Assembly (NCBI GenBank): GCA_030529525.1
Contig: JAUMWS010000005.1
Span: 1 to 40,645, forward strand
Reading direction: 5' to 3'
Source of the DNA: Porphyromonas sp.
GTDB taxonomy: Bacteria; Bacteroidota; Bacteroidia; Bacteroidales; Porphyromonadaceae
DNA length: 40,645 bases
Below are positions 1-40,645 of the stretch, piece after piece. How positions within the stretch are numbered: position 1 is the stretch's first letter; each line of letters opens with the position of its first letter. The notes beneath the pieces are model-generated. The model saw only the letters and a program-made list of their open reading frames with translations, searched no databases and was not told the DNA's origin. Position numbers and translations under genes: made by a program.

Positions 1-73
1 CTTTTTCATCCTAATAGAAATACTTTTTAGTCCGTATGAAAATACTTTTTCGTTCGGACACGACTTTTTCCTC
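1..73. repeat. Tandem ~22-bp repeats (CGGAC/AAAAAGTATTT type)
   Basis: Read on the minus strand, this stretch contains two adjacent 22-bp units with the pattern AAAAAGTATTT, six variable bases, then GGA(C/T). They are flanked by a shorter partial unit with GAAAAAGT and TCCG, and by the start of another unit at the window edge. The array probably continues outside the window. It lies downstream of the minus-strand gene that ends at 237, beyond a terminator hairpin. I do not recognise it as a named element. Confidence 0.55.
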
Positions 74-83
74 CTACCTGCAA

Positions 84-129
84 AAAAACTCCATGCCCAT
101 AGATTTTTGTCTATGAGCATGGAGTTTTT
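84..129. terminator. Strong rho-independent terminator (bidirectional)
   Basis: A 13-bp stem (84-96 with 117-129) is followed after one C/A mismatch by a 6-bp stem (98-103 with 110-115) closed by a TTTTTG loop. The outer arm gives A-runs on one side and T-runs on the other, so it can work in both directions. It lies about 110 bases past the stop of the minus-strand gene at 237 and most likely ends that transcript. Confidence 0.85.
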
Positions 130-236
130 ATGGTTTGCAGAAGAATATTTTGGACCCTTCTGCGAAAGAATTTTATAGGGGGCGGATAGCAGATGATCCG
201 AAAACGGGGATGGCGACTATTCGGAACGGTGCTCCC

Positions 237-1529
237 CTACTTGGTGGTCATGATGTCGAGCACCACTTTGTCCACTTGTTGCATTGCGTCGGCACCGATG
301 AGGGTGAGGTTGCGGATGGTCTTGTCCACGTCGTTGTCTATGATCCCTTCGGTCGGGGTTACCACTCTCTCTTCGATTGCCATCATGGCTGCCAGCATGG
401 CGGACGATACTCCCGTCGCTACTTTCAGGGCGCATCCGGGCTTTGCTCCGTCGCACATCATGCCGGTGATGTTGGCTATCATGTTCTTGATGGCGTAGCC
501 GATCTGCTCTTTCGTGCCGCCCATCAGGTAGGTGATCCCGCAAGCCGAGCCGGTGGCGGCTACGACGCATCCGCAAAGTGCCGAGAGCCTGCCGAGAGAC
601 TGCTTGATGTAGATGACCATGAGGCTGCTGAGCATGATGGCTCTCGCCATCTGTTCTTCCGTGGCTCCGATCTCTTTGGCGTAGCTGTAGACGGGAAGCG
701 AAGATGCGATGCCTTGATTGCCGCTTCCGCTGTTGCTCATCACGGGGATGGGCATGCCTCCCATGCGGCCGTCGCAGGCGTTGGCGGTCACGGAGAGTAC
801 TCTGGTGTAGACGGTGTCGCCCATGAGGTGGTGAGCCTGCGGGGAGGTCAGCATCTTGCCGATGCCGTGCCCGAAGTCTCCCGCCGAGGACTCTTCGGAT
901 GCTTTCTTGTTCATCTCGGCAGCTCCTATGATGTAGCGGATCTCTTCAAGAGGAGCTTCGGTGGCGTAGCGGTAGACGAGGTCGTAGTTGAGCATGATGT
1001 GTCCGTCGGATTCGTCTTCGCTATCGGAAGCGACGGAGTCCGCACTCTTGGAGAGCAACACTTCCCCATTCTTCACGAGCTTTACGATGTTGGTGTGCAA
1101 GTGCTCGACGATGGCCGTTGCCCCTCCGGACGGTGTGGCGATGTTGATCTCGATGTAGAGCTTGTCCACAGGCTCGTCCTTGAGTCCGATCTTGATGGGA
1201 ACTTCGTTGAGAAATGCCTTCCCCTTGGCAACCAGCTCGGGAGTGATGTTTTCAAGAATGTTCAGCCCCTTGGAGGAGTCCCTTATTATGGCTCCAAGAG
1301 CAATGGCGATGGGAAGCCCGATCATGCCCGTTCCCGGAATGCCCACTCCCATGGCATTTTTCAAGACGTTCGTACTCAGGTAAACGTCTATCTGCGTGGG
1401 AACATCTTCCAGCAGCTCTGCCGCCGCAGCTGTGGTGAAAGACACAGCTATGGGTTCCGTACATCCCGTGGCAGGCACTATCTCACTCCTGATGAGTGCA
1501 TCTATGTCTCTTCTTGTTTCTGTTTTCAT
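237..1529 (-). CDS. UPF0597 / L-cysteine desulfidase-like protein (serine dehydratase alpha-type fold)
   Basis: This 430-residue protein belongs to the UPF0597/YhaM (CdsB-like) family, which is related to the iron-sulfur L-serine dehydratase alpha subunit. Characterised relatives break down L-cysteine to pyruvate, sulfide and ammonia. The family N-terminus is clear (PATGCTEPIA near residue 20), as are NACDGRMGGMP, LCGCVVAATGSACG and MMCDGAKPGCA, which supply the conserved cysteines expected to bind the Fe-S cluster. The length matches the family (about 430). I chose the ATG at 1529 over the upstream one at 1601, because translation from 1601 would run through a terminator hairpin and add an unrelated stretch. 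The gene is conspicuously GC-rich (some 60-base lines reach about 70%) while its neighbours are near 43%. Substrate is inferred from the family only. Confidence 0.85.
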   Translation of the reverse strand: MKTETRRDIDALIRSEIVPATGCTEPIAVSFTTAAAAELLEDVPTQIDVYLSTNVLKNAMGVGIPGTGMIGLPIAIALGAIIRDSSKGLNILENITPELVAKGKAFLNEVPIKIGLKDEPVDKLYIEINIATPSGGATAIVEHLHTNIVKLVKNGEVLLSKSADSVASDSEDESDGHIMLNYDLVYRYATEAPLEEIRYIIGAAEMNKKASEESSAGDFGHGIGKMLTSPQAHHLMGDTVYTRVLSVTANACDGRMGGMPIPVMSNSGSGNQGIASSLPVYSYAKEIGATEEQMARAIMLSSLMVIYIKQSLGRLSALCGCVVAATGSACGITYLMGGTKEQIGYAIKNMIANITGMMCDGAKPGCALKVATGVSSAMLAAMMAIEERVVTPTEGIIDNDVDKTIRNLTLIGADAMQQVDKVVLDIMTTK

Positions 1530-1561
1530 TAATAGTATGAATAGTATGGTTTGAAAAGAAA

Positions 1562-1598
1562 ATATACCCACTTTCTCCTCCGAAAAAGATGGGTATAT
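1562..1598 (-). terminator. Terminator of the CoA-transferase gene
   Basis: A 9-bp perfect stem (ATATACCCA at 1562-1570 with TGGGTATAT at 1590-1598) has a 19-base loop. On the minus strand it runs into a T-rich tract. It lies 40 bases past the stop of the CoA-transferase gene and upstream of the start chosen for the next minus-strand gene, so it probably separates the two transcripts. Confidence 0.6.
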
Positions 1599-1638
1599 CA
1601 TATTCTTTAATGGTGTATCATGACAAATACGGACGCTG

Positions 1639-3135
1639 TTATCTTATAAAGTCTGCCCACTTGACATTCTTCATGCTGCCTGTCTTCGCAAACTGCTCGT
1701 GGAAAGCAAATGCAGCGCTCAGACACTGTGGTGTGTGTCCCTTCACGCCCAATGCCAAATATTCGCGCAAAACGGGACGATAGTCCGGATGCACACAGTT
1801 TTCGATGATGGCTTCCGCTCTCTCTCGCGGTGCTTTCCCTCTCAGGTCTGCCACGCCATATTCGGAGATAATAATGTTCACCGAGTGCTCCGAATGATCC
1901 ATGTGAGAAACCATAGGCACGAAAGCACTGATGTCTCCATCCTTGGCCACGGACGGCGTGGTGAATATGGAAAGATAAGCAGCACGAGTGAAGTCTCCAG
2001 ACCCTCCGATACCGTTCATCATCTTTGTGCCCAGTACGTGTGTGGAATTGACGTTGCCAAAAATATCCGCTTCAAGAGCGGTATTGATGGTGATGAGCCC
2101 CAAACGACGAACCACTTCGGGATTGTTCGAAATCTCTTGCGGACGAAGTACGATTTTATCCTTGAAGAAGTCGAGATTTGCATAGATCTCCTCTATCACG
2201 CCTCCGGACACCGTCAATGAACATCCGCTCGCGTAAGTTACACGCCCCTTCTTCATAAGACTGATCACGGAGTCTTGAATAACTTCGGTATAGACCTCGA
2301 AGTTCGGAATTTCCGGATTGTCTCCCAATGCCCCAAGCACTGCGTTTGCCACATTACCCACACCACTCTGAAGAGGCAGGAAGCTCTTAGGCATACGACC
2401 CTCGCGCATCTCTTTTACAAGGAAGTCCGCCACATTTTTACCGATGGCTCTTGTAACATCATCGAGAGGCGCAAAACCTCCTTCGTCGTTGGGCTCGGAT
2501 GTTTTGACCACTGCCACAATCTTTTCCGGATTTACCTTTATCGTGGTGGAGCCGATCCTGTCCCTTACATTATATATAGGTATCTCTTTCCGAACAGGAG
2601 GGTCTGCCGGTTCGTACAAGTCGTGCAAGCCCCGGATCTCTTTCGGATGCTTTTTGTTAAGCTCTACTATAATCTTATCCGCCAATCGGCAAATGGTAGG
2701 AAGAATACCCACAGCCGAAGTCGGAACGATCTCCCCTTCTTCCGTTACATCACACGCCTCCACTATCGCCACATCTACCTTTCCGAGATAGCCGTAACGC
2801 AAATATTGTGGAAGCAGTGAGAGGTGCATGTCCACGTAAGACGTACCATTGCTGTTCAGCAAATTGCGTAAATCTTTATTGCTTTGGTAGGGAGTTCTAA
2901 ACTTTATTGCATTCGCCCGAGCCAACTCTCCGTCCATTCTGTCTCCCGAAGACGCTCCGGTAAACATCCCAATCCTGAACGGACGACCCTCTTCATGCTC
3001 TTTTCTTGCGTGGTCCGCAATGGCTTTTGTAACAACTTTCGGACATCCTGCTGCCGTGAAACCGCTGAAGCCGACATTATCATTATCCTTCACCAACACC
3101 GCAGCTTCTTCTGCGGTCATAAATTTCAATGCCAT
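1639..3135 (-). CDS. Acetyl-CoA hydrolase/transferase family protein, probable succinyl-CoA:acetate CoA-transferase
   Basis: This is a 498-residue class I CoA-transferase of the succinate/acetate CoA-transferase (Cat1/AarC-like) subfamily, which moves CoA between succinyl-CoA and acetate or similar short acids in fermentation. Diagnostic stretches are SGVGNVANAV at residues 257-266, YTEVIQDSV, where Glu284 matches the catalytic glutamate that forms the glutamyl-CoA intermediate, and NGIGGSGDF in the C-terminal half. The length is typical of the subfamily (about 500). It is cytoplasmic with no signal peptide. It is transcribed leftwards with its own terminator at 1562-1598, and a 105-base gap separates it from the small membrane protein gene upstream. 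Exact donor and acceptor acids cannot be read from the sequence; a butyryl-CoA:acetate role is an alternative. Confidence 0.9.
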   Translation of the reverse strand: MALKFMTAEEAAVLVKDNDNVGFSGFTAAGCPKVVTKAIADHARKEHEEGRPFRIGMFTGASSGDRMDGELARANAIKFRTPYQSNKDLRNLLNSNGTSYVDMHLSLLPQYLRYGYLGKVDVAIVEACDVTEEGEIVPTSAVGILPTICRLADKIIVELNKKHPKEIRGLHDLYEPADPPVRKEIPIYNVRDRIGSTTIKVNPEKIVAVVKTSEPNDEGGFAPLDDVTRAIGKNVADFLVKEMREGRMPKSFLPLQSGVGNVANAVLGALGDNPEIPNFEVYTEVIQDSVISLMKKGRVTYASGCSLTVSGGVIEEIYANLDFFKDKIVLRPQEISNNPEVVRRLGLITINTALEADIFGNVNSTHVLGTKMMNGIGGSGDFTRAAYLSIFTTPSVAKDGDISAFVPMVSHMDHSEHSVNIIISEYGVADLRGKAPRERAEAIIENCVHPDYRPVLREYLALGVKGHTPQCLSAAFAFHEQFAKTGSMKNVKWADFIR

Positions 3136-3170
3136 AAGCTAATTTAATAAGTGATATATGGTTTATTTCT

Positions 3171-3222
3171 GTACATTTTTCTACTGTCCGGACAAGCTAA
3201 AAGAAGCTCGTATTTAGTCCGG
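3171..3222. repeat. CGGAC-containing repeat remnant with 10-bp palindrome
   Basis: The stretch holds the perfect palindrome TGTCCGGACA at 3185-3194 and a second TTTAGTCCGG at 3213-3222. The spacing and flanks (TACATTTTTC before TCCGGACA) resemble the repeat units at the left edge of the window (TACTTTTTC before GTTCGGACA). It sits in the 105-base gap upstream of the CoA-transferase start, so the palindrome could instead be an operator for that gene. Confidence 0.35.
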
Positions 3223-3240
3223 TATCTTATTCTTTCGGGG

Positions 3241-3705
3241 TTAAAACTTCCGTTTTAGCACCTCCGAAAGAATAATGGCTCGCCTCCACTCTTCTATACT
3301 GTCGGGGAGATAATCTTCCTGTTTCGATTGAGTTTCCGAGATATCGCGAGAGGTTTTTTCCTTCGACTTCGTCAGCTGCTCAAAATTAAAAGTCTTTCCT
3401 TCTGCTTCTGCTCGGAACTGATACTTCTTTCCTTTAGAATAGACGGGAACCGTATCCAATACGTCTTCTCTGCCTTCTTGCTTTTCTTTGTATTCGGGAA
3501 GAGCGTCTGAATGAGCTTTTTTCTCCTCAAGTTGAGAAAGTTGCTCGAACAGACTTCTTGCACTTTTCTGCTCAAAAAGACTTCGAAAAGAGAAAACCTG
3601 TCCTTCCGAATCTTCATACCCCTCGTCTTCTTTCGTTTTGCCCACTTGTTTTGCAAAGAATCCAATCAAGCCGAGGAGCGTAACTATCATTATAAAAGCG
3701 CCCAT
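3241..3705 (-). CDS. Small membrane-anchored hypothetical protein
   Basis: This 154-residue protein has unknown function. Residues 4-17 form a hydrophobic N-terminal anchor, followed by a highly charged Lys/Glu/Ser-rich cytoplasmic or periplasmic tail without recognisable domain. The short motif RSLFEQ occurs twice in a row (residues 41-46 and 50-55), suggesting a small internal duplication. The C-terminus (EEWRRAIILSEVLKRKF) looks ordered and is reminiscent of the conserved ends of small uncharacterised Bacteroidales proteins, which supports a real gene. A well-formed Bacteroidetes promoter lies directly upstream. It is followed on the same strand by the CoA-transferase gene after 105 bases. 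No function is proposed. Confidence 0.75.
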   Translation of the reverse strand: MGAFIMIVTLLGLIGFFAKQVGKTKEDEGYEDSEGQVFSFRSLFEQKSARSLFEQLSQLEEKKAHSDALPEYKEKQEGREDVLDTVPVYSKGKKYQFRAEAEGKTFNFEQLTKSKEKTSRDISETQSKQEDYLPDSIEEWRRAIILSEVLKRKF

Positions 3706-3741
3706 ACCTTATTTATAGGAGTTTATTCGTACATTTGCCTC

Positions 3742-3773
3742 CAAATGTATGAATTGTTTTATCCTCTTGCAAA
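3742..3773 (-). promoter_or_regulatory. Bacteroidetes-type promoter for the hypothetical protein gene
   Basis: On the minus strand, TTTG (3770-3773) is followed by exactly 20 bases and then TACATTTG (3742-3749). This matches the Bacteroidetes consensus TTTG-N19/21-TAnnTTTG. It lies 37 bases upstream of the ATG at 3705. The -7 box is half of the 20-bp palindrome TACATTTGcctcCAAATGTA (3730-3749), so a -7-like box also faces the plus strand. Confidence 0.75.
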
Positions 3774-3805
3774 TAATTGTTTTTTCTCTACAAAGATAAA
3801 GAAAA

Positions 3806-3835
3806 AAGGGCTCAAACCTCACGGTCTAAGCCCTT
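3806..3835 (-). terminator. Hairpin with minus-strand terminator character in the miaB leader region
   Basis: AAGGGCT (3806-3812) pairs with AGCCCTT (3829-3835), with a further ACC/GGT pairing inside. On the minus strand the stem is followed by a run of six Ts, a good intrinsic terminator. No minus-strand gene ends here: the gene at 3705 starts downstream of it and miaB runs the other way. It may stop antisense transcription, end a small RNA, or act as a leader hairpin for the plus-strand miaB transcript. Confidence 0.55.
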
Positions 3836-3860
3836 CATGTAATTAACCAAAACCTTAACT

Positions 3861-3953
3861 ATGAAAAATCTTATGCGTTTGCGTGCAAAATTAGAAATAA
3901 TATTTCAAACCGACAAATACCCCGAAGATTTTTTCTTTGAAGAAGAGAATTAA
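3861..3953 (+). CDS. Small ORF (30 aa), candidate leader peptide upstream of miaB
   Basis: An ATG in an A-rich Bacteroidetes-like start context opens a 30-codon frame (starts MKNLMRLRAKLEIIF, ends DFFFEEEN). It stops 23 bases before the miaB ATG, in a different frame. Seven of its 30 codons begin with U (TTG, TTA, TAC and four Phe codons, three of them consecutive), which are codons read by tRNAs that MiaB modifies. This is the visible evidence; no homologue is recognised. It could be a regulatory leader peptide, a small functional protein, or a chance frame. Confidence 0.4.
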   Translation: MKNLMRLRAKLEIIFQTDKYPEDFFFEEEN

Positions 3954-3976
3954 GCTAAAAATTTTAATTACAACCC

Positions 3977-5347
3977 ATGATTAATACCAAAAACAGAAAT
4001 CAGACTAACACTAATAATATAAAATTACTATACATAGAAACTTATGGCTGCCAGATGAACATTGCCGATAGTGAGGTTGTGGCATCCATCATGGAGACAG
4101 ACGGATATGGTTTAACAGAAAATATAGAGGAAGCAGATGCAATATTCATTAATACTTGTTCTGTTCGTGAGAATGCCGAAACAAAGGTTTTGAATAAGCT
4201 TGAGCAGCTGCATCACATGAGAAAGAAGTCCGGAAGAAAAGTGATTCTTGGAGTCCTCGGATGTATGGCAGAGCGAGTAAAAGAGGATCTTATCAATAAC
4301 CATAATGCCGATCTTGTCGTAGGGCCCGACTCTTATATGGATCTTCCAAACCTTGTCGGGGCTGTCGAAAAAGGAGAAAAGGCTATAAATGTAGAACTCT
4401 CCACACAAGAGACTTACAAAGATGTGATCCCTCTTAAGATGAGTGGACTTCACATTAGTGGATTTCTCTCTATCATGAGAGGATGCAATAACTTTTGTAC
4501 CTACTGCATCGTACCCTACACACGTGGTAGAGAGCGTAGCAGATCTATTCAGAGCATTTTGAATGAGATAGATCATATGAAAGAAAAAGGCTATAGAGAG
4601 GTTACACTTTTGGGGCAGAACGTCAATTCTTATCTTTTTACTACTCCTGAGGGCGAAGAGATCAACTTTGCAAAACTTTTGGAATTAGTAGTACTTCGGG
4701 CTCCAAATATGAGAATCAGATTTACTTCTCCCCATCCCAAAGACATGAGCGATGAGACACTGCTTGTCATGAGCAAGTACAATAATATATGTAAGCATAT
4801 TCACTTGCCGGCACAGAGCGGAAGCAACAAGATTTTGAAGGTGATGAAAAGAAACTACACAAGGGAATGGTATTTGGATAGAGTAAGTAAAATAAGGTCT
4901 ATCATGCCGGACTGTGGTATCTCTACCGATATGTTTTGTGGCTTCCATTCGGAGACAGAAGAAGACTTTCAAGAGACTCTTAATCTGATGAGAGAGGTTG
5001 GATACGACTCCGCTTTCATGTTTAAATACTCTGAAAGACCCGGAACTTATGCAGCAAAAAGACTTCCGGACGATGTGCCGGAGGATGTGAAGCTGGACCG
5101 TCTTCAGCGAATGATCAACCTGCAAAACGAACTTTCCGAAGAAAGCAACAAGCAAGATATCGGAAAAGTCTTTGAAGTGCTTATCGAAGGATTCTCAAAA
5201 AAATCAAGAGACCAACTCTTTGGGCGTACCCAACAAAACAAAGTGGTCGTATTCAACAAAGGCTCTTATCGTATAGGTCAGTTTGCCCAAGTACGTATTA
5301 CAGAGGCAACATCTGCCACTCTTAAAGGTGAAGCCGTAGAAGTGTAA
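3977..5347 (+). CDS. miaB: tRNA-2-methylthio-N6-dimethylallyladenosine synthase MiaB
   Basis: MiaB is a radical-SAM methylthiotransferase that adds a methylthio group to i6A at position 37 of tRNAs reading UNN codons. The protein is 456 residues, normal for the family. The N-terminal UPF0004 domain carries Cys25 (ETYGCQMN), Cys61 (NTCSVRENA) and Cys96 (LGCMAER), the ligands of the auxiliary cluster. The radical-SAM CxxxCxxC is Cys170/174/177 in RGCNNFCTYCIVPYTRG, followed by a C-terminal TRAM domain. The ENAE and GQNVNSY motifs favour MiaB over the related MtaB and RimO. The start ATG is the first after the 30-codon small ORF, and the glucosaminidase lipoprotein gene follows after 18 bases. 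Confidence 0.96.
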   Translation: MINTKNRNQTNTNNIKLLYIETYGCQMNIADSEVVASIMETDGYGLTENIEEADAIFINTCSVRENAETKVLNKLEQLHHMRKKSGRKVILGVLGCMAERVKEDLINNHNADLVVGPDSYMDLPNLVGAVEKGEKAINVELSTQETYKDVIPLKMSGLHISGFLSIMRGCNNFCTYCIVPYTRGRERSRSIQSILNEIDHMKEKGYREVTLLGQNVNSYLFTTPEGEEINFAKLLELVVLRAPNMRIRFTSPHPKDMSDETLLVMSKYNNICKHIHLPAQSGSNKILKVMKRNYTREWYLDRVSKIRSIMPDCGISTDMFCGFHSETEEDFQETLNLMREVGYDSAFMFKYSERPGTYAAKRLPDDVPEDVKLDRLQRMINLQNELSEESNKQDIGKVFEVLIEGFSKKSRDQLFGRTQQNKVVVFNKGSYRIGQFAQVRITEATSATLKGEAVEV

Positions 5348-5365
5348 CTCCTAATAAAACTCAGT

Positions 5366-6370
5366 ATGAAACGCTCTTCCATTTTTACCGTGATGTTATT
5401 CTTATTGGTCTCCTGCTCCTCTCCAAGGCAGGTTGCTCCACCTCCGACACCTCACGGAGCAAGAGGCATAAACACGAATTATAACTCTTATATCGAACGT
5501 TTTGCACCTTTAGCATACAAGCATCAACGCCAATATCGCATACCTGCAAGTATAACATTGGCGCAAGGTCTATTAGAAAGCGGTGCCGGACAGTCTACTC
5601 TTGCAAGGAAAGCGAATAATCATTTTGGTATCAAGTGCCATAATTCATGGCGAGGAGCAAAGACTTTTCATACAGACGACAGACCGAACGAGTGCTTTAG
5701 AGCCTACAGCTCTCCCGAAGAGTCCTATGCAGACCATGCAGATTTCCTGAAAAAAAAGAGATATGCTCCCCTTTTCCAGCTCGATATCAGAGATTATAAA
5801 GGATGGGCCAAAGGCTTACAAAATGCCGGGTATGCCACGGATAAAGCGTATGCAAATAAGCTCATAAAAATCATAGAAGACTATAGGCTCTATCTTGTAG
5901 ACCAAGGCAATGTGAGCAGGTATTACGAGTACAACAAACCTAAAAAAGAGTACGAAGGAATTAACACTTACACATCCGGCCAAAAGGTAAATAGACCTGT
6001 AGTAAAAGAGAATACTCGAAATGCAAAAGGAGAGCGCCAGCCTTATCTTAACGGCAACCTGCTCTATGTTATAGCAGAAAGAGGAGACAACTTGGCACTT
6101 ATTGCTCAAGAATACAACATTTCCGAGCAAAAACTTTCTGCCTACAACGATCTCCCGGCCGGGTATCCTCTTGTTGTTGGAGACATCGTATATCTTCAAC
6201 CCAAACTATCAAGGGCTCAACCTCCCCACTTTGAGCACATTGTTGCCATAGGAGAAAGCATTCATACCATCTCTCAAAAGTATGGTATAAAACTAAGTAG
6301 CCTCTATAAGATAAACAGGTTAAATGATGAATACCTGCCCACGGAGGGAGATATTCTTAAGCTGAGATAA
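5366..6370 (+). CDS. Glucosaminidase (GH73/FlgJ-like) lipoprotein with two LysM domains
   Basis: This is a 334-residue predicted peptidoglycan hydrolase. The N-terminus is a lipoprotein signal with lipobox LVSC (Cys17), so it should be anchored in a membrane facing the periplasm. Residues 50-175 form a mannosyl-glycoprotein endo-beta-N-acetylglucosaminidase-like domain: Glu71 in GLLESGAGQS is the expected catalytic acid, and NHFGIKC, ECFRAY and SYADHADFL are typical family motifs. Two LysM peptidoglycan-binding repeats follow (about 233-276 and 291-334). The gene lies 18 bases after miaB and is probably co-transcribed with it. Its stop codon is 2 bases from that of the convergent yraN. It likely remodels the cell wall during growth or division; no flagellar genes are nearby. 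Confidence 0.9.
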   Translation: MKRSSIFTVMLFLLVSCSSPRQVAPPPTPHGARGINTNYNSYIERFAPLAYKHQRQYRIPASITLAQGLLESGAGQSTLARKANNHFGIKCHNSWRGAKTFHTDDRPNECFRAYSSPEESYADHADFLKKKRYAPLFQLDIRDYKGWAKGLQNAGYATDKAYANKLIKIIEDYRLYLVDQGNVSRYYEYNKPKKEYEGINTYTSGQKVNRPVVKENTRNAKGERQPYLNGNLLYVIAERGDNLALIAQEYNISEQKLSAYNDLPAGYPLVVGDIVYLQPKLSRAQPPHFEHIVAIGESIHTISQKYGIKLSSLYKINRLNDEYLPTEGDILKLR

Positions 6371-6372
6371 GA

Positions 6373-6744
6373 TCAAATAAAAGGCATTAGAGCATTTCGG
6401 ATATGTAGATGCTCTAATGCCTTTGTGTTATTATCGTTTACGAAAAAATAATCTATCCTAATATCTTCATAATTGACAGTACAGGATTGCAAATAACCAT
6501 CGACCGCAGACAGAATATGGCGCTGCTTATTGAGAGATATAATCTCTTCTACCTCAAGAGCAGAAGGAAGGTTTGCCCTTGACTTTACTTCAACAAACAC
6601 AAGAGTATTCCCTTCCGTCGCAACAATATCTATCTCATACCTCCCTATTGCTACGTTGGTATCAATAATATTGAGTCCGATACCGGTCAGAACCTCTACC
6701 GCATACTTTTCCCCTATACTGCCATATTGATTGTGCCTTGCCAT
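6373..6744 (-). CDS. YraN/UPF0102 family endonuclease-fold protein
   Basis: This is a 123-residue protein of the YraN (UPF0102) family, which has a restriction-endonuclease-like fold and is often suspected of acting on DNA or Holliday junctions, although its role is not settled. The core motifs are visible: GEKYAVEVL near the N-terminus, GRYEIDIVA containing the catalytic-type Asp, and LVFVEVKSRA giving the E-x-K pair. Length is normal (about 120). It is convergent with the glucosaminidase gene, and the last codons of yraN form one arm of a strong terminator hairpin. Its start is 50 bases from the tadA start on the opposite strand, so the two are divergently transcribed. Confidence 0.88.
   Translation of the reverse strand: MARHNQYGSIGEKYAVEVLTGIGLNIIDTNVAIGRYEIDIVATEGNTLVFVEVKSRANLPSALEVEEIISLNKQRHILSAVDGYLQSCTVNYEDIRIDYFFVNDNNTKALEHLHIRNALMPFI
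6380..6424. terminator. Bidirectional terminator embedded in the 3' end of yraN
   Basis: A perfect 16-bp stem (6380-6395 with 6409-6424) with a 13-base loop lies between the stop of the glucosaminidase gene (6370) and the body of yraN. It is wholly inside the last codons of yraN. On the minus strand it is followed by TTTTATTTGATC, on the plus strand by TTTGTGTTATT, so it can serve both convergent genes. Confidence 0.8.
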
Positions 6745-6794
6745 CTTCCGTACTATTTACAAGAGGCAAATGTAAAGATAAAACGTTAAAATAT

Positions 6795-7241
6795 ATGCAA
6801 GAAAATCTGCTTTCAGATGAGTTTTTTATACGTGCAGCACTTCGGGAAGCCGCTGTCGCGTACGAAGAGAACGAAGTTCCGATAGGGGCTGTAATAGTTT
6901 CTAATGGCAAAATCATAGCTTCCGAACACAATCGTACAGAGCAGCTGTGCGATGTCACTGCACATGCGGAAATTCTTGCCATCACGGCAGCTCAAATGCA
7001 TTTAGGAGCAAAGTTTCTCACGGATTGCACCCTCTATGTTACTATAGAGCCGTGTGTTATGTGTGCAGGAGCAATCAAATGGGCAAGATTTGGTAAGGTG
7101 GTTTTTGGAGCTCCTGAGGCTAAATTCGGATTTCGGACAATCTCCGAAAAGATTCTACACCCCAAAACCGTACTCGAAACCGGCATTCTCGAAGAAGAGT
7201 GTGCTGCCTTGATGAAAGATTTTTTTGCAAAACGTCGGTAA
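6795..7241 (+). CDS. tadA: tRNA adenosine(34) deaminase TadA
   Basis: TadA deaminates A34 to inosine in the anticodon of tRNA-Arg(ACG), an essential zinc-dependent step. The 148-residue protein carries the cytidine/deoxycytidylate deaminase signature: His57-Ala-Glu59 (TAHAEILA) and Pro-Cys87-xx-Cys90 (EPCVMCAGA) for zinc and proton transfer, with the TadA-type FGAPEAKFGF. I chose the ATG at 6795 because the family begins a few residues before FIRAALREA; the frame extends upstream to 6738, but that extra sequence has no family resemblance and would overlap the start of divergent yraN. Confidence 0.93.
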   Translation: MQENLLSDEFFIRAALREAAVAYEENEVPIGAVIVSNGKIIASEHNRTEQLCDVTAHAEILAITAAQMHLGAKFLTDCTLYVTIEPCVMCAGAIKWARFGKVVFGAPEAKFGFRTISEKILHPKTVLETGILEEECAALMKDFFAKRR

Positions 7242-7312
7242 GACTGTCCTCATTGTTGTATTCTCCTTCTCTTTCTTCTTTTCTTACAGCCTATTTTACT
7301 CTCTGAATTGAA

Positions 7313-7346
7313 CCTTTTTACAAAATCAATTAAACCTGTAAAAAGG
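7313..7346. terminator. Hairpin between convergent tadA and the DUF5686 gene
   Basis: CCTTTTTACA (7313-7322) pairs perfectly with TGTAAAAAGG (7337-7346) across a 14-base loop. It lies 72 bases past the tadA stop and 180 bases past the stop of the convergent DUF5686 gene. There is no clear T-run after the stem, so termination is plausible rather than certain. It directly precedes the 21-bp repeats. Confidence 0.5.
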
Positions 7347-7353
7347 ACGTCCC

Positions 7354-7458
7354 AAACCCTAAAAGTTCTACAAGTCAAGGGCAGATTAGAGGAAATCAGG
7401 ATTTGATTTGCAACAATCAAAAGTTGGTTTCTACAACTTAAGCCCTGATTTAATCTTC
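7354..7458. repeat. Degenerate tandem 21-bp palindromic repeats, locus 1
   Basis: Five consecutive 21-bp units start at 7354, 7375, 7396, 7417 and 7438. Each is a variation on TCAAG-x-CTTGATTT followed by a variable A-ending spacer, so the core is an imperfect palindrome. The units are diverged from each other but the period is exact. Between units 3-5 here and the three units at 13172-13234, roughly 70% of bases agree. The array lies between convergent genes. Confidence 0.6.
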
Positions 7459-7526
7459 TTATCGGGATTACTCAAAAATATAAACCCTTTAAGCTCCTTC
7501 AATATACACGGAAAAGAGTTTTATCT

Positions 7527-9953
7527 CTAAAACTCCCACTGAAGCTTCATTTTAAAGCCAAATTCTTGATAGCCCTTAAATCGGGATGGAGTGATCCGAT
7601 AATAAAAGTCGAAACGGAGAATGCGCAATATATTCTCCAATCCTACGCCACACTCTGCATACCACTTATGGGACATCGGTGTAGTTTCAGGTGGTGTGAT
7701 GAAAATTTCAGAAGAATATTTGGGATGATTTCTTCTACTGGTATTACCATACATAGCATTGAAAATCAAAACCTCTCTCATTTTCAACTCTTTTATAAGA
7801 GGAATCTTATTCAGCAGTAATCCCTTCATGTGATAGCTCATAAAGAGAGAGGCGTACTGGTCTGCAACGTACTCCAATGGACGCATCAGCTGGAAAGCGT
7901 GAGAGTATAACTCAAAAGAGGAGTTGGCAGGCGGAGAAAAAAGCATAGGGAAAGGTACATGATTCCAAATAATACCTCCTCCTATCTTATAGTCTATGTT
8001 GCCAAAGCGACCAATCCACAGATTTTGCTGCAAAGCTATTTCGGATCTGTTGTAATAATACTCCCCTCCCAGACGAGGGATAGCAGTCTCATGGCTGAAC
8101 AAAATCTCCGGAATATCCATAGAGATTCTCACCTTTTCAGGATTCTTTGATGCTCCCTCATACACCTTACTTCCCGGAGCATACTTCAGGTGAATGCCCA
8201 ACTTTACATCCTGAATGTGCGGAACGATCTCAAGCGTAGAGTCCGGCAATATCTTTAGATAGCGGTAAGTTCCGGTAGGTGTATCTTTCACCTTAGTCCA
8301 CTCTGCACGCAAAGAGAGACCTGAAAACCAATCTTTCCTGTATGTTACCTTGGCCGCATTGCGGTAAGATCTATTTGTCAGATATGAAGATCCTAAACTG
8401 TTTAGCAGGTTATCTTTACTGGAACTGGAGTATATCTGTCCCGGAGTATGCAGGTCCAGTTCGCTCGTAATCGTAATATCATGCTTGGGAAACTCGTTAA
8501 GATTGTACTTCTTGTCCGTAAAAGAGTACGACGATGAAACGGAATATTTAAACTGTTTGTCTTTGAAACCATAAGCGACAAAACCATCAAGAAAGAAATT
8601 AGAAAAGAGATAACCTGTGGTCTGCCCTCCAATTCGTAATCTCAACCCCTCTATCGCATTCGTCGAAACGAAGCTCGAAAGCGGGCCAAAATTGAATTTG
8701 CTCCCACCAAAAAGCGTTTCTTTCTGGTACCGTGTTCTCAAGTAATCCGAAGCAAAGGTGTCTATCGTTCCGAAGACAAATCTGTAAAATGGTATCTCCT
8801 TCATCTCATCCAAAAACGATTTAAGCCCCTCGTTTGTGGACAGAAGCCTGCGGTCTGCTGTGTAAGTACTATCAGCAGTTAAAGTATTTGTATTTGAGAG
8901 GTCGATGTACCGAGAGGGAGCTTTTACAACGAGAGAGTCCGGAGGATTCCAAGCATAGCTATCGTACATTCTATTATGGATACTATAGACTTTCAGCAAC
9001 CGGTGAAAAAGGGACATCTGAGAATACATATTCTCCGTTTTAGGCACGATAAGACCGTTATTTAGCTGCATATAGTCTATCTCTATCCGCAATTTCTCCA
9101 CAAAGTTCAAGTTGATATAGTCCGGGACTTGTAGCTCGCACCTCTCGATTGTAAAGTCTTTGGATGTATTGACTATCACACTCCCCGTGAAATTGAAAGC
9201 TTGTGGAGTAAAAGGATAAAAGCTCAAAACTCTAAGGCTATCTCCTTGTTCATTCAGCAAAGAATCGGTAATGTAGTACTTGTAAGCCTTAGTGCCTTTT
9301 GAGCCTATGGGGGAAACAAATCTGTTATTCAAGAGCTTTATGTAGGATCCATGAATATCCACGTCCGGGAACATCTCGTCCAAACTCTTGGTCATGGTAC
9401 CATCATCTATATCCTGATCTACCCCAAGTGTATTTCTGTACAGCACCACCTCGTTTTTCTTTGACTTCCTGAAGTCTACTCCGACCGCTGTCACGGATTC
9501 TCTAACGGACAAAGGTAAAATATGAGAGTTATCAAAAACAGAGCTTTCGACATACTTCTGAAAAAAAGGAAGCGCCTTATTCATCAGCTTATTATTCAGA
9601 TTAAAGTTGGATAAGCAGAGAGTAAGATTCTCGTATCTCTTTGTGGAGTATAGTCGGATAGAGTCGTCCAGAAGAAGAAGCCTCTGTTTGTGTCTGCTTT
9701 GAATACTGTCCAACAGAACGACTGCAGGATTATCCTTTGCCTTATACTTCCCTCTTTTTGCTGTTACTATAACATCCGGCGTCTTCCAAACGCCCGCCCT
9801 TCCGTGTATGATAGAGATCGTATCCGCTAAGCAAAAAGCTTCCTCCCTATCTTTATGAAGATAAGAAGAGCTTGCAACTGCTTTTTCCGGCATTAGTCCG
9901 AGAATTAAACAAATACTGAAAAGCAATAAATATGTTATTCTGTTATAACTCAT
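7527..9953 (-). CDS. DUF5686 family outer-membrane protein
   Basis: This is an 808-residue protein of the DUF5686 family, widespread in Bacteroidetes and usually predicted to be an outer-membrane beta-barrel of unknown role. A signal peptide spans about residues 1-27, with cleavage expected around AVA-SSS. The N-terminal two fifths are periplasmic-looking. The rest alternates amphipathic strands rich in aromatic residues and ends in KLQWEF, the terminal Phe typical of outer-membrane barrels. Many family members have an N-terminal carboxypeptidase-regulatory-like domain; here that region is short and not clearly recognisable. The gene stands alone and is convergent with tadA. A TATTTTTG box lies 8 bases upstream of the ATG, too close to be a convincing promoter for this start. 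Confidence 0.85.
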   Translation of the reverse strand: MSYNRITYLLLFSICLILGLMPEKAVASSSYLHKDREEAFCLADTISIIHGRAGVWKTPDVIVTAKRGKYKAKDNPAVVLLDSIQSRHKQRLLLLDDSIRLYSTKRYENLTLCLSNFNLNNKLMNKALPFFQKYVESSVFDNSHILPLSVRESVTAVGVDFRKSKKNEVVLYRNTLGVDQDIDDGTMTKSLDEMFPDVDIHGSYIKLLNNRFVSPIGSKGTKAYKYYITDSLLNEQGDSLRVLSFYPFTPQAFNFTGSVIVNTSKDFTIERCELQVPDYINLNFVEKLRIEIDYMQLNNGLIVPKTENMYSQMSLFHRLLKVYSIHNRMYDSYAWNPPDSLVVKAPSRYIDLSNTNTLTADSTYTADRRLLSTNEGLKSFLDEMKEIPFYRFVFGTIDTFASDYLRTRYQKETLFGGSKFNFGPLSSFVSTNAIEGLRLRIGGQTTGYLFSNFFLDGFVAYGFKDKQFKYSVSSSYSFTDKKYNLNEFPKHDITITSELDLHTPGQIYSSSSKDNLLNSLGSSYLTNRSYRNAAKVTYRKDWFSGLSLRAEWTKVKDTPTGTYRYLKILPDSTLEIVPHIQDVKLGIHLKYAPGSKVYEGASKNPEKVRISMDIPEILFSHETAIPRLGGEYYYNRSEIALQQNLWIGRFGNIDYKIGGGIIWNHVPFPMLFSPPANSSFELYSHAFQLMRPLEYVADQYASLFMSYHMKGLLLNKIPLIKELKMREVLIFNAMYGNTSRRNHPKYSSEIFITPPETTPMSHKWYAECGVGLENILRILRFDFYYRITPSRFKGYQEFGFKMKLQWEF

Positions 9954-10032
9954 TCGATTACAAAAATAGACTATTTATTTCTATTCTTTATGGTAAAGCG
10001 TTCCACTTTTTGCATATATTTTTATCTATATT

Positions 10033-10076
10033 ATCCTTTCAAGCCATAGAAATACCGACTGAAAGGATTATCTTTG
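10033..10076 (+). promoter_or_regulatory. Inverted repeat plus -7 box upstream of mdh
   Basis: TATCTTTG at 10069-10076 matches the Bacteroidetes -7 box and lies 67 bases before the mdh ATG. Directly abutting it is a perfect 9-bp inverted repeat, ATCCTTTCA (10033-10041) and TGAAAGGAT (10060-10068), with an 18-base spacer. No TTTG is found at the usual -33 distance. The repeat could be an operator covering the -33 position. Confidence 0.45.
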
Positions 10077-10143
10077 TGAGGGTGAAAAGAAAAAACACAC
10101 TCAAAGACTACACACATTAAACACTTATACAACTTTAACAATT

Positions 10144-11145
10144 ATGGCATTTTTGACACAAGACAAACTCGTGATTGTTGGTGCAGCCGGTATGATCGGT
10201 TCGAACATGGCACAAACAGCAGCTATGATGAAGCTTACTCCAAATCTCTGTCTTTTCGATCCTTTCGCTCTCGGACTAGAGGGAGTGGCAGAAGAGCTAA
10301 GGCATTGTGGCTTTGAAGGTATCAATATCACTTACACAACAGACGTTAAGGAAGCGTTTACCGGAGCCAAGTATATCGTATCTTCGGGCGGTGCTCCGAG
10401 AAAAGAGGGTATGACAAGAGAAGACCTTCTAAAGGGTAATGCTGAGATTGCGGCTCAGTTGGGTAAAGATATCAAGCAATACTGTCCGGATGTCAACCAT
10501 GTTGTTATCATATTCAATCCGGCAGACATTACAGGTCTTGTTACTCTTCTTCATTCAGGACTTAAGCCTACTCAAGTAACTACACTTGCAGGTCTTGACT
10601 CTACAAGACTTCAAAGCGAATTGGCTAAGCACTTTGGCATACTACAAAGCGAAATAACAAATCCACGTACCTATGGTGGTCATGGTGAGCAAATGGCAGT
10701 ATTTGCATCTACAGCAAAGGTTCAAGGAACACCTCTTACCGACCTGATCGGTACAGAAAAGCTTACAAATGAAGCGTGGGCAGCTCTAAGAGAGCGTGTA
10801 GTAAAGGGTGGAGCAAACATCATCAAGCTTCGTGGACGTTCTTCTTTCCAAAGCCCATCTTACGTCTCAATAGAGATGATTCGTGCCGCTATGGGCGGTG
10901 AAGCATTCCGTTGGCCTTCCGGTTGCTACGTTTCCACTCAAGGATTTGACCATATCATGATGGCTATGGAAACAGACATCACTAAAAATGGTGTTGTATA
11001 CAAAGAAACAAAAGGAACTCCTGAAGAGATGGCAGAATTGCAAAGCAGCTACAAACACTTGTGCGAGTTACGCGATCAGGTCATAGCGATGGGTATCCTT
11101 CCTACTCTTGATAAGTGGAACGAACTTAATCCAAACATCAAGTAA
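10144..11145 (+). CDS. mdh: Malate dehydrogenase
   Basis: This enzyme interconverts malate and oxaloacetate with NAD(H); in fermenting Bacteroidales it runs reductively towards fumarate and succinate. The 333-residue protein has the Rossmann motif VGAAGMIGSN at residues 12-21, the substrate-binding GGAPRKEGMTREDLL, NPADI, the Asp152/Arg155 pair in LDSTRLQ, and His180 in TYGGHGEQMA as the catalytic base. The mobile-loop Arg (GGAPRKEGM, after the family) favours malate over lactate. The gene is monocistronic: an inverted repeat and -7 box precede it and a strong terminator follows 36 bases after the stop. Confidence 0.93.
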   Translation: MAFLTQDKLVIVGAAGMIGSNMAQTAAMMKLTPNLCLFDPFALGLEGVAEELRHCGFEGINITYTTDVKEAFTGAKYIVSSGGAPRKEGMTREDLLKGNAEIAAQLGKDIKQYCPDVNHVVIIFNPADITGLVTLLHSGLKPTQVTTLAGLDSTRLQSELAKHFGILQSEITNPRTYGGHGEQMAVFASTAKVQGTPLTDLIGTEKLTNEAWAALRERVVKGGANIIKLRGRSSFQSPSYVSIEMIRAAMGGEAFRWPSGCYVSTQGFDHIMMAMETDITKNGVVYKETKGTPEEMAELQSSYKHLCELRDQVIAMGILPTLDKWNELNPNIK

Positions 11146-11181
11146 AAAGAGTAAGGAAGCCTCCAAAGAGAAAGCAAATAA

Positions 11182-11220
11182 GAAAACCCTTAGAGCGAAA
11201 AGCCCTAAGGGTTTTCTTTT
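11182..11220 (+). terminator. Terminator of mdh (bidirectional)
   Basis: GAAAACCCTTAG (11182-11193) pairs with CTAAGGGTTTTC (11205-11216), a perfect 12-bp stem with an 11-base loop, followed by TTTT. The stem also carries A/T tracts on the other side, so it may also stop the convergent GH3 transcript ending at 11275. Confidence 0.88.
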
Positions 11221-11274
11221 ATCCTAAAAATCAAAAAGATCTATTAGTCTATCCAATTGAAATATTTGGTTCCT

Positions 11275-12972
11275 CTATTGATTTTTCAGAGCATCAATAG
11301 AGACAGGCAATGTCCCTCGAAAAGGGATAACCCCCGTTATGGCATCTGCCATAGCTCTACAAGCCATGGCTGTATCTTCGTATCCTATGCAGATAACACT
11401 TGCTTTTTTGCACAATAAAGGTGTCGAATTGAGAAGATAAGGCGTTCCCATCACTGCGACAACCGTTTTTCTTTTAGAGACCAAGAGATCAAGAGCCTCC
11501 CTGTTTACGATGCTTTTACCGGAAAGAACCAATAGAACGATTTCGTTTTCCGAAGCTTCGCTTGCTATTTTGCTTATCATCTGTAAAGCATCACCTTTGG
11601 ACAAGAGAACTTTCTTTGAAATGATGCTCCGAGGGATGTATTGAAAAAATCTATTCATCAGGCTCTCTTCTCCCTCCACTACTAAAACCAACTTTTTTCT
11701 ATCGGTCGGTCTTATCGGCAGACTCCCATCATTCTTCACCAATGTCATACCAAGTGAGTGCATCTTTCGTGACAATGCCACAGCTTGTTGGCTATGTAAC
11801 CTCTTGAGAAGCCTGTTTGAAGGAAGGATTTTTCTATCCATACATCCCAAAGCTATCTTGAAAGCAAGTACTCGCCTACACCGTTCTTCCACGACAGAAC
11901 CAGCCACTTCTCTCCTCTTTACAGCATCCGATATGGTCTGAATATCGGTTATAGGGGTATTGCTACCTAATAAAATATCTGCGCCTGCTTTAAAAGCTTC
12001 AAGAGCTACATTTATATTCTTATTCTCTTTAGCCCCTTTCATTTCGAGAGCATCAGTAAACAGAAGTCCGTCAAACAAGAGCTCTTCTCTGAGCAATCTT
12101 GTAGATATATCTTTATTCAAACTTGCCGGAGCAGAAATTGAAGAGAGTGCTGGCACCAGAAGATGCCCCACCATCATACTACCCATACCCGCTCGGCTAT
12201 ATGCCTTGAAAGGCACAAGAGCAGTATCATCCAAAACTTCTCGGCTGGCAGATACCGTTGCCAATGCTTCATGAGAGTCTATATGCGTATCCCCATGCCC
12301 GGGAAAATGTTTGGCGCAAGAGAGCACTCCTTCTGCTTCCAAACCTTCAGAGTAAGCTATGCCCAAGCAAGCAACTTGGTGTGGATGCTCTCCAAAGCTT
12401 CTAACACCGATGACAGGGTTTGCGGGATTGGTATTTACATCCAAAACGGGAGCAAACATCACATGCACTCCCATCTGTTTGGCCTCTCCTGCAACCATCT
12501 TCCCATATTCTCTCATAAGCGTAGAGTCGTTCACGGCTCCAAGCAACATGCTCTTAGGATACCGAGTTGTCCCTTGCAGTCTCATAGCCAAACCCCATTC
12601 TCCATCAAAAGCCACCATCATGGGTGTTTTGGCTTTTTTACGCATTGTATTGGTCATGGAGAGTTGATGATAAGCGTTTCCTCCTCTAAAAAGGACACCT
12701 CCCAGCTTATTATCAATAAGGTCTTCCCATTTTTTTAGGGCATTCGGATCGGATGTAGGAACAACCATAGGCATCATACACTGGGCTATCTTCTCTTCCA
12801 AGCTCATCGTAGACATTATAGAGTCTGCCTGCCGATAATACTCCGAAGCATTATCCTCAAATAGCTTTAGAGGAAATCTCGTAGATTGAGCTTCAAGAGA
12901 AAAAGAGGAAAGATAAAAAACAGCCGCACCAAGTAAGAGATAAAATATCGAAGATCTTGTGATACCATTCAT
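11275..12972 (-). CDS. Glycoside hydrolase family 3, probable beta-N-acetylhexosaminidase
   Basis: This 565-residue secreted GH3 enzyme is probably a beta-N-acetylglucosaminidase acting on peptidoglycan fragments or glycans in the periplasm. A hydrophobic signal peptide covers about residues 8-29 (ends LEAQS). The NagZ-type signature KHFPGHG (221-227) followed by DSH (232-234) provides the His of the catalytic dyad, and Asp307 in FTDALEMKG is the expected nucleophile. A GH3 C-terminal domain follows to the end. It lacks the additional C-terminal beta-lactamase-like domain seen in some longer Bacteroidetes GH3 proteins. The gene stands alone, with a TACATTTG -7-like box 27 bases upstream of the start. 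Exact substrate is inferred. Confidence 0.88.
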   Translation of the reverse strand: MNGITRSSIFYLLLGAAVFYLSSFSLEAQSTRFPLKLFEDNASEYYRQADSIMSTMSLEEKIAQCMMPMVVPTSDPNALKKWEDLIDNKLGGVLFRGGNAYHQLSMTNTMRKKAKTPMMVAFDGEWGLAMRLQGTTRYPKSMLLGAVNDSTLMREYGKMVAGEAKQMGVHVMFAPVLDVNTNPANPVIGVRSFGEHPHQVACLGIAYSEGLEAEGVLSCAKHFPGHGDTHIDSHEALATVSASREVLDDTALVPFKAYSRAGMGSMMVGHLLVPALSSISAPASLNKDISTRLLREELLFDGLLFTDALEMKGAKENKNINVALEAFKAGADILLGSNTPITDIQTISDAVKRREVAGSVVEERCRRVLAFKIALGCMDRKILPSNRLLKRLHSQQAVALSRKMHSLGMTLVKNDGSLPIRPTDRKKLVLVVEGEESLMNRFFQYIPRSIISKKVLLSKGDALQMISKIASEASENEIVLLVLSGKSIVNREALDLLVSKRKTVVAVMGTPYLLNSTPLLCKKASVICIGYEDTAMACRAMADAITGVIPFRGTLPVSIDALKNQ

Positions 12973-13449
12973 AACGTATATTTATTTGTTCCGTGCTACA
13001 AATGTAGTAAGAAGAGCCGTATTACGACTCTTGCCCCTTTTTCTCCCCCAATCGAAAAGAACCACTCCGACCTGTTTATTTGACTTAATCTGTTCAAATA
13101 AAACTTTTAACGGCAATAGAAATAGCACTAAACCTTATCTATCATGCAAATCGACTGCTGCTTCGCGTCATTCAAGCTTTGATTGTCTGGAATCAAGGTT
13201 TGTTTTCCACAAATCAAGGCTTGATTTCGTTTTCTTACTATGTTTGTCCATAAATATATCCCCTATCAAACTATTTTTCAGACAAGTCTAAACAAAGAAA
13301 CAGAGCCAAAATCAGCTTAATAATAGCCCTGAATGAGAGGCAGAGAAAAGAGCCCGAAAAAAGATTTGGTTAGGTGGGAGAATTTACCTTTTTTTGTACC
13401 GAAAATATGAGTACCCGAGCGGAGATAATGCCATAGAGGGTAGCGCACA
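12973..13449. other. Intergenic region between GH3 gene and panD
   Basis: This region of nearly 480 bases between divergent genes contains a TACATTTG -7-like box facing the GH3 gene (minus strand, 12999-13006) and the 21-bp repeat array at 13172-13234. A TTTG at 13363-13366 with TACCTTTT (13386-13393) makes a possible plus-strand promoter for panD. No coding frame in it looks real and no RNA gene was recognised. The panC gene, often next to panD, is not here. Confidence 0.5.
13172..13234. repeat. Degenerate tandem 21-bp palindromic repeats, locus 2
   Basis: Three adjacent 21-bp units start at 13172, 13193 and 13214. They begin TCAAGCTTTGATT, TCAAGGTTTGTTT and TCAAGGCTTGATTT, the clearest copies of the palindromic core in the window. 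The preceding 21 bases (13151-13171) may be a worn fourth unit. They belong to the same family as the arrays at 7354 and 30935. Confidence 0.65.
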
Positions 13450-13467
13450 ATTGAATATCAAAGAAGG

Positions 13468-13818
13468 TACCTCACAGTCATACAGTCCCAGATACAACGG
13501 GTCCATGGTACCGAAGCCACTCTGGACTATGTAGGCAGTGTTACCATCGACGAAGATCTTCTGGATGCTTCGGGTATTTTGGTGGGAGAAAAAGTGCAAA
13601 TCGTAAATAACAACAACGGGGAGCGGATAGAGACTTACACCATACCCGGAGAGAGAGGCAGTGGCATTATTTGTCTCAATGGTGCTGCAGCTCGGAAGTT
13701 TATGGTAGGAGATATCGTCATCATCGTGGCATACGCCATGGTTACTCCGGAAGAGGCACGGACTTTGAAGCCGAATATCATATTCCCCGATACTGCCACA
13801 AATAAATTGGCTCAATAA
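13468..13818 (+). pseudogene. panD: Aspartate 1-decarboxylase PanD with degenerate N-terminus (no start codon)
   Basis: PanD makes beta-alanine from aspartate for pantothenate and CoA synthesis, and self-cleaves at Gly-Ser to form a pyruvoyl group. From about 13513 the reading frame is a textbook Pan[10 protein letters not shown] with the cleavage Ser, [28 protein letters not shown] and FPDTATN. Before that the frame still aligns (VIQSQIQRV against the usual VxKSKIHRV), but the conserved Lys and His of the active site are both Gln, and there is no ATG, GTG or TTG between the in-frame stop at 13441 and a TTG at 13579, which lies after the cleavage site. Either the gene is decaying, it starts unusually, or the sequence has an error here. 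The start I give (13468) is only the position aligned with Met1 of the family. It lies 37 bases before clpP. Confidence 0.7.
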
Positions 13819-13855
13819 TCTATCGGAGTCTATACATGAATAACAAACAACAGAT

Positions 13856-14566
13856 ATGAATAGTATGTACAACCCACAAGAGTTTCTCAAATATGCAACC
13901 AAGCATGTTGGGCTTTCTTCTCTCGGCGTAGAGCAGTATATAGGACACCTGAACACAAGGGCGGAAGGTGGTTACATCAATCCCTCCATAATAGAAGAGC
14001 GCCAACTCAACATAGCTCAAATGGACGTATTTTCCCGCTTAATGATGGATAGAATAATCTTCCTCGGAAGCGGTATCAATGACTACGTAGCCAACGTTAT
14101 ACAGGCTCAACTCCTGTTTTTGGAAACAAGCGAACCGGGAAAAGATATATCCATATATATAAACTCCCCCGGAGGAAGTGTCTATGCCGGATATGGCATT
14201 TATGATACGATGCAGTACATCTCCTGCGATGTGAACACCATCTGTACCGGTATGGCTGCTTCCATGGCTGCAATAATATTGGTGGCAGGAGAGAAAGGCA
14301 AACGTATGGCTCTTCCCCACTCTCGTGTAATGATACACCAGCCTCTCGGTGGAATGCAAGGACAGGCATCCGACATGGAGATAGCTGCCAGAGAGATTTT
14401 GAAAGTTAAAAAAGAGCTTTACGCAATCATAGCAAAACACTCCGGAAAATCCATAGAGGAGGTAGAGCGAGATAGCGATAGAGACTACTGGATGGGCTCT
14501 AAAGAGGCATTGGAGTATGGGATGATAGATAGAGTCCTCGAGCGTAACGATAATAAGAATGCTTAA
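13856..14566 (+). CDS. clpP: ATP-dependent Clp protease proteolytic subunit ClpP
   Basis: ClpP forms the tetradecameric serine protease barrel that degrades proteins unfolded by ClpX. The 236-residue protein has Ser136 in TGMAASMAA and His161 in VMIHQPLGG, with the catalytic Asp in the region after ERDSDRDYWM. The INSPGGSVYAG loop is canonical. About 30 residues precede the usual core start, as is common in Bacteroidetes. Two ATGs (13856 and 13865) are possible starts and I kept the first. clpX follows after 11 bases. The trigger factor gene that often precedes clpP is absent; a damaged panD is there instead. Confidence 0.95.
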   Translation: MNSMYNPQEFLKYATKHVGLSSLGVEQYIGHLNTRAEGGYINPSIIEERQLNIAQMDVFSRLMMDRIIFLGSGINDYVANVIQAQLLFLETSEPGKDISIYINSPGGSVYAGYGIYDTMQYISCDVNTICTGMAASMAAIILVAGEKGKRMALPHSRVMIHQPLGGMQGQASDMEIAAREILKVKKELYAIIAKHSGKSIEEVERDSDRDYWMGSKEALEYGMIDRVLERNDNKNA

Positions 14567-14577
14567 CAGCTCGATAG

Positions 14578-15885
14578 ATGAGTAAGAAAAAGTCTGAGGA
14601 TAAAAATCAACAGGAGCAACGCTGTTCTTTTTGCGGTTTAGGACTGAATCAAGTCGATATTTTGGTTCCGGGCCCTGAAGGGTGTTTGTGCAACAGGTGT
14701 GCCTATGCTGTGCATGATGCTTTGGAAGAAGCGCTGAACCCGAACCACAACAAAAAGAAAAAAAGGAAGAGTATAGAGCTTCCCCCTTTGGAACAACTCC
14801 CTAAACCCAAAGACATAGTAGCCTATCTGGATAAATATGTTGTGGGACAGGATGATGCCAAGGTTACACTCGCCGTAGCCGTCTACAACCACTACAAGAG
14901 ATTGCAGTACAAGCATGCCGACCTTGCAGGAGATAAAGATTTGTCTTATCTCGCAGATAGTGATGTGGAGCTTGAAAAGAGCAATATCATGATGGTGGGA
15001 CCTACCGGAACGGGAAAAACTCTTCTGGCTCGGTCTATATCAAAACTTCTCCACGTTCCGTTTACGATAGTGGATGCCACGGTGTTTACTCAGGCCGGAT
15101 ATGTCGGAGAAGATGTAGAGAGCATCCTGTCTCGCCTGCTTCAAGCGGCAGACTACGACGTAGCTTCGGCAGAGAAAGGCATTGTCTTCATAGATGAAAT
15201 AGACAAAATTGCACGAAAAAGCGATAATCCGTCCATCACCAGAGATGTCAGCGGAGAAGGCGTACAGCAAAGCTTGCTTAAACTTCTTGAAGGAACGGAT
15301 GTTAATGTTCCGCCCGAAGGTGGACGGAAACACCCGGAACAGAAGATGGTTAAGATCAATACAAGTAATATTCTCTTCATCTGTGGCGGAGCATTCGACG
15401 GGATAGAAAAACGCATCGCCAAACGTCTAAACACGAAAGTGGTAGGCTATGGCGTGGACAATAAGCACAAAAATTTGAGAGAGTTGGATCTACTGAAGTA
15501 TCTGCTTCCTGCGGATCTTAAATCTTTTGGTCTTATCCCCGAAATTGTTGGTCGTGTTCCGGTTCTCACTTATCTTCTTCCTCTGGACAGGAAGACGCTG
15601 AGAATGATTCTGACCGAACCGAAAAATGCCATCTCCAAGCAGTACAAACTGCTTATGAAAATGGATGGCATAGATCTGGATATATCGGAAGAGGTGTACG
15701 ACTTTATCGTGGATGTTGCCCTGCAATACAAGCTCGGAGCAAGAGGTCTGCGTGGTGTATTTGAAAGATTGATGAGGGAAGCAATGTTCAATATGCCTTC
15801 GAGTAAGGATAAAACATTGCTTATAGACTTGAAATACGCTAAAGAACATATTGATCTGACCGAATTCAAAGAAGGCTATTTGTAG
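14578..15885 (+). CDS. clpX: ATP-dependent Clp protease ATP-binding subunit ClpX
   Basis: ClpX is the hexameric AAA+ unfoldase that feeds substrates to ClpP. The 435-residue protein begins with the four-cysteine zinc-binding dimerisation domain (Cys16, Cys19, Cys38, Cys41), followed by the AAA+ core: Walker A GPTGTGKT at about 141-148, Walker B VFIDEIDK at about 203-210, and the GYVGEDVES pore-loop region. The ClpP-contact loop is expected between the core subdomains. The length is normal. It is 11 bases downstream of clpP and certainly shares its transcript; the 178-base gap before recQ ends the operon, although no clear terminator hairpin was seen there. Confidence 0.96.
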
Positions 15886-16063
15886 AGACGTTTGCTATTT
15901 TCAAAGAAATATTGTGAGATGGTGTTGGTGTATTTGTTTTATTGCTATATTTAACTTCAAATAAGGGAAGTATCCTTCATATATTCCCTGATGAGAACCA
16001 CTCTAAAAATAGAGCGACAGTTTTATAACCATAGATACCAATACTACTTATTTATTATTTGTA

Positions 16064-18250
16064 ATGGCTAACTCTTTACAACTAACCGAACATCTGAAAA
16101 AGCATTTTGGCTTTGACTCTTTCAAAGCGACACAAAAGGAAATTATTCAAAGTATCATAGAGGGTAATGATACTTTTGTGTTGATGCCTACAGGTGGAGG
16201 TAAAAGTCTGTGCTACCAGCTACCGGCTCTTATGTTGGAAGGGACTGCTATTGTAATATCTCCCCTTATTGCTTTGATGAAGAATCAGGTGGATGCCATC
16301 CGCTCATATACAGAGAAAGAGTCCACTGCACACTATATAAATTCATCTTTGAATAAGGCGGCGTTGGAGCAAGTAAAAGCAGATGTAATCTCAGGACAGA
16401 CAAAACTTCTCTATGTCGCTCCCGAAAGTCTTACAAAGCAAGATAATATAGAGTTGCTTAGGCAGATAAACATATCTTTCTATGCGGTAGATGAGGCACA
16501 CTGTATCTCTGAGTGGGGACACGATTTTCGACCGGAATATCGCCGCATAAGAACGCTGATGGACGAGATCGGCACGAAGCCTATAATAGCTCTCACCGCA
16601 ACTGCAACCCCAAAGGTTCAAAGCGATATACAGAAGAACCTTGGCATGGTGAACGCTAAAGTCTATAAAAGCTCTTTTAACAGAGAAAATCTCTACTATG
16701 AAGTTCGGCACAAGAACGGAGAGTTCGAAAAAGATATGATCCGATTCATAAAGCAACATTCGGGTAAAACCGGTATTGTTTACTGTATGAGCCGAACTAA
16801 GGTAGACGAGATAACAGAGTTGCTTAAAACAAATAACATAAAAGCAATGGCCTACCATGCCGGTATGGACTCTACTCAGAGAAGTACCAATCAGGATGCT
16901 TTCTTGAATGAAGATGCAGACGTGATAGTGGCAACCATCGCTTTTGGTATGGGAATAGACAAGCCTGATGTAAGATTTGTAATACATCACGATATGCCTA
17001 AGAGTCTGGAGGGATACTACCAAGAAACAGGTCGCGCCGGAAGAGATGGCGGAGAAGGGTTATGTATCGCCTACTATGACGAGAAAGATATGGAGAAATT
17101 AGAGAAATTTCTGATATCCAAGAATAAGAGCCTGAATGAGAGAGAAATCATCAAGCAACTGCTGTCTGATGTTTCGGAATTCTCACGAACCTCTATCTGT
17201 AGACGCAAATTTCTATTGCACTACTTTGGAGAGGTTTATGAACAAACAAATTGTTGTAACTGTGACAACTGTAAAAGAATAACAAAACAAGTGGAGGCAA
17301 AAGATTTATTACTTAATGTATTGGACGCAATTGCGGCACTGAAAGAAAAATTTCCTGCTGAGTATGTTATCACCATACTTACAGGAGAGGAAACTGCTGA
17401 CGTAACCACGTATAAACACACTGATCTTGAAGAATTTGGTTCTGTAGTAGGAGAAGATAAAGAGAAGCTGGAAACAGTGATAAGACAAGCTCTTATTGAT
17501 GGCTATATCTCAAAAGACATAGAAAATTTAGGAGTACTGAAACTTACGTCAAAAGGAAAATCTTTTCGTAAGAAACCAACCTCCTTTACAATTCAGGTAG
17601 AAGATTCATCTGAAGAATCCAATGAAGATGTCGAACTTAAGGGTTCCGGTGGCGGAGCTTCGGATCCGGTTCTGTTTTCCATGCTGAAAGACTTGAGAAA
17701 GAAGATTGCAAAGAAGCTGGACCTTCCTCCTTATGTCATATTCCAAGAACAGAGCCTGAACGATATGGCTATGTTCTACCCTATAACTATAAGCGAACTT
17801 TCAAATATTTCGGGTGTCGGACAGAATAAGGCACAAAGATATGGAGCAGAGTTTATAGACCTTATAAGTTCTTATGTCAAGGAGAACGAAATTGAACGAC
17901 CGGAAGATATTCGGATCAGAATAGTCCCCAATAAGTCTAAACTTAAGGTGTCTATTGTTCAGCTTATAGACCGTAAAGTTTCTCTTGAAGATATCGCAAA
18001 CAATTTCAATTTGGAGTTCGACGAACTTCTCGACGAAATTGAGGGTATAGTGTACAGCGGAACTAAGATCAATATAGACTATATCATAAAAGACCTTTTG
18101 GACGAAGAGCAAACAGAAGAAATATTTGAGTACTTCAAAAATTCTACCACAGATGATTTGAAAACTGCGATAGAAGCACTCGGTCCGAATATTGAGGAGG
18201 AAGAGATAAGATTGGTACGAATTTATTTCTTATCGGATGTTGCAAACTAA
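16064..18250 (+). CDS. recQ: ATP-dependent DNA helicase RecQ
   Basis: This is a 3'-5' superfamily 2 helicase involved in recombination and replication-fork repair. In the 728-residue protein the motor domains show Walker A (PTGGGKSLCYQLPA, about 42-55), DEAH at 143-146 with ISEWGHDFRPEYR, and QETGRAGRDG (motif VI). The zinc site follows with CRRKFLLHYFGE and CCNCDNC near residues 380-405, then a winged-helix RQC domain and an HRDC domain at about 533-605. The roughly 120 C-terminal residues after HRDC form an acidic helical extension, usual for long Bacteroidetes RecQ proteins. It heads a plus-strand run through gcvP with gaps of 25, 29, overlap and 55 bases. Confidence 0.95.
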   Translation: MANSLQLTEHLKKHFGFDSFKATQKEIIQSIIEGNDTFVLMPTGGGKSLCYQLPALMLEGTAIVISPLIALMKNQVDAIRSYTEKESTAHYINSSLNKAALEQVKADVISGQTKLLYVAPESLTKQDNIELLRQINISFYAVDEAHCISEWGHDFRPEYRRIRTLMDEIGTKPIIALTATATPKVQSDIQKNLGMVNAKVYKSSFNRENLYYEVRHKNGEFEKDMIRFIKQHSGKTGIVYCMSRTKVDEITELLKTNNIKAMAYHAGMDSTQRSTNQDAFLNEDADVIVATIAFGMGIDKPDVRFVIHHDMPKSLEGYYQETGRAGRDGGEGLCIAYYDEKDMEKLEKFLISKNKSLNEREIIKQLLSDVSEFSRTSICRRKFLLHYFGEVYEQTNCCNCDNCKRITKQVEAKDLLLNVLDAIAALKEKFPAEYVITILTGEETADVTTYKHTDLEEFGSVVGEDKEKLETVIRQALIDGYISKDIENLGVLKLTSKGKSFRKKPTSFTIQVEDSSEESNEDVELKGSGGGASDPVLFSMLKDLRKKIAKKLDLPPYVIFQEQSLNDMAMFYPITISELSNISGVGQNKAQRYGAEFIDLISSYVKENEIERPEDIRIRIVPNKSKLKVSIVQLIDRKVSLEDIANNFNLEFDELLDEIEGIVYSGTKINIDYIIKDLLDEEQTEEIFEYFKNSTTDDLKTAIEALGPNIEEEEIRLVRIYFLSDVAN

Positions 18251-18275
18251 TCAGACCGCAATCTCCTAAAGTTTT

Positions 18276-19214
18276 ATGAAGGCATCTTTAAGTTCTTCCC
18301 TATTAACGTTCTTGTCTATTCTTTTAATAGTCCTGTCCGGTACCTCTTGTAGTAGTACCAAAACAGAAAGTCAATCAGAAAGAATAGAAGATCTGAATAG
18401 TTCTATCTCTTGGAATAATCTGAGAAGGGATACCCTTATCGCAGTCAACAAAGACTCTTTGGCTGCATGGGGCATAGAGGGAACTGTTGCAAAAGAGCTT
18501 AAAGTCGCAACTCTTTACATAGAGATGTCTCTGATATCACCAAAGGCTCTTTCTGAAAATTTAAGCATCTTGGAGCAAAACATACATCGTATACTCTCTT
18601 TTGTGCTATCCAAACAGTATGCAATGATAAAAGAGAACTCGATGGATGCAAGAGTGAACTCTTACTTTTCTACCTATATCGAGAATTTTAAGGGAAACCT
18701 TAAATCTTACTATGCAGCTATGCAGCATGGAGATATTGAAGATGAAAAATTATCTTCAACATCCACTTGGTTTATATCAGTAAAAGACTCTTTGGTGTAC
18801 AATAAAAGCAATATTGCTTCGATAGTTCAGTTTGTAGAAAGTTCTTTGGGAGAAGAAGACAGAACTATTCGTTCGGCAACCTACAACATAGATTTAGAGA
18901 AAGGGAGTAAAATATATTTGGACTCTATTATTGATACAAACTCTGAGGAATTACTCTCGAACCTTTTGGTTAAATCATTAATGAAAAAATACGGTGCCGA
19001 AACAGAGGAAGATCTTAGTAACAAAGGCTTTTTTCATTACTCCGATATTCATATCGTGGAAGACTTTTACTTCTCTGACACCGGTTTGGTTTTTGTCTTT
19101 GATCCCTACGAGATAGCTCCCTCTTCTATGGGACGAATAGAAGTAGATCTTCCTTACAATGATTTGAAACCTGTTTTTAAAAATTCATTTCCCATACATC
19201 CTGTATCTCAATAG
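18276..19214 (+). CDS. DUF3298/RsiV-like lipoprotein
   Basis: This is a 312-residue predicted lipoprotein. The signal peptide ends in a lipobox (SGTSC, Cys25). The C-terminal part (about residues 200-300) matches the DUF3298 fold seen in the extracytoplasmic region of RsiV-type anti-sigma factors and many Bacteroidetes lipoproteins: YSDIHIVEDFYFSDTGLVF, then FDPYEIAPSSMG. The segment before it is DUF4163-like. Related domains bind lysozyme in Bacillus, but no such activity can be claimed here, and there is no transmembrane or sigma-binding segment. It lies 25 bases after recQ and 29 before rsmG, so it is probably co-transcribed. Function unknown. Confidence 0.8.
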   Translation: MKASLSSSLLTFLSILLIVLSGTSCSSTKTESQSERIEDLNSSISWNNLRRDTLIAVNKDSLAAWGIEGTVAKELKVATLYIEMSLISPKALSENLSILEQNIHRILSFVLSKQYAMIKENSMDARVNSYFSTYIENFKGNLKSYYAAMQHGDIEDEKLSSTSTWFISVKDSLVYNKSNIASIVQFVESSLGEEDRTIRSATYNIDLEKGSKIYLDSIIDTNSEELLSNLLVKSLMKKYGAETEEDLSNKGFFHYSDIHIVEDFYFSDTGLVFVFDPYEIAPSSMGRIEVDLPYNDLKPVFKNSFPIHPVSQ

Positions 19215-19243
19215 GAATTTTGGTTTTAATATCAGTTCATTTT

Positions 19244-19873
19244 ATGAATGTAGAACTTATATACAACTTCTTTTCTTCTCTTACCAGTCATCAGAAAGAA
19301 CAGTTCGGAATGTTACCTGAACTCTACTTGGATTGGAATAGTAAGATAAATGTCATCTCAAGAAAAGACATTGACAACTTAGTTTGTAATCATATTCTGC
19401 ATTCTCTTGCAATAGCCAGGTTTATATCATTTAAGCCAGGTACTACAGTTCTTGATGTTGGAACCGGAGGAGGATTCCCCGGAATTCCTTTGGCTATCAT
19501 GTTTCCGGAAGTGAACTTTACACTTATAGACAGTATAGGAAAGAAACTGAAAGTTGTAGATGACATTATTGAGAAGACCGGACTAAAAAATACAAGAACA
19601 ATACATACAAGAGCTGAAGACCTAAAGGATAAGTATCAATTTATTGTAACTCGAGGTGCCCTATCTATGGATATCTTGTGGGGATTAGCTCAAAAGCTAA
19701 TAGACAGGAAAGAACAAAGAAATGGACTTCCTAACGGAGTGATAGCTCTTAAAGGAGGGAACTTGGATGCGGAATTACGACGATTTAAGAATATTTCAAC
19801 TCAAGAAGATATTGCACAATACTTTGATCTTCCTTTTTTCGAATCTAAAAAAGTGGTTTACTTACCCCTATGA
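19244..19873 (+). CDS. rsmG: 16S rRNA (guanine(527)-N(7))-methyltransferase RsmG
   Basis: RsmG (GidB) uses SAM to methylate N7 of G527 in 16S rRNA; its loss gives low-level streptomycin resistance in other bacteria. The 209-residue protein has the SAM-binding motif VLDVGTGGGFPGIPLA, the family's LYLDWNSKINVISRKD near the N-terminus, and FIVTRGALS. I chose the ATG at 19244; a TTG at 19220 is in frame but adds residues outside the family. The stop overlaps the start of the next gene by four bases (ATGA), indicating translational coupling. Confidence 0.94.
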   Translation: MNVELIYNFFSSLTSHQKEQFGMLPELYLDWNSKINVISRKDIDNLVCNHILHSLAIARFISFKPGTTVLDVGTGGGFPGIPLAIMFPEVNFTLIDSIGKKLKVVDDIIEKTGLKNTRTIHTRAEDLKDKYQFIVTRGALSMDILWGLAQKLIDRKEQRNGLPNGVIALKGGNLDAELRRFKNISTQEDIAQYFDLPFFESKKVVYLPL

Positions 19874-20517
19874 TGTTACGGATAAAAACATTCCCTCTAA
19901 ACTTGGCGGGAGAAAATACCTATCTTCTATATAATGAGCAAGGAGACGCTGCCCTTATTGACTGTGGGGCTTCGAACAGGGAAGAGTGGAACATGATTTG
20001 TGCCTTCTTATCTGATAATAACCTTACTCTTAAGGCCTCTCTTGCGACACATTTTCACTTTGATCACGTTTGGGGTGCCCCCTTTATCTTAAGCACATTT
20101 GGGGTGAAAACTTCAGTTCCAAAGAAAGAGCGCATAGCACTCCCCTCTCTAAAAGATCAACTGATGGCATTTGGATTAAGCCTTGATGCAAATATTGACG
20201 ATAGCTGCTTTCAGGACTTAGATGAAAATATGCAAGAACTCATCGGAACCAAAGTGCAAATTTTGTTCGTTCCCGGACACTCTCCCGGGCACTTGGCCTT
20301 TTTTATGCCAGAACAAAAATGCGTGTTTTCCGGAGATGTTATCTTTGCAGGTGGAATTGGTCGTACAGATCTGTGGGGAGGCTCCTATCAAACACTGGAA
20401 AAATCGATACTTGACTGTATCTACACTCTGCCTCCCGAAACTACAATCTACTCGGGACATGGACCAAGTACGAGTGTAAAAGTTGAACAACAAACCAATC
20501 CTTTCTTCAGACTATAA
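19870..20517 (+). CDS. MBL-fold metallo-hydrolase (glyoxalase II-like)
   Basis: This is a 215-residue metallo-beta-lactamase-fold hydrolase of the hydroxyacylglutathione hydrolase-like group, with a dinuclear metal site. The metal-binding motif is His61-Phe-His63-Phe-Asp65-His66 (ATHFHFDH), followed by VPGHSPGHLAF, FSGDVIFAGGIGRTDL and YSGHGPSTS, giving the remaining ligands in the order expected for glyoxalase II relatives. Glutathione is not expected in this kind of anaerobe, so the substrate may be another thioester or a different small molecule. It overlaps rsmG by four bases and is followed by gcvP after 55 bases. Confidence 0.88.
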   Translation: MMLRIKTFPLNLAGENTYLLYNEQGDAALIDCGASNREEWNMICAFLSDNNLTLKASLATHFHFDHVWGAPFILSTFGVKTSVPKKERIALPSLKDQLMAFGLSLDANIDDSCFQDLDENMQELIGTKVQILFVPGHSPGHLAFFMPEQKCVFSGDVIFAGGIGRTDLWGGSYQTLEKSILDCIYTLPPETTIYSGHGPSTSVKVEQQTNPFFRL

Positions 20518-20572
20518 CAAAGAATTAAACAAACATATATACACCACAAAAACCATTATTCTTAATCATAAT

Positions 20573-23434
20573 ATGAACACATTAGATTTTTCGATCCGTC
20601 ACATTGGTATTTCGGAAAAAGATCAACAGCAAATGTTGGAAAAAGTCGGAGTGAAAACTTTGGATGAACTTATTCAGCAAACCATACCTTCTAATATTCA
20701 CTTACCTAAAGAACTCAATCTTCCGGCTCCTCTTACAGAAAGAGAGCTTATAGAACATATTTCAGAGTTGGGAAGTAAAAACAAGGTCTTCTCATCATAT
20801 ATAGGAATGGGATGGTACGATACATGTACACCGGCTCCAATCCAAAGAAATATTCTTGAGAATCCAAGTTGGTACACTTCCTATACACCATATCAAGCAG
20901 AAATCTCACAAGGACGATTGGAAGCCTTGTTTAACTTCCAGACAGTTGTAACAGAACTTACGGGATTACCTCTTACCAATTGCTCTCTCTTGGACGAAGC
21001 GACAGCAGGAGCTGAAGCTGTAGCAATGTTATATAACACTCTTCCAAAATCAAAAAAGAAAGCAACAAAAATCTTAGTTGATGAATATGTATGGCAATCT
21101 ACTATTGATGTCATAAAGACTCGAGCTATTCCCCAAGGAGTTTCTGTAGAAGTTTGCAATGTATCCACGGCTGAGTTTACCGAAGATGTTTTTGGTTTGG
21201 TCATCCAATATCCTGATGCTAACGGGGAAGTAAGGAATTATTCTCAACTTACAGAACGTGCTCATGCAGCGGATGTTCGTGTAGCTGTTGCCGCTGATAT
21301 TCTTTCTCTTGCCCTTCTCACTCCTCCGGCAGAATGGGGAGCAGATATCGTATTTGGATCTTCTCAACGTTTCGGTATTCCCATGTATTTTGGAGGCCCT
21401 TCGGCAGCATTCCTTGCAGCTCATGACGACTACAAGAGAGCTATACCGGGTCGTATCGTTGGTTTATCTAAAGATCGTAATGGTCGCCCCATATATCGTC
21501 TTGCCCTTCAAACTCGTGAGCAACATATTAAACGTGAAAAGGCGACATCTAATATCTGTACAGCTCAAGCTCTCTTGGCAACAATGGCAGGTATGTACGC
21601 CGTATATCACGGAGCAGATGGACTAAAGGATATAGCCTCAAGAGTTCATGGATATGCAAATCGATTGGCTTCTCTTCTAAAGGAATTGAACTACAAGATA
21701 AAGACAGAATCTTTCTTCGACACTGTTGTTTTAGAACCTCTCTCAGAGCAAGAAGTCTCAAAAATAAGGGAGATAGCTGAAGATATGCAGGTTAACCTGA
21801 GATATGATAAGAGTGGATCTATCGGAGTATCTGTAGATGAAACTACGTTAGAAAGCGATTTAGGAACACTTCACTATATCTTTGCACAAGCAAAAGGATT
21901 GGATATTGATACAAATATCTCCTATGAATCGGATAGATGTACGGCTAAACTACCGCAAAATACCTTAAGAAAGAGCGACTTCCTACGTTATGATGTTTTT
22001 GAAAAGTATCATACCGAAACAGAACTAATGAGATATATTAAGCGTCTGGAGAGAAAGGATATTTCCTTGGCACACTCCATGATCTCTCTTGGTTCTTGCA
22101 CAATGAAATTAAATGCAGCGTCAGAACTCTTTATCTTAAGCAATCCTCAATTTGCCCTTATACACCCATATGCTCCTAAAGATCAGACAGAGGGATATAT
22201 CGAAATGTTGGATAACCTATCGGAGTATCTTGGTGAAATTACCGGCCTACCTTATGCGTGCCTTCAGCCAAACTCAGGAGCTTCCGGTGAATATGCAGGT
22301 CTTCGTACTATAAGAAACTATCATGAATCTATAGGACAATCTCATCGAGACATTATACTTCTCCCCATTTCCGCCCATGGTACTAATCCGGCAAGTGCTA
22401 TTCAGTGTGGCTACAAGACAGTTACAGTAGCTTGCGACAATGATGGCAATGTTGATGTCGAAGATTTTGAGAAGAAAGCAAAGGAGAATGCTGATAGACT
22501 CGCCGGCACAATGATTACATATCCATCAACTCACGGGATATTTGAGCCAGAAATAAAGAAGCTTTGCCAAATTATTCACGACAATGGTGGGCAGGTTTAT
22601 CTTGATGGAGCAAATATGAATGCCCAAGTAGGTCTTACTAATCCCGGATATATTGGAGCGGATGTCTGTCACTTAAATCTTCATAAGACTTTTGCTATCC
22701 CTCATGGTGGTGGTGGTCCGGGCGTAGGTCCTATCTGTGTGAAAGAACATCTTAAATCATTCCTCCCAAGTCACTCTCTCCACTACGGAGAAGGAGTTAC
22801 TCCGGTTTCTGCCGCTCCATTTGGTAGTGCTGTTATCTTTGGTATTACTTACGCATACATTAGAATGTTGGGTGTCGAAGGTCTTAAGAGAAGTACGTCT
22901 ATAGCTATTTTGAGCGCCAATTACATGGCTAAATGTCTTGAAAAAGAGTATGGTATCGTATATACAGGTAAGACAGGTAGAGTAGGACACGAACTTATTC
23001 TTGAGTGTCGTAAGCTGAAAGAAGAGACCGGTATAGATGAAACGGACATAGCTAAACGTTTGATGGACTTTGGTTATCATGCTCCAACACTTTCGTTCCC
23101 CGTACATGGCACACTCATGATTGAACCAACAGAAAGTGAAAGTTTGGATGAACTCAACCGCTTTATTGATGTAATGAAGTGTATTCGTCAAGAAATAGAT
23201 GAAGTAAAAGAAGGAAAAGCAGATCCTACAAACAACGTCCTTAAAAATGCTCCACACCCACAATACGAAGTTGTGGCGGATGAATGGCCATTCCCATACT
23301 CAAGGAGCAAAGCTGCATTTGCGCTTCCATACTTGTTAGAAAACAAATTCTGGATCGATGTTGCTCGTGCAGACGGAGGATTTGGAGACCGAAACTTAGT
23401 GGCAACAATGTCTTGTTGCGTTGTTGAAAGCTAA
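20573..23434 (+). CDS. gcvP: Glycine dehydrogenase (decarboxylating), P-protein
   Basis: GcvP is the PLP-dependent P-protein of the glycine cleavage system; it decarboxylates glycine and passes the aminomethyl group to the lipoyl H-protein. The 953-residue protein is the fused single-chain form. The PLP lysine is Lys705 in LNLHKTFAIPHGGGGPG, and the glycine-rich segment next to it is canonical. SIRHIGIS near the N-terminus supports the ATG at 20573; the frame extends upstream to a TTG at 20483, but that part overlaps the preceding gene and has no family match. The gcvT and gcvH partners are not in this window. A strong terminator follows 57 bases after the stop. Confidence 0.96.
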   Translation: MNTLDFSIRHIGISEKDQQQMLEKVGVKTLDELIQQTIPSNIHLPKELNLPAPLTERELIEHISELGSKNKVFSSYIGMGWYDTCTPAPIQRNILENPSWYTSYTPYQAEISQGRLEALFNFQTVVTELTGLPLTNCSLLDEATAGAEAVAMLYNTLPKSKKKATKILVDEYVWQSTIDVIKTRAIPQGVSVEVCNVSTAEFTEDVFGLVIQYPDANGEVRNYSQLTERAHAADVRVAVAADILSLALLTPPAEWGADIVFGSSQRFGIPMYFGGPSAAFLAAHDDYKRAIPGRIVGLSKDRNGRPIYRLALQTREQHIKREKATSNICTAQALLATMAGMYAVYHGADGLKDIASRVHGYANRLASLLKELNYKIKTESFFDTVVLEPLSEQEVSKIREIAEDMQVNLRYDKSGSIGVSVDETTLESDLGTLHYIFAQAKGLDIDTNISYESDRCTAKLPQNTLRKSDFLRYDVFEKYHTETELMRYIKRLERKDISLAHSMISLGSCTMKLNAASELFILSNPQFALIHPYAPKDQTEGYIEMLDNLSEYLGEITGLPYACLQPNSGASGEYAGLRTIRNYHESIGQSHRDIILLPISAHGTNPASAIQCGYKTVTVACDNDGNVDVEDFEKKAKENADRLAGTMITYPSTHGIFEPEIKKLCQIIHDNGGQVYLDGANMNAQVGLTNPGYIGADVCHLNLHKTFAIPHGGGGPGVGPICVKEHLKSFLPSHSLHYGEGVTPVSAAPFGSAVIFGITYAYIRMLGVEGLKRSTSIAILSANYMAKCLEKEYGIVYTGKTGRVGHELILECRKLKEETGIDETDIAKRLMDFGYHAPTLSFPVHGTLMIEPTESESLDELNRFIDVMKCIRQEIDEVKEGKADPTNNVLKNAPHPQYEVVADEWPFPYSRSKAAFALPYLLENKFWIDVARADGGFGDRNLVATMSCCVVES

Positions 23435-23490
23435 TTTCTTCAGACTTCTCTATCATGTTTGTACAGAACAGACTTTAATGTATAATTTGG

Positions 23491-23541
23491 AGTGTACTTT
23501 GCTTCTCTCTTTATTTGAAGCGGAGTACACTTCTTTTTTCT
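23491..23541 (+). terminator. Terminator of the recQ-gcvP operon
   Basis: A 15-bp stem (23491-23505 with 23517-23531, containing two G-U pairs) has an 11-base loop and is followed by TCTTTTTTC. It is a classic intrinsic terminator 57 bases past gcvP and separates it from the CoA-transferase gene starting at 23578. Confidence 0.9.
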
Positions 23542-23577
23542 TTCAGTCTAATAAACAATGTTATTACTTATCGCTAT

Positions 23578-24876
23578 ATGAAAAAATGCAATTATGTATC
23601 TATCACGGAAGCCATAGCTCAGGTTCAGAATAACGACAAGATTGTTCTTGGGCATGGAGCGGTCTCTCCGATTTTGTTAGTGGAAGAGTTGTATAGACAA
23701 CGTGAAAGACTTTCGGGAGTCAAAATCTTCCACTTGATTTATCTGGGAGACCCTATCCATACGAGGGCTGATGCTCAACCACATTTTCAGACACGCGCTC
23801 CATTCATCACCGGAGGACCAATGAGAGATGCCGTAGCGGAGAATCGTGCCGAATTTGTTCCGATGCACTTTCATATCATCCCATATCACTTCCTACCGGG
23901 AGGTGGATACGAACCGGATTGGGCATTTATTCAAGTAACTCCTCCGGATGCTAATGGTCGTTGTTCTCTATCTTTGGCTTCAGACTACACCCTTCCTGCG
24001 GCAAGAGCAGCTAAGAGGATTATTGCAATGGTCAACCCAAATCTTCCTTATGTCTATGGAGACAACTTCCTTTCGGTAGATGAAATAGACTTTATGGTGG
24101 AAGCTCCTATGCCTAATCTTACCATATCTTCTTCACCCATCACTCCTACAGATGAAAAAATAGCAGAATACTGTACTTCTCTCATCGGAGATGGAGCTTG
24201 TATTCAGGTCGGAATTGGATCAGTTCCGGAAGCAGTTTTGTCCAAACTGCACAACAGAAAGAATCTTGGAATACATACAGAGCTTATGACCGATGCCATT
24301 ATGAATCTAATCAAAAGTGGTGCAGTGAATGGCTCTCAAAAAGGAGTTCTACCGGGGAAAATTCTTACCGCTTTTGCCATGGGATCTCAAGATATGTATG
24401 ATTTCATGCATAATAATGAGGATATTCTTCTTTACCCTGTGGACTTCACGAACAGCCCATTTGAAGTAGGAAAAAATCCAAACTTTGTCTCAATTAACTC
24501 CACAATCGAAGTAGATTTATACGGCCAGCTCTGTTCAGAAAAAGTGAATGGTAGGCAGTACAGTGGTACCGGGGGGCAAGTAGACTTCCTTCGTGGAGCT
24601 AGATATTCTAAAGGAGGTAAGAGTATCATCACGGTACATTCAACAGCAAAAGGGGGAACGATATCACGCATAGTTCCATCTCTTTCGTCCGGAAACAATG
24701 TTACGTCAGGTCGTACCGATGTAGACTATATTGTCACCGAGCATGGAATCGCTCATCTGTTTGGTAAAAGCGAAAGAGAGCGAGCTTTGGCGCTTTGTGC
24801 TATTTCAGATCCTCATTTTAGAGAAGATTTGGAAAGAGAAGCTTATAGCCGATTCAACATCAAGACGATATTCTAA
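23578..24876 (+). CDS. Acetyl-CoA hydrolase/transferase family, probable 4-hydroxybutyrate CoA-transferase
   Basis: This is a 432-residue class I CoA-transferase resembling the 4-hydroxybutyrate CoA-transferase (AbfT/Cat2) group, which activates 4-hydroxybutyrate using acetyl-CoA or another acyl-CoA on the way to crotonyl- and butyryl-CoA. Glu235 in GIHTELMTD matches the catalytic glutamate, GIGSVPEAVL is the CoA-binding loop, and VTEHGIAHLFGKSERERA is the C-terminal signature. I chose the ATG at 23578; an upstream in-frame ATG at 23515 lies inside the terminator hairpin region. It is about 66 residues shorter than, and clearly a different subfamily from, the CoA-transferase at 1639-3135. It stands alone. 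Precise substrates are inferred. Confidence 0.88.
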   Translation: MKKCNYVSITEAIAQVQNNDKIVLGHGAVSPILLVEELYRQRERLSGVKIFHLIYLGDPIHTRADAQPHFQTRAPFITGGPMRDAVAENRAEFVPMHFHIIPYHFLPGGGYEPDWAFIQVTPPDANGRCSLSLASDYTLPAARAAKRIIAMVNPNLPYVYGDNFLSVDEIDFMVEAPMPNLTISSSPITPTDEKIAEYCTSLIGDGACIQVGIGSVPEAVLSKLHNRKNLGIHTELMTDAIMNLIKSGAVNGSQKGVLPGKILTAFAMGSQDMYDFMHNNEDILLYPVDFTNSPFEVGKNPNFVSINSTIEVDLYGQLCSEKVNGRQYSGTGGQVDFLRGARYSKGGKSIITVHSTAKGGTISRIVPSLSSGNNVTSGRTDVDYIVTEHGIAHLFGKSERERALALCAISDPHFREDLEREAYSRFNIKTIF

Positions 24877-24916
24877 ACCTTACAAAAAGAGATTAGGAAA
24901 TATTCAATATCTAAAA

Positions 24917-24962
24917 ACAACCGCTTCGACGCCCTTCTTTAATGGTCACTCGAAGCGGTTGT
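24917..24962 (-). terminator. Terminator of the nadE-to-argC minus-strand cluster
   Basis: A perfect 13-bp stem (ACAACCGCTTCGA at 24917-24929 with TCGAAGCGGTTGT at 24950-24962) has a 20-base loop. On the minus strand it is followed by TTTTTAG, and it lies 90 bases past the argC-like stop. It also sits 40 bases after the plus-strand CoA-transferase stop and may act in that direction too. Confidence 0.82.
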
Positions 24963-25051
24963 CTTACATAAACCGACATGTATACTCTTTTTACCGGAAG
25001 ATAGTTTCTTATCTCTTAAAACCTCTTCTCCGGATTGAAGTAGTTCAATTC

Positions 25052-26056
25052 TTAATAAGTTACCGGTTTTAGCTTCAATCCGGTTGTTTCCACTAGCCCA
25101 CACATAAGGTTCATAATGTGTACTGCTGTTCCTGCACCTCCTTTCAAGAGGTTGTCTTGTACGCTTATGACCATTAACTTTCTGCCATGCTTCATTAGAT
25201 GAATAACCGAGTAATTTGTATTCACCACCTGTCTGATATCAGGTATAGAATCTTGAAGATAGACAAAAGAGTGATCATCAAAATGTTCCCGATATAATCT
25301 TTTTATCTCATCTAAAGAGACATCCGTATCAAAATACGTACAAGAGTAGGTACCTCTAACGAAGTTGCCACGTATCGGAAGGAAGTTAACGGATTGGGAA
25401 AAACTACTTTGGCAGAATCTCAGAGCATACTCAATCTCTTTAGTCTGACGATGTTCAAATGGATGATAGAGAGTAATCCTATCGCTCATGGAGTCGTAGT
25501 GGATAGCCGAACTTTGAGGTCTTGCCGCATTTTCCGTATGTCCTATTATGGATGAAATATGTAGTTCGCTATTGATAAGAAGATGTTTGGCCAAAGGGAT
25601 CAGCCCAATACTAACAGAATTTGCAAAACTACCCGGAACAGAAACTGAAGAGGCATTGCAGATCGCTCGTCTATTCATTTCAGGCAGACCATACACAAAC
25701 TCTCTTCCGGCACAAAGCTCCGCAGTACGAGCAATGACCGACTCATTCAGAGGACGAATCTCGTACGAAAAATCTATAATCTTTAAGTTTTCCGGTAAAG
25801 AGTGAGAAGAATAAAAGGCTTTTGCCTTGGCACTATTGAGACAGACAAAAAGGACTTCCAATTCGGAAAAGTCGTCATTATCCGTAAAAACAATTTCTCT
25901 AAAATTGAACAGCCCCGGATGAATATGAGACACCATCTCTCCAAGATGCTCCGGTGCATAAACCTTCTCCAGCACAACATCATCATGGTTAATAAGCAAC
26001 GCTATAAGCTCACCTACCATGAATCCTTCACTTCCTACTATTCCTACTTTTATCAT
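25052..26056 (-). CDS. ArgC-like N-acetyl-gamma-glutamyl-phosphate reductase with Cys-to-Ser active site
   Basis: This is a 334-residue protein of the ArgC / aspartate-semialdehyde dehydrogenase superfamily. It has the N-terminal nucleotide-binding glycine loop (VGIVGSEGFMVGEL, residues 4-17) and FVYGLPEMNR (120-129), typical of ArgC. The catalytic-cysteine motif usually reads PGCY/F; here it is Pro141-Gly142-Ser143-Phe (codon AGT). Other ArgC positions are also altered, for example HRQTKEI where HRHxPEI is usual. No other arginine-pathway gene is nearby. It is the last gene of the minus-strand cluster, 16 bases after the porin-like gene, with a terminator behind it. A reductase role is therefore doubtful and the true function is open. 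Confidence 0.75.
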   Translation of the reverse strand: MIKVGIVGSEGFMVGELIALLINHDDVVLEKVYAPEHLGEMVSHIHPGLFNFREIVFTDNDDFSELEVLFVCLNSAKAKAFYSSHSLPENLKIIDFSYEIRPLNESVIARTAELCAGREFVYGLPEMNRRAICNASSVSVPGSFANSVSIGLIPLAKHLLINSELHISSIIGHTENAARPQSSAIHYDSMSDRITLYHPFEHRQTKEIEYALRFCQSSFSQSVNFLPIRGNFVRGTYSCTYFDTDVSLDEIKRLYREHFDDHSFVYLQDSIPDIRQVVNTNYSVIHLMKHGRKLMVISVQDNLLKGGAGTAVHIMNLMCGLVETTGLKLKPVTY

Positions 26057-26072
26057 GCTATTTATTTTGAGA

Positions 26073-27059
26073 CTAAAATACGAAATCTACACCAAGATTT
26101 ATGGAGGCATTGGTTTGCCCTGCCAAGTTGAGATATCTGAAATATGGGAACAGACCAAAGTATTTGTTGAATCGGTAAGAGAATCCCCCATATATCACAT
26201 CTTTTGTGATCGACTTTCCTTCATTATCGCGGTTCATATCCACATGATCCCATCTGGCAAAAACAGATAGTTGCGGTTTAAGATAGAGCGTAGAGTAAAT
26301 AGCCCCTCCCTGAAAAGCACTATCATCCTTTCCGAAATGGCTATGTAATAATACGTTGTACTCTGCTGCTATTCTGAATGGCTTGGTATTGTATGCAACC
26401 ATTCCTCCTAAAAGCATTCTTGGAACATATCCATCCTCCTTATCTCCCAACTTTAAATCAGGCGTTATGGCAGCAAGAGCATTGAGTCTTAGCCCTATAG
26501 GAGTATTCAGATGAGCTCCTGCGTAGAACTGAGTACGGCTATCTACTGCCATATTGCAATATCCCTCTCCATTAGTAATGGAGGCATATAGCTTAAAGAT
26601 GTCCGTAGGCTTGTACTCCATAAACACTCCAAGGTCTGCGCTTGCGGCAAAACCGTGCAAGTAAAGAAAAGCAGGTCCTACATAACGATGCCCCCACTCT
26701 ATTTCGTGCTCAAGCCCAATACCTGTCTCTACAAGTCCGGCCTCCATAGAGAACTTTTCCTCTTTATAGTTCAGAGAGGCATATTTGGGAACCATTTGGT
26801 ATCTTCCATTGATGGGAAGAATATCCAGCACAACCATTCCACCCCAAGGTGTATTGGTTTTTATGGAATAACCAAGGTAGCTACGGTTAAGTAGAAAGCG
26901 GGAAGAAGTATTTGAGTTAAGTCCTTGAGAATATTCACCAAAGACACGCAGTATGGGCTTTCCCTCCCATTTAATCGGTTGTTCTTGTGCATGAATCTTT
27001 GCTATTCCCGATAGCAATAGAAAACATGTGGCAACGATACAGAATGTTTTTTTTTTCAT
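26073..27059 (-). CDS. Porin-like outer-membrane beta-barrel protein
   Basis: This 328-residue protein has a signal peptide of about 24 residues (ends KIHA, then QEQ). The remainder consists of alternating amphipathic strands rich in Tyr, Phe and Gly and ends in LGVDFVF, the terminal Phe that typifies outer-membrane barrels. It resembles the phosphate-selective porin O/P (OprO/OprP-like) or related Bacteroidetes porins, but no ion selectivity can be read from it. It lies 56 bases after the ABC-F gene and 16 bases before the ArgC-like gene, all on the minus strand. Confidence 0.75.
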   Translation of the reverse strand: MKKKTFCIVATCFLLLSGIAKIHAQEQPIKWEGKPILRVFGEYSQGLNSNTSSRFLLNRSYLGYSIKTNTPWGGMVVLDILPINGRYQMVPKYASLNYKEEKFSMEAGLVETGIGLEHEIEWGHRYVGPAFLYLHGFAASADLGVFMEYKPTDIFKLYASITNGEGYCNMAVDSRTQFYAGAHLNTPIGLRLNALAAITPDLKLGDKEDGYVPRMLLGGMVAYNTKPFRIAAEYNVLLHSHFGKDDSAFQGGAIYSTLYLKPQLSVFARWDHVDMNRDNEGKSITKDVIYGGFSYRFNKYFGLFPYFRYLNLAGQTNASINLGVDFVF

Positions 27060-27115
27060 CTCAATTACCTGTTTTTATCTCCAAACCTCTACTCCGCCCT
27101 ACCGGAATTCCTTAC

Positions 27116-28726
<1,611 letters not shown>

Positions 28727-28755
28727 CTAATATCGCTTCGTCTTTGTCTGTTAAA

Positions 28756-30687
28756 TTAAAACTTTTCTATTTCTCTTATCCACATTTCTCCCACGGCATC
28801 ACTCGGCATACGCCATCCACCTCTCGGTGATAGAGTGATAGCTCCAACCTTTGGAGCATCGGGGCTACAGTTGCGTTTGAACTGATTGCTAAAGAATCTT
28901 GTTATAAATGTCGTCATAGTACGCTTGAGCATATCCTTGGAGTACTTATCTCCAAAGGCTTTGCCTGCCATAAAAAGTATCTTAGTCGGGGAAAATGCAT
29001 TGTGTATCGTGTGATAAAGGAAGAAGTCATGCAGCTCATAAGGCCCGATGATAGCTTCCGTACTCTGCCTGTTTGTACCATCTTTATCCTTTTCAGGAAG
29101 AAGTTCAGGGCTTACGGGTGTTTTTAAGACATCTCTTAAAGCCACTTCAACAACCTCTCCATAACCGCCATTATTAGCAATGTGTTCTACCATAAGACGC
29201 ACTACGGTCTTGGGGATAGAAGCATTCACATTATACATGGACATGTGATCACCGGCAAAAGTAGTCCAGCCCAAAGCCAACTCCGAAAGGTCTCCCGTAC
29301 CCAAAACTATTGCACCCTCCATATTGGCTATATCCATAAGTATCTGTGCACGTTCACGAGCCTGAGCGTTTTCAAACGTAACATCATAGCTCTTTCCATC
29401 GTGTCCTATGGCGGCAAGATGATTTCTAACAGATTCGGTTATCTCTACTTCTCTGGTGGAGATACCAAGTCCGGTCATCATCGTTTTGGCATTATTGTAC
29501 GTTCTTTCCGAAGTTCCAAATCCCGGCATGGTTACTCCTATGATCCCTTTTCTGTCCCAACCCATAAAGTCGAAAGCATGTACGGCAACCATTAGAGTAA
29601 GAGTACTATCGAGACCGCCACTAATACCTATCACCGCTTTCTTTGTTCCGATATGGATAAGACGCTGGAAAAGAGCAGACATCTGTATATCCCACATCTC
29701 TTGGCAACGCTCTTTCCAGTTTTTGGAAGATGGCATAAAAGGATACTTTTCCACGGGGCGGGTCATATCGTACTCCTTAACCTCATTGAGGTAAAATGGT
29801 ATCTCCGTCATTTCTTCCGTACACACCACAGAGGCTGCACTCTTGAAAGAGGTATTTATCAACCGCTCGGTGCGTATGTACTCTACGTCTATATCATTTA
29901 TCAGAAGGCGTTCGCCATACTCGAAACGCTCCATTTCCGAGAGAATCTCTCCGTTCTCTGCAATAAACGCCTTTCCGGTATAAACCAAGTCTGTAGAGCT
30001 CTCTCCATATCCGCAAGATGCGTATACATATCCACATATCGCTTGTGCCGAGTTTCCACTTATCAGTGCTCTCAGATAGGCATGCTTACCGGCATTTTCA
30101 TTACTTGCAGAAAGATTGAAGATGATATGTGCTCCGTAGAGAGAAAGACGTGTTCCGGGAGGTATCGCCGTCCACATATCTTCACAGATTTCAACACCAA
30201 TTCCTATCTGCTTATACTTGAAAAGAAGGTTGTGTCCGATGGGAACAACAAAATCTTTAATACGGATATGAGAAAGAGAAAGCTCATTTGCCGAAGAGAA
30301 CCAGCGTCTCTCCTGAAACTCCCGATAGTTTGGCAAGAATGTTTTCGGTATCGCTCCCAAAATCTTACCATTCTGGAAAGCAATGGCTGCATTGTACAAG
30401 CGTTGTTCTACGCGGATAGGCATACCGACAAAGACAAGAATATCCGTCTCCTTGGTACGCTCAACCAAAGTACACAGTGCCTCTTCTGCCTGCCGTTGTA
30501 GGAACGGCTGTATGAATAAATCCGAACAAGTATAGCCCGTGATGCACAACTCTGGGAAAGTAATTATCTCCACACCTTTCTCACAAGCCTTAAAGATGAG
30601 CTTCTCTATACGCTCTATATTATAGTTGCAATCTGCAACCTTTACGAATGGCACACCTGCGGCCACTTTTACATATCCATGTTTCAT
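28756..30687 (-). CDS. nadE: NAD(+) synthase (glutamine-hydrolysing)
   Basis: NadE amidates deamido-NAD using ammonia that its own glutaminase domain releases from glutamine, with ATP. The 643-residue two-domain form has an N-terminal nitrilase-type glutaminase with Glu46 (TFPELCITGY), Lys115 (PKTFLPNYREFQE) and Cys168 (VEICEDMW) as the catalytic triad. The C-terminal synthetase has its P-loop SGGLDST at 356-362. The length agrees with the glutamine-dependent class (about 640-680). It appears to head the minus-strand cluster nadE, ABC-F, porin, ArgC-like. A weak TACCTTTA box lies about 75 bases upstream. Confidence 0.95.
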   Translation of the reverse strand: MKHGYVKVAAGVPFVKVADCNYNIERIEKLIFKACEKGVEIITFPELCITGYTCSDLFIQPFLQRQAEEALCTLVERTKETDILVFVGMPIRVEQRLYNAAIAFQNGKILGAIPKTFLPNYREFQERRWFSSANELSLSHIRIKDFVVPIGHNLLFKYKQIGIGVEICEDMWTAIPPGTRLSLYGAHIIFNLSASNENAGKHAYLRALISGNSAQAICGYVYASCGYGESSTDLVYTGKAFIAENGEILSEMERFEYGERLLINDIDVEYIRTERLINTSFKSAASVVCTEEMTEIPFYLNEVKEYDMTRPVEKYPFMPSSKNWKERCQEMWDIQMSALFQRLIHIGTKKAVIGISGGLDSTLTLMVAVHAFDFMGWDRKGIIGVTMPGFGTSERTYNNAKTMMTGLGISTREVEITESVRNHLAAIGHDGKSYDVTFENAQARERAQILMDIANMEGAIVLGTGDLSELALGWTTFAGDHMSMYNVNASIPKTVVRLMVEHIANNGGYGEVVEVALRDVLKTPVSPELLPEKDKDGTNRQSTEAIIGPYELHDFFLYHTIHNAFSPTKILFMAGKAFGDKYSKDMLKRTMTTFITRFFSNQFKRNCSPDAPKVGAITLSPRGGWRMPSDAVGEMWIREIEKF

Positions 30688-30934
30688 ATATGGCTGTACA
30701 AGTAGGTTATTAGTCTGTTAATCTTGATATTTTATTCTGTGTGTAAAAAGATTTTAGTGTAAAGGTAGGGAAGATTTGTCAATCTACCTATTGTTGCGCT
30801 ACGGCAACTGTTATCTCTCCTCTTTTTATGCCATTTGGAACCCTCACTTTGTGCTACAAATGCTTTTATGAACCCGTTTGGAAAGAAAGATTATGCAGTT
30901 TAGATTTCTCTCTTATTCCGTTCACACTTTGCAA

Positions 30935-31018
30935 TCAAACTTTGAACGTTGCAAATCAAGACCCGAATTGTACTTTTCAGGGTTTGATTTTGAAGATTCA
31001 GCCCTTGACTTACAAGAT
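30935..31018. repeat. Degenerate tandem 21-bp palindromic repeats, locus 3
   Basis: Four adjacent 21-bp units start at 30935, 30956, 30977 and 30998. They begin TCAAACTTTGAA, TCAAGACCCGAATT, TCAGGGTTTGATTT and TCAGCCCTTGACTT, in the same orientation as the other two loci. The segment GCCCTTGACTT and the GTTGCAAATCAA join recur in the reverse complement of locus 1, reflecting the palindromic core. Confidence 0.62.
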
Positions 31019-31214
31019 TATAAAGGTTCGGAGAGTTTTGTGAAGCTGTTCGGAATAAGCTACAAACAGGTTAAAAACAACCTATTATTTCACTTTGAAA
31101 GAAGGGTAAGCTAAAAGAAAATATTCGGGAGCTCTTTTATAAATATTTTTAACGCCTAAAATGCTCTTTTTCTTTACCTATCGGAGAATTGGGGGACGGA
31201 GCAAATAAAATTGC

Positions 31215-31222
31215 TATTTTTG
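31215..31222 (+). promoter_or_regulatory. -7 box upstream of the beta-mannosidase operon
   Basis: TATTTTTG matches the Bacteroidetes TAnnTTTG box and lies 41 bases before the ATG at 31264. An ATTG at 31188-31191 is 23 bases further upstream, slightly beyond the usual 19-21, so the -33 assignment is weak. It would drive the six-gene run from the mannosidase to ppk1. Confidence 0.5.
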
Positions 31223-31263
31223 TATAACATTGGAGGGTATAGCCCCTAAACAAAAAGCAAGAA

Positions 31264-33891
31264 ATGAACAAGAATAGATCTATTTTACTTCTACTGTTTT
31301 TAATAGTCGTAGTCCCGTCAGCACTTTCTTCTCATGCTAAAGCCTCTTCTCAGAGTGGAATCAAAAGTGAAGTTCTACGGAATTGGCGCTACAAAAGCTT
31401 GACAGACACACTATGGAGCAATTGTGTTATTCCCTCTCTCGTACAAGAAAATCTTATCAAAGAGAAAAAGCTTCCTATCCCCTACTATCGGGATAACGAA
31501 AAGAGGGTTCAGTGGGTGTCGGACTCGGATTGGGTCTATGCTACAACCTTCAATGTCTCCGAAACAAATCGGAGTGCAGGAGTGAAGCAGATACTCGAAT
31601 TTGATGGTATAGACACATTTGGAGAGGTCTACCTTAATGGTGAACATCTTGGCAGTACAGAAAATATGTTTTTGGTTTACAGCTATGATGTTACGGATAA
31701 GCTCATAAAGGGAGAAAACAATTTGGTGGTACATCTCAAATCGCCCACTCGCACGGTTCATCCCCAATACCTTTCAAACGGATTTAATTATCCTGCAGAT
31801 AACGACCACTTCCCCATTCGTTACAGTCCTTTCACAAGAAAAGCGCCTTATCACTACGGGTGGGATTGGGGGATGCGTATGCTTACCATGGGTATCTGGA
31901 AGGAGGTGCGCCTTTCCACATACCATACCGCACGCATCGGTTCTGTAGATGTAGAGACGGAGATAGATTGGTCTCAAAATAATGAAGCAAAGCAGGCTTC
32001 TGTTCTTGTAAACATGGAATGCATCCCGTTCGGTAAGGAACTCTGCTTTGCCGAAGCGGAACTCGCATCCAGGCAGAGTGGGAAAAAGTGGTCTGTCGAT
32101 ATGGACAAAAGCGATCTGAATCAGAAAACATTCCGCTTCTCCATAGGAGATCCCGAACTATGGTGGCCAAGAGAATGGGGCAAAGCCAACCTTTACACTC
32201 TGACGGTTCGACTGCTGGATAAAGACAAAAAAGAGATAGACCGAAACGTTTCGGAGATAGGAATACGTGAAATCAGGCTAATCAACAAACCGGACGACAA
32301 CGGAACATCTTTTTATTTTGAGGTAAACAAGCGTCCGATATTTGCAAAAGGTGCAAATTACATCCCCGGAGACTTGATGCTAACCAAACGTACAGACGAG
32401 TATTTTAAGTCTCTGTTCGACGATGTGGAATTTGCCAACATGAATATGATTCGCGTTTGGGGGGGAGGAGCATACGAAGACGACAGGTTCTATACAGAGG
32501 CTAACAGGAGAGGTATATTGGTATGGCAGGACTTTATGTTCGGGTGTACGGCATATCCTGCAGACAAGGCATTCCTCGAAAATGTACGTCGGGAAGCAAT
32601 CTATCAGGTAAAACGTCTGAGAAATCATCCCTGTATAGCGTTCTGGTGCGGTAATAACGAGATAGAAGAGGGAATACTCTACTGGGGCTGGCAAAAGCGT
32701 CTCTCTCCGGAGCATTATCAGCAACTAAAAGATAGCTATGCGCCTCTGTTCCACGATCTGCTCCCGAGCGTGATAAAAGAATACGCTCCAAGATTCGACT
32801 ATATTCATGGCTCTCCAATGGGATCCAACTGGGGACAACCTCAAACATTTACCAATGGAGATATCCACTATTGGGGGCTATGGTATGGCAAGCAGCCTTT
32901 CGAGGTTTTTGAGAAGTATCCTATGCGCTTCGTCAGTGAGTACGGCTTCCAGTCTTTTCCCTCTATGAAAACAATCTCAACATTTGCTCTTCCGGAAGAT
33001 TATGGGCTTGAAACGGAGGTAATGAAAGTGCATCAGAAAGCTTCGACAGGAAACGGACTGATAAAAGAGTATATGGAACGTGAGTACATAGTACCCGAAA
33101 AGTTTGAAGATTTCGTCTACGTTGGTCAGGTTCTTCATGGGAGAGGTATGGCTAAATCTATTCGTGCTATGCGCCGACAACGCCCTGTTTGCATGGGTTC
33201 TCTATACTGGCAGTTGAACGATGCTTGGCCCGCTGTATCTTGGAGTAGCGTAGACTTTTTCCAAAACTACAAAGGGATGCACTACACAACACGAGAAGCC
33301 TATGCTCCGGTTGCTATCATGACAAAAGATATGGGGAAAGACTCTCTGGCTATATTCGTTGCAAACGACAAGCTGAATGCTCTTCCAAGCGGCTCTCTAC
33401 GTTTGGAAACAAGAGATATTTGGGGTAAAAAGCTGTATGCAAAAACACTCTCGTTGTCACCAATCGCAGCGAATGCTGTGACGGAAGTGGGTGTGTTCTC
33501 GAAAAGAGATCTCGCCATGGCAGAGAATACAACGGAAAGAGTCCTTTCCATAAACTTCTCAACCAAAGGAGATAATGCACATTTGCTGTGGTATGCGGTT
33601 GCTACTAAAGAGATGGATCTTCCCGATCAGGAAGTAAAATACAGAGTTATCAAACAAATAGATGGAGAGGCTGTCGTCCGATTCAAAGCGGATCGCTTGA
33701 TCAAAGACCTCTTTATAGAGACTCCGTGGCACGCTACAAGATTTAGCGATAACTTCTTTGACCTTTTCCCCGGAGGACAAAAAGATATTGTTATCAGACA
33801 CTCTGAGATTTCAAAGAAAACACCTTTGAAACTTGAACTGAAAACCATGAATGACATTCACAAGAAGTATAAAACAATAGAAACAATATGA
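31264..33891 (+). CDS. Glycoside hydrolase family 2 beta-mannosidase
   Basis: This is an 875-residue secreted GH2 enzyme that removes terminal beta-linked mannose, probably in the periplasm. A signal peptide occupies about residues 1-27 (LLLLFLIVVV core, then AKASSQ). The sugar-binding and jelly-roll domains are followed by the TIM barrel with the acid/base Glu466 in WCGNNEIEEG and the nucleophile Glu559 in RFVSEYGFQSFPS. Also seen is PLYWQLND-like SLYWQLNDAWPAVSWSS, typical of beta-mannosidases such as those acting on N-glycans or mannans. Its stop overlaps the cutC start by four bases. No SusC/SusD pair is nearby, so this is not a standard polysaccharide-utilisation locus. Confidence 0.93.
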   Translation: MNKNRSILLLLFLIVVVPSALSSHAKASSQSGIKSEVLRNWRYKSLTDTLWSNCVIPSLVQENLIKEKKLPIPYYRDNEKRVQWVSDSDWVYATTFNVSETNRSAGVKQILEFDGIDTFGEVYLNGEHLGSTENMFLVYSYDVTDKLIKGENNLVVHLKSPTRTVHPQYLSNGFNYPADNDHFPIRYSPFTRKAPYHYGWDWGMRMLTMGIWKEVRLSTYHTARIGSVDVETEIDWSQNNEAKQASVLVNMECIPFGKELCFAEAELASRQSGKKWSVDMDKSDLNQKTFRFSIGDPELWWPREWGKANLYTLTVRLLDKDKKEIDRNVSEIGIREIRLINKPDDNGTSFYFEVNKRPIFAKGANYIPGDLMLTKRTDEYFKSLFDDVEFANMNMIRVWGGGAYEDDRFYTEANRRGILVWQDFMFGCTAYPADKAFLENVRREAIYQVKRLRNHPCIAFWCGNNEIEEGILYWGWQKRLSPEHYQQLKDSYAPLFHDLLPSVIKEYAPRFDYIHGSPMGSNWGQPQTFTNGDIHYWGLWYGKQPFEVFEKYPMRFVSEYGFQSFPSMKTISTFALPEDYGLETEVMKVHQKASTGNGLIKEYMEREYIVPEKFEDFVYVGQVLHGRGMAKSIRAMRRQRPVCMGSLYWQLNDAWPAVSWSSVDFFQNYKGMHYTTREAYAPVAIMTKDMGKDSLAIFVANDKLNALPSGSLRLETRDIWGKKLYAKTLSLSPIAANAVTEVGVFSKRDLAMAENTTERVLSINFSTKGDNAHLLWYAVATKEMDLPDQEVKYRVIKQIDGEAVVRFKADRLIKDLFIETPWHATRFSDNFFDLFPGGQKDIVIRHSEISKKTPLKLELKTMNDIHKKYKTIETI

Positions 33892-34622
33892 TATTAGAAA
33901 TTTGTGCAAATTCAGTAGCATCCTGCATTGCTGCTCAAGAGGGAGGAGCACAACGTATAGAGCTGTGTGCGGGTATCCCCGAAGGTGGTACTACACCGTC
34001 TTATGGTATGGTAAAAAAAGCCCGAGAAGCTGTAAGTATCGGTTTGTATATTATCATCAGACCTCGAGGAGGAGATTTTCTCTACTCTCCTACGGAAGTG
34101 GAAGAGATGATAGAAGATATTAAAATCTTTAAGACCTTGGGAGTAGATGGCTTTGTATTTGGAGCTCTTACCCCCGATGGAGAAGTAGATAAAGAGATTT
34201 GTAAAAGATTGATAGAGGCTGCAGAAGGTTTCCCCACTACTTTCCACAGGGCTTTTGATATGGCTAAGGATCCCAAACAGGCTCTGGAAGACATTATTGA
34301 ACTGGGATTTGAGCGTATTCTGACATCCGGATGTATGCCCAATGCTTTGGAAGGAGTTTCTAATATAGCCATGCTTGTACGGGAAGCTCAAGACAGAATA
34401 GCAATCATGGCAGGCTGTGGAGTGAATGCTTCTAATGTCCACGAAATAGTCCAAATGACAGGTGTAAAGGAAGTTCATGGCTCATTCCGCTCTCCTATAG
34501 AAAGTAAAATGCGGTACAGAAACAGCGTTGTAAGCATGGGAGGAACCGTGGTGGTGGAAGAGTATAGCACACCTCAAACAGATGCCGAGAAGGTAAAAGA
34601 AATTATTAACATCATAAACTGA
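33888..34622 (+). CDS. cutC: CutC family protein
   Basis: This 244-residue TIM-barrel protein belongs to the CutC family, historically linked to copper tolerance though direct copper handling is disputed. The N-terminus LEICANSVASCIAAQEGGAQ and the stretch RIELCAGIPEGGTTPSYG are diagnostic, as is the later HRAFDMAKDP. It is cytoplasmic, with no signal peptide. The ATG overlaps the mannosidase stop (ATGA) and gnd starts 3 bases after its stop, so it is embedded in the operon. A catalytic role in sugar metabolism would fit that place, but nothing in the sequence proves it. Confidence 0.92.
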   Translation: MILEICANSVASCIAAQEGGAQRIELCAGIPEGGTTPSYGMVKKAREAVSIGLYIIIRPRGGDFLYSPTEVEEMIEDIKIFKTLGVDGFVFGALTPDGEVDKEICKRLIEAAEGFPTTFHRAFDMAKDPKQALEDIIELGFERILTSGCMPNALEGVSNIAMLVREAQDRIAIMAGCGVNASNVHEIVQMTGVKEVHGSFRSPIESKMRYRNSVVSMGGTVVVEEYSTPQTDAEKVKEIINIIN

Positions 34623-34625
34623 AAT

Positions 34626-36086
34626 ATGAACTCTAAGCTTTCAAATATAGGATTGATAGGTCTCGCCGTAATGGGAGAGAATCTTGCTTTAAATATCGAA
34701 CGTAATGGATATCGAGTTTCTGTGTACAACAGAAGCGGAGAGACCGTTGATAAATTTATCAATGGGCGTGCTAAAGGGAAAAACTTTCAAGGCTTTAAGA
34801 GTATCGAAGAGCTCGTTGCTTCGATAGAAAGACCTCGAAAAATTATCCTGATGATTAAGGCCGGTAGACCGGTGGATGCTGTCATAGAACAACTGCTACC
34901 CTACTTGGAACAGGGAGACATCATAATGGATGGAGGGAACTCTAACTACACAGATAGCGAAAGACGAGTACATGAACTTTACCAAAAGGGTATCTACTTT
35001 GTCGGTAGCGGTATCTCCGGAGGAGAAGAGGGGGCTTTGAATGGCCCTTCAATAATGCCCGGAGGTGCTTGCGAAGCCAAAGAGCATATTCTTCCCATAT
35101 TGGAAAAGATCTCTGCAAAAGCAAAAGATGGTACTCCTTGCTGCGCATGGATAGGTGGTGGAGGAGCCGGACATTTTGTAAAAATGGTACATAATGGTAT
35201 AGAGTATGGAGATATGCAGATTATCTCAGAGGCTTATTTCATCATGAAAAAGCTGCTCAACTACTCTAATGATGAGATGGCAGATATTTTTGGAAAGTGG
35301 AACAAGGGAAAACTCGAAAGCTATCTCGTCGAAATCACAGAACAGATACTAAGATTCCGAGATAAGGATGGCAATCACCTTATAGACTATATCCTTGACG
35401 CTGCCGGGCAGAAAGGAACAGGAAAATGGTCTGTTATCAACTCGTTGGAGTTTGGTACACCGCTAAACCTGATCTCTACCGCTGTGTATGAAAGAAGCTT
35501 ATCTGCCCTCAAAGATCTCAGAGAAAAGGCAGCGGCTTTATACAACCCGTTCCTCGTTCCGGAGCCTTTCAAAGGGACAGGTAATCCTGAAGACAAGATT
35601 GAAAATGCAATGTACGCATCCAAACTTGTTTCTTATGCACAGGGATTCCAACTAATAAAAGCTGCTTCTCAGGAACATAAATGGGATATAGATTTAGCCT
35701 CTGTAGCTCGTATATGGAGAGGAGGATGCATTATTCGCTCAGCGTTTTTGGCTGAAATTTCAGACGCTTTGACAAGAAATCCGGAACTGGAAAATCTCCT
35801 ATTGGATGACTTCTTCAAAAAAGAGATTGAGCAGGCCTTGACAGACTGGCGAGAGGTTGTATCCGTTGGTGTCATCTCAGGTCTTCCGATCCCCGCATGC
35901 AGTAGTGCAATCAACTACTTCCATTCTTTGACAACAAAAGTGCTTCCTGCAAATATGCTACAAGCACAAAGAGACTTTTTTGGAGCTCATACATTTGAGA
36001 GAACAGATCGCCCAAGAGGTGAGTTTTATCATGAAAACTGGACAGGTGAAGGCGGTACTACAGCTTCTACTGTCTACGCCGTATAA
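34626..36086 (+). CDS. gnd: 6-phosphogluconate dehydrogenase (decarboxylating)
   Basis: Gnd oxidises 6-phosphogluconate to ribulose 5-phosphate, CO2 and NADPH, the third step of the oxidative pentose phosphate branch. The 486-residue protein has the dinucleotide-binding segment GLAVMGENLALN (12-23), GNSNYTDSERR, FVGSGISGGEEGA and the catalytic Lys186 in HFVKMVHNGIEYGD. The C-terminal helical dimer domain ends in an RTDRPRGEFYHENWTG-type tail that reaches into the partner's active site. It lies between cutC (3-base gap) and zwf (8-base gap). Confidence 0.96.
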   Translation: MNSKLSNIGLIGLAVMGENLALNIERNGYRVSVYNRSGETVDKFINGRAKGKNFQGFKSIEELVASIERPRKIILMIKAGRPVDAVIEQLLPYLEQGDIIMDGGNSNYTDSERRVHELYQKGIYFVGSGISGGEEGALNGPSIMPGGACEAKEHILPILEKISAKAKDGTPCCAWIGGGGAGHFVKMVHNGIEYGDMQIISEAYFIMKKLLNYSNDEMADIFGKWNKGKLESYLVEITEQILRFRDKDGNHLIDYILDAAGQKGTGKWSVINSLEFGTPLNLISTAVYERSLSALKDLREKAAALYNPFLVPEPFKGTGNPEDKIENAMYASKLVSYAQGFQLIKAASQEHKWDIDLASVARIWRGGCIIRSAFLAEISDALTRNPELENLLLDDFFKKEIEQALTDWREVVSVGVISGLPIPACSSAINYFHSLTTKVLPANMLQAQRDFFGAHTFERTDRPRGEFYHENWTGEGGTTASTVYAV

Positions 36087-36094
36087 AAACAGAA

Positions 36095-37645
36095 ATGAAT
36101 ACAACAGCAACTCCTACCATGCCTTCTGCTATGGGTTTAGTCATATTCGGAGCTTCCGGAGACTTGACCATGCGAAAGCTGATACCATCTCTTTACTCTC
36201 TTTTTCAAGCTAATCGTATGCCCAAATCTTTCTTTGTTTTGGGTGTTGCTCGAACAGAGTATTCAGATGAGGGTTTTAGAACATATCTTGAAGAGAAACT
36301 AAGAGAGCATCTTAAGGCTGAAGAGAATGATACAGATACAGTCTCTATCTTCCTTTCTCATATTCATTACCACACAATGGATCCTGCGATAGAGGAAGAT
36401 TATAACGGATTAAAGTCGAAACTTCAAGAGTTAGATGAGATCTATACAAATCCGGCAAATTATATCTTCTACCTTTCCACGCCTCCAAGTCTTTATGGAG
36501 TTATTCCTAAACACCTCAGTGCTGTAAATCTAAACGCAAAAGGGAATGGTGCAGGTATAGAGAAGGAGATAAGGAGAATCATTATCGAGAAGCCGTTCGG
36601 ATATGATCTTGAAAGTGCTCATGAGCTTAACCTGATATACGAAGAGGCCTTCACGGAGAATCAGCTCTATCGTATAGACCACTATTTGGGCAAGGAAACG
36701 GTACAAAATATCATGGCTCTCCGTTTTTCTAATGGGATCTTTGAGCCTCTATGGAACAGACGATACATAGACAGAATAGAAGTAACGGCTGTAGAAAATC
36801 TTGGCATAGAGAAGAGAGGCGGCTTTTACGATAACGTAGGAGCCCTTAGAGATATGGTACAAAACCATCTCATACAGCTTCTGGCTTTGGTAACAATGGA
36901 ACCTCCGGCTGTCTTCAATGCTAAAACATTCCGAGATGAAGTGTTGAAAGTTTACCAATCTCTTCGCCCTCTTACACCTCAAGAGATACGAACCAATGTT
37001 ATCAGAGGTCAGTACACTGCCTCCAAAGCTAATAACGAGAGACAACTCAAGGGCTATAGAGAGGAGGAGAAAGTAAACCCTCAATCCCGTACAGAGACCT
37101 ATGTTGCCATAAAAGTAGCAATAGATAACTGGAGATGGGGAGGCGTTCCTTTCTATATCCGAACAGGAAAACAGATGCCTACAAAGGTTACTGAAATTGT
37201 CGTACATTTCCGTAAGACTCCACACTCGCTCTTTGGAGAAGCTCCGGCAAATGCCTTAATTATTCGTATCCAACCGAATGAAGGAGTTGCTCTTAAGTTC
37301 GATATGAAAACTCCGGGGTCCGGATTCGATGTGCAACAAGTATCTATGGACTTCACTTACAACAAACTTGGAGGTGTGCCAAGTGGAGATGCTTATTCCA
37401 GATTATTGGAGGACTGTATGCGTGGTGATGCAACCCTATTCACAAGAAGCGATGCCGTGGAAGCAAGCTGGACTTACTTCACTCCGATCTTGAAGGCTTG
37501 GGAACAAGACGAAAAAATTCCCCTGCATGGTTATCCTGCGGGTACTTGGGGACCAAAGATGGCAGACCAGATTATCAACGATGGATACTCTTGGACCAAT
37601 CCTTGTAAGAATCTTACGGATACAGATCTATATTGCGAACTTTGA
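36095..37645 (+). CDS. zwf: Glucose-6-phosphate 1-dehydrogenase
   Basis: Zwf oxidises glucose 6-phosphate to 6-phosphogluconolactone, making NADPH. The 516-residue protein contains the coenzyme loop GASGDLTMRKL (19-29), PFGYDLESA and the active-site segment RIDHYLGKE (193-201), where Lys200 and the nearby His act on the substrate. The length is typical (about 500). It sits 8 bases after gnd and 3 bases before pgl, so the three enzymes of the oxidative branch are made from one transcript. Confidence 0.96.
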   Translation: MNTTATPTMPSAMGLVIFGASGDLTMRKLIPSLYSLFQANRMPKSFFVLGVARTEYSDEGFRTYLEEKLREHLKAEENDTDTVSIFLSHIHYHTMDPAIEEDYNGLKSKLQELDEIYTNPANYIFYLSTPPSLYGVIPKHLSAVNLNAKGNGAGIEKEIRRIIIEKPFGYDLESAHELNLIYEEAFTENQLYRIDHYLGKETVQNIMALRFSNGIFEPLWNRRYIDRIEVTAVENLGIEKRGGFYDNVGALRDMVQNHLIQLLALVTMEPPAVFNAKTFRDEVLKVYQSLRPLTPQEIRTNVIRGQYTASKANNERQLKGYREEEKVNPQSRTETYVAIKVAIDNWRWGGVPFYIRTGKQMPTKVTEIVVHFRKTPHSLFGEAPANALIIRIQPNEGVALKFDMKTPGSGFDVQQVSMDFTYNKLGGVPSGDAYSRLLEDCMRGDATLFTRSDAVEASWTYFTPILKAWEQDEKIPLHGYPAGTWGPKMADQIINDGYSWTNPCKNLTDTDLYCEL

Positions 37646-37648
37646 TTT

Positions 37649-38383
37649 ATGATAATGTTTAATCTGCACAGATACGCTTCCGCTCAATCTGTAGCCGAAG
37701 CCATAACAGACTTATTAAAGAAAAAGTATTTGGAGCATAAGGCCCACAATCCTTCAGAACCCTATACTGTAGCTTTAAGTGGTGGATCTACTCCTCTCTC
37801 TCTTCTCTACTATTGGAAAGAGAGAGAGGAAATAATCCAAGAGATGGATATACACTTCTTTTGGGTAGATGAGCGCATGGTGCCCTACGAATCTAAAGAA
37901 AGCAATTATGGAGAAGCTACCAGGGCTTTCTTCGACTGCTCCGGGATTTCTCAGGATCGTCTTCATCCGATAAATTCTTCAATGCAAACGGTAGAGTCCG
38001 CCCAAGAATATGCTGAACAGCTAAGCCGTTTTTCAAAGAAGTACCAAAAGAAAAAAGCCATAGACTTTCTGATATTAGGAATAGGAGATGATGGACATAC
38101 CTCTTCTCTTTTTCCCGGACAAGAAAAACATTATTCGGAGGAAAAGCTTTTTATCTCCTCTATCAATCATACAAAAGTGGAAAGAGTGGCCCTGAGTATG
38201 TATGGAATTCTTCACGAAGCAGATACTATTCTCTTTCACCTATTGGGAGAAAAGAAAAAAGATATTCTTCAAGAAGTCCTAAATAGCACTATTGCTCCTC
38301 AAAAAGAGACGCTTTTACCTTCTGCCTATGTTATTGCACATGCTTCAAAACCGGTAGATATTTTCACTGACATTCCTATGTAG
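37649..38383 (+). CDS. pgl: 6-phosphogluconolactonase
   Basis: Pgl hydrolyses 6-phosphogluconolactone between the Zwf and Gnd steps. This is the 244-residue glucosamine/galactosamine-6-phosphate isomerase-fold (DevB-type) form, with the phosphate loop LSGGSTPLSLL, the FFWVDERMVP motif and LGIGDDGHTSSLFPG carrying the catalytic Asp/His. A second ATG two codons downstream (37655) is an equally possible start. The gene follows zwf by 3 bases; ppk1 follows after 65 bases, where a weak TACATCTG box might allow separate expression of ppk1. Confidence 0.94.
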   Translation: MIMFNLHRYASAQSVAEAITDLLKKKYLEHKAHNPSEPYTVALSGGSTPLSLLYYWKEREEIIQEMDIHFFWVDERMVPYESKESNYGEATRAFFDCSGISQDRLHPINSSMQTVESAQEYAEQLSRFSKKYQKKKAIDFLILGIGDDGHTSSLFPGQEKHYSEEKLFISSINHTKVERVALSMYGILHEADTILFHLLGEKKKDILQEVLNSTIAPQKETLLPSAYVIAHASKPVDIFTDIPM

Positions 38384-38448
38384 ACAGCTCTATCAAAGAA
38401 AATCGTTACCTTACATCTGTACTAAAACCATAATTACTGCACCTACAA

Positions 38449-40563
38449 ATGGATGCAATTCTTCATACTTCTCGCTATTTCAAACGAGACCTAAGTTGGT
38501 TATCGTTTAATAAACGTGTACTATTGGAAGCAGAAGACACGGACTTACCTATATATGAAAGATTAAAGTTCTTAGGTATCTTCTGTTCCAATCTTCAAGA
38601 GTTCTATCAAGTCCGAGTAGCAAATGCCCGAGCTGCCATTGAGAATAGGAAGCAGAGCGATTTCACTCAAGAAGAAGCGATGGATACCTTTGCTCAAATC
38701 ATGGAAGAGGTATCCTCCCAAGAAGATCTCTTCTACGACATTCTATACAATAGAGTTATACCGGATCTTGGTGCTCAGGGAGTAGACCTCATCACCGACA
38801 TCAACATATTAACGGAAGCGGAGCGTGAATACCTTTATCAGTATTGCATCATGGAGGTTTATCCTCACCTCTCCCCTATTTTTCTTGATCCGGATCATGC
38901 CAATCCATTTGTAAGAGACAATCGTCTTTATCTCGCCATAAATGCGATTAAGAATGACAAGGAGGGAGGAAAAGCAGAAGATCACTATATTATCAAGCTT
39001 CCATTTGATAAAGCAAACAGATTTGTTCCTATTCCTCCCGAAATACGCAGAGCCAAAAAGGGCAAAACGTCTCCTTATGCTTATGTTTTTCTTGAAGATG
39101 TTATTCGATCGGGCATCCACTATCTTCTTCCCAACTATGAAAGGATAGATGCTTATGCCTATCGTATATCTCGAGACGTAGACGTCATCATCACAGAAAA
39201 CATTCACGGCAAAGACCTTGCTCAAAGAGTTAAAAGCATTCTTAGCCAAAGAGAGCGTGGGGCTGTTTCACGCTGTCTGTACGATCGCCGTATGCCTCAA
39301 TCACTCTTGGAACGGATAATGAAGCTGAGTTATGTAAAGAAAGACCTGCTTATACCGAGTGATACATATATCATGCTTTCGGATCTTCTACAACTTCCCA
39401 ATCCGATAGGCCCCGAACTTGCTCGTTGCTATCCGACACCGATACCATGGCATCCGGAAATACCGAGAGATGAATCCATGATTCGTTACATTGTAGAACA
39501 CAATCTCACTACAGCTCTTTCCACTCCGTATCAATCTTTTAAGAACTTTATCCAACTGCTACACTCAGCTGCTACTTCCCCTGATGTTGAAGAAATAAAA
39601 CTGACACAGTATAGAGTAGCAGAAGAGTCCGAGGTAATAGAAAAAATGACTTTGGCTGCTCTTAATGGAAAGAAGGTAACAGTCTTTGTCGAGCTAAAGG
39701 CCAGATTTGACGAAGCCAATAATCTTATAACAAGCGAAGTCTTGCAAAGAGCAGGGGTAAAAGTTGTATATAGTCTTCCCAAACTAAAAGTACATGCCAA
39801 AACATGCCTGATCCGACTAAAAAGTGAATCCGACACAATTAAAGGATTAGCATGTTTCAGCACCGGAAACTTCAACGAAGATACGGCATCTATATACTCC
39901 GATCTCACTTACATAACGCCGGATACCGAATTGGTCAAAGACCTTGTTTCTCTTTTCAAATACGTTGAATCGGAGGTAAAAATCTTGCCAACGTTCCGAC
40001 ACTTACTTGTTCCCGGATGTGGACTTGTAGAGACACTAAATGCTCTTATAAATAAAGAGATAGAAGAAGCAAAAGCCGGAAGAAAGGCTCACATCATACT
40101 TAAGCTTAATGCCTTGCAGGATCAGGCCATGATAGAAAAGCTATACGAGGCTTCTTGTGCAGGTGTTGAGATAGATCTTGCAGTAAGAGGCATCTGTTGC
40201 GCTATTCCCAATCAATCTTTCAGCAAGAATATTCGTGTTACACGTACGATAGATATGTATCTTGAGCATACCAGACTTTGGTACTTTTACCATGGGGGCA
40301 AAGAGAGAATCTATATCGCATCGGCAGACTGGATGAAGCGCAATCTCTACAAGCGCATAGAGTATGCAGCACCTATTTTACATCCGAATATTAAAGCACT
40401 GGCTAAAGATATACTGATGCTCCAAATCAAAGCAAATAAAAACACTTATGATGTAGATGAGCATCTTGAAAACCGTTCCAGACTAAAACCATCCTGTAAA
40501 GAGGTAAGAATACAAGAAGAGCTTTACAAGGTTATTCGGCATCATACCAAACAAAAGTCCTAA
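38449..40563 (+). CDS. ppk1: Polyphosphate kinase 1
   Basis: Ppk1 reversibly builds inorganic polyphosphate from ATP. The 704-residue protein has the N-terminal helical domain (YFKRDLSWLSFN), head domain and two phospholipase-D-like domains. The autophosphorylated His449 lies in KLKVHAKTCLI, with the second conserved His615 in FYHGGKERIYIASADW; ASADWMKRNL is diagnostic. The length is normal (about 690). It is the last gene in the window and likely ends the mannosidase-to-pgl run. The 82 bases after its stop show no gene and no clear terminator before the window ends. Confidence 0.95.
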   Translation: MDAILHTSRYFKRDLSWLSFNKRVLLEAEDTDLPIYERLKFLGIFCSNLQEFYQVRVANARAAIENRKQSDFTQEEAMDTFAQIMEEVSSQEDLFYDILYNRVIPDLGAQGVDLITDINILTEAEREYLYQYCIMEVYPHLSPIFLDPDHANPFVRDNRLYLAINAIKNDKEGGKAEDHYIIKLPFDKANRFVPIPPEIRRAKKGKTSPYAYVFLEDVIRSGIHYLLPNYERIDAYAYRISRDVDVIITENIHGKDLAQRVKSILSQRERGAVSRCLYDRRMPQSLLERIMKLSYVKKDLLIPSDTYIMLSDLLQLPNPIGPELARCYPTPIPWHPEIPRDESMIRYIVEHNLTTALSTPYQSFKNFIQLLHSAATSPDVEEIKLTQYRVAEESEVIEKMTLAALNGKKVTVFVELKARFDEANNLITSEVLQRAGVKVVYSLPKLKVHAKTCLIRLKSESDTIKGLACFSTGNFNEDTASIYSDLTYITPDTELVKDLVSLFKYVESEVKILPTFRHLLVPGCGLVETLNALINKEIEEAKAGRKAHIILKLNALQDQAMIEKLYEASCAGVEIDLAVRGICCAIPNQSFSKNIRVTRTIDMYLEHTRLWYFYHGGKERIYIASADWMKRNLYKRIEYAAPILHPNIKALAKDILMLQIKANKNTYDVDEHLENRSRLKPSCKEVRIQEELYKVIRHHTKQKS

Positions 40564-40645
40564 AAAATGCCCACTAAAAACGTTAAGAGGCCAGGGCTGA
40601 CGCATTAAAAAAGTAGCTTTCTGAGTATTTTTATGGTCGTTAAAA

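Follow-up and report, generated by a model that had tools for sequence, protein, structure and literature searches.

A putative ArgC-derived pseudoenzyme without the catalytic cysteine, encoded near an ABC-F gene in Porphyromonas

The window, a 40,645-nucleotide stretch of DNA from Porphyromonas sp. (contig JAUMWS010000005.1), encodes an ArgC homologue in which serine occupies the position of the catalytic cysteine, as the original prediction had claimed. Judged from the sequence, acyl-phosphate reductase activity is very probably absent. The explanation that we favor, with moderate confidence, is an ArgC-derived pseudoenzyme that is kept for a non-catalytic, ligand-binding role and is made with an ABC-F protein. 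The features discussed are listed in Table 1.

Table 1. Features of the window considered in this study
Feature	Position	Strand	Basis
Putative ArgC-derived pseudoenzyme, 334 aa	25052..26056	minus	Profile matches, alignment, AF2 model
Codon 143, AGT (Ser), catalytic Cys site	25628..25630	minus	Coordinates counted from ORF end 26056
328-aa protein, signal-like N terminus, no family match	26073..27059	minus	Family scan
YbiT-like ABC-F ATPase, conserved upstream neighbor	27116..28726	minus	Profile scan
NadE, glutamine-dependent NAD+ synthase	28756..30687	minus	Over PRK02628 cut-off

The open reading frame is uninterrupted, as originally noted, and stop codons break the reading of the plus strand over the same interval. 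The TIGR01850 (ArgC) model matches along the whole protein (2.1e-59), but the score of 201.5 bits is below the equivalog cut-off of 233.6 bits; nine further members of the genus score 199.2 to 224.4 bits, all likewise below it, in a scan that covered 10 genus proteins, i.e., all but L087 (G004). Pfam Semialdhyde_dh and Semialdhyde_dhC_1 are both over their cut-offs, and ASADH models match weakly (19.3 and 15.3 bits). The motif VPGSFAN stands where ArgC has NPGCFAT, with Ser143 at the position of the thioester cysteine. The homologue is present as a single copy in the window's own genome, of which the assembly (137 contigs) is 89% complete.

Structure prediction of the pocket was proposed originally as a check. 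The AF2 model (45-row alignment) has a pLDDT of 89.6 and a pTM of 0.90, with residues 176-190, which form the substrate loop, below a pLDDT of 50. An ArgC fold is predicted by the model, for which the 12 best structure matches are all ArgC or LysY (Z 37.4 to 40.4), the best being T. maritima ArgC (1vkn_A, Z 40.4, rmsd 2.5 over 323 residues); the match to Denitrovibrio ArgC (DaArgC) has a Z of 39.4.

Eleven of the 12 genomes of the genus hold exactly one copy of the gene. If all close relatives carried cysteine, the replacement would have been suspect, but the closest, from P. canoris, is 89% identical and has the same serine. Residue 143 is Ser in six, Ala in three and Cys in two of the 11 genus members, so that nine lack the cysteine, which is present in 164 of all 177 aligned homologues. 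Outside the genus it is found in 162 of 166 rows; L017 has Ser instead, L171 Ala, L150 Glu and L169 Val, and, because only these four lack it, its replacement in the genus is far from chance. The only Cys-less proteins among the 80 loci kept from the contig search are those of P. canoris, Porphyromonadaceae FC4 and Bacteroidales SIG121, and all 77 records of the plasmid search have <60% identity. No ArgC match was found in the 26 genomes of the sister genus at E 1e-10. Two loci labelled Porphyromonas (L025 and L047) encode ordinary, Cys-containing ArgCs; the tree groups both with Paludibacter, and the labels are therefore doubtful.

The changes extend well beyond the cysteine. A reference set of 154 ArgCs was defined as the 177 rows minus the 11 genus members, the four other Cys-less proteins and eight very divergent ones. 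Position 140, the Asn of NPGC, is Asn in all 154 and Val in all 11 genus members. Position 175, the first Gly of the substrate-channel motif GAG, is Gly in the reference ArgCs but Glu (nine) or Gln (two) in the genus, where position 177 is Ala, Leu or Phe instead of Gly; the window protein has E-N-A at the GAG position and H-R-Q at that of HxH. In addition, none of the 11 keeps W189 or R190, and H75 is Ser or Thr throughout; H204 is Gln in six and His in five, Y197 is retained by six, and the Ser that almost always follows strand 2 (S36) is absent from 10. In Denitrovibrio ArgC, the catalytic site is described as Cys149 plus the HRH motif and GAG as lining the substrate channel, and activity on the native substrate, N-acetyl-glutamyl phosphate, is reported to be almost 1,000-fold lower in variants carrying G182V (PMC10170137). 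Residue 175 corresponds to G182 of DaArgC through the alignment of Bacteroidales ArgCs, a direct pairwise alignment being one residue off there. Tyr211 of M. tuberculosis ArgC, of which Y197 may be the counterpart by position, is predicted to hold the acyl intermediate together with His217 (PMC8220418). Because N140 and the GAG motif are changed in all 11 genus members, including the two with Cys, they mark the loss of ArgC function better than residue 143 does, and even the Cys-bearing members are unlikely to act as ArgC.

Much of the remaining framework is retained. Unchanged in every one of the 11 are G5, G8, G11, D95, R101, Y122, H202, E207, R229, R234, N279, T280, N281, D301, N302, K305, G306, G309 and N316, and with them the glycines of GxxGxxG and the DNLxKG motif at the C terminus. 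The C-terminal cofactor segment is the best-conserved region (mean identity, 86%), and identity in the substrate loop is 53% in the genus versus 84% among seven true ArgCs. Seventeen positions hold genus-specific residues fixed in at least 10 of the 11 members, and E/Q175, A178 and R179 are substrate-channel residues specific to the genus. Dinucleotide binding is nevertheless not secure, as all 11 have E10 within the phosphate-binding loop and 10 have lost S36.

The rest of the arginine pathway is missing as well. Among the 38 genomes of the family, argB was not found at E 0.001, argG was never over its cut-off (weak partial matches in 6) and neither was argH, of which partial matches in all 38 probably represent other lyases of the argH superfamily; every one of these searches was positive in 14 of 14 control genomes. 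Of 89 candidate genomes in the order sample, 80 with an ArgC homologue were used, nine of the most distant being left out, and in 75 of the 80 the argB score exceeds the cut-off. The exceptions are G058 (no argB match; a single ArgC copy with Val at the Cys site), genome G175 (a weak argB match; a single copy with Ala), G048 (61% complete; argB not over cut-off, Cys kept) and G135 and G312 (partial argB matches, Cys kept). Loss of the cysteine in a single-copy gene thus goes with loss of the pathway in three lineages, including the genus of the window. The arginine pathway variants considered from a survey of gut bacteria include none with ArgC alone (PMC9026213), argC is absent from the main text of a comparative analysis of Porphyromonas genomes (PMC4700951), and the open-licence papers listed for argC in P. 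gingivalis yielded nothing about this gene.

Other Cys-less copies are placed differently. The copy of G058 (L190:2337-3272) directly follows an argR-like gene, and that of genome G175 (L192, about 1811-2866) lies beside a queA-like gene. Copies with Glu at the Cys site occur in G270 (L191:9835-10803) and G335 (L198), both of which have argB; an arginine operon of G270 includes an ordinary argC besides. The SIG121 copy (L017:1681-2652; Ser), from a genome with argB, lies between gltX-like and lysS-like genes, and the G270 copy shortly follows a gltX-like gene, these names coming from reading of the proteins. Since the copies of G270, G335, genome G175 and G058 have also lost glycines of GxxGxxG, cofactor binding is not a property of Cys-less copies in general. 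A single pseudo-ArgC family across the Bacteroidales was considered and rejected: the tree sets L017, L150, L169 and L171 beside the genus, but independent origins are as likely, because long branches may attract one another (as the program warns) and the motifs differ.

Within the genus, the gene tree has three groups: the window protein with P. canoris, the two Cys genomes, and the seven other Ser or Ala genomes. The ABC-F tree joins the window pair with the Cys genomes (G002 and G008) with support of 100/97; support for the same join in the gene tree is 55/30, i.e., not resolved, and the window/P. canoris lineage forms a long branch there (1.06 changes per column). On these trees, the cysteine would have disappeared on two separate occasions, or else disappeared, returned and disappeared again, and it is expendable either way. 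The changes N140V and of GAG, being common to all 11, most simply precede that of the cysteine. Ser143 is encoded by AGT in the window and P. canoris and by TCN in four other genomes, Ala by GCN and Cys by TGT. The check suggested originally, whether homologues with PGSF form one clade, came out negative, as Ser is encoded by two codon families and Cys and Ala fall in the same clade. Horizontal spread within the genus was also rejected, as the same main groups appear in the gene tree and in that of ABC-F.

Purifying selection is strong, as judged from one unsaturated sequence pair, L090/L091, in which dN/dS is 0.016 at a dS of 0.50 for the gene, compared to 0.030 for ABC-F and 0.027 for NadE. 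This is the only sound estimate, since dS is saturated between the window and P. canoris (dN/dS, 0.025) and the value for L083/L084 is undefined.

The minus-strand gene order in the window is nadE, the YbiT-like ABC-F gene, the gene for the 328-aa protein and the ArgC homologue, and arginine genes are absent from the cluster, as the original prediction had it. Its nadE and ABC-F neighbors were also recognized correctly, but its description of the 328-aa protein as porin-like is unproven, as no Pfam or NCBIfam model matches that protein. Only in the window species and P. canoris does the 328-aa protein separate ABC-F from the ArgC homologue; it evolves fast, with 71% identity versus 98% for the ABC-F and NadE neighbors. 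The best model for the ABC-F protein is PRK15064, with 612 bits, under the cut-off of 762. Nine of the 11 genomes have the ABC-F gene directly upstream of the ArgC homologue and in the same orientation (the junction gap is −4 bases in two and 7 to 44 bases in seven), and in the other two it is one gene further away. The nadE gene is upstream of ABC-F in seven of the 11, downstream in G009 and non-adjacent in two; one contig is too short.

All 38 family genomes, among them the 26 of the sister genus without an ArgC match, have an ABC-F gene. G010, the sole genus member without the homologue, has different genes downstream of ABC-F (contig C52, L228), and neither an ArgC homologue (best tblastn E, 0.043) nor an adjacent nadE was found at the ABC-F loci of G010 and seven sister-genus genomes. 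ABC-F therefore does not need the ArgC homologue, and the pair looks like an innovation of the genus that was lost in G010. YbiT has been put forward as a possible translation factor, and the E. coli protein inhibits protein synthesis when deficient in ATPase activity (PMC6723617); the titles and abstracts of the 6 papers listed, out of 33 matches, include no ABC-F operon of this kind.

Comparison with known systems places the protein with ArgC by descent and with Usg by condition. It resembles ArgC (PDB 1vkn, 8afu and 2i3g) in fold over its whole length (Z 38 to 40), in protein length, in the GxxGxxG glycines and DNLxKG and, in the window protein, in the first His of HxH. It differs in the replaced residues (Cys in 9 of 11, the NPGC Asn and GAG in 11 of 11), in a cluster without arg genes, in the loss of the pathway and in a score below the equivalog cut-off. 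LysY of Thermus (PDB 5ein and 5eio) shares the ArgC-type fold (Z 38), but its catalytic Cys is present, as a C148A mutant named in a PDB entry title shows, and its substrates are LysW-bound. E. coli Usg (b2319) has VPDS where ASADH of V. cholerae has NPNC, the same N-to-V and C-to-S changes as in the window protein, and P. aeruginosa USG-1 (PDB 2hjs) has SPCA there. Usg belongs to the same superfamily and is likewise kept as a distinct gene, in E. coli overlapping the tRNA-modification gene truA by one base. In contrast to the window protein, however, which descends from ArgC, Usg is of aspartate-semialdehyde dehydrogenase descent and has another genomic partner; the best families for the window protein are ArgC, and its model matches 2hjs with a Z of 26.2 versus 40.4 for the best ArgC. 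The window protein combines the superfamily fold, a replaced catalytic Cys and a gene under selection. Because the superfamily, the two positions and the change are the same, we consider the gene an ArgC-derived counterpart of the Cys-less Usg. The NCBIfam equivalog for E. coli usg (L227:3637-4650) names an aspartate-semialdehyde dehydrogenase despite VPDS in place of NPNC. The open-licence papers listed for ArgC or Usg pseudoenzymes concern aldehyde dehydrogenases and describe no such protein.

We propose the following mechanism. (i) As the sequences show, the acyl-phosphate reductase center was dismantled in the ancestor of the genus, in a lineage that lost the rest of the pathway, by the change of the NPGC Asn to Val and of the first GAG Gly to Glu or Gln and by drift of the His-x-His site, after which the Cys was free to become Ser or Ala. 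(ii) A folded oligomer would have been kept, probably with a nucleotide or dinucleotide pocket, as the GxxGxxG and DNLxKG motifs suggest. (iii) The product may be a ligand-binding regulatory or scaffold protein made from one transcript with the YbiT-like ABC-F and, often, NAD synthetase. The ABC-F protein is the leading candidate partner, although a functional tie between the two, suggested by their gene order, is possible rather than probable.

Alternatively, the protein may have remained an NAD(P)-dependent oxidoreductase that acts on another substrate by thioester-free chemistry (e.g., direct hydride transfer to an aldehyde), for which Cys, Ser and Ala at residue 143 would be equivalent. 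The GxxGxxG glycines, H202 and DNLxKG, intact in all 11, fit this explanation, and E/Q175, A178 and R179 are more suggestive of a new pocket than of a closed one. However, selection on an enzyme pocket should leave it more conserved than the parts around it, and the substrate loop (identity, 53% versus 84%) is modelled with a pLDDT of <50, while H204 is Gln in six members and Y197 is kept in only six. We regard this as unlikely, though as the likeliest of the alternatives.

Far less probable is that the gene is decaying, a leftover of the lost arginine pathway kept by chance. The loss of the pathway, the long window/P. canoris branch (1.06) and the disappearance of the gene from G010 would accord with decay, but the frames are intact in 11 of 11, constraint in the L090/L091 pair is no weaker than on the neighbors (dN/dS, 0.016 versus 0.030 for ABC-F and 0.027 for NadE), 17 genus-specific positions are fixed in at least 10 of 11 and the gene has a conserved place behind ABC-F; the original claim of a repurposed rather than decaying gene agrees with these findings.

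A working ArgC that uses Ser or another residue as the nucleophile is highly improbable. Serine can in principle act as a weak acyl acceptor, and the fold is that of a full-length ArgC (Z 40.4 to the T. maritima enzyme). Alanine, however, found in 3 of 11, cannot act as a nucleophile, N140 and residue G175 are changed in all 11, argB, which would make the substrate, is found in 0 of 38 family genomes, and 10 of 10 scanned genus proteins are below the TIGR01850 cut-off. Finally, sequencing or assembly error, to which the incomplete window assembly might lend some credence, was rejected as practically negligible, because the AGT codon recurs in the separate assembly of P. canoris and other non-Cys codons occur in seven further genus genomes.

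The pseudoenzyme explanation invites a broader and distinctly speculative reading, which we consider improbable: besides its catalytic role, ArgC of the Bacteroidales may have a non-catalytic one that persists once arginine synthesis is lost and is linked here to translation through ABC-F. Where the pathway was lost but the gene stayed (the genus of the window, G058 and genome G175), or where the gene was duplicated (G270/G335, perhaps SIG121), the Cys would have been replaced and the protein kept as a binding or regulatory module. The pseudoenzyme would then couple a nucleotide or amino-acid signal to translation.

Cys-less proteins of the semialdehyde dehydrogenase superfamily are already known as a kind from Usg; the ArgC-derived variant is new, and two lineages of one superfamily have thus altered the same Asn and Cys. 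The genus offers a clean natural case: it has lost the pathway, the reductase chemistry has been dismantled and the catalytic residue varies, yet selection on the gene is equal to that on its neighbors. Automatic annotation likely reads the gene as a leftover argC, and metabolic models that count argC toward arginine synthesis would be misled in this genus.
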